This document shows, in pieces, positions 1-64,000 of a stretch of 64,000 bases of DNA. The DNA lies in contig CAMAFY010000012.1 in NCBI GenBank assembly GCA_945833885.1, positions 1-64,000 of the forward strand, in the 5' to 3' direction. A program made the position numbers and the translations under genes. The notes beneath the pieces are model-generated. The model saw only the letters and a program-made list of their open reading frames with translations. It was not told the origin of the DNA and searched no databases. Numbering within the stretch: position 1 is the stretch's first letter; each line of letters starts with the position of its first letter. The stretch comes from an uncultured Bacteroidales bacterium. GTDB lineage: Bacteria > Bacteroidota > Bacteroidia > Bacteroidales > Bacteroidaceae.

Positions 1-256
1 ATAAATTCCCCAGATTATCAATCCTGTATCCTACAAGTTTTGGAGCATATCCGTCTGAGGGTCATCGTTTAGTCAGGTTGAACGGTTTACGTTTTTTGTT
101 CGTCATAGAAACTTTTTACCTTGCTCTCGCTTGGTAAAATCGCAGAAAACCGGTCCTTCCAATACAATATTCGATGGATTTTGCAGTATTGTTACGGAAT
201 CTTGAATCCGTATATTGTCTTGAAGTCAGGGAGATCTTATTAAATCTGCAAAATAA

Positions 257-302
257 AATCCAAGTTTCCTGCCTCTTACGGGAGGTGTTGGAAACTTGGA
301 TT
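257..302 (-). terminator. Rho-independent terminator of the TonB receptor gene
   Basis: AATCCAAGTTTCC (257-269) pairs with GGAAACTTGGATT (290-302); U-rich on the minus strand after the stem. Confidence 0.8.
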
Positions 303-315
303 CTTTGTACATATT

Positions 316-2619
316 CTAATAGTTCAGTTTTACGCCTACATAGAACGAGCGCGGCATTCCGGGACCATAGATGTATCCTGAATCCCTGTCAGGTCCCTTG
401 TCGAAATTGCTCTGATAAGCGTTGAATATATTCTGGAGTCCTGCGTTAAGTTGTAGGGTTGTACTCTTGAACACGTTGAAGTCATACGATACTTTAAGCC
501 CCAAATCCATGAATCTTTCTGTCTTCTCAGTCCGGTTCGTTTCGATGTATCCGAAGTGGTGTTCCACGAGCATGGGACCTGTGTATGTTCCTGACAATGC
601 GATATTCAATGGCTTTATGGGGGTGTAGGTCATGGTGAAATATCCGTAAGCGTTGGGGGTACGGAACATCCTTTTCTCGTCCTCCACTCCACCGTCATCC
701 CATGAGCGCGCTTCCTTGTATTCGGCTTTCTGCATGGTGAATCCCGCTTGAAGTTGCCATTTGTTGCGCCATGCCAGTTTTCCTTCCAGCGTCATACCAT
801 ATACGCGTGCGCCGGTCTCATTGCCGCGTTCCAATACGATGACGCCATTTTCCTGTCCTAACTCGGTCAGTGCGAACACATCGTCGATATCTGTAAAGAA
901 TCCCTCTATAAGAAGATTCCCTTGCCAGTCGCCCCAACGGTGGTACATATCCGCAGAAATGCTCAGACTTTGCGATTTTTCCTCTTCAAGGTCGTCTGCC
1001 AGACGAATGATGGACACTGTTCCACCAACATTCTCTATATGCAGATCTTCGTCAAAAGCCTGTGGCGCACGGAAGCCGAAGGAGTAACTTGCGCGCAGGT
1101 TGATGTTCTCATTAGGGTTGAAACGCAGGTTCGCACGTGGGCTGAATACCAGTTTTTCGAGCATGTTGTGCCAGTCAAGACGGCCACCGATTAGTATGCC
1201 CCACATATCGTTTTTCCATTCGTTTTGGGCAAAGACGCTCTCAATCCTTGCATCCTGTGATATAAACCTGTCGTAGCCCCATTGTGAATCTTTGAGGTTG
1301 TCCTGGTTATATTCAAATCCGGCGGTAAAATCTGCCGGCATAAACAGGCATTTTTCCGCGTGAAAGACATATTGCGAACCTACAACAAATGTCAGGTCCT
1401 TCGTAGCCCCATAGGCGTTGGGGTCTTGTCCTCCTCCGTAATAACTTTCGCGGTCGATGTGCTGCGTTGACGCAAAAACGCTCAGACGATGCTTGTCATT
1501 AGGACTGAAAAAGTCGAACTTTATGCTTCCGGTATTTATGCTGTGTTTCGTCTGTTCCGCAATGTTCGCCTCGTGTGGCGGACGGTCAAGCATGTCCCCG
1601 CCTCTTCTGTGTTCCTGAAGGTGGTGATATTCAAATGTAAGTTTTGAATAGTTGCTGGTCCTGATATACGAGCGTGTGCCCAAAGTATGGCTTTTCAGTT
1701 CCGGAAGTTCCGTAAATCCGTCGCCGTTGTGGTCATATCCGCTCCTCTCCCTGTTTTGTCCGAATACGGCAATTCCCATTTTGCTGTCGTCGGTGACCAG
1801 TGAAGCATTGAGCATCGTGATGTTGTCGAGTGCTTTTCCGCCGTTGACGCCCGTCAGGGTGTGCGAAACCTGGGCAGAATTCCGCGTAGGTTCCTTTGTG
1901 ATGATGTTTATCGTACCGGCGATGGCCGACGAACCGAAGAGTGCCGATCCGCCTCCGCGCATCACTTCCACGCGCTCAATCATGTTTGCCGGAAGTTGTT
2001 CAAGGCCATAAACACCGGAAAGTGCGGTGAAAATAGGGCGCGAATCAATGAGAATCTGGGTGTACGGACCGTCAAGGCCGTTTATCCTCACTTGCTGAAA
2101 ACCGCAGTTCTGGCAGTTGTTTTCCACCCTTATGCCTGGTTGGAAGTTCAATCCCTGTGCCAGGTTGCAGGAGTTTGTGTTCTCAAAAGTCGTCATATTC
2201 ATCACATTCACGAGGGTAGGAGCCAGTCGGCGCGTGGTTTCGCTTCTGTTGGCCGAAACGACCACCTCCTCGAGGGAGATCATCTCCTCCTCAATCTCGA
2301 AGTTCATCTCCAAAGTCTCCCCCTTTTTCAGGCTCACTTCGCGGGAAGCCTTCTTGTAGTTTATCGCGGAAACCTCTATTATGAATTCGCCTTCCGGAAG
2401 GTTCACAAGGTGATAATGCCCCGTCGCATCCGTAGCGGTGCCGATGGTTGTCCCTTTCAGGACGACCTTGATGTAGGGAAGATGCTCCTTCGTATGTTTG
2501 TCGATTACATGTCCTACAATGTTTGCGTCGGAGTCTTTTATGGGATATTCGTATGAATAAGTCAACTGTGGGAACAGCATAAACATCGTTCCCAGTAATG
2601 CAAGGTATAATATCTTCAT
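316..2619 (-). CDS. TonB-dependent outer-membrane receptor (carboxypeptidase-like regulatory domain + plug + barrel)
   Basis: Signal peptide; GHVIDKHTKEHLPYIKVVLKGT domain; plug motif RINGLDGPYTQILIDSRPIF; barrel ends in aromatic-rich LNY. Confidence 0.9.
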   Translation of the reverse strand: MKILYLALLGTMFMLFPQLTYSYEYPIKDSDANIVGHVIDKHTKEHLPYIKVVLKGTTIGTATDATGHYHLVNLPEGEFIIEVSAINYKKASREVSLKKGETLEMNFEIEEEMISLEEVVVSANRSETTRRLAPTLVNVMNMTTFENTNSCNLAQGLNFQPGIRVENNCQNCGFQQVRINGLDGPYTQILIDSRPIFTALSGVYGLEQLPANMIERVEVMRGGGSALFGSSAIAGTINIITKEPTRNSAQVSHTLTGVNGGKALDNITMLNASLVTDDSKMGIAVFGQNRERSGYDHNGDGFTELPELKSHTLGTRSYIRTSNYSKLTFEYHHLQEHRRGGDMLDRPPHEANIAEQTKHSINTGSIKFDFFSPNDKHRLSVFASTQHIDRESYYGGGQDPNAYGATKDLTFVVGSQYVFHAEKCLFMPADFTAGFEYNQDNLKDSQWGYDRFISQDARIESVFAQNEWKNDMWGILIGGRLDWHNMLEKLVFSPRANLRFNPNENINLRASYSFGFRAPQAFDEDLHIENVGGTVSIIRLADDLEEEKSQSLSISADMYHRWGDWQGNLLIEGFFTDIDDVFALTELGQENGVIVLERGNETGARVYGMTLEGKLAWRNKWQLQAGFTMQKAEYKEARSWDDGGVEDEKRMFRTPNAYGYFTMTYTPIKPLNIALSGTYTGPMLVEHHFGYIETNRTEKTERFMDLGLKVSYDFNVFKSTTLQLNAGLQNIFNAYQSNFDKGPDRDSGYIYGPGMPRSFYVGVKLNY

Positions 2620-3171
2620 CTTTTTTGTACGGTTGCTCAGGTCTGGAAAAACATGGGAAATCCTTCCCGATTAACTGTTCTTACCCAAGTTTGACCTCTC
2701 GTTAGTAATTTTTTTGCTGTTCAGCAGGTTATAAGATTCTGTTTATTGTGTTGTGTTCTACGCGTTTAGCAGTATTTCCCTTTTACCTATGAATGGCATC
2801 TTCGGGCGACTGCCACCCCCTCCTTTGGCTTTTGGGATAGCATCTCGCGGAGCATACGGGAAATCACCTCTGCAAATACATGAAAAAACGCGGAATTTTA
2901 TCCCAAAAGGATAAGAGGAAGTGTACGGCATCTCCCCAAAAGTTCTGTGTATTACAGTTCTATTTTTCAGATAATCACTGATGTATCTCGAGCGATTATG
3001 CCGTTTTGCGGATAGCGTTTTGCCGGGTTCCGGTCTCTTTTCGTTTGAAAACAGATCCGAAATCCAGCAATTTACATTTTATGGAACCCGCATTAAGTGT
3101 CAGTATCAGAGATGTTTGCTTCCGGCCCTACGCCTGGCGTTCCTCCGGAATCCCTCCTTCGCGAAGTAGGA

Positions 3172-5049
3172 TTACGCGTAAGAGTGAAGTCCTGAAAGGA
3201 AATAGTTGGCGCCGAAATAGGTGAAGATGACGGAAAGTATGGCACATAGCAGATACCAATGCAGCGTTTTGGGCTTTCTGAAGCCTTTCAGCACTTTATT
3301 TCCCCAATGTACGGGGACGGAATAGATGATAAGCATCACAAGGGCACAGGTCTCTTTCGGGTCCCATCCCCAATATCTTCCCCACGATTGGTTTGCCCAA
3401 ACAGCGCCGATGAAGATGCCTGCCGCCAGGAGGAATACGGCGGGGACAAGGATGAGCATGTTTATCCTGTATAAGGAGCGCTCCGTTTCTTCGTTCTTTG
3501 TCGCCAATCCTATGCCTGAAAGGATTGCCATGAAGATGAAAAGGACGTATGAAATCATGATGAGCATCACGTGGATGGACAGCAGCGGGCTTGCCAAAAC
3601 GGGCATGAGCATACCGATTCGTGGCGACTGTCCGCCCATGAATCCGACAAGCAATGTCATGGATGCCACTATCAGGAAGGCGCCTTTCAGGAAACGGTTT
3701 TTGCATGCGAGGGAACCTGACAGGGCGAAAAGTCCCATGAACGCCATCATCTCCGGACCGTTTGAAAGGGGAAGGTGTCCGCCTATCCACCAAAGCAACG
3801 CAAGTATTGCCGCGATGTAGCCTGCGAGTACCGCGCTAATCGCGTTGATGCACAGCGATACGCCTTTCCTTGTCCGCACTTTCCTAATGGCGAGATGCAG
3901 ACAGCCGCCACCCAACAAGAAGGCGATGATTGCCGGTGGCAACAGATTGGCAAAGCGGTTATAGATGCGTTCCGCCTCGACTTTCGTCGTTGAGGGCAGA
4001 TTCTCGGTGCCGGCATACTTGATCTGCCCCGCTATCAGGTGGCTGATGGTCTTGTTGGCGTCAATATTGCGTCCTTTCAGCAGGAGTTCCTTGATGTCCG
4101 GCATGGTGGTCTGCATGAACATCCATTGTTCAAGACTCATCTTCGAGGGGCGTTTCCCTGCCAGCGAGAGCCACTCGATATGTCCTTCGGCCGTGTGGTA
4201 AGGGTACACCTTGAAGGCTTCTCCGGTTCCCAGCCAGTTGATGAGCGCCAGTTGCTCGTTCCGTTTCTTCTGTTTTTTCTGGTTGGTCGGCGTCTCGTTG
4301 TGGTTTACGCTGTAGTCACGTTCCCACATGTCAAAGTAAAACAACCATCCTGACAGAACCTGTTCGGGAGTAAATCCGTTGTACGAATTGGAGCCGTAAA
4401 GTTTTTGCGTCACGTCCTTCGCCATTGTCTGGAGCGGACATACGCGGTCGTTCCAATATACATACACTTTTCCCATGTTCGCCGCCAGAGGACGCTGCAT
4501 GGCGGGCAGTCCCTCCCCCGGCTGGGCATTGGCATCCATCACGCCCAGCAGCGCAATAGCCATCGCGGCTTTTCTGCTTTGTCTCAGTAATGCGCGCCAT
4601 AAGGTGTTTCGTTGGAAAAAGAAACCGGCCATTCCCGTCAACAACAGTGCGTAGCCGACGTAGGTGATTCCTGTCCCCCACGGGTCGTAACTGATGGAAA
4701 GCCTCGAGGCATCCGGGCTGATCCCCGACTGGTAGAACCTCCAACCCTCTATCTCCGCAACGTTATTCATGGATACGCTGACGGGTTCGCCGTCAATGAT
4801 CAGGTGACTGCGAAAGTTCATGGGGGTGGTTGTTCCGGGGTAGAAGTCGATTTCTGTCGCTTCGAGTTTTACGGGAAAAGGGAACTTTCCCTCGCCGGGT
4901 CCCGATTTCTTGGTGAATTCCGTTACGGGAATGCCATCGGCGGCGATGGAAAGTTCTCCCTGGATGCCACAGTAATGTGTGACAAATGCCCCGACCATAA
5001 TAATGGTCAAGGCAATATGTATTAAGTAAGTGAAAGGTTGACGGAGCAT
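3172..5049 (-). CDS. Cytochrome c biogenesis protein, ResB/CcsA fusion (CcsBA-like)
   Basis: N-terminal ResB-like region; C-terminal CcsA motif WANQSWGRYWGWDPKETCALV. Confidence 0.88.
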   Translation of the reverse strand: MLRQPFTYLIHIALTIIMVGAFVTHYCGIQGELSIAADGIPVTEFTKKSGPGEGKFPFPVKLEATEIDFYPGTTTPMNFRSHLIIDGEPVSVSMNNVAEIEGWRFYQSGISPDASRLSISYDPWGTGITYVGYALLLTGMAGFFFQRNTLWRALLRQSRKAAMAIALLGVMDANAQPGEGLPAMQRPLAANMGKVYVYWNDRVCPLQTMAKDVTQKLYGSNSYNGFTPEQVLSGWLFYFDMWERDYSVNHNETPTNQKKQKKRNEQLALINWLGTGEAFKVYPYHTAEGHIEWLSLAGKRPSKMSLEQWMFMQTTMPDIKELLLKGRNIDANKTISHLIAGQIKYAGTENLPSTTKVEAERIYNRFANLLPPAIIAFLLGGGCLHLAIRKVRTRKGVSLCINAISAVLAGYIAAILALLWWIGGHLPLSNGPEMMAFMGLFALSGSLACKNRFLKGAFLIVASMTLLVGFMGGQSPRIGMLMPVLASPLLSIHVMLIMISYVLFIFMAILSGIGLATKNEETERSLYRINMLILVPAVFLLAAGIFIGAVWANQSWGRYWGWDPKETCALVMLIIYSVPVHWGNKVLKGFRKPKTLHWYLLCAILSVIFTYFGANYFLSGLHSYA

Positions 5050-5114
5050 ATTACAGGTGGATTCTATGAATTACCACCGTAAATTTATTGTTATTACTCT
5101 GTGTCAGCACCCGC

Positions 5115-6764
5115 CTAAATGGCATCTACGAAACGTATGATGGCGTCACGGTCCGCTTTCGGCAGTTTTCTGAATTTCTCGATGGTGTATCTGGCATCGC
5201 TCTTCGACGAATACCCGTGCCACATGATGGCCTCCATGGTGGTGCGGGCACGGCAGTCGTGCAGACGGTCGGCGGTCGGACTGCCGGTGACTTTCTGATG
5301 AAGTCCGCGTCCCCAGAGGGGTGTCGTGCGGCACCATCCACCACGAATGTCGTTCTTCATCAGCAGTTTATGCTGCACCATGTCGGTGTACGGCCAAATC
5401 TTCTGGTAAGGGAAGCGTGGAAGTTCGTTGCCTTGGAAGAAGTTTGCGGGGTCTATGACAATGTCGGGACCGGTGGTCCAACTGGGCTTGTGGCAATAGT
5501 CGCAGCCGATTTCGCTGAACAATTCCTTGCCTCTCAGCACATCGGGGTCGTCGATGTCGCGGACAGCCGGTACGGCAAGACCACGATGCCACACCATCAG
5601 GTCGGTATATTCGTCGTCGCTCATCTCAGCATCGAGGTTCTTGTCCGTGAGGTAAGCCGTGATGCGTTCCTCCATTGTGCCTTCCCAATACGAGGGATGC
5701 TTGTGCTTGGGGTCGATGCGTTCGATGTATTTTTCAAAGCCTGCCTGCACGTCGGGGTCGGCGGCGGAGTATTTCACGTACGTTCCTGCGGCATCAAGAT
5801 AGTGGTATCTTCTGTCGGAACGTGTGACGTTCGTGATGTTCCAGATGGCGTTCGCACCGGCGGCATCCTGCAACGGTCCGCGTGAAAGGGCGTAGGTGTA
5901 GCGGCGCACATACTTTGTCCCGTCGCCTTGAAGGCTGTTGGCATACATCGAATTCCAGTTGCCGTTGGCAAAGAATGCGGTGTTCAGTCCGTTCGGCATC
6001 AGACCATCCGCCTCTTCCTTGCGGTATTGGGCGAGGAGATCGTCTTCTGTGATGGCGTCGAGCAGGCCGGTTCCGTACACACCGATGGTGGATTCAAGTT
6101 TCACCTCGTAGTCCGAGGGGAGTTGGTAGCCCTGGTTTACGACGTAAATTGCCTCGCGGGGTATCGAAACTTCGGGATATTGCAGTTCATACTCCTCGCC
6201 ATCGTCAAAGCGGTTGTTCCACTCATCGGTGGCATCCACCCATGTTACCATGGTTTTCGACTCGTCGAGCGGTGCCTTGAAAGGCGCTACCGCATGGGTT
6301 TGCGGCATACCCGACAGCCAGGGAACGTAGCCTTCGGTCTCGGGATTGTAGACTACCAGCAGGCATCCGTTGCCGATGTCGTTGGTGTTGAAGGCACCTT
6401 CCGGAAGTCTTGTTCCATGTCCGTAGTTGGGATGGCAGTGTTGGCACGAGGTTCTTATGTACACCGGGCCGAGACCGGAGCGCACGCCCGTCTGATTGGT
6501 CATGAAAGGTTTCTCAAACAGTGCCTCTCCGTTCTTGAAAGATTGGTAAAGTCCCTGTTCTTCAACGGCGGGTGCGGGCTGTTCGAACACATTGCTGGTG
6601 CTCAACAGTGTGGTTCCGAGTTCGCCACCTGCGTAAAACCATTCCGGCAGGTTCGCCTCGTCCGGAACGATATCGTCGGTAATCTCGTCTTCCGAGCAGG
6701 ATGCTGTGGCGAGAGCCATGCAGGAGAAGAAGGCGAATTTGAAGAAATTCCTTGTCTTTTTCAT
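5115..6764 (-). CDS. Di-haem oxidoreductase (DHOR, formerly 'thiol oxidoreductase'), lipoprotein
   Basis: Lipobox-like ATASC; CXXCH haem sites CQHCH and CDYCH; C-terminal LWGRGLH...HDCRARTTMEAIMWHG. Confidence 0.88.
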   Translation of the reverse strand: MKKTRNFFKFAFFSCMALATASCSEDEITDDIVPDEANLPEWFYAGGELGTTLLSTSNVFEQPAPAVEEQGLYQSFKNGEALFEKPFMTNQTGVRSGLGPVYIRTSCQHCHPNYGHGTRLPEGAFNTNDIGNGCLLVVYNPETEGYVPWLSGMPQTHAVAPFKAPLDESKTMVTWVDATDEWNNRFDDGEEYELQYPEVSIPREAIYVVNQGYQLPSDYEVKLESTIGVYGTGLLDAITEDDLLAQYRKEEADGLMPNGLNTAFFANGNWNSMYANSLQGDGTKYVRRYTYALSRGPLQDAAGANAIWNITNVTRSDRRYHYLDAAGTYVKYSAADPDVQAGFEKYIERIDPKHKHPSYWEGTMEERITAYLTDKNLDAEMSDDEYTDLMVWHRGLAVPAVRDIDDPDVLRGKELFSEIGCDYCHKPSWTTGPDIVIDPANFFQGNELPRFPYQKIWPYTDMVQHKLLMKNDIRGGWCRTTPLWGRGLHQKVTGSPTADRLHDCRARTTMEAIMWHGYSSKSDARYTIEKFRKLPKADRDAIIRFVDAI

Positions 6765-6770
6765 GGTCTT

Positions 6771-7925
6771 TTAGTCGCGTGTGATTACAGAATTTGCTTT
6801 TTCGAGGGCTGCTACGAGCGTCTCACCTGCGGCCTTCATGGCGGTTTCTGCAAGCGTTTCGGTAGCATTCTTCGCAAACGGTTCCGGAATGGCCTCGATA
6901 GCGGATATGGCGTTCGTAATGGCGCTTCTCACTTCCGCGTCAACTTCCGGGTTAACCTCCTTGATATAGTCGCTGACCGACGCGTCGCCGGAATTGCTTC
7001 CGAGGTATGCGTTGCGGATGGAACGGATGTTGTCGGCGAAATCCTCGATGGAATTCAGCGAATAGGGCGATTCAATGTAGTTCTTATCTTCCTGTGAAGA
7101 ACCGATGTGAGGGCGTCCGATCTTGGTGTTTCCCACCTCATCGGCGATGTCGATGCAGCCCTGGATGATCTCTTCCGCCGCTTCCTGATACGTCTTGAAC
7201 CGCGATCCGGGCTGTCCGGCGTTCATCATTTCCCATCCGTATGCCTCACCATAGTCGAGGTCGGCGTCCTCAAGAATCTGCTGTTTTTCGGCGGAAATGT
7301 TGTCCGTTCCCGCCCAGCAGGCCTCCAGGCATACGCACTGTTGGCACAGGTCTTCCGCTACTGCTACAAGATATTCCAGTTCTTCGGGGGTGTAGTCGGT
7401 GGAGTGCGTCAGGGCGGTGTTGCCGTCTTCGCTCAGTTCGAAGAGCATATATTCAACGGAGTGGAAGCCAATGAGGCCGTAACCGCCGTTGTTTTCCAGC
7501 GACCAGGGGTTGCCGTTGCGGATTTGCACGAGCAGATTGTCCATCGCCGCCTTGTCAAGGGGCCAGGAATCGATGTGCGGGTCGATGTTATGGTTTGCTG
7601 CCGGTCCGAAGAGGAACGCCTCCGAGAGTTCCCAGTTCTTGCGCGCTTCCTTCCAGGCTTTGCCGGCCGCCTCGACATCGTTGACGGTAAGCGTTGCGGC
7701 GGCATGCTTTTCCTGAATCGTATAGCAAAGGTTGCGCAGGAGAATGGTGGCGTCCGACATGGCGGAATACGTAGGAAGCACGGTGTTCTCTACATAATCG
7801 TTTGTTGCGGCTTTGAGTACCAGTTCTTTCGTGGAAAGGTCTTCCGGCGTCGTATCGTCGTTCTCGGAGCAACTTGAAACGAACAGTGCAACAGCGCCGA
7901 GCAGAAGAAGTTTTGAGATTTTCAT
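6771..7925 (-). CDS. Imelysin-family (IrpA/EfeO-like) lipoprotein
   Basis: Lipobox SSCSEND; imelysin GxHxxE motif in GLIGFHSVEYMLFE. Confidence 0.85.
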   Translation of the reverse strand: MKISKLLLLGAVALFVSSCSENDDTTPEDLSTKELVLKAATNDYVENTVLPTYSAMSDATILLRNLCYTIQEKHAAATLTVNDVEAAGKAWKEARKNWELSEAFLFGPAANHNIDPHIDSWPLDKAAMDNLLVQIRNGNPWSLENNGGYGLIGFHSVEYMLFELSEDGNTALTHSTDYTPEELEYLVAVAEDLCQQCVCLEACWAGTDNISAEKQQILEDADLDYGEAYGWEMMNAGQPGSRFKTYQEAAEEIIQGCIDIADEVGNTKIGRPHIGSSQEDKNYIESPYSLNSIEDFADNIRSIRNAYLGSNSGDASVSDYIKEVNPEVDAEVRSAITNAISAIEAIPEPFAKNATETLAETAMKAAGETLVAALEKANSVITRD

Positions 7926-8027
7926 AAGGTTTGGGTTTTGGACAGGGTGTAGATACTATGATATAAGTTTTAACACCGCAATGTTTGATGTTGTCGTTTT
8001 ACGGGTAAAGTGTTGTTGATGGTTTTC

Positions 8028-9359
8028 CTATTTGAACCAACCTACGTAGGCGATGCCGATGTTGATGGAGGGTTCGTTGTTGTACTTCTTGTCGAGAATG
8101 CTGTACGAATAATCCCCTTTGACGATAATCTGCGAGATGGGCATCCAGTTGAAACCTGCCGATATTTTGCTCCTTTTGCACCATTTCAGCGATGTTCCGC
8201 TTTCCATCTTCGCCATGGGGTCGTAGTAATCGTAGCGGCCGAAGACATAGAACTTCTGTCCGGATTGCTTCATCTTCTGCATGGGGGCGAAGATGTTGTA
8301 GCCTGCCTCGATGCCGGCGGCAATGGCGTCCGATGCCACCTCCTGGCGTTTCGATGTGGAATTCTTCGACATCGAGATGTTGAACTTGCTGATATGCGCC
8401 GCGTCGCTGAGATGTCCCCAGTCGAAACTTCCGCGCGCCAGCAGCCCGAAGTTCTCATATTTGAAGTCGAACGACGCTATGGACACCCTGCCGTGAATGC
8501 CTTTGTTCTTGTCGGAATCGGTAGGATAGAGGGTGTTCCTGAACGAATTTCCGACGTAGCCGCTCAGTCCAAGCCGCAAACCTTTGACGCTGTAATTGTC
8601 GATTCGGCCGGCAAAGGCGTAGTTGTTCGCAATCTTGAACTCGAAGGGCGATGCCGAGCCGTCGTGAATCCACGATTGGTTGCCGAAACGTTCGGAATCG
8701 AGGCCCGGGAGGAACATGGCCATGTACGACCAGTTGCCCGCACGGCCTGAGAGGGAGACCGAGATTTCGTGCCACGTACACGGCATGATGGTGTTCTCAC
8801 CCTCGGGGCGGTAGACGCCGAAGAACTGGTTCGGCTCGTGGTGGGCGTTCGTCCCTCCTACCGGAACGACCTGCATTCCCGCGCGGAGTTTCAGTTGCGG
8901 GAAGAATACCTTTTGGAGGTAGAACTGCTCAAGAGCAACCTCACCACCGCGTTCAATCTCGCTTTCGTATTCTCCGGCCTCCTCAGTTTCTATCTCAACT
9001 GCGGATTCCGCGCCGCCATGTTCGAACTCGATTTCCGATGAGAGCGACCAACCTTTGCCGAAATCATAGCCCAGATAAACCACCACATGCGGCAAATCGA
9101 AGCGGCCATGGCTGCCTTTGTACTTGCCGGGGTCGGAGTATCTCAGGTAGTTGTCGCTGTAAAAGTTTCGCGAAAAGGCGACCTCGCCATAACCGCCGAC
9201 GTGAAGCCGGTCCCAGGCCGATGTCTTCTTCTTCATCTGCACCAATGAAATGCTGTCGGATTTCGTGAAGACTGCCGGCTCTTCTGCCGTCTGTGCGGAG
9301 GCAAGCATTGCGGAACACGGTAGTAAGGTCACAAGTGTTATGACTGCTTTTCTAAACAT
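8028..9359 (-). CDS. Outer-membrane porin-like beta-barrel
   Basis: Start placed at MFRKAVITLVTLLPCSAMLASAQ (signal peptide) inside the 599-aa ORF; repeated amphipathic strands; ends GIAYVGWFK. Confidence 0.75.
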   Translation of the reverse strand: MFRKAVITLVTLLPCSAMLASAQTAEEPAVFTKSDSISLVQMKKKTSAWDRLHVGGYGEVAFSRNFYSDNYLRYSDPGKYKGSHGRFDLPHVVVYLGYDFGKGWSLSSEIEFEHGGAESAVEIETEEAGEYESEIERGGEVALEQFYLQKVFFPQLKLRAGMQVVPVGGTNAHHEPNQFFGVYRPEGENTIMPCTWHEISVSLSGRAGNWSYMAMFLPGLDSERFGNQSWIHDGSASPFEFKIANNYAFAGRIDNYSVKGLRLGLSGYVGNSFRNTLYPTDSDKNKGIHGRVSIASFDFKYENFGLLARGSFDWGHLSDAAHISKFNISMSKNSTSKRQEVASDAIAAGIEAGYNIFAPMQKMKQSGQKFYVFGRYDYYDPMAKMESGTSLKWCKRSKISAGFNWMPISQIIVKGDYSYSILDKKYNNEPSINIGIAYVGWFK

Positions 9360-9697
9360 ATTTAACTGCTTTTTTTGTACTTCTTTGAAAATTTTGTGCA
9401 AAATTACGCCGTTTTTCACGCCACGGCAATACCTAAATTTGCTGATTTTTGGACACCGGATGTCCTGTAATATCCGTGTCCATACTATAATTTCAGTAAA
9501 AAAGTGGGGTATTTCCCGGCCTTCTGTGCCGTGCAATACCTGATTTGTGTGTCGCATTCCCCAAAATCGGACGGGGAAGGGAGGTTGCGGAGGCGGTGTC
9601 TTTTTAGGCGGTGATGGGGCGTCCGGAACGGTGGGGCGCCATGCTCTTCGGTGAGGGTTCGCCCAATCTTTCACATCTTCCATATACGCGCGCGCAA

Positions 9698-9785
9698 ACC
9701 TCGGAACTTCGTGCTGGAAAGTGCCGGGGTTTGCGTTGGAAAGTTCCGAATATTCGAGGGGAAAGTGCGGATGTTTTTCCATGGA
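9698..9785. repeat. 22-bp tandem array, 4 units
   Basis: ACCTCGGAACTTCGTGCTGGAA / AGTGCCGGGGTTTGCGTTGGAA / AGTTCCGAATATTCGAGGGGAA / AGTGCGGATGTTTTTCCATGGA, contiguous. Confidence 0.75.
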
Positions 9786-9903
9786 GGGCAGGCGGACGAA
9801 AACGGGCGTGCGCATAACCTTGAACAAAGCCTCCGCCTCCCTTTTAACGCCATCACCGCTTCCTGCCGGAAAATCTGTTGTGAGGGGGTGGGGGAAAAGA
9901 AAA

Positions 9904-9948
9904 CGCGGCGGTCTCCATATCCCGTGAAGTGGGGTGGAGACCGCCGCG
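9904..9948 (-). terminator. Rho-independent terminator downstream of the 10069-11367 gene
   Basis: CGCGGCGGTCTCCA / TGGAGACCGCCGCG 14-bp perfect stem; TTTTCTTTT on the minus strand. Confidence 0.85.
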
Positions 9949-10068
9949 CTATGCTGGTAGGAAATGCGGGTCGGTGATGTGGAAGGTCCGGTGCCAGAAG
10001 GGCAGCGTACGCCTTACGGGTATGCCGCCGGCTGAAAAACACGCCGGATTTTTGGGAATGTCCGGTGT

Positions 10069-11367
10069 TCAGCGTTTGAAACGTTTGAGGACAAATTCGG
10101 GGTTGACGCGGAAATAGACCCCGAAGGAGAAGGGCTGACGGAAGCGTGCGGCATCCGTTTTTTCCGCTGTCGCCGATGCGTTTTCATCCTGAATTTCCGC
10201 CGAAGGGTAGTGAAGTGCGCCGCAGGCGTTGAGGTACACGTTGGCTTTTGCGCCGATGATGTAGGCATCGTTGGCGAAAGCCTTGGAATATTCCGCACTC
10301 AGGTATCCCGTCGTCATCCTTTCGAAGCGCGCACCGGGGTGTTTCAGGCTGAGGGTTCCGAAATATGGGCTGCCGTAGAGCGAACAGAAGTCGGCGGCAT
10401 GGAAGATGCCTGCGGTGAGGACAAGGTCGTGGTTGAGGGTCAACGATGCGTTTCCCCATAGTCCGATGCCGGAGTCGAAGGGCCAGAGGTCGCCGCTTTG
10501 CTGCAAGGCCGTCAGTGCGCTGACCTCGGCGTGCGCTGCCGTGATGCCGTTATTGCGCCGCACGGCGTATTCCCAACGGAGCCCTGCCGAGGCGTTTGCA
10601 ATGGTTTGCACCCCCATGTCGGTGGCATCCTGCTCTCCGCCACGGTGTTGTATGAGCAGGTTTACGGGCAGCAGCAGGGTGTGTGTCCCCTTTCTTTCCG
10701 CAGAACGACGGAGCAGACTGACCTGTTGTGCCCATCCCACGGTGAAAGCCTCCTGGTGGGTTGCCTCTTCAAAGATGTAACTTTGCCAGTTGATCCACAC
10801 GTCGCTGTGCCAGTGTTTGCGGTCGGCGATGACCTGGGCACCGGCTTCGGGGTCGTCGGTAAGCAGGAGTTCGGGGTTGTAGAGCGGCAACGGCAGGTGG
10901 TGAGTGGCGCCTCCGTAGATGTCGCCGACCACCAATGTCGTCAGACCTTTCCCCGGACGTTGCAGATGAGCCGTGGCGCGGAAGAAGGGAAGTGCGTGTG
11001 CGCCGTGCTGATATTGGCTGCCTTTCCATTGGGCGATGTCGTTGAAAACGTACGAAGGATACTTGTTCGCCCCCTCATAGACGGTGGCGTGTGCGCCGAG
11101 TTCCAGCGTGATCTCGCGGATAGGAAGGTAGGTCAGCCGAGGTTGCAGGCGGAATCCCGGGAGGGAATACCCCTTGACGACATTGCCGTCGTACTCGTTG
11201 TCCTTGAAGAATGCCAATGCCCCGACTTTCAGGCCGAGGGTTTTCACGCGCGTTGTGTCCTGACGGTAGTCCTCGCTTCCGAACCTGTGGTCGAAGGTGG
11301 TCTGTGCCGTGGCGGCGAAGGGCAGGGCGGTGGCCAGGAGGAATAGGATTTTTCTGATGTGTAGCAT
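10069..11367 (-). CDS. Hypothetical outer-membrane beta-barrel protein
   Basis: Signal peptide MLHIRKILFLLATALPFAATAQ; 432-aa intact ORF; no family recognised with certainty. Confidence 0.7.
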   Translation of the reverse strand: MLHIRKILFLLATALPFAATAQTTFDHRFGSEDYRQDTTRVKTLGLKVGALAFFKDNEYDGNVVKGYSLPGFRLQPRLTYLPIREITLELGAHATVYEGANKYPSYVFNDIAQWKGSQYQHGAHALPFFRATAHLQRPGKGLTTLVVGDIYGGATHHLPLPLYNPELLLTDDPEAGAQVIADRKHWHSDVWINWQSYIFEEATHQEAFTVGWAQQVSLLRRSAERKGTHTLLLPVNLLIQHRGGEQDATDMGVQTIANASAGLRWEYAVRRNNGITAAHAEVSALTALQQSGDLWPFDSGIGLWGNASLTLNHDLVLTAGIFHAADFCSLYGSPYFGTLSLKHPGARFERMTTGYLSAEYSKAFANDAYIIGAKANVYLNACGALHYPSAEIQDENASATAEKTDAARFRQPFSFGVYFRVNPEFVLKRFKR

Positions 11368-11385
11368 AGCAAGGATGGGGAGAAC

Positions 11386-13227
11386 TTATCGGTGAAGGGT
11401 CGGCCACAATTCGTCGTACGATGTCTGCAATATGGCCTTTCCGCGTTGTGTGCGCTGGTGTCCGTGCCCCGAGGTCCCTGCCTGCGGTCCGTATTCGGCG
11501 GCCTTTCCGCGGTCGTGCTGCGTGATAACCCTTTCGGCACCGGTGTCGAAGATGGTCGTTCCTGTGGCGTCGCGGTAAAGGAATCCTGAGGGGAAGGTGG
11601 AATATACGAAGGGACGGACATAACCTTCGGAGAGAACGTTGCGGCTCCAGCGGAACTCGTTGTGCGGAAGTTGCAGTTGCGCCAGCAGCGTGGCGGCGAT
11701 GTCGCTCTGGTTCATCAGCACCTGCATGCGCCGTGGCTCCTTTATCGCACCGCCCATCCAAAGCATCGGGGCATGGAAGTAGGCTTCGTCCTCATAGGAC
11801 TGCCCGTAGAGATAGCCGTGGTCGGGGAGAACGACGAGCAGCAGGTTGTCCCAGACGCCGCTATGTTTCAGACTGTCCACGAGGTCGCCCAATGCTGCAT
11901 CGGTGTAGGCAAAGGCGTTCAGCACGGGATCGTCAAAACGTTTTTCGGGGACAATCCACGGTTCGTGGCTCGAAATCGTCTGCCACACCACGAATTTGGG
12001 CTGTTCTGAGGGTGAGGCCATCAGGGTTGCCGCCTCGATGGCGGAGACACGGTCGTGAGCCCCCCATGAACAGTCGAGGGGAACTTCGGGAAACGTGTAC
12101 ATATCGCAGCATTCGAATCCGGTGTCGCGGAGGAATTCGCCCTTTCCCATGTTTGTCATCGGGCCGTGATACAGGTATTTCGGGCTGCTGTAACCGGCTT
12201 TCTTCAGGGAATGTGCCAGGGACGGCAGGCTGTCGTGGACCTCGGTATGCGTCATCAGTCCGAGGTCGGGATATGAAATCCAGCCCGACAGGGTGCTGAC
12301 GATGGCGCGGTCGGTGCGGAAGGAACTGCTGTAATAGTTTTCCCAATAGATGCTTTCGGGGATGAATTCCTCCATGCGTGCATCGACATTTGCCCCACCG
12401 AGAGTCTTGACGAACGGACTTCCGAAACTTTCAAGCAGGACAATCATGATGTCCGGCCGTTCGGAACGCAGCAATGTGTCGGTGTTTTCCCCCTCGACAT
12501 CGTAGAGACCGCTGAAAATCCGCGCGCAGTCGTCTTCCTCCATGCTGATATAGCGGTCGTGATAGGGGCGGGTGTGGAACGAAGAGAAGAAGGCGTAGAC
12601 GGGATTTGCCGCCGAATGGTTCAGAAAGAGCCGCTGATTCCAGTAGGCTGTGCCCTCTTCGACCGTCGATGCCAGCATGACGAAGGCGAAAACCACAATG
12701 GCTGGTGTCTGCCATTCTATGCCTTTTGCCCTGGAACGTGGCCTGTAGCGGTCGGGAGTTGACGGTTGGTCGGGGGTGAAGTACAGCGAAAGTGCGGTAA
12801 GTGCCAGCGTTCCCAGCACGCCACATCCGATGCGGCTGATGAGATAGTAGAGCGATACGCTGCTGGAGGCTCCTTCGGGATATGCTGCATACGAGAGGAT
12901 GACGGCATTGAGTTTGAAGTGCCAGTATTCATACATCACGGTGTCTGCCGTAATCAATACCACGATGAGGGCAGACATCAGCAGATAATAGGGTGCCAGC
13001 CACCGCCGGAGATGGCGGATAGGGAACAGGGAAAGCAGGGCGGGAAAGGCGAGGGCGGCGCTGGTAACGACAATATCCTGGAAGAGACCGTTCCACCATG
13101 CGCACACGACATCCCACATGCCATAGTCGCAGAATGCGATGTTGTATAGCATGAAAATGATGCGGCCGATGAGAAAGACCGACATCAGCAGATAGAAAAG
13201 GCGGATAAGGAAGTGGCTGGGTTTCAT
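11386..13227 (-). CDS. LTA-synthase-family sulfatase / phosphoglycerol transferase-like membrane protein
   Basis: Start at MKPSHFLIRLFY; multiple TM segments, then sulfatase-like domain with PDIMIVLLESFGSPF and PDHGYLYG. Confidence 0.85.
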   Translation of the reverse strand: MKPSHFLIRLFYLLMSVFLIGRIIFMLYNIAFCDYGMWDVVCAWWNGLFQDIVVTSAALAFPALLSLFPIRHLRRWLAPYYLLMSALIVVLITADTVMYEYWHFKLNAVILSYAAYPEGASSSVSLYYLISRIGCGVLGTLALTALSLYFTPDQPSTPDRYRPRSRAKGIEWQTPAIVVFAFVMLASTVEEGTAYWNQRLFLNHSAANPVYAFFSSFHTRPYHDRYISMEEDDCARIFSGLYDVEGENTDTLLRSERPDIMIVLLESFGSPFVKTLGGANVDARMEEFIPESIYWENYYSSSFRTDRAIVSTLSGWISYPDLGLMTHTEVHDSLPSLAHSLKKAGYSSPKYLYHGPMTNMGKGEFLRDTGFECCDMYTFPEVPLDCSWGAHDRVSAIEAATLMASPSEQPKFVVWQTISSHEPWIVPEKRFDDPVLNAFAYTDAALGDLVDSLKHSGVWDNLLLVVLPDHGYLYGQSYEDEAYFHAPMLWMGGAIKEPRRMQVLMNQSDIAATLLAQLQLPHNEFRWSRNVLSEGYVRPFVYSTFPSGFLYRDATGTTIFDTGAERVITQHDRGKAAEYGPQAGTSGHGHQRTQRGKAILQTSYDELWPTLHR

Positions 13228-13326
13228 TGTTTTCAGAAGAAAGGATGCTGCCGTGGCGTCAGGAGAGCGGAGGTCAGGCGGGCGATGATGAAAATCCACG
13301 GAACATTTCCGGCGGGAACTGTCAAG

Positions 13327-13500
13327 GGAAATCCGGGAGAAAACCTTTGGAAATTCGGGAGATGTTCTTGGAAATAGGGGAGAGCCCTCCAGAGAGAGCG
13401 GGAAGGGATTCCCCGGAAATAGGTAAGAATGCTATAAGGTCCGTTGGGGATTCCTCGGAAAGCAGTGGGGAAATCTTTTGCAGAGCGTTGCGGATTCCAG
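13327..13500. repeat. Degenerate ~22-bp (21-23) tandem array
   Basis: GGAAATCCGGGAGAAAACCTTT / GGAAATTCGGGAGATGTTCTT / GGAAATAGGGGAGAGCCCTCCA ... GGAAATAGGTAAGAATGCTATA ... GGAAAGCAGTGGGG. Confidence 0.65.
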
Positions 13501-13575
13501 TGTCCTATACGGTATTCCGGCAAACCATGACGGGCAACGGGGGGCATGGCATCAGGCGGTTTGCCGGGGGAAGAC

Positions 13576-14214
13576 TCATTTGCCGTTGTATTTGTTCATG
13601 GCACGTTGCAGGCCTTCGAGGGCATAGCAGCGGACAAAGTCGGCCGCCGTGGACAGCCGTTCGTCCATCTTCTCGCGCTCTTCGGTGGTGAAACCGCCGA
13701 GGACAAAGTCCACTTGTCCGCCTCGTGCGAAGTCGTTTCCGATGCCGAAGCGCAGACGGGCGTACTGTTGTGTCCCCAAAATCTGCGTGATGTGCCGCAG
13801 TCCGTTGTGTCCGCCCTCGCTTCCTGAGGGTTTCATACGGAGGGTTCCGAAGGGAAGTGCCAGGTCGTCGCTGATGACGAGCAGTTGGTTGACGTCGATT
13901 TTCTTCTCCTTCAGCCAGTAGCGTACGGCATTTCCGGAGAGATTCATATAAGTGGAGGGTTTGAGCAACAGGAGTTGCTGGTTTTTGACACGGATGGTTG
14001 TGACAAAGCCATATCGGCGGTCTTCCCAGGATGCTCCGGCGTCAGCGGCAAGTTTGTCCACAACCATGAAGCCCATGTTGTGTCTTGTGTCGGCGTATTC
14101 TGCGCCGATGTTTCCCAGTCCTACAATCAGAAACATTGGTTCTTCGATATTTTTTTCGGCTTTTTCGCAGTGACAGCACATGCGTTTGAGCCAGTTTTTC
14201 AGAGATGTGAGCAT
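13576..14214 (-). CDS. pth: Peptidyl-tRNA hydrolase
   Basis: [45 protein letters not shown]. Start (MLTSLKNW or the later MFLIVG) uncertain. Confidence 0.93.
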
Positions 14215-14306
14215 GGATGCCAGGTGGTTTTGTGCGGAAACGCGTTCAGGGTCCGGAATCGCTGCCGCGAAGGTTCCGTCCTTTCCTTTCCGTTTCTGAA
14301 AAGAAA

Positions 14307-14360
14307 AAGTGCCAACGTGCAATCTCCGACGTAGAAGTGGAGCGTGACACGTTGGCACTT
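14307..14360 (-). terminator. Rho-independent terminator of rplY
   Basis: AAGTGCCAACGTG (14307-14319) / CACGTTGGCACTT (14348-14360); U-tract on the minus strand. Confidence 0.8.
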
Positions 14361-14404
14361 GTTTCTTATCAACTGTGAGACAGTGTTGCGCTGTCTATGC
14401 TGTT

Positions 14405-15007
14405 TTATTTGGCAGCGGCGGCAGCAGCAGCGGCACCACGGGCGGCACGTGTCATCTGAACGCTGACAACGACAACCTCCTTGGGGGTAACGAGTTCGAG
14501 ACCTTCGAAGGAAAGTTCGCCACACTTGATGCTCTTGCCGAGTTCAAGGTTGGTAACATCGATGACGAGTTTCTCGGGGATGGCGGTGTAGGGAGCGCGA
14601 ACATTGAGTTTGCGGACCATGGTCACCAACTTACCACCGGCACGTACACCAGCTGCAAGACCCTGAGGAGCGACGGGAACACCCATAACGATGGGCTTCT
14701 CATCGGTAACCTCGAAGAAATCAACGTGGATGACGTTGTCCTTAACGGGGTGGAACTGGATTTCGCGCATCACAGCCTTGTGCTCAACGCCGTCGATGTT
14801 GATGTTTACGAGATAGATGTGGGGAGTGTAGACGCACTTGTCGATTTCCTTGTTGGAAACGAGGAAGTGAGTGGCAACGGGATTGCCCTGCTCGTCCTTG
14901 TTCTCACCGTACATTACGCAGGGAACGAGGCCCTGGGCGCGATACATCTTGGAAGCCTTCTTGCCAAGATCGCTGCGGAGTTGACCGCTGATAGAAATAC
15001 TTTTCAT
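14405..15007 (-). CDS. rplY: 50S ribosomal protein L25/general stress protein Ctc
   Basis: MKSISISGQLRSDLGKKASKMYRAQGLVPCVMYGENKDEQ; Ala-rich tail typical of Bacteroidota L25. Confidence 0.92.
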   Translation of the reverse strand: MKSISISGQLRSDLGKKASKMYRAQGLVPCVMYGENKDEQGNPVATHFLVSNKEIDKCVYTPHIYLVNINIDGVEHKAVMREIQFHPVKDNVIHVDFFEVTDEKPIVMGVPVAPQGLAAGVRAGGKLVTMVRKLNVRAPYTAIPEKLVIDVTNLELGKSIKCGELSFEGLELVTPKEVVVVSVQMTRAARGAAAAAAAAK

Positions 15008-15222
15008 TTTGTTTTTAGATGTGTTACTCTAAATTAAGTGGATGTTTTTGTGCGCCCCTCCTAATCATTGCGCAAAGGAAAATGCGTTTTTGCGCGAGAA
15101 AAATCGGGGCGAACCGGCTTAATTCGCCATCACACGTGGGGCATTCTACGGAGGAATGCCTTGATAGATTGCAAATCGGGCGCAAATTTACTAAGTGCCC
15201 GGCGAATATTCAAACGGAGGAA

Positions 15223-15591
15223 TTAAAATTCAACGTCAAAATCTCCGTTGACGTCTGTTTTGACATTTTCGCCTGTCGCTTCGCCCTCTTTATGGTATTC
15301 GTGCGGTGTCAGGGGCTTGCGGTTGCTGATATATTGTGCAGCATCGGTGAAAGCGTCGAGGAAAGCAACGATGTCTTCGCGATAAAGGAAGATTTTATGT
15401 TTCTCGAAAACCGGAGCGCTGTTCTCACTTCCCTCCTGGGTGCGCTTGCTTTCTGTGATGGAAAGATAGTATTCGTCCTTACTATCCTGCTTGACATCGA
15501 TATAATACACACGGCGTCCGGCCTTGATTGTCTTGCTGTAAAGCATGGCTTCGGGAACCCATGTGCGGTTGGTCTTTTTTTCGGTCTGCAT
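15223..15591 (-). CDS. DUF3276 (PUR-domain-like) family protein
   Basis: VLYRGKIKAG-type motif AMLYSKTIKAGRRVYYIDVKQDSKDEYYLSITESK; typical Bacteroidota length. Confidence 0.82.
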   Translation of the reverse strand: MQTEKKTNRTWVPEAMLYSKTIKAGRRVYYIDVKQDSKDEYYLSITESKRTQEGSENSAPVFEKHKIFLYREDIVAFLDAFTDAAQYISNRKPLTPHEYHKEGEATGENVKTDVNGDFDVEF

Positions 15592-15814
15592 AGTTTTTAT
15601 TGAAAAATGGTGACTTGTGCCTCTTGGCTTTCACCGTATCATGTAATGTTGGTTTGCTGTTTGAATGATCTTGTTTCCGAAAAAACTTCTCGCGAAGTTG
15701 CTGCAAAGGAACGACGAATTTGAAGAGCGTGCAAATTTTTACGCTCTAAATTTTCATCTTCAGAGTGTATTTTAATACGATGTATATTAGGAATGACAAA
15801 AAAAAGCGCAAACT

Positions 15815-15846
15815 TTTGTGCTCCTCGTCGGATTTTTGTAATTTTG
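15815..15846 (+). promoter_or_regulatory. Bacteroidota-type promoter of nusB (-33 TTTG / -7 TAATTTTG)
   Basis: TTTG 15815-15818, 20-bp spacer, TAATTTTG 15839-15846, about 67 bp upstream of nusB. Confidence 0.65.
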
Positions 15847-15912
15847 CCGCACAGACAGTTTTTGCAAAAACACCTTTTTCTCATTCCCAAAGGGGAACAA
15901 AAAGACGCTATT

Positions 15913-16827
15913 ATGATCAATAGAGCTTTAATCCGTCTCAAAGTAGTGCAACTCATTTACGCCTACTATCACAACGAAGGCAAGACTACGGAGGTAGCCT
16001 TGACGGAACTTGATTACAGTCTTAACAAATCTTACGACCTCTACCTGACGCTTCTCGCGTTTCTTCTTGAGATACACCGCATCGCCCAATACAAGGTGGG
16101 TGTGCGCGAACGTTCGGGTTTGCGTCCTGCTGAGGCTGATGTGCTCATTACGGAAAACCGTTTCCTTCAGCAGTTGGCCCAGAATACCGCACTCATTGAA
16201 TGGGAAAGCAAACAGAAATTCAGGTGGACCAGCGAGGAAGCCTTTGTGAAACGCATCTATACGAATTGGACTGATGACGATGTCTTCGGCGATTATGCCG
16301 ACCGTTCTCACCGCGATTATGAGGACGACCGCGAACTCGTGCGTAAACTTTACAAGAAATTCGTGGTCAACAACGAGGATTTCGCCCCTGTTTTGGAGGA
16401 CATCTCGCTCTATTGGAACGATGATAAGGAAATCATCGACAGTTTCGTGCTCAAAACCATCAAACGTTTCGCCCCCGAAAATGGTGCCGACCAGCCCCTC
16501 CTCCCCGCATATAATGCCAAGGAGGACCATGAGTTCGCCCGCACACTCTTCATCACGACCATCGAGAATTGCGATGAAATCCGCGGAATGATGGAGCATG
16601 CCAGCCGTAACTGGGACATTTCGCGCATGGCTTTCATGGATGTCATCATCATGCAGATTGCCATTTCCGAAATCATTGCCTTCCCTTCCATCCCGCTTAA
16701 CGTGACTTTCAGCGAATATATTGACATCGCCAAAGTGTATTCCACCCCGAATTCCTACAAGTATGTCAATGGTATGCTCAACAACATTACCCGACAGTTG
16801 CAGGAGAAGGGCGTCATCCATAAATGA
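15913..16827 (+). CDS. nusB: Transcription antitermination factor NusB
   Basis: MINRALIRLKVVQLIYAYYH; NWDISRMAFMDVIIMQIAISEIIAFPSIPLNVTFSEYIDIAKVYST. Confidence 0.92.
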   Translation: MINRALIRLKVVQLIYAYYHNEGKTTEVALTELDYSLNKSYDLYLTLLAFLLEIHRIAQYKVGVRERSGLRPAEADVLITENRFLQQLAQNTALIEWESKQKFRWTSEEAFVKRIYTNWTDDDVFGDYADRSHRDYEDDRELVRKLYKKFVVNNEDFAPVLEDISLYWNDDKEIIDSFVLKTIKRFAPENGADQPLLPAYNAKEDHEFARTLFITTIENCDEIRGMMEHASRNWDISRMAFMDVIIMQIAISEIIAFPSIPLNVTFSEYIDIAKVYSTPNSYKYVNGMLNNITRQLQEKGVIHK

Positions 16828-16924
16828 AATGATCGTCATTTGCGGCTAAGAGGTTTGTCATCCACAAATGAAAGGACCGTCATTTACGGCTAAGATGGTT
16901 GGCATCCACAAATAAAAGGACCCT
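16815..16924. repeat. 44-bp (2 x 22) tandem repeat starting inside the nusB stop region
   Basis: CATCCATAAATGAAATGATCGTCATTTGCGGCTAAGAGGTTTGT / CATCCACAAATGAAAGGACCGTCATTTACGGCTAAGATGGTTGG / CATCCACAAATAAAAGGACCCT. Confidence 0.9.
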
Positions 16925-16989
16925 GAACATCAATCCTCATCCCCGTCTTTCCATCCGTTTTTTTTGCGCGCGCGTAATTATTATATGTG

Positions 16990-17142
16990 TAGTACGTCCT
17001 GTATTCTAATGGAGTATTTCATGTATTGTAATGTAGTGTTCCCTGGATATAATGGTGTACGTCTTGCCGAATGATGGTGTATGCCTTGTCATATAAGGGA
17101 CTGCGCTTTATCAAACAAAGGGGATGTGCCTTGTCCGTCACC
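16990..17142. repeat. 22-bp tandem array, 7 units
   Basis: TAGTACGTCCTGTATTCTAATG / GAGTATTTCATGTATTGTAATG / TAGTGTTCCCTGGATATAATG / GTGTACGTCTTGCCGAATGATG / GTGTATGCCTTGTCATATAAGG / GACTGCGCTTTATCAAACAAAG / GGGATGTGCCTTGTCCGTCACC. Confidence 0.75.
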
Positions 17143-17435
17143 ATGTCATGTCACGCGGTAGGCGGAAGTCGGGCAAGCCTGGCGTGGCGTATAAAGTGCA
17201 AGGACTCTGGATGCGGTGTGTGAAAACGCGCTCCTTTCGTGCCGCGATGTCGCCTTTTGGCAGCGAATCCTTCCGTACTTTCGGATTGGATGAACGGCAA
17301 CAGGCACGCATTCAACCGCTCTTTCAGGGCGGATTCACGGTAATGCTTATGCATTCTTCCGAATTTTCGTGCCGGATTTACGACACACAGACATGTATAA
17401 TATCAATCATTTTCAAAAATAACAAGTAAATTCCC

Positions 17436-17744
17436 ATGATCACTCTTCTTCAGTCCGCCAATGGACAGCAGAGCATGCTTCCCACCATTCTGATGATGGT
17501 GGTACTTTTCGTCATTGTCTACTTCTTCATGATCCGTCCTCAGCAGAAAAAGCAGAAGGAAATCCAGAAATTCCGCAACTCTCTCACTGTCGGACAGGAC
17601 GTTATCACCATTGGAGGTCTGCACGGAACCATCAAATCCATCAGCGATAATACCATCGTTCTCAAAGTTGCTACCGGCGTGGAACTGACATTCGAGAAGA
17701 GCGCCATCGTTCCCCTCGGCACTCCTGCCGGACAGCAGGCCTGA
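17436..17744 (+). CDS. yajC: Preprotein translocase subunit YajC
   Basis: VIVYFFMIRPQQKKQKEIQKFRNSLTVGQDVITIGGLHGTI. Confidence 0.93.
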   Translation: MITLLQSANGQQSMLPTILMMVVLFVIVYFFMIRPQQKKQKEIQKFRNSLTVGQDVITIGGLHGTIKSISDNTIVLKVATGVELTFEKSAIVPLGTPAGQQA

Positions 17745-18074
17745 CACACGGGACCATTCACCGGACATTCTGTCGGTTGACGAAGGCTCCGCACCAATGA
17801 AAGGGTGTGGATTGTTCCGCGTCCGCCAAATATCGGACGATGGCAAGTGGGCTTTTCTCTCCGCTCCGCTTGTCGGACATTTGGCAGGGGAACCGGCGGA
17901 TTGCTGCATTCTTACAGCCGATGTCCGGAACGCCGCTGGCCTTTTCCCCGCGCCTCACTCCGGACAGATGACAGAATCCGTGAAGAAATTCCGCAGTTCA
18001 GAGCGGACGTTGTAGCGTCCCGCGTCCACCTTTATCATAATGCTAATTCATAACGGCTGCAACTTCCGCCCAAT

Positions 18075-19055
18075 ATGAATCGTTTGAAACATATTATGTC
18101 CCGCACGAGCGGCTACCTGTCCCGTATATGGAACAGGCAGTTGCTCGTGTTTTTCTTTTTTCTTGTCCTTTCCTCCATCTTTTGGGTCTTCACTGCCGGT
18201 AAGGAAGTCCGTGAAGAGGAGTTCGATGTGGACGTAAATCTGGTGGGGGTTCCGAACAATGTGGTGATAACTACAGAACCGCCGCGCAAACTTTCCCTGA
18301 AATTGAAGGACGAGGTTTTTACTCTCCTCAATTATAAGTACAGGAAAAACTTCCGCGTCACCATCGATTGGAACAACGTTGCCACACCTTCGGGACACGT
18401 CCGTTTGTTCACTCCGAACCTTATCAAGCCGGTTTTGGCCTCGTTGCAGAGTTCTACCGAGGTCGTTTCCTGCCGTCCCGATACCATAGACTTCTATTAT
18501 AACTATGGACAGTCGAAGTGGGTGAACGTCATTTTCCAGGGTAGTGTCAGCGCTGATTCGTCGTATCATATCATCGCCTCCGAACTTTCGCCGCGCCGTG
18601 TGCAGGTTTATGCCTCGAAGAACGTGATTGACACCATCACGGGCGCCTATATCGTGCCGGTAGCATTGGACAATCTTACCGACACCACCATCGTCAATGT
18701 GGAATTCCAGAAGGTCAAGGGCGCGAAGTTCGACAAGAGCGGTGCGACACTTACCGTCTATGCCGACCGGATGGTGGAGAAAACGGTGAGCGTGCCTGTA
18801 CGTGGTGTGAACTTCCCCGCAGGAAAGACGTTGCGAACCTTCCCCGCGAAGGTCGATGTCACCTTCCTTGTCGGCACCAGACAGTACAAGGACATCAACG
18901 AGGAGTCGTTCACCATCGTGCTGAACTACGAGGAACTGCTCGAGGACAGCGATAACCGTTGCCCCCTCCGCTTGAAGTCGCTCCCCGTCGGTGTACAGCA
19001 TGCCCGCATAAAGCCCGGCGAGGTGGAATTCATCATCGAGGAAACGGGAGAATAG
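18075..19055 (+). CDS. YbbR-like domain-containing protein
   Basis: Single TM then YbbR-like repeats; gene order yajC-ybbR-coaE typical of Bacteroidales. Confidence 0.85.
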   Translation: MNRLKHIMSRTSGYLSRIWNRQLLVFFFFLVLSSIFWVFTAGKEVREEEFDVDVNLVGVPNNVVITTEPPRKLSLKLKDEVFTLLNYKYRKNFRVTIDWNNVATPSGHVRLFTPNLIKPVLASLQSSTEVVSCRPDTIDFYYNYGQSKWVNVIFQGSVSADSSYHIIASELSPRRVQVYASKNVIDTITGAYIVPVALDNLTDTTIVNVEFQKVKGAKFDKSGATLTVYADRMVEKTVSVPVRGVNFPAGKTLRTFPAKVDVTFLVGTRQYKDINEESFTIVLNYEELLEDSDNRCPLRLKSLPVGVQHARIKPGEVEFIIEETGE

Positions 19056-19249
19056 CCATCCCTCCCTTGCTCCGTTTTCCCCGCTTTTCCGATAATCCGG
19101 AAGGGTGGAACATAAGCATGTGGGCATATCTTCCATGCTGCCATGGCGAGAAAACGAAGAACGAAGTTCCACGTTTTCATGCTGCCAACGTTTGGCATCC
19201 GTGGGCGAATCCAGCCTTTTCCCCTATCCTGAAAACACAGCAATCCATC

Positions 19250-19876
19250 ATGAAGACGGCCATTATCGGCGGCATCGGTGCCGGAAAGAGCCATGTATGC
19301 CGGCTGCTCGAGGCCCGGGGCATTGAAATTTACAACTGCGATGCCGAAGCCCGGCGCATCATCACCCATGATGCCGAGGTGCGGGCCGAACTGTCGGCGC
19401 TCGTAGGTCCGGACGTCTATCTGCCATCTCCCGAACCCTCGCCGTCAACTTCCGCTCATGCACCGGAGCCCATCCTCAATAAACCCGTGCTCAGGGCGTA
19501 TATGCAGCAAGGACCACAGGCGGTCGCCCGCGTCAATGCCATTGTCCACCCGCGTGTGGCAAGGGATTTTCTCCGCAGTGGCAAGGAATGGATGGAGTGT
19601 GCCATCCTTTTCGAGAGCGGTTTCCACCGTCTTGTCGACCGGATTGTCTGCGTGTCGTGCCCCCTTGAAGAGCGTTTGCGCCGCATTCAGTTGCGCGATG
19701 GTTGCGAACGAGCCGTCGCCCAGCGGTGGATCGACATGCAGATGGATGACGAAGAGCGGCAGTCGCGCTCCCACACCATCATCCTCAACGATGGCGTCGC
19801 TCCGCTGGAACCCCAGATTGAACAACTCCTTATCAACGTTTTCGCTAAGCCAAACGTGCAGAACGAAAACAAGTGA
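19250..19876 (+). CDS. coaE: Dephospho-CoA kinase
   Basis: AIIGGIGAGKSHVCRLLEARGIEIYNCDAEARRII; ESGFHRLVDRIVCVSCPLEERLRRI. Confidence 0.92.
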   Translation: MKTAIIGGIGAGKSHVCRLLEARGIEIYNCDAEARRIITHDAEVRAELSALVGPDVYLPSPEPSPSTSAHAPEPILNKPVLRAYMQQGPQAVARVNAIVHPRVARDFLRSGKEWMECAILFESGFHRLVDRIVCVSCPLEERLRRIQLRDGCERAVAQRWIDMQMDDEERQSRSHTIILNDGVAPLEPQIEQLLINVFAKPNVQNENK

Positions 19877-19895
19877 AACGCAATTTCGTTATGTT

Positions 19896-21869
19896 ATGAC
19901 GGGAAAACTAAGGATAGAATCCAACGAATTTTCATATTCCGACGAGAAATTCGCCGATATACAACTTCTCCGTTACCGTGTCGAGGGTTTCGAATTCCTC
20001 AGCCTGCGGCAGAAGACCCTTATCTATCATCTTTCGGAAGCCGCACTTGCAGGGCGCGACATCCTTTATGACCAGAACGGTGCCCGCAATCTCGCCCTGC
20101 GCCGGTTGCTCGAGGCGCTCTATATGGCGCTCAAATCCGACGGCGTCGCCGGGGTGGAAGGCGCGGAAGTCCGTGAACGTGAGGCCTTTGCGGAGTACAT
20201 GAAGCGGTTTTGGTTCTCACATGGACCGCACCATCACTACGCTTGCATGAAATTCCTTCCCGGATGCTCCAGGGAATGGATGGAGGATGCCCTCCGCCGT
20301 TACGGCATTTCCTATGACCGTCCGTTGGTGGACTACATCTTCGATGCCGCTGCCGACGCCTGCCGGTGCAACCAACGTGATGGCGAGGACCTGCTGCTCA
20401 CTTCCTCCAACAACTATTATGCCGACGGAATCACCCAGCGTGAGGCGGAAGACTTCTATGCCCGTCAGCGCGCCGCCCTCACCACACCGCCGGAATGTCC
20501 GCCTCAGATAGGTCTGAACAGCCGCCTCGAACGCGGCGATGACGGAACATTGCGGGAGAATGTGTGCCGGATCGGCGGGCTCTATGGTGCCGCCATCCGC
20601 AGGATTGTCCGGCATCTTGAAGATGCCTTGCCGTATGCCGAGAGCGACAGTCAGCGGCAGGTCATCCGTCTGCTCATAGACTTCTATACCACAGGTTCCC
20701 TGTTGACCTTCGACGAATACTCCATCGCGTGGCTCGAAGATACGGAAAGCCAGGTGGATTTCGTCAACGGATTCACCGAAACCTATGGTGATCCTTTGGG
20801 ATTCAAGGGCAGTTGGGAGAGCATCGTCAACTTCCGTGACGAGGAAGCCACGCGCCGTACGCGCATTCTTGCCGACAATGCCCAGTGGTTTGAGGACCAC
20901 AGTCCCATCGATGCGCGGTTCCGCAAGTCCGTATGCCGCGGCATCAGTGCCAAAGTCATCCAAGCCGCCATCATCGCAGGCGACCTTTATCCCTCCACAG
21001 CCATCGGCATCAATCTTCCGAACAGCGATTGGGTGCGTCGCGACCACGGCTCGAAGAGCGTGACAATCGGCAATTTCACCGATGCTTACAACTGTGCTTC
21101 CCAGGGCAGCGGCATGCTCGAGGAGTTCGTCATCGACGATGTCACCCGCCAGATGATCCGCACTTACGGTCCTGTCGGCGACAATCTCCATACCGATCTC
21201 CACGAATGTCTTGGCCACGGTTCCGGACAACTCCTTCCGGGAGTCAGCGCCGATGCCCTCAAAGCCCACGCATCCACCATCGAGGAGGCCCGTGCCGACC
21301 TTTTCGCACTCTACTATATGGGGTCCGGAAAGTTGGTGGAACTGGGGCTGCTCCCCGATGCCGAGGCTTACAAAAGCCAGTACTACACCTACCTCATGAA
21401 CGGTGCCCTCACCCAACTTGTTCGCATCTCGCGCGGTGCTACCATCGAGGAGGCGCACATGCGTAACCGTGCCCTTATAGCACATTGGGTGCTGGAACAC
21501 GCGACGGAAAGGGAGGCGGAAATCGTGAACATCGGCAATAAAACCTATTTGCGCGTCAATGATTACGCGGGACTTCAACGCCTTTTCGGTCGTCTGCTTG
21601 CCGAGGTGCAGCGCATCCGCAGCGAGGGCGACTACGAAGCGGCACGAAATCTGGTGGAAACCTACGGGGTTGCCATCGATGATGCCCTTCATGCCGAGGT
21701 CTTGGACCGCTATCGCCGCCTGAATCTCCGGCCTTACAAAGGATTCATCAATCCTTCTTACCATGCCGTGCGCAACGCTGAGGGCGGAATCACCGACGTC
21801 ACCGTTTCCTATACCGAAGCCTTCGACGAGCAGTGCCTGCGCTACAGCCGCGAATACAGCACGCTTTGA
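19896..21869 (+). CDS. Dipeptidyl peptidase III (peptidase M49)
   Basis: M49 motif HECLGHGSGQ and downstream EEARADLFALYY. Confidence 0.93.
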   Translation: MTGKLRIESNEFSYSDEKFADIQLLRYRVEGFEFLSLRQKTLIYHLSEAALAGRDILYDQNGARNLALRRLLEALYMALKSDGVAGVEGAEVREREAFAEYMKRFWFSHGPHHHYACMKFLPGCSREWMEDALRRYGISYDRPLVDYIFDAAADACRCNQRDGEDLLLTSSNNYYADGITQREAEDFYARQRAALTTPPECPPQIGLNSRLERGDDGTLRENVCRIGGLYGAAIRRIVRHLEDALPYAESDSQRQVIRLLIDFYTTGSLLTFDEYSIAWLEDTESQVDFVNGFTETYGDPLGFKGSWESIVNFRDEEATRRTRILADNAQWFEDHSPIDARFRKSVCRGISAKVIQAAIIAGDLYPSTAIGINLPNSDWVRRDHGSKSVTIGNFTDAYNCASQGSGMLEEFVIDDVTRQMIRTYGPVGDNLHTDLHECLGHGSGQLLPGVSADALKAHASTIEEARADLFALYYMGSGKLVELGLLPDAEAYKSQYYTYLMNGALTQLVRISRGATIEEAHMRNRALIAHWVLEHATEREAEIVNIGNKTYLRVNDYAGLQRLFGRLLAEVQRIRSEGDYEAARNLVETYGVAIDDALHAEVLDRYRRLNLRPYKGFINPSYHAVRNAEGGITDVTVSYTEAFDEQCLRYSREYSTL

Positions 21870-22087
21870 GGGCGTGACGGCTGATGCCGATGCACCAGTC
21901 TCAGGTGAAACCATCGCGAATCGCCGTTATCCCCGGGCGGATTTCGCCATCGGTATGAATGCGGATGGCGTGCCATGTGGCTGGATGACATGGAGTGGCC
22001 TGATGCTGTCAATTGGTCTTGCCGGATGTCGTGTCTGTCCCTATGCGGGAAAAGGCCCGCAGGCTGACAAAACGTAATCTGAGTAAT

Positions 22088-22130
22088 TACCACAGGACCT
22101 GACGATTGTAATTTGTAGAACCTACCTTAA
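22088..22130 (-). repeat. Copy of the dispersed GTAGGTT... intergenic motif
   Basis: TACCACAGGACCTGACGATTGTAATTTGTAGAACCTACCTTAA; matches both ends of the 52045-52087 copy. Confidence 0.55.
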
Positions 22131-22152
22131 TTTCGCACATTTGCAAAAAAAT

Positions 22153-22581
22153 ATGGCGCAAACAGAAGCCAGAATAGATAAATGGTTGTGGGCGGCGCGC
22201 ATCTATAAGACGCGTTCGCTTGCCACCGATGCCTGCAAAAACGGACGTATCACCATCAATGGAGCGCTGGTAAAGCCCTCGCGGACGGTGAAGGCGGGCG
22301 ATACCGTGGGAGTAAGAAAGGCTCCTGTCACCTATTCCTTCCGTGTTCTCCAACCCATAGAGAAGCGTGTCGGGGCAAAACTCCTGCCGGATATTCTGGA
22401 AAACGTCACTCCTTCCGAGCAATATGAAATCCTTGAGATGGCGCGCATCAGTGGTTTCGTCGACCGTGCAAGGGGCACCGGACGTCCTACCAAGAAGGAC
22501 CGCCGCGCCATCGACGACTATGCCGGACAGACACCCCTCTTCTTCGATGACGATTTCGACTTCGATGATGAGGACGAATAG
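22153..22581 (+). CDS. S4-domain RNA-binding protein (Hsp15-like)
   Basis: RIDKWLWAARIYKTRSLATDACKNGRITINGALVKPSRTVKAGD. Confidence 0.9.
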   Translation: MAQTEARIDKWLWAARIYKTRSLATDACKNGRITINGALVKPSRTVKAGDTVGVRKAPVTYSFRVLQPIEKRVGAKLLPDILENVTPSEQYEILEMARISGFVDRARGTGRPTKKDRRAIDDYAGQTPLFFDDDFDFDDEDE

Positions 22582-22764
22582 CCGTTTCCGGCATTCCCTC
22601 CGCCGTCCTTCCGAGGTCGGAAAACCATAGAGGATGCAAGGGATTTCTGTAATGTTTACAGGAAATCCTAAAAGGATTTGACCGGAACAGATGCGGAATC
22701 CGTAATGTTTTCGGCGGATGCCGTGAGAAATTCCCACAACGTTCATGACGCACATCGGTACTGC

Positions 22765-22896
22765 CCGTCCGAAAATCCGAAATGGTCGCTAAGATGACGG
22801 GAGGTAAACGCTAAGATTTCCCGGCAATATCAGTGAAAGGTTCCGGTGCAATCGGCAAGATGCCTCGATGTCAGCGGAAGGTTTTCCGGCGGAAAA
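22765..22896. repeat. 22-bp tandem array, 6 units
   Basis: CCGTCCGAAAATCCGAAATGGT / CGCTAAGATGACGGGAGGTAAA / CGCTAAGATTTCCCGGCAATAT / CAGTGAAAGGTTCCGGTGCAAT / CGGCAAGATGCCTCGATGTCAG / CGGAAGGTTTTCCGGCGGAAAA. Confidence 0.6.
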
Positions 22897-22941
22897 GTCC
22901 TTCCTCGACAAAACAACGAATCACCTAAAACTCAATATACC

Positions 22942-23916
22942 ATGTTCAAATTCAAGGAAGTTATGAAGTCTCCCCTCTGGGGCGGCAAAGACATTGTAGC
23001 CCTCAAGCACATCGAGGGCGTAGATACCATCGGCGAAAGTTGGGAAGTCAGTGGCGTTCCCGGCGACGAAACGCCTGTAGTCGGTGGCGAATATGACGGA
23101 TGGACCCTCCGTCAACTCATCGAAAAGTTTGGTGCCGACTTCGTAGGCAAGAAGAATTTCGAGGTAAACGGCAGCAATTTCCCCCTCCTTATCAAGTTCA
23201 TTTCTGCCGATGATGCCCTTAGCATTCAGGTACATCCCGATGATGCCATGGCACAGCGTGTAGCCGGCAAGCCGTTTGGCAAGACCGAGATGTGGTATCT
23301 CGTGGGCGCACACCCCGGAGCAACGCTTTACAGCGGTTTCAACCGCGACCTTACCGTTGAGGAATACGACAAGGTGATGGCGGAAAACCGTCTGGAGGAC
23401 GTCATGGCACGCTATGAAACCAAGGTGGGCGACTGCTTCTTCATTCCCGCAGGTCAGATCCACAGCATCGGAAAAGGCAACCTTATCATCGAGGTTCAGC
23501 AGAGTTCCGACCTCACATACCGCGTCTACGACTTCAACCGCCGCGATGCCCAGGGCAACCTGCGCCAACTCCATACGGCCGAAGCACGCGAAGCCCTCAA
23601 CTTCAAGAGCAAGGAAGACTACCGGACCCACTACGAAGACCGCGAGAACTGCCGTGTCCTCCTTGAGAGTTGTCCGCAGTTCACCACCTCCGTCTACCAT
23701 CTTACGGAGCCTCTCCGCGCAGATTACACCGAGGTTGACTCCTTCGCCATCCTCATCTGCTACGAAGGACAGGCCGAACTGACCGACTCTGAGGGCAACT
23801 CCACCACGCTGAAGGCCGGCGAGACCGTTCTCTTCCCCGCCACCACCAAGTGGGTCGACATCCGTCCTTTGGGTAGCGAGCGCTTCTCCTGCGTGGAAAC
23901 CTATACGCTCGGTTGA
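22942..23916 (+). CDS. manA: Mannose-6-phosphate isomerase, class I
   Basis: FPLLIKFISADDALSIQVHPDDAMA; GKTEMWYLVGAHPGATLYSGF; FIPAGQIHSIGKG. Confidence 0.92.
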   Translation: MFKFKEVMKSPLWGGKDIVALKHIEGVDTIGESWEVSGVPGDETPVVGGEYDGWTLRQLIEKFGADFVGKKNFEVNGSNFPLLIKFISADDALSIQVHPDDAMAQRVAGKPFGKTEMWYLVGAHPGATLYSGFNRDLTVEEYDKVMAENRLEDVMARYETKVGDCFFIPAGQIHSIGKGNLIIEVQQSSDLTYRVYDFNRRDAQGNLRQLHTAEAREALNFKSKEDYRTHYEDRENCRVLLESCPQFTTSVYHLTEPLRADYTEVDSFAILICYEGQAELTDSEGNSTTLKAGETVLFPATTKWVDIRPLGSERFSCVETYTLG

Positions 23917-24036
23917 TTTTCCACTTCCCTGGCACCGTAGCCGTGCATCCGATGTTGCGCGTCAGGGTGTCCGGAACACCGTCCTGCCGTGTCTCAAGTG
24001 TCATTATTAGATATATGAGTGTCATGGCATGATGTT

Positions 24037-24112
24037 GACAAGTAGGTTTCTACAATCGGTTCAACATAACAGTTATTGTTGTATAGACTGTTTTTGGGGG
24101 AACCTATTTGTC
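24037..24112. repeat. Short inverted-repeat element carrying the GTAGGTTTC motif
   Basis: GACAAGTAGGTT (24037-24048) vs AACCTATTTGTC (24101-24112), 11/12 inverted match. Confidence 0.6.
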
Positions 24113-24120
24113 CATTTCTT

Positions 24121-24188
24121 GCAAAACCTTTCTTCATCATTGTACCGGTATCCTCCGGCGGTTTTGAAGGAAGGTTTTGCTTTTTTTT
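24121..24188 (+). terminator. Rho-independent terminator downstream of manA
   Basis: GCAAAACCTTTCTTCA / TGAAGGAAGGTTTTGC (15/16 plus one G-U), then T8. Confidence 0.8.
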
Positions 24189-24216
24189 GTGCCTTACGGC
24201 CCTACCCGTAAACGCC

Positions 24217-24392
24217 TTTTCCGTCATACTGCCAAAGGCCTCGGACCTTTCTGGCGAAAACCTCCGGAATCTCCAACCGAAACCTCTGGACTTTACGGCA
24301 GATACCTTTGAACTTTACGGCAGAGACCTTTGAACTTTACGGCAAAATGTGCGGAACTTTTATGCGGAAACCTCCGATGTTTTCCGTCCGGC
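24217..24392. repeat. 22-bp tandem array, 8 units
   Basis: TTTTCCGTCATACTGCCAAAGG / CCTCGGACCTTTCTGGCGAAAA / CCTCCGGAATCTCCAACCGAAA / CCTCTGGACTTTACGGCAGATA / CCTTTGAACTTTACGGCAGAGA / CCTTTGAACTTTACGGCAAAAT / GTGCGGAACTTTTATGCGGAAA / CCTCCGATGTTTTCCGTCCGGC. Confidence 0.88.
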
Positions 24393-24633
24393 CTTTCCTG
24401 ATACGGATAAGACGTCTCGTTATAACGAAACAATTCGTTCCCGCCAATATCCCAGGAATGTCCCTCACCCGCTCCTTGTCAGGCACCTTGAAAATCATTG
24501 ATGTTTTCGCATTGGGAGGCGGGAGAATCTGCCCTTCCGCCGTGTCATTCGGTAAAATTTTGCATTCTCGTGAATGTTTTTTACCGTCTCGTGAAGCGTC
24601 CTGTAAGCCGTTTTGCACGGAAATCTTCTCCGG

Positions 24634-24739
24634 GTGTAGGATAATCCTACACCTTTTCCGCCATTCCGCACGCTATCCTACACACGGAAATTCCCAATGT
24701 GTGCTGGCGATTTCTTCAGGAAGTGTAGGATGTGTAGGA
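24634..24739. repeat. Cluster of five TCCTACAC/GTGTAGGA motifs including a 19-bp perfect palindrome
   Basis: GTGTAGGATAATCCTACAC 24634-24652; ATCCTACAC 24675-24683; GTGTAGGATGTGTAGGA 24723-24739. Confidence 0.75.
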
Positions 24740-25130
24740 GAAAATCACGAAAAAAAATACCGGGAGAGGAAATGAAACCTTCACGACATCCGCAAAATGA
24801 TTGAAAAACCATGCTGTTCCCAGCCTGAAAGTGCGGCACTTCGGGGCAGAAGGTTCCGTGCTTTTGATCGCTGAGACTTCTGTAAATCATCATTCGTGAC
24901 GTATTGTCGTTTTGTCCTTTGGCAACCTGAAAACGGGGGATGACGGGTGATGCTATCCCCGGATGCAATGTGGGATGTGGAAAAAATCGCGGAGCGGCGA
25001 AAAAAACATCTGCGGAAAAAGTCTTGAAAAATTGTAACGAAAAAGGGCGCTTCTCAAATAAAAATCGGAAAATGTGGACCTATAAATAAAAAAACGACAC
25101 AAAAATATATGTTGGAATGACAAAAAATGC

Positions 25131-25138
25131 TAAATTTG
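25131..25138 (+). promoter_or_regulatory. Putative -7 element (TAAATTTG) upstream of the SusC gene
   Basis: Exact TAnnTTTG match about 140 bp upstream of the SusC start; the -33 element is weak. Confidence 0.45.
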
Positions 25139-25278
25139 CCCCGAAAAGTTATGAAAAACGTCATTCTCTTGTCATCTTTCTGACACGGATGTTCATGCAT
25201 AATATTGAATATTGTGCATCCGTCTTCAAACTTGCGACAGATATCCAATTAAGATATACCTTAAATATTTCAAAAAAC

Positions 25279-28200
25279 ATGATTAAACGTATCAAGACTG
25301 TCAGCATCATGCTGCTCCTCATGGGTCTTCCCGCAGGTGTAGCATACGCAGAGACTCATCCGATTGAAACAATTGAGATAGTCCAGCAGAGCGGTGCCGC
25401 TACCGGTACTGTAGTCGACGCCACAGGCGAACCCCTCATCGGTGCTTCCGTCATCGTTAAGGGAACCACCAAAGGCGCCATGGTCGACAACGATGGTAAG
25501 TTCTCCATCGCTGGTGTAAAGGCTGGTCAGACCCTTCGCGTTTCCTTCATCGGCTATGTGGCTCAGGAGGTTAAATGGGAAGGTCAACCCCTCAACATTG
25601 TACTCGAAGAGGATAACAATGCTCTCGGTGAGGTCGTTGTAACCGCCATGGGTATCAAGAAGGATGCCAAGAAACTCGGTTACTCCGTATCGACCATCAA
25701 GAGCGACGAACTCACCACTACCGCCAGCCCCAACCTCGGTTCTGCCCTCTATGGTAAGGCTGCCGGTGTACGTATCCAGACTGCTCCTGGTGGTGCTGCC
25801 GGTGCAATCACCATCAATGTGCGTGGTCTCTCATCCATTACTGGTACCAACCAGCCTCTCATCGTCATCGACGGTGTGCCCATTCATAACGGTGATACCA
25901 ACAACTCTGACTACTGGGGAAGCCAGCGTACTCAGAGCAACGGTCTCGCAGATATCAACCCTGAGGACATCGAGAACCTCAGCATTCTTAAGGGTGCTGC
26001 CGCATCTGCCCTTTACGGTTCTGAGGCAGCCAACGGTGTTGTCATGATTACCACCAAGAGTGGTAAGGGCGCAACGGGTGTAGGTGTTGACTTCAATGCC
26101 AGCGTTACCGGTAACTTCGTGGCTTACATGCCTACCTATCAGACCACTTTCGGTCCTGGTACTTTCACCGAGAACCGCCTGAGCAACAGCAACTACGACG
26201 CTGACGGCTTCTATTATCGCAACGACCGCAACGGCAATCGTCAGATGGCTTATGCCGGAACTACGCAGTACTTCGGTCCGCGTTACGACTCCAGCAAGAA
26301 TCTTCTCTACTTCGACGGCACACAGCGTCCCTACGACGTAATCAACGAGAACCCTTGGAGCGAAGTGTTCCGCACCGGTCTCGACCAGCAGTACAACGTG
26401 GGTATCACCAAGGGTAGCGAGAAGGGCAACATGCGTTTCTCCTATACTTACCTCAACAGCCGCCCCAACCAGTATAACTCAAGTTTCAAGAAGCACAACT
26501 TCTCTTTGACAGGTAGTTACAATGTCATCGACAATGTGAAGCTCGATTATACCATGAACTACCTCCATCAGGACGTTAAGAACCGTCCTTATCGTATGGC
26601 CCGTCTGACCTCGAACTTCGGTGGTATGTTCGGTCCTTACGATGATGTCGCTTATCTTCGTGAGCATGCTGTCACCAAGGCCGGCTATATGAACCGCGTG
26701 TACAGCAGTTCGCAGCATGAGAATCCCAGTGAAGGTTGGGAATTCAACCCCAACTGCGAGGCTCTCGTCAGCGAATACTTCTGGAACATCCTCGGCCGCG
26801 AGCAGTATGAAGACTACAACCGCTTGATCGCCAGCGTAACTCCGAGTTGGGAAATCATCAAGGGTCTTACCCTCCGTGGACGCGCTGCTACCGACCTCAC
26901 CTTCGAAGGTATCGAACTCCAGGAACACAACGACAAGGCACTCACCTTCGGTAACTCCGGTTACTACAAGACCCAGAACAACCGTTACTCCATCGTTTAC
27001 GGTGACATCATGTTGATGTTCGACCGTCAGATTACCGAAAACTTCGGTTTGCAGGCAAACGTAGGATGGCAGGGTCGCAACGAGCAGATGAGCAATGTTT
27101 GGGCCAACACCGATGGTGGTCTCACCGTTGAGAACTGGTTCAACCTCAATGCTTCCAAGAACACCGTACGTGGTGGTCAGTCTGTTCAGAACTTCCTCAA
27201 GACCGCATGGCTCGGAACCCTTACCTTCCAGTTCGGACGTTGGGGATTCCTCGAGGGTACCGTACGTCAGGAGAAAATCTCTACCCTTGCAAAGGACAAC
27301 AACAGCTTCTTCTATCCTTCTATCAACGCCAGTGTTCTCCTCAACGAACTCGTAGAGAACTGCCCCACATGGTGGAACTATGGTAAGGCACGTGTCAGCT
27401 ACGGTATCGTAGGTAACGCCCCTGAAATCTATAAGGCTACCCAGGCTTATACCCAGTCTTCCGCTTCCGGTTATGTATACAACGCCATCGGTTCTTCTGT
27501 AGGTAACAACCTCATCAAGCCTGAAAAGAAGTACGAATGGGAGCTCGGTATCGAAGGCAAGTTCCTCGGCAACCGCTTGGGCTTCGAGGCATCTTATTAT
27601 AACGCACGCATTAAGGACCAGATTCTTCAGACCACCATGCCTTACAGTGCCGGTGGTAAGAGCATCCTTATGAACATCGGTGAGCTGCACAACCAAGGTT
27701 TCGAACTCTCGGTTTACGGCACTCCCGTACGTGTAGGTGACTGGAAGTGGGATCTCCGCGCCAACATCGCATGGAACCGCAACGAGGTGACCAAGCTGAA
27801 TGAAGGTGTTGACCACATCGATCACATGAACTGGGATAACGGTTCGCTTTACCTCCGTTCCTACGTAGGTGGCATGATGGGTGACTTCTACTCGCTCGCT
27901 CCCGCAACCGATGAGAACGGTAACTACATCATCAACTCCGATGGTCTCTACAAACTTACCGATGATTGGGTGAAGGTTGGCAACGCTATGCCTAAACTCA
28001 CCGGTGGTTTCGCTACCGACCTCACATGGCGTGAGTGGACCCTCGGCATCTCTCTCGACTTCCGTGTTGGTGGTGCCGTATGGAACCAGCCCTATCAGTA
28101 CATGATGGGTCGTGGTGCCATCAAGGAATCTCTTGAATATCGTGGCGTAGAGAACGGCGGTCTGCTTTACTATGTCAACGATGCCAACGAACTCGTACAC

Positions 28201-28635
28201 ATTGCCAACGTTGCTGATGCACCTGCCGGCAAGAAGGTTTACGACGATGGTATCATCCTTGACGGTGTTCGCGAAGACGGAACCAAGAATACCCAGCTCG
28301 TTTCTGCAGGTAAGTACTACGTTTACACCTACAACTGGGGTGGATACGATCCCTCTGACGTAACTTATTACTCTCATTCTATCTTCGACAACAGCTATGT
28401 CAAGGTTCGTGAAATCACTCTTGGCTACAGCTTCCCGAAGCATCTGATTGAGAAGTTCCACTGCAAGAACCTTTCGCTCAGCGTATTCGCACGTAACCCC
28501 TTCTACATCTACAAGAACCTTCCCATCTTCGATGCCGAGTCTACCGACGCTACAAGCTGGATGCAGCAGTCGTATGTGGGTAACTCTTCAGCGACCACTC
28601 GCTCATTCGGTGCATCGCTCCGCGTAAGCTTCTAA
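25279..28635 (+). CDS. SusC/RagA-family TonB-linked outer-membrane protein
   Basis: GTVVDATGEPLIGASVIVKGT; LGEVVVTAMGIKKDAKKLGYSV; SITGTNQPLIVIDGVPI; SILKGAAASALYGSEAANGVVMITTKSG. Confidence 0.96.
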   Translation: MIKRIKTVSIMLLLMGLPAGVAYAETHPIETIEIVQQSGAATGTVVDATGEPLIGASVIVKGTTKGAMVDNDGKFSIAGVKAGQTLRVSFIGYVAQEVKWEGQPLNIVLEEDNNALGEVVVTAMGIKKDAKKLGYSVSTIKSDELTTTASPNLGSALYGKAAGVRIQTAPGGAAGAITINVRGLSSITGTNQPLIVIDGVPIHNGDTNNSDYWGSQRTQSNGLADINPEDIENLSILKGAAASALYGSEAANGVVMITTKSGKGATGVGVDFNASVTGNFVAYMPTYQTTFGPGTFTENRLSNSNYDADGFYYRNDRNGNRQMAYAGTTQYFGPRYDSSKNLLYFDGTQRPYDVINENPWSEVFRTGLDQQYNVGITKGSEKGNMRFSYTYLNSRPNQYNSSFKKHNFSLTGSYNVIDNVKLDYTMNYLHQDVKNRPYRMARLTSNFGGMFGPYDDVAYLREHAVTKAGYMNRVYSSSQHENPSEGWEFNPNCEALVSEYFWNILGREQYEDYNRLIASVTPSWEIIKGLTLRGRAATDLTFEGIELQEHNDKALTFGNSGYYKTQNNRYSIVYGDIMLMFDRQITENFGLQANVGWQGRNEQMSNVWANTDGGLTVENWFNLNASKNTVRGGQSVQNFLKTAWLGTLTFQFGRWGFLEGTVRQEKISTLAKDNNSFFYPSINASVLLNELVENCPTWWNYGKARVSYGIVGNAPEIYKATQAYTQSSASGYVYNAIGSSVGNNLIKPEKKYEWELGIEGKFLGNRLGFEASYYNARIKDQILQTTMPYSAGGKSILMNIGELHNQGFELSVYGTPVRVGDWKWDLRANIAWNRNEVTKLNEGVDHIDHMNWDNGSLYLRSYVGGMMGDFYSLAPATDENGNYIINSDGLYKLTDDWVKVGNAMPKLTGGFATDLTWREWTLGISLDFRVGGAVWNQPYQYMMGRGAIKESLEYRGVENGGLLYYVNDANELVHIANVADAPAGKKVYDDGIILDGVREDGTKNTQLVSAGKYYVYTYNWGGYDPSDVTYYSHSIFDNSYVKVREITLGYSFPKHLIEKFHCKNLSLSVFARNPFYIYKNLPIFDAESTDATSWMQQSYVGNSSATTRSFGASLRVSF

Positions 28636-28676
28636 TAAGTAAACGTATAAAAACATTCATTCAGATAATTGAAGTT

Positions 28677-30299
28677 ATGAAAAATATAAAGTCGCTTATT
28701 GCAGGTCTCTGTGGCGTTGTGGCACTTACTACCGCATGCTCCGACTCTGATTATACGGAGAAGTATGACAACCCTTCACAGACCACAAAGGTTACTTGCG
28801 ACCGCCTCATGACCGGTACGCTCTACTACGGCCGCGAGTACACCTTCAACTCCTACTGGCGTATGTATACTTGGGACAATGGTATCATTGGTAAGTATGC
28901 ACAGACCATAGGATTCACCTTGGCTAACAACAGCATGTGGTCGGCACAGGATAGTTACGTTGGAAACCGTTGGGAGAACTTCTACGGTATCCTCGCTCAG
29001 TTCCGTGTGCTTGAAAACACCTACAACAGTCTTGACGACGATCAGAAGAAGGTGAACCTCGCTTATCGCGACATCGCAGAAGTGTTCGTGCTTGACCACC
29101 TCGCACAACTTCTCGACGCTTTCGGTTCTGTTCCTTTCACCAAGGCCGGATATCTCGGCATCACCGGTGACGTTGTCAACAGTTATCCTTCCTATGACAG
29201 CGATGTTGACCTCTACAAGCACGTCATCGACCGTCTCGGAGTACTCTCCAATGAACTCTCTCAGGTTGCTGCCAACACTCCCACAGTCGTTGCTTCCGCA
29301 CTTCCCCAGCAGGATTTCATCAACAAGGGTGAACTTGACCGTTGGGTGAAGTACGCTAACGCTCTCCGTCTCCGTGCCGCAGTTCGCGTTGCCTCTCAGG
29401 GTGATCTCGTAGAGACCGGCAAGACTGCTATTAAGGAAGTTCTTGGAAAGGCTCTCCCCGCCTCCTGCGATGCTACCACCGATTGGGTTGCTGGCGAAAA
29501 CATCGTCGCTATTCCTGACCTCGATGGTTTCAACTATTATCAGAACTTCCGCGATGGTTACAAGGATCACAGCCGTGCTTCTCAGGCCATGCTCGACGTT
29601 CTCGGTGCTGAAGACCCTCGTCTCCCCGTCATGTATTCTACGAATGCTGCTGGTGAATTCAAGGGTCTTTCTACCACTAAGGAAACTCTTGGTGAGCAGG
29701 AAACCAACGTAAGCCTTCCCGAGGCTCAGCGTGTTTACTCCCGCATCGACTCCACTCTCTTCTACGAGAACAAGAACATGCTCTCTCCCATCGTTACCGT
29801 TGCTGAGGTTGACTTCCTCCGTGCTGAGGCCTATCAGCGTGGTTGGGCTACGGGAGACGCTAAGGCTGCGTTCGTTGATGGCGTATGGCACTCTACCCAG
29901 TTCTACTTTACCCAGAACATGAATTCGGAAATCGTTTCTGCTGGTGTGCCGGGTTATCATGCAAGTGCTGTTCCTGCTGAGGCCGATGTCCGCGCTTATG
30001 CAGAACGTCTGTGGGATGCCGCTAATGACAAGGCTGACCTCATCGTTTCGCAGAAGTGGCTCAACTTCGGTTTCTTCCAGCCTTCTCAGGCTTGGGCAGA
30101 AGTTCGTCGTACTGGATATCCCAGCATTCTCTACTTCCCCAAGGATGAAACTGCTCAGCTCTTCAAGACTGTTCCCGCTCGTGTACGCTATCCGTCCGTA
30201 GAGCAGAACAACAATGCCGCTAATTACGACGCTGCTGTTGAGGCTCTTGGCAACCATCCAGACAGCTACGCTTACATCAAGCTCTTCTGGGCTAAGTAA
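28677..30299 (+). CDS. SusD/RagB-family nutrient-binding lipoprotein
   Basis: Lipobox TTACSDSD; immediately 3' of SusC; SusD-like helical sequence. Confidence 0.92.
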   Translation: MKNIKSLIAGLCGVVALTTACSDSDYTEKYDNPSQTTKVTCDRLMTGTLYYGREYTFNSYWRMYTWDNGIIGKYAQTIGFTLANNSMWSAQDSYVGNRWENFYGILAQFRVLENTYNSLDDDQKKVNLAYRDIAEVFVLDHLAQLLDAFGSVPFTKAGYLGITGDVVNSYPSYDSDVDLYKHVIDRLGVLSNELSQVAANTPTVVASALPQQDFINKGELDRWVKYANALRLRAAVRVASQGDLVETGKTAIKEVLGKALPASCDATTDWVAGENIVAIPDLDGFNYYQNFRDGYKDHSRASQAMLDVLGAEDPRLPVMYSTNAAGEFKGLSTTKETLGEQETNVSLPEAQRVYSRIDSTLFYENKNMLSPIVTVAEVDFLRAEAYQRGWATGDAKAAFVDGVWHSTQFYFTQNMNSEIVSAGVPGYHASAVPAEADVRAYAERLWDAANDKADLIVSQKWLNFGFFQPSQAWAEVRRTGYPSILYFPKDETAQLFKTVPARVRYPSVEQNNNAANYDAAVEALGNHPDSYAYIKLFWAK

Positions 30300-30371
30300 T
30301 CAAGGCGTAAATGACCCGTAAATTCCGCCTCCCGATGTAGGTCGGGACGAGGAATGCTACGATAAAATGAT

Positions 30372-30402
30372 AGGAGGTTGCACCCGAAAAGTGCAACCTC
30401 CT
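30372..30402 (+). terminator. Rho-independent terminator of the susCD-like operon
   Basis: AGGAGGTTGCAC / GTGCAACCTCCT 12-bp perfect stem followed by TTACTTTT. Confidence 0.88.
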
Positions 30403-30525
30403 TTACTTTTCCTGTATGGCGTCCTTTACTTTTCCTGTGCCGCGCGTGGAGGATATATATACGTTTTGCGGTGTTTGACGGCACCGATGGCGGTGACTCT
30501 CTGCGCGCGAGGCAGCAAAAAGAAG

Positions 30526-30567
30526 GTCAGGAGACCGATGTCCGGTGGTGGACGTCGGTCTCCTGAC
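30526..30567 (+). terminator. Second strong hairpin terminator
   Basis: GTCAGGAGACCGATGTCC ggtggt GGACGTCGGTCTCCTGAC, followed by TGTTTTCGTTTT. Confidence 0.8.
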
Positions 30568-30682
30568 TGTTTTCGTTTTGCGGGCAGTGCCGGTTTCTTG
30601 GGGTTTCGGGGAGAGAAAGCCCCGACATCGGTGGGGAAATCCTCAGACGTAGGCATCAGAAAAACAGATGCTACGTTGAACG

Positions 30683-31012
30683 ATGTTCATGTTTCAATGA
30701 GAAAGTACGGATGGCTCAGCGGGAAAACGGGGTTCTCTCAACGGGAAGATGAGAGTGTTTCATCGGGAAAGCGTAGATGCTTCAGAAAGTAAGTGCTGTA
30801 CTTTCGGTTGGAAAGTGCGGAACTTTACATTGAAAAGTACGGAAGTTTCTGCATTGAAATGCGGAACTTTGAAAGGGCAAACGTGGAACTTACAAGGTAC
30901 GAACATGCAACTTCCAAGGCTGGGATATGCAACTTTCAGGGTCGGGATGCGGAACTTCAAACGTAGAATCCGGATGCCCCTTGTACAAAATCCGGAGGCC
31001 TTGCCTGGATTT
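30683..31012. repeat. 22-bp tandem array, at least 13 units in exact register
   Basis: Units start at 30683, 30705, 30727, 30749, 30771, 30793, 30815, 30837, 30859, 30881, 30903, 30925, 30947; two weaker units follow. E.g. GTGCGGAACTTTACATTGAAAA, ATGCGGAACTTTGAAAGGGCAA, ATATGCAACTTTCAGGGTCGGG. Confidence 0.88.
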
Positions 31013-31035
31013 TCCGGCTGTGGCGTTATGCGTGT

Positions 31036-31503
31036 TTAGCAACCGTCGTCGCTGTAGAGCGAACGCTCCAGCGGGCTTTCCCATGCGAAGATTTCTTCGG
31101 GACGGAAGAAGCGGGCAAGTTCTGCGGCAGCCGTCTCGGGACCGTCGGAGGCATGCACGATATTCTGCTGGCCCGACATGCTGTAATCACCGCGGATGGT
31201 GCCGGGAAGCGCCTTGCGTCCGTTGGTAGGACCAGCCATCTGGCGTACAACTTCAATGGCGTCTACGCCTTCGAGGGCAAGTGCCACTACGGGAGTCGCC
31301 TTCATTGAATCGCGAAGTCCGGGGAAGAAGGGGCGGTCAACGAGGTGAGCGTAGTGCTCAGCAAGGATGGCGTCGTCGAGTTGCATCATTTTCAGTCCGG
31401 CAACGCGGAGACCTTTCTTTTCGAAACGGCTGATGATTTCGCCAATCAGCGCACGCTGTACGGTGCAGGGTTTCAGGAGAACTAATGTTGTTTGTTTGTT
31501 CAT
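31036..31503 (-). CDS. ndk: Nucleoside diphosphate kinase
   Basis: TLVLLKPCTVQRALIGEIISRFEKKGLRVAGLKMMQL; NIVHASDGPETAAAELARFF. Confidence 0.95.
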   Translation of the reverse strand: MNKQTTLVLLKPCTVQRALIGEIISRFEKKGLRVAGLKMMQLDDAILAEHYAHLVDRPFFPGLRDSMKATPVVALALEGVDAIEVVRQMAGPTNGRKALPGTIRGDYSMSGQQNIVHASDGPETAAAELARFFRPEEIFAWESPLERSLYSDDGC

Positions 31504-31548
31504 AGTATAGATAAATGTTATGGATGTTCGTGAATGGTGCGGCGGAGG

Positions 31549-31658
31549 TCCGTCGGGGGAAGCGGAGTCGGCCCTGGAAGCCTTGACTATGGGCCTTGGA
31601 AGCCTTGATGATTGACTTTGAAATCCCCGTTAGTCGGCCTTGGACTTAGCGGTTTTGT
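31549..31658. repeat. 22-bp tandem array, 5 units
   Basis: TCCGTCGGGGGAAGCGGAGTCG / GCCCTGGAAGCCTTGACTATGG / GCCTTGGAAGCCTTGATGATTG / ACTTTGAAATCCCCGTTAGTCG / GCCTTGGACTTAGCGGTTTTGT. Confidence 0.75.
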
Positions 31659-31946
31659 CTTCCGTTTCTTTCAGAACTTCGCGTTCTCCACTGTGCCGGA
31701 ATGTCAGGAAATGCGGCGCTTTTGCCGTATCAGAGGGCGGCGGAATGCGGCAAATTTATCCGGCAAAACGGCAATGAAAAATGGAGGTGGTGGTTTGTCG
31801 TCCTTACCAAAACAAATGGTTGATACCTACTTGTTTACATGAAAAGATTGTTAAACACGCTTCAAAATTAACGTGTTTAGTCGAAACTGCCAAGTATTTC
31901 ATCTAATTTCATCATATTAGAGCGGGCGAATGTCGTTTTTTTTCTC

Positions 31947-31954
31947 TATCTTTG
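31947..31954 (+). promoter_or_regulatory. Putative -7 element (TATCTTTG) of the VTC gene
   Basis: Exact TAnnTTTG match 20 bp upstream of the 31974 start. Confidence 0.55.
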
Positions 31955-31973
31955 CAGCCAAAGTTTAATAAAA

Positions 31974-32789
31974 GTGTCCACGTTCAAGTCATTATACGAC
32001 CTCCTCGAGATGCTTCCTCCCATCACTCTCGACGAGATGAAGTCCATACGTCTGATGAAACGTACGGACATGAAGTTCGTGACCAACCGTGCCACACTTG
32101 AACAGATGCTGCTGTGTTGTCGCGGACATTACTATGCCCAGCGCGTCGAGGGCGAGGTTCTCAGCGAGTATGCCACGACCTATTTCGACGATTCCCAGCG
32201 TCACCGTATGTTTTCCGTTCATCAGGCTGGCCATCGTCCCCGCACAAAAGTGAGGGTACGTACGTATGTCGGCAGCGATACCACCTTTTTGGAGGTGAAG
32301 CGTAAGGACAATCATGGCAAGACCACCAAGCGCCGTGTCCGCGTTTCCTCGCTCCAGGCAGTCCTTGAGAGCGGGGAAGGGGAGGACTTCCTCCGCGAAA
32401 CCGCCGGCTTGTCGTGGGACGACCTTGTTCCCACCGTTGGCAACCGTTTTCGCCGCATCACGCTGGTGAACACCGGAAAGACGGAGCGCCTGACCATCGA
32501 CCTCGGACTTCGCTTCCACAACTATGAGACCGGAAGCGACGAAATTATGGACGATGCTGTCATCATCGAACTCAAACGCGACGGCCGGGTTCCCTCACCC
32601 ATCCTGCCCATCCTCCGCCGTCTGCGCATCAAGCCGCAGGGATTTTCAAAATATTGCATCGGAAGCGTCGTCACCAACGGCAATCTCCGTGTCAACAATT
32701 TCAAGTTAAAGTTGCGTATGGTGCAGAAGACGGTGGCAAAGCCCCCCGTGCCACAGCCGCGGCAAGTCGCTGAAACGCCAGCATCGTAA
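31974..32789 (+). CDS. VTC-domain (polyphosphate polymerase-type) protein
   Basis: KRTDMKFVTNRATLEQML; TTYFDDSQRHRMFSVHQAGHRPRTKVRVRTY; FLEVKRKDNHGKTTKRR. Confidence 0.85.
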   Translation: MSTFKSLYDLLEMLPPITLDEMKSIRLMKRTDMKFVTNRATLEQMLLCCRGHYYAQRVEGEVLSEYATTYFDDSQRHRMFSVHQAGHRPRTKVRVRTYVGSDTTFLEVKRKDNHGKTTKRRVRVSSLQAVLESGEGEDFLRETAGLSWDDLVPTVGNRFRRITLVNTGKTERLTIDLGLRFHNYETGSDEIMDDAVIIELKRDGRVPSPILPILRRLRIKPQGFSKYCIGSVVTNGNLRVNNFKLKLRMVQKTVAKPPVPQPRQVAETPAS

Positions 32790-33032
32790 CGGAAATCCCT
32801 CCCCTGAATTTCAGACCCTATCCTTCGGCGGATTCACTGAATGACCGCCGTAGTAGTTATATTTACCCTTTTACGGATGGGTTGCGTCCTGCCATCTTTG
32901 GCCTGTTTTCGAGCCGGTAGTCCGTATGGCTCTGCATTTACGGAAAACTTTATTGCGGAAACAGGCTTGAATCCGGCAAAGTCACTTTGTGGAACCCGCC
33001 TTAAATCGTAGTCTAAAACCATCAGAAATCTT

Positions 33033-33776
33033 ATGGAAATCCTGACACGTTTCTTTACGGAAAACGTAAACCTGCTGAATCTTCTTGTCAGCACCGCGCT
33101 CAACACCTTCTTTGTTTGGGTCATTGTACACTATTTCTACTATCCCAAAGGACGTCGGCGCGACTATTACTTCTCCTTTATTCTGATGAGCATCAGCGTC
33201 TTCGCCCTCATCTATCTCCTTCTTGGCAGCGACAAGAGTGTGGGTACGGGCGTGGCATTGGGTCTGTTTGCCATCTTCAGCATCGTACGTTACCGCACCG
33301 AGAGCGTGCCCATCCGCGAAATGACCTATCTTTTCCTGCTCGTCGCTCTGAGTGTGATGAACGGTAAGATTGGTAGTACGCTGTATTTCCTCGAACATTC
33401 CCCACTTCCGAAGGACCCCGAGCGTATGGTTGAGGTCCCTCTTGCCCCGCTCGACGGCCTTTTGGTGACGATTGTCTACATCATTGGCCTCAGTCTGCTG
33501 TTCATTCTGGTGCTGTGGGTGGCGGAAAAACTCCTGTATCGGAGTTATACCGAGGGTTGTAAATACGTACGTTACGACAATATCGAACTCATTCGTCCCG
33601 ACCGTTACGATGAACTCGTTGCCGATCTTACCGAACGCCTCGGCGTGGAGATTGAACGGGTGGAGGTCGGTGCCGTTGATTTCCTCAAGGATATGACCAT
33701 GCTCCGCGTGTTCTACCGCGACGATGACGCGCGCATCAAGCCTGTCGACCGGATGTTCCGCCTTCCGCGCGAGTAG
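33033..33776 (+). CDS. DUF4956 membrane protein
   Basis: Multiple TM helices; GVALGLFAIFSIVRYRTESVPIREMTYLFLLVALSVMNG. Confidence 0.85.
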   Translation: MEILTRFFTENVNLLNLLVSTALNTFFVWVIVHYFYYPKGRRRDYYFSFILMSISVFALIYLLLGSDKSVGTGVALGLFAIFSIVRYRTESVPIREMTYLFLLVALSVMNGKIGSTLYFLEHSPLPKDPERMVEVPLAPLDGLLVTIVYIIGLSLLFILVLWVAEKLLYRSYTEGCKYVRYDNIELIRPDRYDELVADLTERLGVEIERVEVGAVDFLKDMTMLRVFYRDDDARIKPVDRMFRLPRE

Positions 33777-34208
33777 GTTCACGCCATTTCCGGCGGTGGG
33801 AAGCACGCCCCGCCGCGGCACTTCGGGTGGATTTTATTAATTGCCACCTCACATATTATTGCAGAATCGTGGGTTGCGCTTTGCCGTCTTCCGGTCAGGT
33901 TTCGTACGGAAACAGGCACAAAGTCCACATCTGTTCCCGATAAGGTGGGCCTTTTACGGTCCGCCTTATGGTGGTAATTAGGCTGCCACCCATTGGTCTT
34001 GCCAAAAAAGCATGGATGGCTTTTGCGGGTATCAATATGATTCCTGTGGTTTTCCGCTTGTCGGAAACGGATGGATTCCAGTCAAATGGCCCGCCATTCA
34101 GGCTTCTTTACAAGGCAAATGCCTGCATCCAAATACCACAAAACCATATCAAACTGATTGTGGAAACCCACATTTCGGACAATTCCCAACGCATTCACAT
34201 TTTTCCCT

Positions 34209-35069
34209 ATGCGCAGATTTCTTCTTCTTTTCCTGATGTTGCTCACGTTTTCCATGGTGAAGGCCGAGAGCGGACTGTGGTATGGCATCGACGCTACCCA
34301 CGATTTCAACAAACGACTCAGCACCGAATTCAGTCTGGGTTCGCGAATTGAGGACGGATGGTCGCGTTATACCCGCTACGATCTTGCAGCCTCCGTATCC
34401 TGGAAAGCCCTCGACTGGCTGAAGATTGGCGGAGGCTACGACTTCATCCGCGACTACAACGCGGAGGAAATCACCACGAAATACAAGGACGACGACCCTA
34501 CAAAATACGTCAACGGCTTCAATGTCGACGAGAGTTTCTGGCGTTCCAAGCACCGTCTGTTCGTCGATCTGACCGGAAAGTTGCGTGCCGGACGCTTCAC
34601 TTTCGCCATCCGCGAGCGTTACCAGTACACCCATTTTGCCCCCGTCGGCGAAGTCAAGGAGTGGAAATACCGCTATGTCCGTCAGTATGACAGCCCCGAT
34701 GAGGTGGAAAATCCCTATATCCCCTATACCATGCCCGACGGTTCGGTGCGCTATTTCGAACTCAAGAACGCGGATGACCCCGAGTTGGAGAGCAAAAAGT
34801 CCAAGGACCGCCACTATCTGCGTTCGCGTTTCGGGGTGGAATACAACATCCGTCATTGCCCCTTCACCCCCTTCGCCACCTATGAGGTGTCCAACAATTT
34901 CGGCAAGCGTCTCCAACTTGTCCGCCAGCGTGTGCAGGTGGGTGGGGACTATAAAGTGAAGAAGGGCCACACCGTCAGCATGGCTTACGTCTTCCAACAC
35001 GGCGAGAATGAGGACGACGGTGACGCCAATCTCCATGTGATCAGCGTTGGATATAAGTTCAAGTTCTGA
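34209..35069 (+). CDS. DUF2490-like outer-membrane protein
   Basis: Start at MRRFLLLFLMLLTFSMVKA; GLWYGIDATHDFNKRLSTEFSLGSRIED; ends VISVGYKFKF. Confidence 0.8.
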   Translation: MRRFLLLFLMLLTFSMVKAESGLWYGIDATHDFNKRLSTEFSLGSRIEDGWSRYTRYDLAASVSWKALDWLKIGGGYDFIRDYNAEEITTKYKDDDPTKYVNGFNVDESFWRSKHRLFVDLTGKLRAGRFTFAIRERYQYTHFAPVGEVKEWKYRYVRQYDSPDEVENPYIPYTMPDGSVRYFELKNADDPELESKKSKDRHYLRSRFGVEYNIRHCPFTPFATYEVSNNFGKRLQLVRQRVQVGGDYKVKKGHTVSMAYVFQHGENEDDGDANLHVISVGYKFKF

Positions 35070-35122
35070 ACTTCCGCCCACAGACCTACCTAATCCCATC
35101 ATAATATCCCCTTATACAAAGC

Positions 35123-35533
35123 ATGAAAAAGACATTGCTCCTGCTTGCATCCGTTGCATTTGCCGCTGCTGCAAGCGCTGATACCGTAAAATATCTCACC
35201 TTCCGCACCGCCGATGGTACGGAAAAAAGCCTGCCTGTTGCCGGAGGCGTCGACATCACCTTTGAGAATGGCGAACTCGTTGCCAACGCTGCCGGCAGTG
35301 AGTTCCGTGCCAGCCTCACCGAAATGCGCGACATGTGGTTCTCTTATGAGGCAGCGTCCATCGAATCCGTCCTCAATGACTGCGCCGTCTCCGGAAACCG
35401 TGTGGAGATTTTCGCCAGCGACGGCCGCCGCATCGCCGACTTTGTGTGGGGAAGTGCCGAGGCACCCGTCCTTCCTTCCGGATATTACATCGTCCGCACC
35501 GGAGGCCGCACCCAGAAAGTATACATCAAGTAG
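35123..35533 (+). CDS. Small secreted protein with T9SS-CTD-like C terminus
   Basis: Signal peptide; KYLTFRTADGTEKSLPVAGGVDITFENGELVA; C terminus SGYYIVRTGGRTQKVYIK. Confidence 0.65.
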   Translation: MKKTLLLLASVAFAAAASADTVKYLTFRTADGTEKSLPVAGGVDITFENGELVANAAGSEFRASLTEMRDMWFSYEAASIESVLNDCAVSGNRVEIFASDGRRIADFVWGSAEAPVLPSGYYIVRTGGRTQKVYIK

Positions 35534-35555
35534 CATCCCATTTCCGTAAGACATC

Positions 35556-36803
35556 ATGAAACGAATTGTCTACCTCATCATATTTTGCGCCGCATGCTTC
35601 GGCAACCTCTGTGCCCAGACCTTCGATGTGGTGCAGGGCGCGCTGACGTGGCGCTACGATGCCAACAGTCTGACCGCACCTATGGCTTTCCAAGGTGCGA
35701 CGCTTGCGGTGATGGGTGCCGAACATTCCCTCACCGGCACCACCATGCGTGTGGAGCCTTCCGCGCAGTATGAGCCGCTGACGGTCAGCGTTGCCTACTC
35801 AGGGAACGGCGCTACGGTGGTGGCAGACGGCGCACTCGCACCCTACCTTACCTGCACCATCGACGGACCGCGTGTGAGCATTACGGCGGCATCGTCCCTG
35901 CTTCAGGAGGTGACTTACCGCCTGAGCGGCGAGGGAGAGAGTTTTACGCTTGTCGGAGAATACAAGTCTACGGTCGAACTTCTCGGTGTTTCCCTCAAGG
36001 CTGCCGGCAACATTCCAGCCCTTTATATCGCCAACGGCAAGCGAATCGACATATATTGTGCCGATGGTACCACGAACAATTTCGAGGATGCGCCGTCGAA
36101 CATCATGAAAAGTGCCTTCTACGTCAAGGGACATGCCGAGTGGAAGGGCGGCGGCACCGTGAATATTCAGGGAAATGCCCGCCATGCTTACAGCAGCAAC
36201 GACTATACTGAGGTCAAAGCCTCCTTTACCGGCACCATCAACATCCTCGGTGCCAAGAGCGATGGTATGCACATCGACCAGTATTTCCTGCAGAACGGCG
36301 GCACCATCAACGTCAATAACGTCGAGGGAGATGCCGTGGACGTGGGTTATAAGTACGAGGATGACGACGTGACTATCTCCGGCGACACCCTCAATGGACA
36401 GGCACATATCAAGGCCGGTGTCCTCAACCTTACGGTCGCAACGCCCGACACCAAGGCCCTGAAGACGGCATCCGACATGGTCATCACCGGAGGAAACCTC
36501 GACATCCGCGCCAATGCCGACGGCACGCGCGGCATCAGCAGCGGCAACGACCTGACCGTCGGCACGAAAGGTGCGACAGACAATTCCGAGCCCTACATAC
36601 TCCTTACCGCAAAGGGCGGAACTTTCACCGACGCAGAGGGCGAAACACATAAATGTCGCGGCATAAAGGTGAAGAACAACTTCTATTTCTACAGTGGAAC
36701 CATCAAGCGCAACCTCGATTCCAGCGTGTCCGCCGACAAAATGATTGATGTTGACGGCATGCCTTACGTCTATGGCGGCAAATTTGACGGACTTTCGTTG
36801 TAA
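35556..36803 (+). CDS. Carbohydrate-binding domain-containing (DUF4353-like) secreted protein
   Basis: Parallel beta-type sequence SDGMHIDQYFLQNGGTINVNNVEGDAVDV; ALKTASDMVITGGNLDIRANADGTRGISS. Confidence 0.75.
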   Translation: MKRIVYLIIFCAACFGNLCAQTFDVVQGALTWRYDANSLTAPMAFQGATLAVMGAEHSLTGTTMRVEPSAQYEPLTVSVAYSGNGATVVADGALAPYLTCTIDGPRVSITAASSLLQEVTYRLSGEGESFTLVGEYKSTVELLGVSLKAAGNIPALYIANGKRIDIYCADGTTNNFEDAPSNIMKSAFYVKGHAEWKGGGTVNIQGNARHAYSSNDYTEVKASFTGTINILGAKSDGMHIDQYFLQNGGTINVNNVEGDAVDVGYKYEDDDVTISGDTLNGQAHIKAGVLNLTVATPDTKALKTASDMVITGGNLDIRANADGTRGISSGNDLTVGTKGATDNSEPYILLTAKGGTFTDAEGETHKCRGIKVKNNFYFYSGTIKRNLDSSVSADKMIDVDGMPYVYGGKFDGLSL

Positions 36804-36945
36804 CGCCATCCAATAAAGTGCCCCGTTTTACGTTATTAGTATGTGGCAAGGATGGATTCCTTCCTTAAAAACGCCCGTTTCTACCGGTCGAATCTCCTGT
36901 CGCATTGAAAAAGCATGGCATACGATGTGGCGGAATGAACCGCGT

Positions 36946-37080
36946 TTTCAAGCCGGAATATCGCGATTTTGCCTGCATGTTCCATGCTTTCAGGCCTGCA
37001 TCTCCTGTGCTTTTAAGCCGGTATATCACGCGATATCGCCTGCATCTCCCATGCTTTCAAGCCGGAAAGAGGCCGGAAAC
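36946..37080. repeat. Degenerate ~22-bp tandem array with a higher-order repeat
   Basis: TTTTCAAGCCGGAATATCGCGATTTTGCCTGCATGTTCCATGC, then TTTTAAGCCGGTATATCACGCGATATCGCCTGCATCTCCCATGCTTTCAAGCCGG; GCC marks at 36952, 36971, 36994, 37017, 37038, 37061. Confidence 0.75.
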
Positions 37081-37249
37081 GCCAGAACGCACTCCCTGTA
37101 ACAACGGGAAAGGACGGGTTTGAGGTATAAAAGGAAGGCTCAAACTTACTTGAAGAAGCGGATGTCGTGTTAATTTTGTACACTTACTTGTATGGTGATT
37201 ACGGCAACCCTTATGCCGTTCACTAACTCATTTACATACATTTTCCCAA

Positions 37250-38332
37250 ATGTCAGATTCTACATTGCGCGGTTTTGCGGCTTGCGGATGCGGCCGTAGC
37301 AACCAGCAACTCAATACTTATGATTATTTGAGCGATGTTCCCGGCAACAATGAGACGACAGATCTCGTTGAAGTGCAGTTCAAGAACACGCGCAAAGGCT
37401 ATTATCGCAACGAGAATGGTCTGGACCTTGTGAAGGGCGACATTGTGGCTGTCGAGGCCAATCCCGGTCACGACATCGGCACAGTCACACTTACCGGCAG
37501 TCTTGTGCCGTTGCAGATGAAGAAAGCCTGCCTGAAACCCGGCACGGAAATCCGCCGTGTCTATCGGAAGGCCCGTCCTGTCGACATCGAAAAGTGGCAT
37601 GAGGCACAGGGACGTGAGGTGGCGACCATGATACAGAGCCGCCAAATCGCCAAGGAACTCCAACTCGACATGAAGATCGGTGATGTGGAATACCAGGGCG
37701 ATTGCAACAAGGCGATATTCTATTATATCGCGGATGCCCGCGTCGACTTCCGCAAACTCATCAAGGTTCTTGCCGAAACGTTCCATGTACGCATTGAGAT
37801 GAAGCAGATCGGTGCCCGCCAGGAGGCCGGACGCATCGGAGGAATCGGACCCTGCGGACGCGAATTGTGCTGCGCGACCTGGATGAAAGTCTTCACGAGT
37901 GTCAACACCGGCGCGGCACGCTTCCAGGACATCAGTCCCAATCCTCAGAAACTTGCCGGCCAATGTGCCAAACTCAAGTGCTGCTTGAACTATGAATTGC
38001 CCACCTATATGGAGGCAAGCAAGAAGATGCCTGAGCGGAATGTGCATCTCGAGACCGCCGATGCCACCTACTATTTCTTCAAAGGCGACATCCTCGGTGG
38101 CGTTGTCACCTATTCCACCGACCGCCGTTTGGCAGCCAATCTTGAGACCATCACCGCCGAACGCGCCCGTGAAATCATCGCCATGAACCGCAACGGCGAG
38201 AAGCCGCTCAGCCTGAGTGTCGAGGAAAAGTCCGAGCCCGAGCGTCCGGTGGACCTTGCCGAGCAGGACGAACTTACACGTTTCGACAAGAGCAAGAAGC
38301 GCAAACGCCGCAAAAAGCCCGGCAAGGCATAA
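37250..38332 (+). CDS. PSP1/RicT-family protein
   Basis: GPCGRELCCATWM and CAKLKCCLNYELPTYME cysteine motifs. Confidence 0.9.
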   Translation: MSDSTLRGFAACGCGRSNQQLNTYDYLSDVPGNNETTDLVEVQFKNTRKGYYRNENGLDLVKGDIVAVEANPGHDIGTVTLTGSLVPLQMKKACLKPGTEIRRVYRKARPVDIEKWHEAQGREVATMIQSRQIAKELQLDMKIGDVEYQGDCNKAIFYYIADARVDFRKLIKVLAETFHVRIEMKQIGARQEAGRIGGIGPCGRELCCATWMKVFTSVNTGAARFQDISPNPQKLAGQCAKLKCCLNYELPTYMEASKKMPERNVHLETADATYYFFKGDILGGVVTYSTDRRLAANLETITAERAREIIAMNRNGEKPLSLSVEEKSEPERPVDLAEQDELTRFDKSKKRKRRKKPGKA

Positions 38333-38336
38333 GCCT

Positions 38337-38807
38337 ATGAATCCGCAACGTCTCCTGACTTCACTCCTCTTCCTCCTCCTCTTCGCGGCATGTTCCACCG
38401 ACCAGTCCCGCATGGTTGCCTATGAACCTGTGGACGCTTACAGTTGGGATGCCGCGGAACGCCTGGAATTTGTCCTCGGACCGGTCGTCGATGCCGGTGA
38501 TTACGACCTGACGCTCCATGTCCGCACCACCACGGCGGCGGCCTTTCCCTTCAAAACGCTGTACATCGAGGTGCGGCAGCAGTGGAATGCCTCGAACATC
38601 ACCGTGGTAGACACCGTCCCGTGCGGTTTCCAGCAGGAAGAGCGCCGTGCTTCCGGCATTTCCATACACCAGTATGCCTTCCCGTTTGCCCGTCATCGTT
38701 GCCAGCCCTCCGACAGTGTACGCCTGACCCTCCGTCATCTCATGCGCCAGGAGGAGATTACCGGCATCGACAATGTGGGCGTCTCCCTCTCTCCAGTCGG
38801 CGAATAG
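38337..38807 (+). CDS. gldH: Gliding-motility lipoprotein GldH-like
   Basis: Lipobox FAACSTD; YDLTLHVRTTTAAAFPFKTLYIEVRQ; LRHLMRQEEITGIDNVGVSL. Confidence 0.8.
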   Translation: MNPQRLLTSLLFLLLFAACSTDQSRMVAYEPVDAYSWDAAERLEFVLGPVVDAGDYDLTLHVRTTTAAAFPFKTLYIEVRQQWNASNITVVDTVPCGFQQEERRASGISIHQYAFPFARHRCQPSDSVRLTLRHLMRQEEITGIDNVGVSLSPVGE

Positions 38808-38876
38808 GGGCGTAGCCTTTTGGCAATCCTCCCGCCGGCACTCCCCGAACAGGATGTGGGTTTCCCATCATAGTAA

Positions 38877-38986
38877 AAGGATTCTCCGTAGGAAAAGGAT
38901 GAAACCTTTGACCTCCGCGAGAGGAATTCCTGTACGAAACAGAAGAGGGCCCTGCGCAAACAGGGAAGAATTTCCGTCCGATGGGG
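38877..38986. repeat. Weak 22-bp periodic array, 5 units
   Basis: AAGGATTCTCCGTAGGAAAAGG / ATGAAACCTTTGACCTCCGCGA / GAGGAATTCCTGTACGAAACAG / AAGAGGGCCCTGCGCAAACAGG / GAAGAATTTCCGTCCGATGGGG. Confidence 0.45.
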
Positions 38987-39030
38987 CATAGCGACTCCTT
39001 TTTGACGGCATATACTTCAGCCTACCCAAC

Positions 39031-39747
39031 ATGAAGAATACCAGCATGCTCCGGTTGCTCACCATCCTTTTCGGCCTTATGGTCGCACTTTCGATGGCGG
39101 CACAGAAGCGAAAGATACAGAATAAACCCTTCATCGACACCCGACGGTGGCACTATGGCTTCAACATAGGCTTCCATGATCAGGGGCTGAACCTTGTCGG
39201 CAACGGTTACGTCGACGAGGCCGGCAACCAGTGGGTGTCGGACTGCGACCGTCAGAACTTCGGCTTCAGCGTCGGAGTCCTCGGCAGTCTCAAACTCCAT
39301 GACTATATAGATATGCGCATCAATCCCGGTCTTAACTTCGGGTCGAAGCACATTCAGTATATCAATCTCCTCGACGGCTCGCGACAGAGTCAGGACATGA
39401 AGTCGACATACATTGCAGTTCCCGTCGATTTCAAGTTCTGTGCCCGCCGTTTCAACAACTACCGGCCCTACGCTCTTGCGGGTGCGATGATGCAATATGA
39501 CCTGACTTCATCCAAGCACACCAAACTCCGCACCAAACCGTTGCAGACCTTTCTTGAAGTAGGATTGGGATGCGACCTCTATATGCCCTTCTTTAAACTC
39601 ATTCCGGAAATAAAGTTCTGTTTCGGATTGGGCAACATCCTCAAAAAGAACCGCAACGACCTCACCGACCCTTCGCAGATGATCTTCACCCAAAGTGTCG
39701 ACCGTGCCACGGCGAACATGGTTGTCGTCAACTTCTATTTCGAATGA
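39031..39747 (+). CDS. PorT-family outer-membrane beta-barrel protein
   Basis: DTRRWHYGFNIGFHDQGL; RINPGLNFGSKHIQY; TYIAVPVDFKF; EIKFCFGLGNIL. Confidence 0.82.
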   Translation: MKNTSMLRLLTILFGLMVALSMAAQKRKIQNKPFIDTRRWHYGFNIGFHDQGLNLVGNGYVDEAGNQWVSDCDRQNFGFSVGVLGSLKLHDYIDMRINPGLNFGSKHIQYINLLDGSRQSQDMKSTYIAVPVDFKFCARRFNNYRPYALAGAMMQYDLTSSKHTKLRTKPLQTFLEVGLGCDLYMPFFKLIPEIKFCFGLGNILKKNRNDLTDPSQMIFTQSVDRATANMVVVNFYFE

Positions 39748-39801
39748 TTTTCCTTTCCTGTCCGGTCAAAAATACAGCCGGCGGACAGAAAATAAGTGAA
39801 C

Positions 39802-39850
39802 AAGTGCAAAAAAACGTCACGGGAATGGCGTTTTTTTGCACTTTTTTTGT
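39802..39850 (+). terminator. Rho-independent terminator downstream of the PorT-like gene
   Basis: AAGTGCAAAAAAACG / CGTTTTTTTGCACTT 15-bp perfect stem, then TTTTT. Confidence 0.85.
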
Positions 39851-40051
39851 AATTTTGGTGCCGTGTTTCTGTGCTGTTGAAGAATGGAAAGGCCGGAAAC
39901 TTATTTCTACGTTTTCAGATGGGCGCATAAGCCGGATTTGCCGAAAAGAGGAAAAAAGACTGCAAAACGTAACCCACAAAACAACAAAATAGATTAGCAG
40001 CGGTAAATGATTACCCCTACACCTTCAGTAATTCCATAATAAACTTTTTGT

Positions 40052-40927
40052 ATGATAAAGCGTTATTACCTGTTTTTCATTGCTGCGGCCCTGTCGTTCC
40101 TTCCTGCCGCCGCACAGTATGTCGACCCTAATGAGGAGGACGTGATTGTTGATACCCTTGAACTCCAGACGCCTTTAACCGACACCGTCTATGTTGAGAA
40201 GAAGGAAACAAAGAAGTCTTATGCCGCGTCAAACAACCGTTGGCAACGCAAGAAATACTGGAACTTCGGATATTCTACACCCAGTGTGGAACGCACGGAC
40301 GATGAGACAATGGACTGGGAAACTGATTTCTCCGTTACCTTTCAGCGCGGACGCACGGCGAACTTCCCCAGAAATCCCATCGCCGGGATGTTGAAGATTG
40401 GCATTGACTATAGTTTTATGGACATCACCTATTCAAAACTTAAGTTGAAGTCCATAGGTGACGCTGGTTTTAACAACACAGATGCCGTGCCCGAAACTCC
40501 CACATCCTCCGATGGTTTCGACGAAATCGTCAGCGAAGACCCCAGCGGTTCCGTACTTGGTGCCCTCGGTTTGGACTTAGGCATGCACAAATTCGATTAT
40601 ACGATACACGTTGGTCCGAGGTTTACGGTCAATCCCGTTGACCATCTCATGGTTTCTGCCTATTTCCATGGTGGTCCTGCCGTATCTGGAGTTTATGAGA
40701 ACGATGAATTCTCCTTGGGCTACGGCTATATCCTTTCCGCCGGTTTGAACATTTCGTACAAACTCATTGGCATCGGTGTCGAGGGTGTTTGGGGAAGTGT
40801 CAAGTACAAGCAACTTGACTTTGAAGAATTTGATATGGAAAATCTCTCGGTCAGCAACCTTTTCTCTGACGAAACCTTCAAACTCAAGCAGAAAGGTCCG
40901 AGATTCTATATCTCCCTGCGCTTCTAA
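40052..40927 (+). CDS. Hypothetical outer-membrane beta-barrel protein
   Basis: Signal peptide; C-terminal GPRFYISLRF strand; 291 aa. Confidence 0.7.
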   Translation: MIKRYYLFFIAAALSFLPAAAQYVDPNEEDVIVDTLELQTPLTDTVYVEKKETKKSYAASNNRWQRKKYWNFGYSTPSVERTDDETMDWETDFSVTFQRGRTANFPRNPIAGMLKIGIDYSFMDITYSKLKLKSIGDAGFNNTDAVPETPTSSDGFDEIVSEDPSGSVLGALGLDLGMHKFDYTIHVGPRFTVNPVDHLMVSAYFHGGPAVSGVYENDEFSLGYGYILSAGLNISYKLIGIGVEGVWGSVKYKQLDFEEFDMENLSVSNLFSDETFKLKQKGPRFYISLRF

Positions 40928-40961
40928 TAATTTTTCAATAATCCGATAACCTGATTAAATT

Positions 40962-41972
40962 GTGAAGTCATATTTCTTTCAAATTGCCATGTGTGTGGTG
41001 CTTTGTATGGGTATGCTTGCCTGTACTTCCGATGATGAAGAGAATGCCAGTATGCAAATTCCCGACGGTGCTCTGCCTTCCGGGACTTTGATTCCTAATA
41101 GTCTTCCAGACGAACCCTATGCTTCTGACGCCATAAGCATAAAAGTTGTGGATGGCTATGATGCGCCTTTCACTTATCTTGAACTGTTGGGCGATGGCCA
41201 TTATCTCCTCTCTTATTATGATTATTATTATAGTCAGAGCCGTGATGTCCGTGGAGAAAATGCTCAGAGTTACATTCTTCGTAAGTCTACTTCAGCAAAC
41301 TGTCAGAATCCTCTTTCCAGAGTCTCACAGACCAACAACGGTTTGGAATACGGAAAATACGAGGTTACTGGAGAGAAAGTTTATATCCTTGAAAACGGTT
41401 ATGAGGTGGATCTTGGCGAAATTTCCAATGCAGGAACACTCCGTTATAGGAATCCCAATGGTACGACATGGTCAACTGTTTACGTAGATGCCACGAAAAC
41501 AAACCCTGACGAAGCCACTCGCAGCCTCTGTCATGGGTGGAATCTTAATAGTTTTGAGTGTTGGATATACCTAAACAATTATTATCTCGCCCATGGAAAG
41601 CAGGTGATATCGAATGGTAAATGTGTGAATTATTTCAAGGTCCTCGGCAACGATTTGTTCGATATCTCCGAAGAGGAGTACCTCGGTGATGAGAGTACGG
41701 TGGCTTATTATGTGTATTTCGGCACGAACGGTGTCTATATCTGCTATTTCCTGGACGGATCTATTGATTTCCGAAACTGGCGTTGGAGAAGTGCTGAAGA
41801 GGGTATTATCGAGTACTACGACTATGATGGCAGTGCAGGATTTACGTATGGAGGTTTTGCTTCCGTTCGTTTCGCTGGCAGTCAGATGCGCATTTACGAG
41901 GACTATACTGAGTATGATGACGCTTGTACAGCTCGTCTAATAGCCGTCAACACCTTAACAGTGGATCGTTAA
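40962..41972 (+). CDS. Hypothetical lipoprotein, no recognised family
   Basis: GTG start; lipobox MLACTSDDEE; acidic N terminus; intact 336-aa ORF. Confidence 0.65.
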   Translation: MKSYFFQIAMCVVLCMGMLACTSDDEENASMQIPDGALPSGTLIPNSLPDEPYASDAISIKVVDGYDAPFTYLELLGDGHYLLSYYDYYYSQSRDVRGENAQSYILRKSTSANCQNPLSRVSQTNNGLEYGKYEVTGEKVYILENGYEVDLGEISNAGTLRYRNPNGTTWSTVYVDATKTNPDEATRSLCHGWNLNSFECWIYLNNYYLAHGKQVISNGKCVNYFKVLGNDLFDISEEEYLGDESTVAYYVYFGTNGVYICYFLDGSIDFRNWRWRSAEEGIIEYYDYDGSAGFTYGGFASVRFAGSQMRIYEDYTEYDDACTARLIAVNTLTVDR

Positions 41973-42206
41973 GAAATGTCATAGACCATGTTTCTGACAG
42001 GTGTCGGAAGCATGGTTTTCTGTAATTTGACGTATTCCCTCTAAACTTTTTCTGGCAGCAATGTTGGATTTCTCGCTTACATGTGCGAAGTTTCTCCGTC
42101 CAGTTCCTTTTTGACATCATATTGTTTTGCGTAAACATGATGTGTGGACTGTTGGGAATTTCCGTTCCATTCTTCTTGATTTAATTGCCCCATCCCCGCA
42201 TTCCCC

Positions 42207-43115
42207 ATGAAACGAATCCTTCTTCTTCTCCTTATGCTGCTCGTCAATGGTGCGGCACTTACGGCATCGGCCTTTACGGAGTCCGACTTCGTGGTGGTCA
42301 ATGGTGCGCACCGTCTGCCCGGCACCCTTTGCCTTCCCGACGGCGATGTCCGTGCCATGGTCGTCTTTGTCCATGGCAGCGGACCCCAGGACCGCGATGA
42401 GACGCTGGGTCCCAACCGCTTTTTCGCCTCCCTTGCCCACGCCTTTGCCGCTGAGGGCATTGCATCGTTGCGCTACGACAAGCGCACTTTTGTGGAGAAA
42501 CGTGCCGGCGAGGGATTCACCTACCGCGAAGAAAGCGTCGACGATGCCGTGTGTGCCGCACGCCTTCTCCACGATGCCGGATACCGGGACATCTACATTG
42601 CCGGCCACAGTCTGGGCGGACATCTTGTGCCGCTTATCATGGATGATGCCCGGGAGTGGGCCGCAGGTGCCGTCATTCTGTCGGGAAACGCCTTCACTTT
42701 GGTGGAATGTATCCGCACGCAAGTGAAGTATCTCGGTAAGCAGCAGGGACTTAGCGATGCCCTTATCCAAAGCAGCATCGACCGTATGCTGGCGGCGCTC
42801 CCCGAATCGTACGTCACTTTCGACCGCGAGTACAATGCTGTGCAGACGGCGGCGCGGGTGTTGAAGGACAATCCCCGGCAACGTTGGATGGTCGTTCAGG
42901 GCGGTCACGACTATCAAGTCACGTTTGCCGACTATTCGCAGTGGGTGATGACCCTCGGAAAACGCGCCACTTTCCACTACGCTCCCACGCTCGACCACAT
43001 CCTGCGTCCGCTGCCCGCCATGGCCACTCCCAACGATTATGCGCAGGAGGGTGAGGTGTCGGCGGAGGCGATTGCCGCCATCACCGCCTTCATCCTTGCG
43101 GAACCTGCCGAATAG
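42207..43115 (+). CDS. Secreted alpha/beta-hydrolase
   Basis: MVVFVHGSGPQDRDETLGPNRFF; nucleophile elbow IAGHSLGGHLVP; TLDHILRP. Confidence 0.88.
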   Translation: MKRILLLLLMLLVNGAALTASAFTESDFVVVNGAHRLPGTLCLPDGDVRAMVVFVHGSGPQDRDETLGPNRFFASLAHAFAAEGIASLRYDKRTFVEKRAGEGFTYREESVDDAVCAARLLHDAGYRDIYIAGHSLGGHLVPLIMDDAREWAAGAVILSGNAFTLVECIRTQVKYLGKQQGLSDALIQSSIDRMLAALPESYVTFDREYNAVQTAARVLKDNPRQRWMVVQGGHDYQVTFADYSQWVMTLGKRATFHYAPTLDHILRPLPAMATPNDYAQEGEVSAEAIAAITAFILAEPAE

Positions 43116-43250
43116 GTGCGGAGCATCCTGCGGGATGCCGCGCGTTTTCGCCTGCCGGCCATTGTGCCTGCCGCTGTGAAGAACGGAACATCGGCGGTAC
43201 AGCGCGGAACATCGGCGGTGCGGAACCTGATCAGGAATGAGAAAACGACA

Positions 43251-43289
43251 AAAACCGGAAACCATGTCTTTGGGATGGTTTCCGGTTTT
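43251..43289 (+). terminator. Rho-independent terminator downstream of the hydrolase
   Basis: AAAACCGGAAACCAT / ATGGTTTCCGGTTTT 15-bp perfect stem, then CTTTT. Confidence 0.88.
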
Positions 43290-43376
43290 CTTTTGTGGAT
43301 GGAGCAAGGTCTGTCCGAATGCTTTTGCGGCAGTGTTTGCAGGCCCTTGCGGACGGGTTGGAGGATGGTCGGTGAA

Positions 43377-43486
43377 AGTGCCGCATTTCGCGATGGAAAG
43401 TGCGGAACTTTTGGCCTGGAAGTGCGGAACTTTCTGTCGTGAAGTGCCGCGGTTTCTGCAGGCGTCTTCCGTGTGCTTTACGGACG
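43377..43486. repeat. 22-bp tandem array, 5 units
   Basis: AGTGCCGCATTTCGCGATGGAA / AGTGCGGAACTTTTGGCCTGGA / AGTGCGGAACTTTCTGTCGTGA / AGTGCCGCGGTTTCTGCAGGCG / TCTTCCGTGTGCTTTACGGACG. Confidence 0.85.
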
Positions 43487-43839
43487 TCCGCCGCCTTCTC
43501 CGTCGCCGGTGGCGCGTGTGCCGTTGCCGTAGTGCGGCGTTTGGCGTTAGATGGTATGGAATCGGGGGGCAGACGGTAACGGAAGAAAGGCGACCGTGTG
43601 CGTGTCCTTTATCCCGCAACCATGTGTGTCAGATAAGTGTACAAACTGAGTTTCACTTAAAAACGCCGTTGTTTTCGGGCGGTTTTTGTTCCTTTCGTTA
43701 TCACCTTCTTGGGTGGATTCCATCCATTACCGGTGTAAATCCTTATGCTGTGTTCGGATTACGCCATGCTGCCATTCCGCCTGTTCACGCCTGGAGACAA
43801 GCACTGAATCCGGACAAGGACAATTGAAGGCCCCTGTTT

Positions 43840-46074
43840 TTACAGCCCTTCGGGGTTCCCCTCCTTGTTGTCGTTTTCAGTCTCCGCCGTTTCTCCGTCC
43901 GGTTGGGCGGCAGGCATGGAGGTGCCTTGCTGCATTCCCTGCGGGTTCTTCGGACCTTTCCACACCCAGTTGTTGCTGCTGAAAAGTTTTTTGCGGTGTG
44001 CGGGCGCCGGATTCTCGTCTTTCGGCTGTTCCTGCCCCCCCTGTTCGCCCCGGTTGAGTTCGGGGTAGGCGATGCGGGTGTGGTAGATGGTCTTGAGTGA
44101 ATCGGTGAAGACGTGTTTTGCATCCGAAATGTCCTTGAAGGTAATGGGGCATTCCTTGAAATATCCTTCGGCCTGCTGGCTGTCGATGATGCGGTTGACG
44201 AGTGCCGAAATGCTCTCCTCGTTGTATTCTTTCAGCGACCTGCTGGCGGCTTCCACGGCATCCGCCATCATCAGTATGGCCTGTTCGCGGGTGAAAGGAT
44301 TGCGTCCGGGATAGGTGAAGTCCTCCTTGTTGACGTTCTCCTCGCCCAGTTTGTTGCAACTTTGTATGTAGAAGTAGCGCGCCATTCCCGTGCCGTGGTG
44401 CGTAAGGATGAAGTCGCGGATGATTTTCGGCAACTGTTCGCGTTCCGCCATTTTGAGACCTTCGGTGACATGTCCGATGATGATGGCCGCCGAACTCTTC
44501 TCTGGTATCATGTCGTGCGGGTTGACGTCGGTCTGGTTCTCCGTGAAAAATGCCGGACGGCTGAGTTTTCCGATATCGTGATATAGGGCTCCCGTACGTA
44601 CAAGTTGCACCTTCGCACCGATTTTGTCCGCCACTTCGGCTGCCAGATTCGCCACCTGCATGCTGTGGATGAACGTGCCTTGAGCCTCTTTCGACATACG
44701 TCGGAGGATGCGGGAATTGGTGTTTGAGAGTTCAATGAGCGTCACTGTCGAGGTGAAACCGAAGATGCGTTCGATGAGATAGAGGAGGGGATAGGCCGAA
44801 AGGAGCGCCACTCCGTTGAAGGCGATGTGGGTGTAGAGGCGCTTGTTCAGGCTGTTGAGGCTCACGCCCTGCGACAGTTCGTAGCACAAACCCATGGCAC
44901 ACATGGCAGCGGTGACGTAGGCTGCCGTACGGAAGAGTTGCTGTCGCTCCGTCAGGTCGCGGAGGCTGTAGATGGCAACTATGCCGCCTACCATCTCAAT
45001 CAGCACGAACTGGTAGCACGTGACCAGGGGAATGCTGGCGATGAGTACCAGCACGGTGTGTACCATAAATGCCGTGCGCGTGTCCATAAAGATGCGCACA
45101 AAGATGGCCGCCATGGCGAAGGGGATGAGGTAGACCGTGAGGAGATTGAAGCGCAACATCAGACAACTGATGACGCAAAAGAAGGTGATGACGCAGAAAA
45201 GCAGGCAGATGCTCTGGAAACTTGAGAAGAGATCGCGGCGGAAAAGGTTGAGGTAGGTCAGCAGAAGTGCAAAGAGGATGATGACCATACCGCCCTGTCC
45301 GGCCATCAACCGCCGTGCCTGGCTCGCCGACTGCGAGGAATTCTGCTCCACTTCGTCGCGGAACGAATCGAGTTTTGCCTTCTTCACCGAGTCGACACGC
45401 TCGGCACGGTCAATGATAAGTTCGCCCTGCTCGACGTAACCATCGGTGGTGGCGACGGAAGCCAGGATGTTTTCGCGTGCCTCACGCGTCTTCAGACTGT
45501 CGTAAATGATGTTCGCTTCGAGGTATTCATTCAGACTTAACTTCGCCATAATCTCGCGCGAATAGGTCTCCGACTCGTTCTCCATGAGGTATTGGTAGGC
45601 GGTTCGCGTGGAGAAGATCTCGCCGATGGCATGCGTTGTGGCGGTCTTGTCGTTGATGATGCTCACGTGTGTCGTCTTGTCGCGTTGCATCCGCTTGTAA
45701 TCCTCCGGCGTTACCACACCCTGGGCATAGACCTGTTGCAGGAGTTCCACGGCATGGTTGTAGTAGGAGTAGGGGACATCCTTGAAGCGTCCCTCGGCAT
45801 AATCGCTGCGGAAGTTCCGTACCATCTGCATGCCGATGGCGGGTGCGGCGTTGAAATATGGCGTCAATTCCTCCAAAGCCTTGGCACGTTCCATACGAAG
45901 TTTCGACTCCGGCTTCTTCACAGGAAAGGCGAATTTGGCGATAAGTGGGTCATAACGCCACGGCTGGCCCTGACTATAATCATAGTTGAAGGCCTCCTTT
46001 TCCTGAGGAAGTGCCCAAAGAATCAGCACAAGACTGGTGAGGATGCAGAGAATGTAGCGGATTTTATCTTTCAT
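43840..46074 (-). CDS. 7TM-HD (PgpH-like) HDIG-domain membrane protein
   Basis: Start at MKDKIRYILCILT; SKEAQGTFIHSMQVANLAAEVADKIGAK; GALYHDIGKLSRPAFFTENQ; HHGTGMARYFY. Confidence 0.9.
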   Translation of the reverse strand: MKDKIRYILCILTSLVLILWALPQEKEAFNYDYSQGQPWRYDPLIAKFAFPVKKPESKLRMERAKALEELTPYFNAAPAIGMQMVRNFRSDYAEGRFKDVPYSYYNHAVELLQQVYAQGVVTPEDYKRMQRDKTTHVSIINDKTATTHAIGEIFSTRTAYQYLMENESETYSREIMAKLSLNEYLEANIIYDSLKTREARENILASVATTDGYVEQGELIIDRAERVDSVKKAKLDSFRDEVEQNSSQSASQARRLMAGQGGMVIILFALLLTYLNLFRRDLFSSFQSICLLFCVITFFCVISCLMLRFNLLTVYLIPFAMAAIFVRIFMDTRTAFMVHTVLVLIASIPLVTCYQFVLIEMVGGIVAIYSLRDLTERQQLFRTAAYVTAAMCAMGLCYELSQGVSLNSLNKRLYTHIAFNGVALLSAYPLLYLIERIFGFTSTVTLIELSNTNSRILRRMSKEAQGTFIHSMQVANLAAEVADKIGAKVQLVRTGALYHDIGKLSRPAFFTENQTDVNPHDMIPEKSSAAIIIGHVTEGLKMAEREQLPKIIRDFILTHHGTGMARYFYIQSCNKLGEENVNKEDFTYPGRNPFTREQAILMMADAVEAASRSLKEYNEESISALVNRIIDSQQAEGYFKECPITFKDISDAKHVFTDSLKTIYHTRIAYPELNRGEQGGQEQPKDENPAPAHRKKLFSSNNWVWKGPKNPQGMQQGTSMPAAQPDGETAETENDNKEGNPEGL

Positions 46075-46352
46075 GGTTCGGGGGGGATGGCGGATGATGG
46101 TGGGTAGAGGCATGGAAAACCTCCCTGCCGCGGCAGGTGAGGTGTGGTGCGGGAGCCTGCGGGGTGCGGCGTTTCCCCTCCTCCGCCACGGCATTGTCAG
46201 GTGGAGGGAGGGCAGGAAAACGGGCGGAAGGCCAAGGGACGAATCCCGTAATAAACGATAAGTGCTATATGCAAGTTGGTGCGAATTTACGGCAAAAACC
46301 ATCATTCTCCAAATTTTGCACGGCAAAACTTGGCGGTATGACGGAAAGTCTG

Positions 46353-46360
46353 TAATTTTG
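46353..46360 (+). promoter_or_regulatory. Putative -7 element (TAATTTTG) upstream of the OmpH-like gene
   Basis: Exact TAnnTTTG match with TTGG 19 bp upstream. Confidence 0.5.
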
Positions 46361-46451
46361 CCGCAATATAAAGCATCGCTTTGCCAATGTGTAAACGGGG
46401 AAAATACCACGGAATACCATACGGCAGCGGGCATCACGAACCCTTTAGGCC

Positions 46452-47048
46452 ATGAAAAAGCATAGCATCTTCCGATATCTCATCCTGCCGGCATTCATCT
46501 TTGCCGTCATTCCAATGGCGGTCTCCGCACAGCAGACGGCAGTTCCCGCACAGCAGACGGCAGAAATGCCCGAAGGCTTTGGAAATCCCATGCCCGTAGC
46601 GCCGCGTTACGGATACTGTAGCCACAGACAACTGCTCGAAAGCATGCCGGAATACGTGCAGGCTATGGCACAACTCAAGGCGTTGCGCGCCAAATACGAG
46701 CAGGAAGCCAGCCACAATGAGGAGGATTTCCGCCGGAGATTCCAGGAGTATCTCCAAGGCCAGAAGGATTTTCCCGAAGCCATTCTCCTCAAACGTCAGA
46801 GCGATCTGGAGCGGAGTATGGAGGAAGGCCTCGCGTTCAGGGCACAAGCCGACTCGCTGCTCCGGCAGGCGGAGAACGATTTGCTGCAACCTCTCCGTGC
46901 GCGTGTTGACCTTGCCATTAAATCCGTTGGCGAAGAGCACGGATATGAGTGCGTGGTCAATACGGATGCTGGGGTGTTCCCCTACCTCAATCCCGCAGTA
47001 AGCGAGGAGATTACGGTGTTCGTGATGGAAAAACTCCTTGCCGAATAA
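46452..47048 (+). CDS. OmpH/Skp-family periplasmic chaperone
   Basis: Signal peptide; YGYCSHRQLLESMPEYVQAMAQLKALRAKYEQE; coiled coil. Confidence 0.82.
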   Translation: MKKHSIFRYLILPAFIFAVIPMAVSAQQTAVPAQQTAEMPEGFGNPMPVAPRYGYCSHRQLLESMPEYVQAMAQLKALRAKYEQEASHNEEDFRRRFQEYLQGQKDFPEAILLKRQSDLERSMEEGLAFRAQADSLLRQAENDLLQPLRARVDLAIKSVGEEHGYECVVNTDAGVFPYLNPAVSEEITVFVMEKLLAE

Positions 47049-47100
47049 CCCTTTTTCCAAAGGATGGCGACAAGAAACCTCCCGCGGACTCCCAAAAACT

Positions 47101-47913
47101 ATGATAGGAATTTTTGACAGTGGCTATGGTGGTCTGAGCGTTTTCAGGCAGATTCGCCGTCTTATGCCGGAGTATGATTACCTCTACCTCGGCGATAATG
47201 CCCGCGCACCTTATGGTCCACGCTCCTATGATGTCGTCTATCATTACACCTTGCAGGCGGTTGAGGCTCTCTTTTCACGGGGATGCGAACTCGTAATCCT
47301 GGCGTGCAACACCGCATCCGCCAAGGCTCTCAGGACCATTCAGCAGAACGACTTGCAGCGGTTGGGCGCGGAACGCCGCGTATTGGGCGTCATCCGGCCT
47401 ACCGTAGAGGCGATAGGCGACATCACAAAGACAAGACATATCGCCGTACTTGCCACACAAGGCACGGTGGGATCGTTGTCCTACAACCTTGAAATCGCAA
47501 AACTTTTCCCCGACATCCACGTTACCGCACAGGCTTGTCCTATGTGGGTTCCGCTGGTGGAATACGGCGAATACGATACCCCGGGGGCGGACTATTTCGT
47601 GAAGAAGCGCATAGACGCCGTCATGAACACCGACCCTCTCATCGACACACTCGTGCTGGCGTGTACCCATTATCCCCTGCTGATGGACAACATCCGCCGT
47701 TTTACTCCCCCGGGAGTGCACGTGCTTCCTCAGGGAGACATCATCGCCTCGTCGCTGAAAGACTACCTTTTCCGGCATCCCGAAATGGATGAACGTCTGC
47801 AAAAGCACGGCACGGCACGCTTCCTGACGACGGAAGATCCGCAGAAGTTCTACGACAGCGCCACCATTTTCATCCCGCATACCGATGTTCATGTGGAGCG
47901 CATTCAACTCTGA
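47101..47913 (+). CDS. murI: Glutamate racemase
   Basis: IGIFDSGYGGLSVFRQIRRLMPEYDYLYLGDNARAPYG; ILACNTASAKALR; LACTHYPLL. Confidence 0.95.
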   Translation: MIGIFDSGYGGLSVFRQIRRLMPEYDYLYLGDNARAPYGPRSYDVVYHYTLQAVEALFSRGCELVILACNTASAKALRTIQQNDLQRLGAERRVLGVIRPTVEAIGDITKTRHIAVLATQGTVGSLSYNLEIAKLFPDIHVTAQACPMWVPLVEYGEYDTPGADYFVKKRIDAVMNTDPLIDTLVLACTHYPLLMDNIRRFTPPGVHVLPQGDIIASSLKDYLFRHPEMDERLQKHGTARFLTTEDPQKFYDSATIFIPHTDVHVERIQL

Positions 47914-47938
47914 ATCGCAGCAGTCGATTGTGGAAGAT

Positions 47939-48158
47939 GCTGAAATTTGCGCGCCTGGCTTTTGACGAATGTGTGCAAGACCTTTACGGTTCGCCTGTCA
48001 AGCCTTTGACAAAGGCGTGCAAAGTTTTTGGCAAGAGCGTGCAAGACTTTTGCAATTCGTCTGTCAAGTCTTTGACGAGTGCTTTCAAAATATCTGAAGA
48101 GCGCGTTCAAGACTTTTGACAAAGGCATGCAAAGTTTTTGGCAAGAGCGTGCAAAACA
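47939..48158. repeat. 22-bp tandem array, 10 units (9 in exact 22-bp register)
   Basis: 47961 TTTGACGAATGTGTGCAAGACC ... 48005 TTTGACAAAGGCGTGCAAAGTT / 48027 TTTGGCAAGAGCGTGCAAGACT ... 48115 TTTGACAAAGGCATGCAAAGTT / 48137 TTTGGCAAGAGCGTGCAAAACA. Confidence 0.93.
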
Positions 48159-48178
48159 TCAAATGATACGATAAATTT

Positions 48179-48769
48179 ATGCAAGATATTGACAATCTTT
48201 ACCCCATCACTGACCGCATGTTGCCCCGTGCAGCGAAGGAAGAACTGCTGCATCAACGCGGTGTGATGATTTGGATGACCGGACTCTCAGGCTCGGGAAA
48301 AAGCACCGTAGCACTGGCTCTTGAGCGCGAACTTCACCGCAGAGGACGCCTCGTTCGTCTGCTCGACGGCGACAATGTCCGCACGGGCATCAACCGTGGC
48401 CTCGGATTTTCGCCCGAAGACCGTTTGGAGAACATCCGCCGTATTGCCGAAGTCGGACGCCTGTTTGTCGATACCGGCATCATCACCATCGCCTGCTTTG
48501 TCAGCCCTACACGCGAACTTCGTGATTTGGCACGCGGCATAATCGGTAGCGAAGACTTCCTTGAAGTGTTCATTTCCACCCCACTTTCCGAGTGCGAACG
48601 CCGCGATGTGAAGGGGCTTTATGCCCGTGCGCGCCGTGGGGAAGTCAAGGACTTTACGGGTATTTCCGCCCCGTTTGAGGCCCCCGAGCACCCGGCATTG
48701 AGCCTCGATACTTCGAAACTTTCCGTTGAGGAGAGTGTGGAAAGCATCATCCGCCTCCTCAATCTCTAA
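48179..48769 (+). CDS. cysC: Adenylylsulfate kinase
   Basis: VMIWMTGLSGSGKSTVALALERELHRRGRLVRLLDGDNVRTGINRGLGFSPEDRLENIRRIAEV. Confidence 0.95.
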   Translation: MQDIDNLYPITDRMLPRAAKEELLHQRGVMIWMTGLSGSGKSTVALALERELHRRGRLVRLLDGDNVRTGINRGLGFSPEDRLENIRRIAEVGRLFVDTGIITIACFVSPTRELRDLARGIIGSEDFLEVFISTPLSECERRDVKGLYARARRGEVKDFTGISAPFEAPEHPALSLDTSKLSVEESVESIIRLLNL

Positions 48770-48957
48770 GGCCTTCTTTCAGAAGTTTCAGGCTGGTTTC
48801 TTGGATTTTTTCCAAGCCGCTCTCTATGATTTCAGGACGCCTTATCGGATTCCTTCCGCCGAAAAAACGGACATTCCCCGTAAAAATCTCGCCATTCCCC
48901 AATGATGGCTTCCGCGAAGTCCATCGAAAACTTACCTCGTAAATATCAAAAACAGCA

Positions 48958-49869
48958 ATGTCAGAAAACTATAACCTCAGTCATTTGAAGGAACTCGAAG
49001 CCGAGTCCATATACATTATCCGCGAAGTTGCTGCGGAATTTGAGAACCCTGTCATGCTCTATTCCATAGGAAAGGACTCGAGTGTCATGGTACGTCTTGC
49101 CGAAAAGGCCTTTGCTCCCGGTAAGGTTCCATTCCCACTTATGCACATCGATTCCAAATGGAAGTTCCGCGAAATGATAGAGTTTCGCGACCGTTATGCG
49201 GCAGAGCACGGCTGGGACCTCATTGTTGAGAGCAACGAGGACGCCTTCAAGGCCGGTGTAGGTCCGTTCACGCATGGTTCAAAGGTGCATACCGACCTGA
49301 TGAAGACCCAGGCTTTGCTTGCGGCACTCGACAAACACAAGTTCGATGCTGCGTTCGGAGGGGCTCGACGTGACGAGGAAAAGAGCCGCGCCAAGGAAAG
49401 AATCTTCTCCTTCCGCGACCAATTCCACCAGTGGGATCCGAAGAATCAGCGTCCGGAACTGTGGGATATCTATAACGCCCGCGTAAGAAAAGGCGAAAGT
49501 ATCCGTGTTTTCCCCCTCAGCAACTGGACGGAACTGGACATTTGGCAGTATATCCGCCTCGAAAACATCCCTATCGTGCCGCTATACTTTGCAAAAGAGC
49601 GTCCGGTCATCAATCTTGACGGCCAACTTATTATGCCCGATGACGACCGTTTGCCCGCGGAATACCGCGACCGCATTGAGATGAAGAAGATACGTTTCCG
49701 CACTCTCGGATGCTGGCCCCTTACAGGTGCCATTGAAAGTGAGGCGGATACCATCGAAAAGATTGTAGAAGAAATGATGACCACTACGAAGTCGGAGCGT
49801 ACAACCCGCGTTATTGACTTCGACCAGGAGGCATCGATGGAGCAGAAGAAGCGCGAAGGCTACTTCTGA
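48958..49869 (+). CDS. cysD: Sulfate adenylyltransferase subunit 2
   Basis: [65 protein letters not shown]. Confidence 0.96.
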
Positions 49870-49974
49870 TTTCCGATGTTTCCGATGCGTTTCCGCGCTG
49901 GCGACAGTGGGAAATGCCGGAATCCTCGCCCCGAATGTCGGATCACGTCATTCTTTTCTACCGATATTTTTTAT

Positions 49975-50018
49975 CCCCTCCTCCGTGTTTCGCATGCGGA
50001 GGAGGGGATTTTCTTTTT
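49975..50018 (+). terminator. Rho-independent terminator of cysD
   Basis: CCCCTCCTCCG / CGGAGGAGGGG perfect 11-bp stem, then ATTTTCTTTTTT. Confidence 0.88.
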
Positions 50019-50130
50019 TCTTTCATTAGTCATCGCGAACCCTTCTTTCATTCATCGCGAGCCCTTCTTTCAGCCATCGCGAGCCCTTCTTTCATTCATC
50101 GCGAACTCTTCTTTCAGTCATTGCGAACCT
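50018..50130. repeat. 22-bp tandem array, 5 units (first is 25 bp)
   Basis: TTCTTTCATTCATCGCGAGCCC / TTCTTTCAGCCATCGCGAGCCC / TTCTTTCATTCATCGCGAACTC / TTCTTTCAGTCATTGCGAACCT. Confidence 0.95.
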
Positions 50131-50219
50131 TTTTTCCGTCGTCGTGATTTTTACCTTCTGTCAATTCGTGTTCGTCCTTCTGAGGATGGGGGGACGGATT
50201 CCGGAGGTTGCGAAAAGGA

Positions 50220-50259
50220 AGTCCCCCGGCGCAAGACGTGGAGCCTTGTCCGGGGGACT
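50220..50259. terminator. Bidirectional terminator hairpin between convergent cysD and the DUF5606-like gene
   Basis: AGTCCCCCGG / CCGGGGGACT stem with T-rich flanks. Confidence 0.75.
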
Positions 50260-50314
50260 GTCGTTTTCGTATGATAGGGTGAATGTTGTTTGCTGTCTGA
50301 CGAGCGTTGGCGGC

Positions 50315-50776
50315 TTATTTCTCTTCGCTTTCGCTGGCGGTTTCAGCCTCGCCTTCGCTGACGGTCATCTCGTTGCTGGGCATTTTCTCAACGAAAGTGG
50401 TGTATCCTGCCTCGATGAGGATGTTGTACCACTGCACAAGTTTGCGGATATCGGAGAAGTGAACGCGGTCGCGGTCCCAGTTGGGCAGGGCCTTGTCCAT
50501 GATGTTCTGTAGTTCTTCTTCATTGGCATCCTTGTGTCCTACCTCGGTTTTGCCTTGAAGGGCATCGTAGAGGTTTTGGAAAACCTGCATAAGGTTCACG
50601 TCATCGCTGTCGGTAAACATGCTGACGTCGCCGAGAGATGTCACGCGATCGTGCATGCCGGCAGGGAAACGGCGGTGCTGAGCATCGAGGGTTTCAACGA
50701 TAAGTGTGCGGTTTCCGCGTGAAACAAGTTTATAGAGACCGGGTTTGCCAGAGATGGCGAGGATGATGTCTTGCAT
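50315..50776 (-). CDS. DUF5606-like conserved Bacteroidota protein
   Basis: DIILAISGKPGLYKLVSRGNRTLIVETLDAQHRRFPAGMHDRVTSLGDVSMFT. Confidence 0.75.
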   Translation of the reverse strand: MQDIILAISGKPGLYKLVSRGNRTLIVETLDAQHRRFPAGMHDRVTSLGDVSMFTDSDDVNLMQVFQNLYDALQGKTEVGHKDANEEELQNIMDKALPNWDRDRVHFSDIRKLVQWYNILIEAGYTTFVEKMPSNEMTVSEGEAETASESEEK

Positions 50777-50994
50777 TGTTCTATATCAAAAATATATAGG
50801 TTTGTGTGAGATAAAATGGATATTCCTGTCGTTTTTTGCGAAGTGTTTTCCGCAAATTGCACGGCAAAGATAGTAAATTCTTCGCGATTTCGTAGTGTTT
50901 ATGGCTGAAAAAACGCAGTTACCCTTGTAATTCCCTGTTCGAAATGCTGTGTTCCGCCTTTTTTTTCTCCGCTTGCCCGTGGTGGGTCCGGCGC

Positions 50995-51837
50995 TTATCG
51001 TCGGGTATAGCGGTGGTATTTCAGGGCAGGAACCCCAAGCGCCATGATGGCGTAGAGCCGGTGTCCCTGCGGCAGATGCAGGAGTTCTGCCGTACGACGC
51101 TGGCCAAAGAGTTTGCAGGCTGTCTGCACAAATCCCAGATAGATTTGCGAAATGCCGTGGGCTTCCGCCATCAGCGATGCGTTTTGGTAGGCAAGGTTGC
51201 AGTCCTGCCACCCGAAATCGTAGCCCTTTGGTGCGGAAAAGGCAAGGACGACGTTGGCATTGCACACCGAAGGTCGCTCACCTGCCTCCCATCTTTTCCG
51301 AAAAACCTCCAGCGCAGGCGCCTGTTTGTAGAGGTCGGTAAGGAACAATTTGGTGAAAGGCTTCACGATAGGGTGGAGAAGAATCCGTGCCAGGCGCAGG
51401 AAGAAGCGCATTGTGGCATCCTCAATGCCCTGAATGTCGCTGCTTTCGCGGATGACGCTGACGTGAACGCGGCGGGAATTCTCCGCTGTCGGGGCATATC
51501 GCGCCGCTTCCAGCACATCGTTGATGACATTCTCCGGCACTGGTCGCGAGGTGATGCTGCGGTTCGACCGCCGGCTGCGCATGAGTTCGAGCAGACTTTC
51601 GGGTGTCGGGCGTAAGTCTTCCCGCACTTCGCAGACGTTCTCCTGTGGAAACGCCGAATGCTCCAATGCTCCCGACGGACAGAGCGCGGCACAGTGGCCG
51701 CAATCGATGCAGTTGTCGGGCTGTTCGACGGCGGGGACAGACTTTTCCGTGGACTGTATGAGCACGTTCTGCGGACATTCGCGGGCACAGGCGCCGCAAC
51801 GCAGACATTTTTCGTGGATGATTCGGATAGTTTTCAT
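50995..51837 (-). CDS. Nitroreductase-family protein with N-terminal 2x[4Fe-4S] ferredoxin domain
   Basis: KCLRCGACARECPQNVL, NCIDCGHCAALCPSGAL; RSRRSNRSITSRPVPENVINDVLEAARYAPTAENSR. Confidence 0.9.
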   Translation of the reverse strand: MKTIRIIHEKCLRCGACARECPQNVLIQSTEKSVPAVEQPDNCIDCGHCAALCPSGALEHSAFPQENVCEVREDLRPTPESLLELMRSRRSNRSITSRPVPENVINDVLEAARYAPTAENSRRVHVSVIRESSDIQGIEDATMRFFLRLARILLHPIVKPFTKLFLTDLYKQAPALEVFRKRWEAGERPSVCNANVVLAFSAPKGYDFGWQDCNLAYQNASLMAEAHGISQIYLGFVQTACKLFGQRRTAELLHLPQGHRLYAIMALGVPALKYHRYTRR

Positions 51838-51886
51838 GGCGGCAAATTTACGCATTTATTATGATTTTCGCCATCTTCCGTGTGAT

Positions 51887-52083
51887 AAGTAGGTTTCAAA
51901 AATTAGTTATACAATAATTGTTGTTATGTTTTTATATAGGTAATAACATAATTTCCGTGTTCTTTGGCGCATATATTTCCTTTGGTTTCGGTCATATAGC
52001 CCGCTATACTTCTTCAACACAAAGCAAATATCTGCATCCAAATACCACAGAACTTATGTTAAACTAATTGTTGAAACCTACTT
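51887..52083. mobile_element. MITE-like non-coding element with 22-bp terminal inverted repeats
   Basis: AAGTAGGTTTCAAAAATTAGTT (51887-51908) vs reverse complement of AACTAATTGTTGAAACCTACTT (52062-52083), 21/22 match; AT-rich interior; no ORF; no clear TSD. Confidence 0.5.
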
Positions 52084-52248
52084 TAAGATGCGCTTATGCC
52101 CATTCTTTCCATCGGATGTTGTTGCGGAAAACGCTCATGTTTCCAACACAACGTTTCCAAACGTGGGTGAAACCATCCCTTTATCCTCTTCCAGCCCTGT
52201 CAGGAATCCTTGTGCTGTCGCCTGGATTTCCCCATATTCCTCCCCGTC

Positions 52249-52424
52249 TGTTGCCCTGTGCTTGGCGGAAAGTTCCGAAGTCTCGATTGTAAAGTTCCGA
52301 TGTTTTCAATGTAAAGTTCCGATGTTTTGATTGGAAAGTGCGGATGTTTCAAACATGAAGTGCCGATGTTTTGGAGGCAAACCACGGATGTTTCGGGCAA
52401 GGAGTTCCGCATTTTTTGCCGCCT
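52249..52424. repeat. 22-bp tandem array, 8 units
   Basis: AGTTCCGAAGTCTCGATTGTAA / AGTTCCGATGTTTTCAATGTAA / AGTTCCGATGTTTTGATTGGAA / AGTGCGGATGTTTCAAACATGA / AGTGCCGATGTTTTGGAGGCAA / ACCACGGATGTTTCGGGCAAGG / AGTTCCGCATTTTTTGCCGCCT, preceded by TGTTGCCCTGTGCTTGGCGGAA. Confidence 0.93.
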
Positions 52425-52735
52425 TTTCCGTCCTTTCCATCCCCATTTTTCCAAAATTCTCCTGATTCGCATTTGTTGTTCCTGCCGAAAAATGTGGAAA
52501 AGCGCCTCTCCGAATCCTGTCCTTGCCGCTCTGACATCGGTGAAATGATGCGGCGCCAGCCGTTTTTTGCGCTAAAAGGGGTGCGTTGGACTGTCAAAAT
52601 CCTTTAAGGTTCCCGCCATTTTCCGTCCCGTTTTTCCAGTTGCCGAAGCCCTTTCCCCGACGGCGTGTGCAGTGCTCTTCCACCTCCCTTACCTCCCTTG
52701 CAGCCTCGGACGTTGGCATCCTGCGTCACAAAGAA

Positions 52736-52772
52736 CGCCCGCCTCCCCGGAAAGTGTTCGGAGAGGCGGGCG
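52736..52772 (-). terminator. Hairpin terminator downstream of the GH92 gene
   Basis: CGCCCGCCTC / GAGGCGGGCG stem; short U run on the minus strand. Confidence 0.6.
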
Positions 52773-52828
52773 GATGCTGGGCGCACGTTGCGGCAGACTA
52801 TGGCCGGCGGTGCGTCAGGGTGCGGGAA

Positions 52829-55075
52829 TCATTTGCCCATAACGTAGGTGAGTTTGCCGCCTTGTACGATGTCGGCATGCTCGATATAGTTCTTTTTGTA
52901 GGTCTTTCCATTGAGGAGGATCTTCTTCACATACTTGTTTTCCTCCGACAAGCCTTTGGCTTCAATCTCGAAAGTCTTGCCGCCGTCGAGGTGAAGCGTG
53001 AAGTGTTTCATCTGCGGGGCTCCGAAAACGTAGCGTGCGCTGACGGGGTCGACGGGGTAGAATCCCATGGCAGAGAGCATATACCATGCCGACATCTGTC
53101 CGCAATCGTCGTTTCCGCACAGACCATCAGCCTTGGGCAGGTACTGCGTGTCGAAGATTTCGCGCACGAGTTCTGCCGTGCGTCGAGGCTGACCAGCCAA
53201 AGCATAGAAGTAGGCAACGTGGTGAGAAGGCTCGTTTCCGTGGGCATACTGGCCGATAAGTCCGGTGACGTCGCTCAGCGTGCTCTCGAGTTTCGTGGTG
53301 AAGAACGTGTCGAGGCGCTTGATGAATTCGGTCTTTCCGCCGAGGAGTTCGATGAGTCCGTCGACATCGTGCTGCACATGCCAGGTGTATTGCCAGGCGT
53401 TACCCTCGGTATAGTCGCCACCGCTGCTTTCGGCGTGCGCGAGTCCGGCGGGGTCGAAGGGCGTCTTCCAGGTGCCGTCGGCAAGTCTCGGACGCATGAA
53501 TCGCGTTTCGGGGTCGAAGAGATGCTTGTACCATGTGGCACGTTCCGCGAAGTATTCGGCATCCTCGGTGCGGCCCATGAGGCGTGCCATGTCGGCGGCG
53601 GCGTAGTCGTCATAGACACTTTCGAGGGTCGAACTTACGCTTTCCGCCTCGGTGAGGTCGGTGGGGAAGTAGCCGTACTTCGTGTAGACCTCCCAGTTGC
53701 TCTTGAGGGGATGCGACACGGTCTGCGTACGTTTGATGGCCTCGAAGGCGCGGTCGGCGTCGTAATCACGGAAACCCTTGTGGTAGGCTTCCGCCACAAT
53801 GCTCACGGCATGGTTGGCGATCATGCAGTAATTGTCGCGGCCCCAGAGTCCCCAGATGGGCAGATGGCCCTCGCTTTCGGCGAAACTTACGAGGCTGCGT
53901 ACAAAGGGATTGACCTTTTCGGGCACGAGAAGGGTGTAGAAAGGATGGGCAGCGCGGTAGGTATCCCAGCAACTGAAGGTGGAAAAGTACTCAGTTCCCA
54001 CCTCCGTCTGCGCGGGATTTCCCTTCGAATCGCGGTAGCGGCCGTCGACGTCGGCAATGTTGTTGGGCTGGATGAGCGCATGATAGAATCCCGTATAGAA
54101 GTTCTTTTTCTGCTCTTCCGTGCCGTCAATCTCCACGCGTGCGAGATAAGAGTCCCAGGTAGCATCGGCCTTTTCCACGAGGCTGTCGAAGACGCTTGCA
54201 GGGAGTCCCGGTGTGCGGCCTTCAAGGGGCATGGGTTCCTGGCCCCAGGGCTGCAGTCCGGCCGCCAGTTGTCCCATTTCGGTCTGCAGATTGCGGCGTG
54301 CGCCGTCGAGACTGTAACTCGAAAGGGCAACGGTGACGCCAAGTTGCTCGCCTTTTGCCAGACGGAAACGGTTGACGATGCGCTTGCCTTTCTCGCCTTT
54401 TTCCATTTTCAGGAACTCCTGTTTCGCAACGGGATGGTTGAAACGCATGACGAACCAGTAGTCCTGTTCCACCCAAACCGTGTTGCGGACGTGGCCGCTG
54501 AGGGTGTATTCGTCGTCCATCTGCACCTCGCAGGCGTTGGTCTGTGTGTGGTATTGCTTCTCGTTCCATGCCGGGGCGTGGTTGAGGTCGACGAGGAGCG
54601 CGGCGTTTTCCGGGTCATCGAACGTGAAACGGTATACGCCGGTGTGGGGAGTGGAGGTGACTTCCGCCTTTACCCGCGGGCCGTCGAGGAAGACACTGTA
54701 ATAGCCGGGACGGGCATTCTCGCTCGATTTCTTGAAGGCGGAGTAGTAGTCTGCCGGATTGTGGCTGGCCTCACCCTTGATGTTCGCGGGCATGATGAGG
54801 ACATCTCCGAGGTCCATGCACCCCGTTCCGTTGAGGTGGGTTTGGGTAAATCCCCAGATGGTAAGGTCGGTTCCTACGTATTCCGAGCAGTAATTCCAGC
54901 CCACACCGCCGGTGACGGGCGATGCCTGTACAAGTCCGAAGGGGACGCAGGCTCCGGGAAAGGTGTGGCCGGTGCCGATGCTGCCGACGAAGGGGTCGAC
55001 ATATTTGGTGAAATTGCCGGCAAAGGCAGCGCTGCTACCAGCCAGCATCAGGGAGAGAAGAATGGATTTTTGCAT
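52829..55075 (-). CDS. GH92 family alpha-mannosidase
   Basis: YVDPFVGSIGTGHTFPGACVPFGLVQASPVTG; FWDTYRAAHPFYTLLVPE-type motif FSCWDTYRAAHPFYTLL; GNDDCGQMSAWYMLSAMGFYPVDP. Confidence 0.95.
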   Translation of the reverse strand: MQKSILLSLMLAGSSAAFAGNFTKYVDPFVGSIGTGHTFPGACVPFGLVQASPVTGGVGWNYCSEYVGTDLTIWGFTQTHLNGTGCMDLGDVLIMPANIKGEASHNPADYYSAFKKSSENARPGYYSVFLDGPRVKAEVTSTPHTGVYRFTFDDPENAALLVDLNHAPAWNEKQYHTQTNACEVQMDDEYTLSGHVRNTVWVEQDYWFVMRFNHPVAKQEFLKMEKGEKGKRIVNRFRLAKGEQLGVTVALSSYSLDGARRNLQTEMGQLAAGLQPWGQEPMPLEGRTPGLPASVFDSLVEKADATWDSYLARVEIDGTEEQKKNFYTGFYHALIQPNNIADVDGRYRDSKGNPAQTEVGTEYFSTFSCWDTYRAAHPFYTLLVPEKVNPFVRSLVSFAESEGHLPIWGLWGRDNYCMIANHAVSIVAEAYHKGFRDYDADRAFEAIKRTQTVSHPLKSNWEVYTKYGYFPTDLTEAESVSSTLESVYDDYAAADMARLMGRTEDAEYFAERATWYKHLFDPETRFMRPRLADGTWKTPFDPAGLAHAESSGGDYTEGNAWQYTWHVQHDVDGLIELLGGKTEFIKRLDTFFTTKLESTLSDVTGLIGQYAHGNEPSHHVAYFYALAGQPRRTAELVREIFDTQYLPKADGLCGNDDCGQMSAWYMLSAMGFYPVDPVSARYVFGAPQMKHFTLHLDGGKTFEIEAKGLSEENKYVKKILLNGKTYKKNYIEHADIVQGGKLTYVMGK

Positions 55076-55238
55076 TGAAGGTTAACGTGTGTCAGAGGGT
55101 TATGATAAGTGGCTTCCTGCTGCCGGAGGGGGAAAGTTCCTACGGAAGTGCGGCGTGCCCCGCCGGTAACGTGCGAAGCCGTTCCGTGAAAAGCCGGAGG
55201 CAGGTCTGGAAAGGCTTCGCAGAAGGAGGGTAGAAACG

Positions 55239-57599
55239 TCAGTTGATGCGGAAACTTCCTTCGAGGCGGATGTCGTTGGAGGCGGCACCCACCATCACTT
55301 TGAACTCGCCCGGCTCGACGACATGCTCCATTTTCAGGTTGTAAAGTGCGAGGTCGTCGTGGCGGAGGTCAAAGGTCACGGTGCGGCTTTCGCCGGCTTT
55401 GAGGGCCACACGGTCGAAATTCTTGAGCGCCATGTGGGGAGTCTCGACGCTGCTTGTGACATCGCGGACATAGAGTTGCGGCACTTCCTCGCCGTCCTTG
55501 CCGCCGGTGTTGGTGAGCGTGAAGGTGATTCGGGCAAGAACATCCTCACCGGGAGCGGCCTTCACCGGAGAGCATACCAGATTGGAATAGGTGAATGTGG
55601 TGTAACTCTTGCCATAACCGAAACTATAGAGCGGCGCGGCGGGTGAGTCGATGTAGTCGTGGCTGGGATGTTTGCTGTAGTATACGGGAATCTGTCCCAC
55701 GTTCCGGGGAATGCTCACCGGAATTCTGCCTGCCGGATTGTAGTCGCCGAAGAGGACATCAGCGATGGCCATGCCACCTTGTCCGCCAGGATACCATGCC
55801 GTGAGCAGGGCATTGGCCTTCTCGGCGGCGAGGTTCATGTTGAGAGGACGGCCCTCAATGTATACAACCACCAGTTTCACACCGGCATCGATGAGGGCTT
55901 GCATCAGCGTTTCCTGGTCTCCCATGAGTTGAAGGCTTGCACGGTCGTAGCCTTCGCCGCTGTCCATATCGCTGAGTTCGCCCTTTCCTACGAGTGCTGC
56001 ACCGGTGGAAAGGTATTCCGTCTTGAAGTCTCGGGCGCTGGAACCTCCGACGACGAGGATGGTGACCTCGCTACGTTTGGCGGCGGCTACGGCAGCCTCG
56101 ATGTCGGAGTGCTGTGTGTCGCGGATGGCACAGCCCTTGACGTACTCCACTTCTGCGGCGGGAAGCATGGCGCGCACGCCGTCAAGGACGGTGGAAATGG
56201 CGGAACGTTCCTGCGGAGCCGTGTAGTCGCCCAACTGGTTGTACATCATATCGGCATTCGGACCTATGACGGCCACGTGGCGAAGTTCCTTGCTTAGGGG
56301 CAGGATGCCGTCGTTTTCGAGCAGGCAGATGCCTTTCCGTGCCACCTCGCGTGCCAACTGTTGGTTGGCCTCGCTGCGCACAATGCGCGCGGCACGTTTG
56401 GCATCGACGTAGGGATTCTCAAAAAGTCCGAGGTTGAACTTCAGGGTGAGCACTTTCGCAACGGCGCGGTCGAGGTCGGCTTCGCTGGCCTTTCCCGTCT
56501 CGATGGCGTGGCGGAGGAATTGGAAACTGTTGCCTTCGAGGTCGATGTCCACGCCGGCGTTCACGGCAAGTGCGCCCGCCTCTTCCCAGTTTTCCGCACA
56601 ATGGTGGGTCTGGGCTACGCCTTCGATGCTCTGAAGGTCGGAATAGATGGCTCCCTTGAAGCCCCATGTGTCGCGCAGGACCTCGGTCAACAGGTGGCGG
56701 TTGCTGGTGCATGGCACGCCGTCTATCATATTATAGGAGGTCATGATGCTGCCGACTCCGGCTTCGACTGCGCGCTTGAACTGGGGCACATATTCGCTCA
56801 TCAGGGTGCGTTCGCCAATGCTTGCCATCTCGCCGTTCAGACCTCCCTCGGGAATACCGTAGGCGGCGAAGTGCTTGAGTGTGGAATAAACGTGGCGGCC
56901 GTCGTTGCTCACTTCGCCGTTAAGGGCGAGGTTTCCCTGCATACCGCGCACCACTTCCGATGCGAGGATGCCGGCAAGTGTGGGGTCTTCACCGAAGGTT
57001 TCCTCCATACGGCTCCAACGTGGCTCCCGGGCAATGTCGATGACCGGGCCGTAACCTACGTGTGCTCCCTGGGCACGGATCTCGTCTCCCATGGCCTCGC
57101 CCATCCTGAAAAGCACGTCGCGGTCAAAGGTTGCCGCCTGGCTGAGCGCGGTGGGGAATACGGTTGCTCCGATGGCCATGTGTCCGTGAGGCGTCTCTTC
57201 CGCCACCATGATGGGGATTCCCAGGCGCGTTTTCTCGACGGCATAGCGCTGCATGTCGTTCATCAGTTCGGCGGCAAGCGCGGGATTGAGGCCCGTGGTA
57301 AGGGTCTTCTGGGTCCAGGGGTCGGCACGGAGCACCGCCCAATAGTTACCTATGTGCTGCTCGTCGGTGTATTTGTAGAACTTTTCTGTGAGGCTTACCT
57401 TGCCTTTCGCGTCCTTGTCGTAGATGAACCACCCGAGAGGGCAGCGCACCTGACCGATCTTCTCGTCGAGGGTCATGCGTGAAAGTAGGTCAGCCACCCG
57501 AAGTTCTACGGGCTGTGAGGCATCCTTATATACAGGCTTCTGGGCGTTTGCTGTCAGCGAGCACGCCATCAGGAGCATCGCTATCTGTGTCTTTTTCAT
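55239..57599 (-). CDS. GH3 family beta-glycosidase
   Basis: RVADLLSRMTLDEKIGQ; KHFAAYGIPEGGLN; GAIYSDLQSIEGVAQ; ARKGICLLENDGILPL; fibronectin-III-like C terminus. Confidence 0.95.
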   Translation of the reverse strand: MKKTQIAMLLMACSLTANAQKPVYKDASQPVELRVADLLSRMTLDEKIGQVRCPLGWFIYDKDAKGKVSLTEKFYKYTDEQHIGNYWAVLRADPWTQKTLTTGLNPALAAELMNDMQRYAVEKTRLGIPIMVAEETPHGHMAIGATVFPTALSQAATFDRDVLFRMGEAMGDEIRAQGAHVGYGPVIDIAREPRWSRMEETFGEDPTLAGILASEVVRGMQGNLALNGEVSNDGRHVYSTLKHFAAYGIPEGGLNGEMASIGERTLMSEYVPQFKRAVEAGVGSIMTSYNMIDGVPCTSNRHLLTEVLRDTWGFKGAIYSDLQSIEGVAQTHHCAENWEEAGALAVNAGVDIDLEGNSFQFLRHAIETGKASEADLDRAVAKVLTLKFNLGLFENPYVDAKRAARIVRSEANQQLAREVARKGICLLENDGILPLSKELRHVAVIGPNADMMYNQLGDYTAPQERSAISTVLDGVRAMLPAAEVEYVKGCAIRDTQHSDIEAAVAAAKRSEVTILVVGGSSARDFKTEYLSTGAALVGKGELSDMDSGEGYDRASLQLMGDQETLMQALIDAGVKLVVVYIEGRPLNMNLAAEKANALLTAWYPGGQGGMAIADVLFGDYNPAGRIPVSIPRNVGQIPVYYSKHPSHDYIDSPAAPLYSFGYGKSYTTFTYSNLVCSPVKAAPGEDVLARITFTLTNTGGKDGEEVPQLYVRDVTSSVETPHMALKNFDRVALKAGESRTVTFDLRHDDLALYNLKMEHVVEPGEFKVMVGAASNDIRLEGSFRIN

Positions 57600-57656
57600 G
57601 TTTTTCCAAAGATTTTCGGGGTTGTCTGCGGGTATTCCGGAAGAATTTCCCGTCTG

Positions 57657-59063
57657 TTACTGGATGGTGAACTGAAGTGCCACACCGTTTTTGCCGTTCG
57701 CACCCTTGGGAAGTGTGACGGTGGTGACGTCGCCTGCTGTGGTATACTTCACCGTCTTCCCGGTTTCGAGCCATGTCATCTTGCCTTTCGGGGTGTTTCC
57801 TTTCCAACTGATGGTGGCGGGCATCGGAGCATCGTCGCTCTGGGGCACGATGGCGTAGAGGGTCTTGCCGTCCTTTGCGGCGGTGAACCATACGCTTTTC
57901 TCATCGTTTGTATAGACCTCGGTGGTGCGGGTGCTGTAGATGGCCTTGCCGTTTTTCCGCAACCATGCGCCGACGGGACGGAGCACAGCCTCCACTTCGG
58001 GCTGAATCAGGCCGTCGGGGGTCGGACCGACACCCAGCAACAGGCAACCGCCTTTGGCACAAATCTCGGCAAGGATGCCGACAACCTTTGCGGGGCTCTT
58101 GAATTTTGCCGAAGGATCCCATCCCCAAGCGTGGCTCAATGTGATGCAACTCTCCCAGGGATAGTTCAGTTGTACGTCAGGAATGGAGCGTTCCGGCGTC
58201 TGATAGTTCTCCCACTTCGTCTTCATCGCGCGGTCAACGCTGATGAGTCCGGGGTGTTTTCCCGCACGCGCCTTCTGAAGTACCTCTTCCAGATACACGT
58301 CTTCCGCTTTTACCCATCCGCCGTCGAGCCAAAGGATATCGAAACGTCCGTAATTCTCGGTAAGTTCCATCAGTTGGTTCTTGCAGAACGTGCGGTAATT
58401 CTCCCACCACTGCCGATGTTCGTCGGTGTCGAGTTTGTAATTCCGTCCGCGTCCGCTGCATCCGTAGTAATCATTCCAGAACCATTGGCTGTGCCAGTCG
58501 GGCTTTGAGAAGTAGCATCCAATCCAAAAGTCCTTCTTTCTGAAAGCATCGAATACGAAACGTGCGACGTCGGACTTGGGATTTCCGGCAAACGGGGTGG
58601 CTTTTGCAATGGAAAAGTCGGTATATTTCGAGTCGAACATGCAGAAACCGTCGTGGTGCTTCGTGGTGAACACCATGTATTTCATACCGGCGTCCTGCAT
58701 GATGTCTGCCCATTGTTCGGGGTTGAAGTTGTAGGGATTGAACATTTTCGACAAATCCCAGTACCATTTCTTATAACTTTCGTAGGTGAATCCTGCCGGA
58801 CGTGTGATCCAGTCCTCGGAACATATTGGCCAACTCTCGCAGATTCCCGGCACAGAGTACAGTCCCCAATGGAAGAGTACGCCGAATTTAAGGTCCTTCC
58901 ACTCGTCAAGTTTGCGGAGAACGGTGGGGTCTTCCGGAGCAATGTATCCGTTTGCTTCGTGCTGGTGGACAAAACTGTTGCCTGCCTCCTCGGTTTGTGC
59001 CGAAAGGGCCATGGCATTTGCGGCGAACAGTGCCGTAGCGGTCAGAATTTTCAGGTATGACAT
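57657..59063 (-). CDS. GH29 family alpha-L-fucosidase
   Basis: WKDLKFGVLFHWGLYSVPGICESWPICSEDW; KYMVFTTKHHDGFCMFDSKYTDFSI; FDILWLDGGWVK. Confidence 0.93.
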   Translation of the reverse strand: MSYLKILTATALFAANAMALSAQTEEAGNSFVHQHEANGYIAPEDPTVLRKLDEWKDLKFGVLFHWGLYSVPGICESWPICSEDWITRPAGFTYESYKKWYWDLSKMFNPYNFNPEQWADIMQDAGMKYMVFTTKHHDGFCMFDSKYTDFSIAKATPFAGNPKSDVARFVFDAFRKKDFWIGCYFSKPDWHSQWFWNDYYGCSGRGRNYKLDTDEHRQWWENYRTFCKNQLMELTENYGRFDILWLDGGWVKAEDVYLEEVLQKARAGKHPGLISVDRAMKTKWENYQTPERSIPDVQLNYPWESCITLSHAWGWDPSAKFKSPAKVVGILAEICAKGGCLLLGVGPTPDGLIQPEVEAVLRPVGAWLRKNGKAIYSTRTTEVYTNDEKSVWFTAAKDGKTLYAIVPQSDDAPMPATISWKGNTPKGKMTWLETGKTVKYTTAGDVTTVTLPKGANGKNGVALQFTIQ

Positions 59064-59126
59064 ATTGTTTAAAAAAGGATGAAATGGGTATTTGATGTTA
59101 GGTTGATTCGTTAGTGGTGGGGAAAA

Positions 59127-59280
59127 CCGCGTGTTTTCCGTGCTGATGTCGCGCACCTTCCGTATTGATGCCGCGCACCTTCCGTGTCGATGTCGTGTGC
59201 TTTCCGTATTGATGTCGCACACCTTCCGTGTCAATGTCGCGTGTTTTCCGTATGGATGTCGCACATGTTTCTGGGGAACA
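59127..59280. repeat. 22-bp tandem array, 7 units
   Basis: CCGCGTGTTTTCCGTGCTGATG / TCGCGCACCTTCCGTATTGATG / CCGCGCACCTTCCGTGTCGATG / TCGTGTGCTTTCCGTATTGATG / TCGCACACCTTCCGTGTCAATG / TCGCGTGTTTTCCGTATGGATG / TCGCACATGTTTCTGGGGAACA. Confidence 0.95.
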
Positions 59281-59432
59281 GATTGGGAACCGTATGGGAA
59301 GGCTTTCAGGCTCTTTTGCGGATGTTCCCAAGCCGTGTTGCAATGGCTTCCGCACCTTTTTAATATTATATTAAAGGTGGCGTATAAAAAATTAAAAGGT
59401 GGCGTATAAAAAGTGGCGTCTCAAGTAACGGG

Positions 59433-59674
59433 TTGTTTCGACGCATTTGCTTGGTTCCCGAAGACTTCTTACGACGTTTCCCGAAGGCTTCTTACGGCGG
59501 TTTCCGGTCCTTCTCGTAGAGGTCTCCGGATGCTGTTGCAAGGTCCTCCGAACCCTATTGCGGAAACTGCCGTATTTTGCAGCGGAAAGTTCCGCACTTT
59601 GTGGCCGGAAGTTCCGCACTTTTTGGTGGAAAATGCCGCACTTTTTTACGGATGCTTCCCATCCCTTCGGCGCG
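59433..59674. repeat. 22-bp tandem array, about 11 units
   Basis: GGTTTCCGGTCCTTCTCGTAGA / GGTCTCCGGATGCTGTTGCAAG / GTCCTCCGAACCCTATTGCGGA / AACTGCCGTATTTTGCAGCGGA / AAGTTCCGCACTTTGTGGCCGG / AAGTTCCGCACTTTTTGGTGGA / AAATGCCGCACTTTTTTACGGA. Confidence 0.88.
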
Positions 59675-59708
59675 GACCTCGGCGGCGGTGGTTTCTTATA
59701 AGCGCGAA

Positions 59709-59753
59709 ATCTTTCGGAATCAGCGCCTTACGGGGGCGGAGATACCGAAAGAT
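59709..59753 (-). terminator. Possible terminator downstream of the PNGase-F-like gene
   Basis: ATCTTTCGG / CCGAAAGAT stem with inner CGCC/GGCG pairing; weak U tract. Confidence 0.45.
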
Positions 59754-59759
59754 GTTCAA

Positions 59760-61487
59760 TCATTCATAGTAAAGAAGCGTGCCGGAGATGCACCAGTAAC
59801 TGTTGCTTCCACCCTCAGGCTGGCCCTGGGGAATGTCAACTGTGATGGTGTGGTCCCCTGCTTCGAGGTCGCCAAGATAGATGTATTCGGGGTTGGTCAC
59901 CGTACCCGGGCACCAGTTGCTACGGCTCAGGTCGCTCGAAGCGAGGCCGTTGGCGAAATTTCCGGAGCAAGGTGAGTTGTTACGGTACGTACCGCAGTCG
60001 TCGCGCCACGGAATGAAGTCGATGACTTTGCGGCCGTCGAGCGAGATGGTGTTGATCTTCTGGTTGAATTCGTCGCCGTTTCCCCAGCCGCCATGTCCGG
60101 TGGTGAGGTAGTAAAGCACGGCCTTTTTCACCGGACGGTCCAGATGGAAATTGGCTTTCAGGTTGTCGTCGAGCATGAAGATGGGGTAGGGCTGGCCGTC
60201 CTGTTCCAACAGATTGACGGTGTTGAAGAGGGGCATGGCGTGGCGCACACCCGTGGCGCTGTCCTCGTCGCCCGGATGATAGGTCAGTTTCAGGCTGATT
60301 CTGTGGCCGTTGGCGTCCCAGTTTCCGATGTAGGCACCAATCCATGCCTCGCCTTCAAGGTGGTCAACGAGTGGCGTGACATTGAGTTGGTAGGTGACGG
60401 AGTCCACCCAATCCTGTCCGGGCACGCGGTTGTTGTTGAACTGGCGCACGCCAAATCCGGTGAAGAAGCGCATAAGTTCTACGGGAACATCGTAGTCCGG
60501 TGTGCTGACGAGCCCGTGATAGTCGGTGTCGCCGCTGTGGAATGCGGGCACGCTTTCGAGTTTGTGCATGGCATCGAGGAAACTCTTCTCCTTGCCGGTC
60601 GGCACAACGAAAACCGAACCCGTGCGGTCGTAAGCGTCGCCCACGGAATACTGCGTCAGCGTGGCGTAGATTTCGCGGTCGCGGGCGTGGGCGGGGAGTT
60701 TCACCTTTTTGAGGATGATGGTTCCTCCTCCGGCGCTATACTGCACGTCTGCCTTGAGTTCCGAAACGTTTCCCAGTTTCTCGCCGCTGAACTTCACGGC
60801 CTGCTGGTCGAAAATGTTGATGTCGATGTCGTAACAGTGGTTACAGGTGTAGGTATAATCGTCGATGTCCATCCCGTCGCCCCACGATTCGGGGAAGAGG
60901 GTGCGCTTTTCGGTGAGGACATTGATGGCGGAAACCTCCTGCGTAGCGTCGCCGTTTCGCACGACTTTCAGCACCAATCCGTCGGGAGCGCACGCGTTCA
61001 TGAACTGCGGTGTTCCGCGATATCCTTCAAGGGCGTCCGTCCACCACACGTCATAGGTGTTGCTTCTGACGCTGTATCTGTAGACATGGCAGGGCAAACC
61101 GTAGACGATTTCATCGTCAAGAACCTTGACATGGCCCTCGCCGACCTTGAATTCGTAGCCGGTATTGATGAGCCGTCCGTTGGGAAGTTTCGCCAGCCGC
61201 CGTGACGAATGTTTGCTCCAGTCCTGGAAATCTGTGGTGACGAGGTGTCCGGCAGTCTCGGCTTCGGCACCTTCCTTCTTGGCTTTTTCCAGAGACACCT
61301 CGTTCCCGACGATGGTCATGACCATTTCTCCGGGCCGCACTTTTCCCTTGTAGAGGGAGCGGTAAACGACTTCAATGCCCTGTCCTTTCCGGACTTTCTT
61401 TACGAGAGGCGATGCTGCCTGTGCGCAAGGCACGGTAATCATGCAGCAAAGCGCCATGATGATGGTTGCAAAAAAACGGTTTTTCAT
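59760..61487 (-). CDS. PNGase-F-like (peptide-N-glycosidase) secreted protein
   Basis: Signal peptide; C-terminal half VELMRFFTGFGVRQFNNNRVPGQDWVDSVTYQLNVTPLVDHLEGEAWIGAYIGNWDANGHRISLKLTYHP resembles the PNGase F two-domain fold family. Confidence 0.62.
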   Translation of the reverse strand: MKNRFFATIIMALCCMITVPCAQAASPLVKKVRKGQGIEVVYRSLYKGKVRPGEMVMTIVGNEVSLEKAKKEGAEAETAGHLVTTDFQDWSKHSSRRLAKLPNGRLINTGYEFKVGEGHVKVLDDEIVYGLPCHVYRYSVRSNTYDVWWTDALEGYRGTPQFMNACAPDGLVLKVVRNGDATQEVSAINVLTEKRTLFPESWGDGMDIDDYTYTCNHCYDIDINIFDQQAVKFSGEKLGNVSELKADVQYSAGGGTIILKKVKLPAHARDREIYATLTQYSVGDAYDRTGSVFVVPTGKEKSFLDAMHKLESVPAFHSGDTDYHGLVSTPDYDVPVELMRFFTGFGVRQFNNNRVPGQDWVDSVTYQLNVTPLVDHLEGEAWIGAYIGNWDANGHRISLKLTYHPGDEDSATGVRHAMPLFNTVNLLEQDGQPYPIFMLDDNLKANFHLDRPVKKAVLYYLTTGHGGWGNGDEFNQKINTISLDGRKVIDFIPWRDDCGTYRNNSPCSGNFANGLASSDLSRSNWCPGTVTNPEYIYLGDLEAGDHTITVDIPQGQPEGGSNSYWCISGTLLYYE

Positions 61488-61642
61488 ATTATCGATAGTA
61501 TTGTTTCAGGTTTTCGGTACAATAGTCTCGGGGTATCGATTCAAAGGTTTTATGTAATTGTAATGATGTTTTCAGGTAACCCTTACGGCATTTTCAAGAT
61601 TCCGACACAAACGTTTCAGGGTGGTTTTTCCGCTGTCGACGA

Positions 61643-62854
61643 TTAGTCTTTCAGCATATTTTCCGGCAGACGTTTGAGGTCGATGATGGCGTATGCCGGT
61701 CTTTGTCGCCGCCAGGTATAGAGAACCCATATCCGACCATCGGAGGCTTCCACCACGCAGGGGTAGGAATACTCCCCTTCATGGTCGGTTTCGAGGTCGG
61801 CAATCTTTGTCCAATGTACGGCATCGTTGCTGATGGCGACGCTCAAAGGTGTGCGGACTCCTTCGCGTCCTGAGTCGTTGTAGACCAGAACATGGCGTCC
61901 GTCGGAGAGCGTCAGCGCGTCTGTTCCAGAGTTGTTGTTGGGCATGTCGCCTAATTGCACCTGTGTCCACGAGTGTCCTCCGTCGATGCTCGTCGTCTCT
62001 GCCAGCCGTCCGTGCCGCGTTCTTCCGATGGCTTTGAGGTTTTGCTCGTCGTTCCTGCCGTTAAGGTACAGGATGCTGGGCTGGATGCACTCTATCGTGT
62101 CGCAATCCACCTCAATCATTTGCCAGGTTTTGCCGTTGTCGTCAGACGTTTCAAAGTGGAATTTCCAGCGTCCTCCGGTCTCTGTGCTCGAACCTGCCAC
62201 GATTCTTCCCGAAACTGTCACTTCCGGCTTGTTCTTCACTGGTCCCAGTTGGGTGAATCTTTTGGTGCTGTCGTTCGTCAGCGCCCGTGGTCTGCTCCAT
62301 GTCTGTCCGTTGTCGTACGAGCGGATTTCCCATCCTGTCCAGTCCTGCACCCATTTTCCTATCTTGTAATCCAGGACCAGCGCGCCGTCGTTCAGGCGGT
62401 AAAGCACGGGATTGTAGCACGGTTTGCGCACGAGAGGCGAGATGAGTGGCTTCCCGCTGTGCGGTGCCGGTGCCGCCCATGTCGTCTTTTCGAAGATGCT
62501 GTCGCGGTGGCAGAGGCTTTCGAAGTCGGCATCGTAGTCGAAGGCTTTGCGTGTCGCGGCTGTGTAGATGCCGTCTGCCAGGAGTGTCGGCTCCGTCCAT
62601 TGCTGTGTGGAGTCATCGTATTTCGAGGTCCAAATGCAGCAGTCGGGATGCCCTTCATACGTGCCTCCGAAAAACGCCGCCATCATTTCGCCCGTAGAAA
62701 GTTGCACTACGGTAGTGGCATGGCAGGAGGGGAAAGCGGTTTCTTCGTAGATGAAGCCCTGCTCCACCACGCAAGGATAGGGCGAGGGAGCGTGTTTTTT
62801 TGCCGCGATGGGCAGTGAAATGGCAAGGAGTACAGCGGAAAATAATTGTCTCAT
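61643..62854 (-). CDS. BNR/Asp-box sialidase-like exoglycosidase
   Basis: Asp-box-like SYDNGQTW, SDDNGKTW, SIDGGHSW; NNNSGTDALTLSDGRHVLVYN; EYSYPCVVEASDGRIWVLYTW. Confidence 0.75.
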   Translation of the reverse strand: MRQLFSAVLLAISLPIAAKKHAPSPYPCVVEQGFIYEETAFPSCHATTVVQLSTGEMMAAFFGGTYEGHPDCCIWTSKYDDSTQQWTEPTLLADGIYTAATRKAFDYDADFESLCHRDSIFEKTTWAAPAPHSGKPLISPLVRKPCYNPVLYRLNDGALVLDYKIGKWVQDWTGWEIRSYDNGQTWSRPRALTNDSTKRFTQLGPVKNKPEVTVSGRIVAGSSTETGGRWKFHFETSDDNGKTWQMIEVDCDTIECIQPSILYLNGRNDEQNLKAIGRTRHGRLAETTSIDGGHSWTQVQLGDMPNNNSGTDALTLSDGRHVLVYNDSGREGVRTPLSVAISNDAVHWTKIADLETDHEGEYSYPCVVEASDGRIWVLYTWRRQRPAYAIIDLKRLPENMLKD

Positions 62855-62917
62855 GGTGGTGTTGCATTCTAAAAATCAGGTTTACACCTATAACTATGAT
62901 TGCAGTGATGACAACAA

Positions 62918-64000
62918 CTAATTGTCGTAAACGCGGACTTCGTCGAGGAAGAACCATGCGGGGTATCCCACACCGTAGTGCCAATCGGGGCAAAGTCCGA
63001 GACTTTCAATGTGGATGCGTATATAGCGTGCCTTTGTCTGCGCGTCGTTGCGCGTCACTTCTGCCGCCACAAACTTGACTTTTCCGTCGCGGTCCTCGGC
63101 AAAATCGTGGCGTCCGAAGGGTCGCCAGGGCAGGTTTTCCAGACTTCCGCAGTCCTGGACATCGGTGGCGGTGTGGTATTCCACGCTCTTTGGCAGCAGA
63201 ATCCACGCCCCTAACTGGTGGAGGAAGTCGGTGGAGATGGTGGTGATGTCGCGGTCTTGCCCGAGGTCTATCACGATGTCGGCGTTCCTTCCGCACCATC
63301 CTACCCAACTTTCCACGTAGGTTGTGCCGCCGTACAGCCCGTCGGTCAGCGCCGTTTCTGCGATGGGTTGGTATCGGGCATCAGGGGCTCCGCTCGGCGA
63401 TGTCGGCGTTGTCCCCGGAATGCTCTCAGCAGCCTTGCGGTCGTCGGCGTTTTCCATGAAGTAAACCTTTGCCCCCAGTGCCAGGCTTTTCCGTTCCTGC
63501 GGCATGAAACGTTGGCGGTACAGGCGGCAATAGTCGGCGGGCGCGTTGTTGCGTTCGTTGAGGGTCTTCACGCCATATTCCGCGGTCCGCTGCTCGAAGA
63601 GCGCCAGTTGCTCGGCGATGTCCGGCTGTTGCTCGGCCGATGTGCGGGCGATTTCCAGTTTGCTGTATTGCAATGTCAGTCGCGAGAGACGCACATGTTG
63701 CAGGCGGATGGGGTCGTCTTTCACGGCTTCCTCGGCACGGTCAAAGAGTTCGTCGTACACCTTGATGAGTTGTGGCCGCAGCATGCCGTCCTTATGGCTG
63801 ATGGGACTGTCGTAAATCCACAGGTCGATGCCCGATGCCAGCAGTCCTCCCTGCATCACTTTCAGGTATTGGTAAATCCAGCGGTCGGCATTTCCGTAGT
63901 AGTCTTTCAGGAACTGCCGGGTCAGCATGTCGGTGTCGGCATCGGGATTCCACATCAGTTTGCTCAGCAGGTACGCCCTAAGTTCCGAGAAGTCGCCGCC
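62918..64000 (-). CDS. DUF4838-like glycan-associated protein with C-terminal F5/8-type domain (partial, runs off the window)
   Basis: Frame is open through 64000 (..GGDFSELRAYLLSKLMWNPDADTD); C-terminal jelly-roll VDLGQDRDITTIS..RYIRIHIE. No start codon inside the window is credible. Confidence 0.7.
   Translation of the reverse strand, partial: GGDFSELRAYLLSKLMWNPDADTDMLTRQFLKDYYGNADRWIYQYLKVMQGGLLASGIDLWIYDSPISHKDGMLRPQLIKVYDELFDRAEEAVKDDPIRLQHVRLSRLTLQYSKLEIARTSAEQQPDIAEQLALFEQRTAEYGVKTLNERNNAPADYCRLYRQRFMPQERKSLALGAKVYFMENADDRKAAESIPGTTPTSPSGAPDARYQPIAETALTDGLYGGTTYVESWVGWCGRNADIVIDLGQDRDITTISTDFLHQLGAWILLPKSVEYHTATDVQDCGSLENLPWRPFGRHDFAEDRDGKVKFVAAEVTRNDAQTKARYIRIHIESLGLCPDWHYGVGYPAWFFLDEVRVYDN

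Follow-up and report, generated by a model that had tools for sequence, protein, structure and literature searches.

The 22-bp periodic array located in the gap between the convergent genes susD and ndk of an uncultured Bacteroidales bacterium is not isolated, but belongs to a class of intergenic elements that is spread over the genome. The conserved unit of these elements is a palindrome of 15-17 bp and the usual number of units is four, two features missed by the sequence-only reading in which the array had been noticed. We consider it somewhat probable that the array is a cluster of such odd palindromes, canonically four, which act as phased sites for a putative dimeric, oligomerising DNA-binding protein.

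The array was analysed within a stretch of 64,000 nucleotides, referred to as the window, and its features are collected in Table 1. Identity at a lag of 22 positions is 0.535 over 30660-31012, with 0.46 at lag 44, 0.47 at lag 66 and about 0.25 elsewhere. Between 30683 and 30968, 156 of 264 positions match at lag 22, while the maximum obtained in 2000 shuffles, at any lag from 15 to 30, was 101; the coordinates and the exact 22-bp register originally claimed are right. Adjacent units are identical at 10-17 of 22 positions (45-77%), in agreement with the claimed fall to roughly half, and the array is indeed the longest of period 22 in the window, with 303 bp versus 178 bp for the second. The span first assigned to the feature, 30683-31012, needs correction, as only the portion up to 30968 is array and 30969-31012 corresponds to the ndk terminator-like hairpin. 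Similarly, the description as a decayed non-coding repeat holds for the non-coding part, but decay is not uniform. By using a scoring matrix (PWM) built from 28 other arrays, four strong cores were found, scoring 9.2, 22.4, 20.3 and 17.0 against a 99.9th percentile of 8.9, with weak or degenerate units, still in register, on both sides. Among positions within ±10 bp, nine of the 12 units score best exactly on the 22-bp register; those at 30746, 30900 and 30922 are too degenerate for placement by the matrix. The hairpins behind susD have 12-14 and 20 pairs and T-rich tails, and one of them is usable on both strands. The ndk hairpin was not listed by a consensus terminator scan, and no Rfam match at or above the gathering score was found across the window.

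Table 1. Position of the susD-ndk array, its neighbours and other period-22 arrays in the window
Feature	Position	Strand	Evidence
Core-family quartet, 4 units	9696..9776		core analysis
Period-22/44 array without core	16813..17121		lag scan
Core-family array, 7 units	24236..24382		lag scan, core analysis
susD-like gene, left neighbour	28677..30299	+	PF12771, E=1e-47
Two strong hairpin/terminator-like structures (30372-30402, 30525-30568), 3' of susD, before the array	30372..30568	+	hairpin scan
susD-ndk array, 12 units (15-bp core + 7-bp spacer)	30702..30958		PWM offset 0 in 9/12; lag-22 identity
Four well-preserved palindromic cores, starts 30790, 30812, 30834, 30856	30790..30870		PWM scores
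ndk terminator-like hairpin AAAATCC...GGATTTT, directly beyond the array	30983..31011	-	read from sequence; paired in fold
ndk, right neighbour (convergent), stop codon at 31036	31036..31503	-	PF00334, E=1.7e-47
Period-22 array without core, upstream of ndk	31542..31662		lag scan
Period-22/66 array without core	47957..48169		lag scan
Period-22 array without core	49995..50165		lag scan
Core-family array, 7 units	52269..52415		core analysis
Period-22/44/66 array without core	59104..59281		lag scan
Core-family quartet, 4 units	59564..59644		core analysis
Weak period-22 array without core	61471..61580		lag scan

When 455 kb of this genome (G000), made up of contig C1 and the window, were scanned by lag, 55 period-22 arrays were detected, about one per 8 kb, some 12 of them in the window. 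All are non-coding and intergenic, according to gene calls from a simple codon-usage script, and no period other than 22 or its multiples was found. A common unit family is present in 36 of the 55: a 15-bp palindrome, AAA-N3-CSG-N3-TTT, followed by 7 bases almost devoid of sequence preference. Allowing up to 2 mismatches, this core matches 107 times in intergenic and 11 times in coding sequence. When the whole genome was searched for a second core 1-30 bp away from the first, 410 matches were obtained versus 2 for the control; among the matches listed, the spacer is either 7 bp or, where one unit is skipped, 29 bp, except for two 1-bp cases which adjoin A/T runs. In this listing, core distances are thus 22 or 44 bp apart from those two cases, while spacers compared between arrays are only 29% identical, nearly random, so that length is kept while sequence is lost. 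Selection on spacing, proposed at the outset, is the reading that survives and is supported by these data. Four is the commonest number of cores in the arrays of this family (30/49), and the susD-ndk array, with its four strong cores, conforms to it.

The remaining arrays, about a third, are made up of units unrelated to the core and mostly non-palindromic, still repeated at 22 bp. Near-identical neighbours and higher-order repeats of 44 or 66 bp occur in several arrays of this genome, especially core-less ones, and some core-less arrays look like recent local duplications. Along contig C1, the density of arrays in 1-160000 is about three to four times that in 160001-390909, for a similar intergenic content, and all its core-less arrays fall within the first 160 kb. 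The window also contains, at 52829-62854, a glycan-degradation cluster with GH92 mannosidase, alpha-L-fucosidase, PNGase F-like and BNR sialidase-like genes.

The same design is found with other letters in related species. In Prevotella koreensis, for which 900 kb of complete chromosome were read (samples of most relatives range from 20 to 115 kb), the core is a different palindrome, CAA-N4-GSC-N4-TTG. Exactly four cores are present in 37 of 41 arrays, and 108 core pairs lie at +22 bp, with none at 21 or 23. This pattern was detected in 2 of 300 Bacteroidaceae genomes, with a spacer of always 5 bp among the matches listed, in the second species as well. Four units were also observed at loci of three more species, one with core GAAAGAACGGCTTTTTC (L039) and two with a P. 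koreensis-like core (L041, L048). Within the genus of the window, a step of 21 bp is found in G016, G002, G051 and G015 and both steps, 21 and 22, in Alloprevotella tannerae, while no arrays were found in 100 kb of G004. A. tannerae is placed in this genus because a single Lrp match, with identical coordinates, was obtained for both handles G045 and G079.

Periods were also compared by a core-independent test, in which four in-phase odd palindromes were counted at each step from 16 to 30. The count peaks at 22 in G000 (37, versus a mean of 1.3 at other steps) and P. koreensis (38, versus 6.8), and at 21 in G016 and G002 (4 and 5, versus about 0.3). The core of G000 is essentially private, with 0-2 pattern matches in 57 genomes of the same genus. 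No enrichment at 21 or 22 was observed in the samples from six further Bacteroidales families (f2, f3, f7, f8, f9, f16), and a seventh (f12) had a single 22-bp array. A period-22 array, with units AAACYACGGTGATTT fitting an AAA-N3-CGG-N3-TTT skeleton, is also present in a phage-like contig (L290:979-1137, IMG/VR viral). Just downstream of ndk, P. koreensis carries a different short repeat, AGACAGAAAGACATAAAGG-like (L044, about 5549-5671), where the related OH937 (L041) instead contains a quartet, indicating positional turnover; in the closest named relative a stretch with 18/21-bp periodicity, probably coding, lies just beyond ndk (L029:5737-5937).

The location of the arrays relative to genes was evaluated in P. 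koreensis. The median distance to the nearest stop codon is 42 bp, compared to 72 for random placement, and start codons are avoided (10th percentile of the distance 77 bp, versus 18 for random placement). Convergent gaps are favoured, with arrays in 14 of 52, versus 6/92 and 11/79 for the tandem orientations. The flanking genes are a mixture of housekeeping and glycan genes; for this reason, and since no transcription factor stood out by eye at the divergent P. koreensis arrays, a regulon was rejected.

A minisatellite is an unlikely explanation. In this reading, arrays would arise and persist without function through slippage or unequal recombination at a favoured step of 22 bp, and the register would survive since indels occur less often than substitutions. 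Such a process would account for the 44/66-bp higher-order repeats and near-identical neighbours described above, and for the units of G000 core arrays, which within an array are somewhat alike, above chance. In P. koreensis, however, units of the same array resemble each other no more than units of different arrays, and their number is exactly four in 37 of 41 arrays. In G000, conservation of the core contrasts with random spacers, and no other period occurs among intergenic arrays. Simple VNTR decay was rejected on the basis of this single period, the core-only conservation and the unrelated P. koreensis units, and the decayed tandem repeat of the sequence-only reading is the wrong model, as those units are not related by duplication. 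Relation of units by local duplication is absent in P. koreensis, weak in G000 core arrays and evident in some core-less arrays; the likeness of neighbours in G000, together with the apparent recent duplications, suggests that local amplification also acts in that genome.

A comparably low probability is assigned to a selfish palindromic element, similar to REP/BIME or MITE sequences and spread by a transposase. The quartets share with REPs, mobilised by RAYTs, a profile of short intergenic palindromes, biased to 3' ends, clade-specific and present in hundreds of copies (PMC3733652). They differ in having no selected stem-loop pairing, a strict 22-bp phase and a modal number of four units, and in lacking both a copy relationship and a matching RAYT distribution. 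Similarity between whole P. koreensis arrays does not exceed that between arrays of permuted units, and flanks aligned at the array edges are conserved at the last one or two bases only, with no longer common ends. The Y1 transposase domain (PF01797) was not found in G016, G002, G051 and G049 (21-bp arrays), and only a partial match was found in G000; its distribution does not fit RAYT as binder or mover of the arrays. Many intergenic loci with tandem units of about two helical turns are also known in Bacteroidales as BrickBuilt, a 23-nt minisatellite MITE of Porphyromonas gingivalis, present in 19 copies with a leader, a tail, terminal inverted repeats and a shared unit (PMC4596501). The quartets instead occupy 100-300 loci, with free spacers and a species-specific core, and shared ends are absent. 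The lack of relatedness of both units and arrays in P. koreensis argues against tandem duplication and transposition, unless very old, and fits long-standing selection on individual, independently maintained sites.

An RNA-level element, made of hairpins or bidirectional terminators in 3' UTRs, is very unlikely. P. koreensis arrays lie 16-80 bp after stop codons and fold better than dinucleotide shuffles (z = -5), but chimeric arrays reach the same folding energy (z 0.2), and in G000 the real arrays fold worse than chimeric ones (z +2.7). In addition, half-site words mix freely within P. koreensis units, identical half-words not being enriched. Pairing is therefore not selected, and RNA hairpins and terminators were rejected on the grounds of the comparison with chimeric arrays. 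Moreover, 10 of the 41 P. koreensis arrays are located between divergent genes and the array of the window is situated beyond the ndk hairpin. A terminator scan around the P. koreensis arrays was uninformative, since few terminators were found there at all.

Molecular drive, by which sites accumulate through a preference in DNA uptake or transfer and the 'dialect' varies by clade, agrees with the genome-wide spread, the clade-specific sequence and the missing copy relationship, but is highly improbable, as uptake sequences are single short words and not four-fold phased clusters. CRISPR arrays were excluded, because their repeats are identical, 24-48 bp long and separated by spacers of about the same size, whereas here imperfect 15-17-bp cores alternate with 5-7-bp spacers. 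Curvature by 11-bp A/T phasing was likewise discarded: period 11 takes up 24% of variance in core arrays (9.5% expected) and is weak, 15%, in core-less ones.

The reading that we favour is that of phased docking sites. Each palindrome would be the site for one protein dimer, and the free mixing of half-site words within a unit is as for recognition of half-sites by a protein. The cluster is phased strictly at two helical turns, 22 bp here and 21 bp in several relatives, which would place every dimer on the same helix face; a single oligomer of four dimers, for example an octamer, could then bind the whole 81-83 bp cooperatively and would probably wrap or bend the DNA. With an element every 10-20 kb or so, mostly just after stops and away from starts, an architectural or insulating role is more likely than a regulon: the element could anchor a domain or act as a roadblock where genes converge.

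In the literature, no description of Bacteroidales palindromes phased in fours was found. The iterons of plasmid R6K are 22-bp direct repeats in helical phase, bound cooperatively by protein; compared to iterons of this type, the quartets are palindromic and distributed chromosome-wide rather than at one origin. Closer in geometry are the sites of Lrp/AsnC octamers, such as BarR of Sulfolobales, where 4-5 regularly spaced 15-bp semipalindromes, two helical turns apart, are bound by an octamer of dimers with DNA wrapped (PMC10201364). The quartets likewise contain about four 15-bp odd palindromes two turns apart, and by analogy an oligomer of four dimers on one DNA face would be the most economical model. 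Lrp/AsnC sites are found in one promoter region, while each genome has more than 100 quartets, for the most part located at the ends of genes. For the octameric RemA ring of Bacillus, wrapping of periodic DNA repeats of low conservation has also been proposed, with a periodicity of 10 bp (7-bp protected regions plus 3-bp gaps), unlike that of the quartets (PMC8481266). The conserved Lrp/AsnC itself is an unlikely binder, because one recognition helix is found across species with different cores and in array-less species: the orthologue keeps SRAAIHQR in G016, A. tannerae, G044, G051, G046 and the array-less G026. Divergent Lrp paralogues remain candidates.

Some observations count against docking sites. 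The core-less third of the G000 arrays, some of which look like recent local duplications, is not accounted for by this model, and the family arrays of that genome show some within-array similarity. In addition, congeneric species have different cores, which would require hundreds of sites to have changed in step with the protein.

A wider proposal is advanced tentatively: Bacteroidaceae chromosomes may be dotted with quartets of phased palindromes as putative docking elements for a nucleosome-like oligomer, whose specificity turns over between close species, and which would constitute a new system for chromosome organisation or transcription insulation. The strict phase, number and placement make direct bench tests possible in cultured P. 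koreensis. If the quartets are docking sites, an architectural or insulating system extends along the chromosomes of a whole family of dominant gut and oral bacteria, and its clade-specific cores would reflect the rapid co-evolution of a DNA-binding protein with hundreds of sites.
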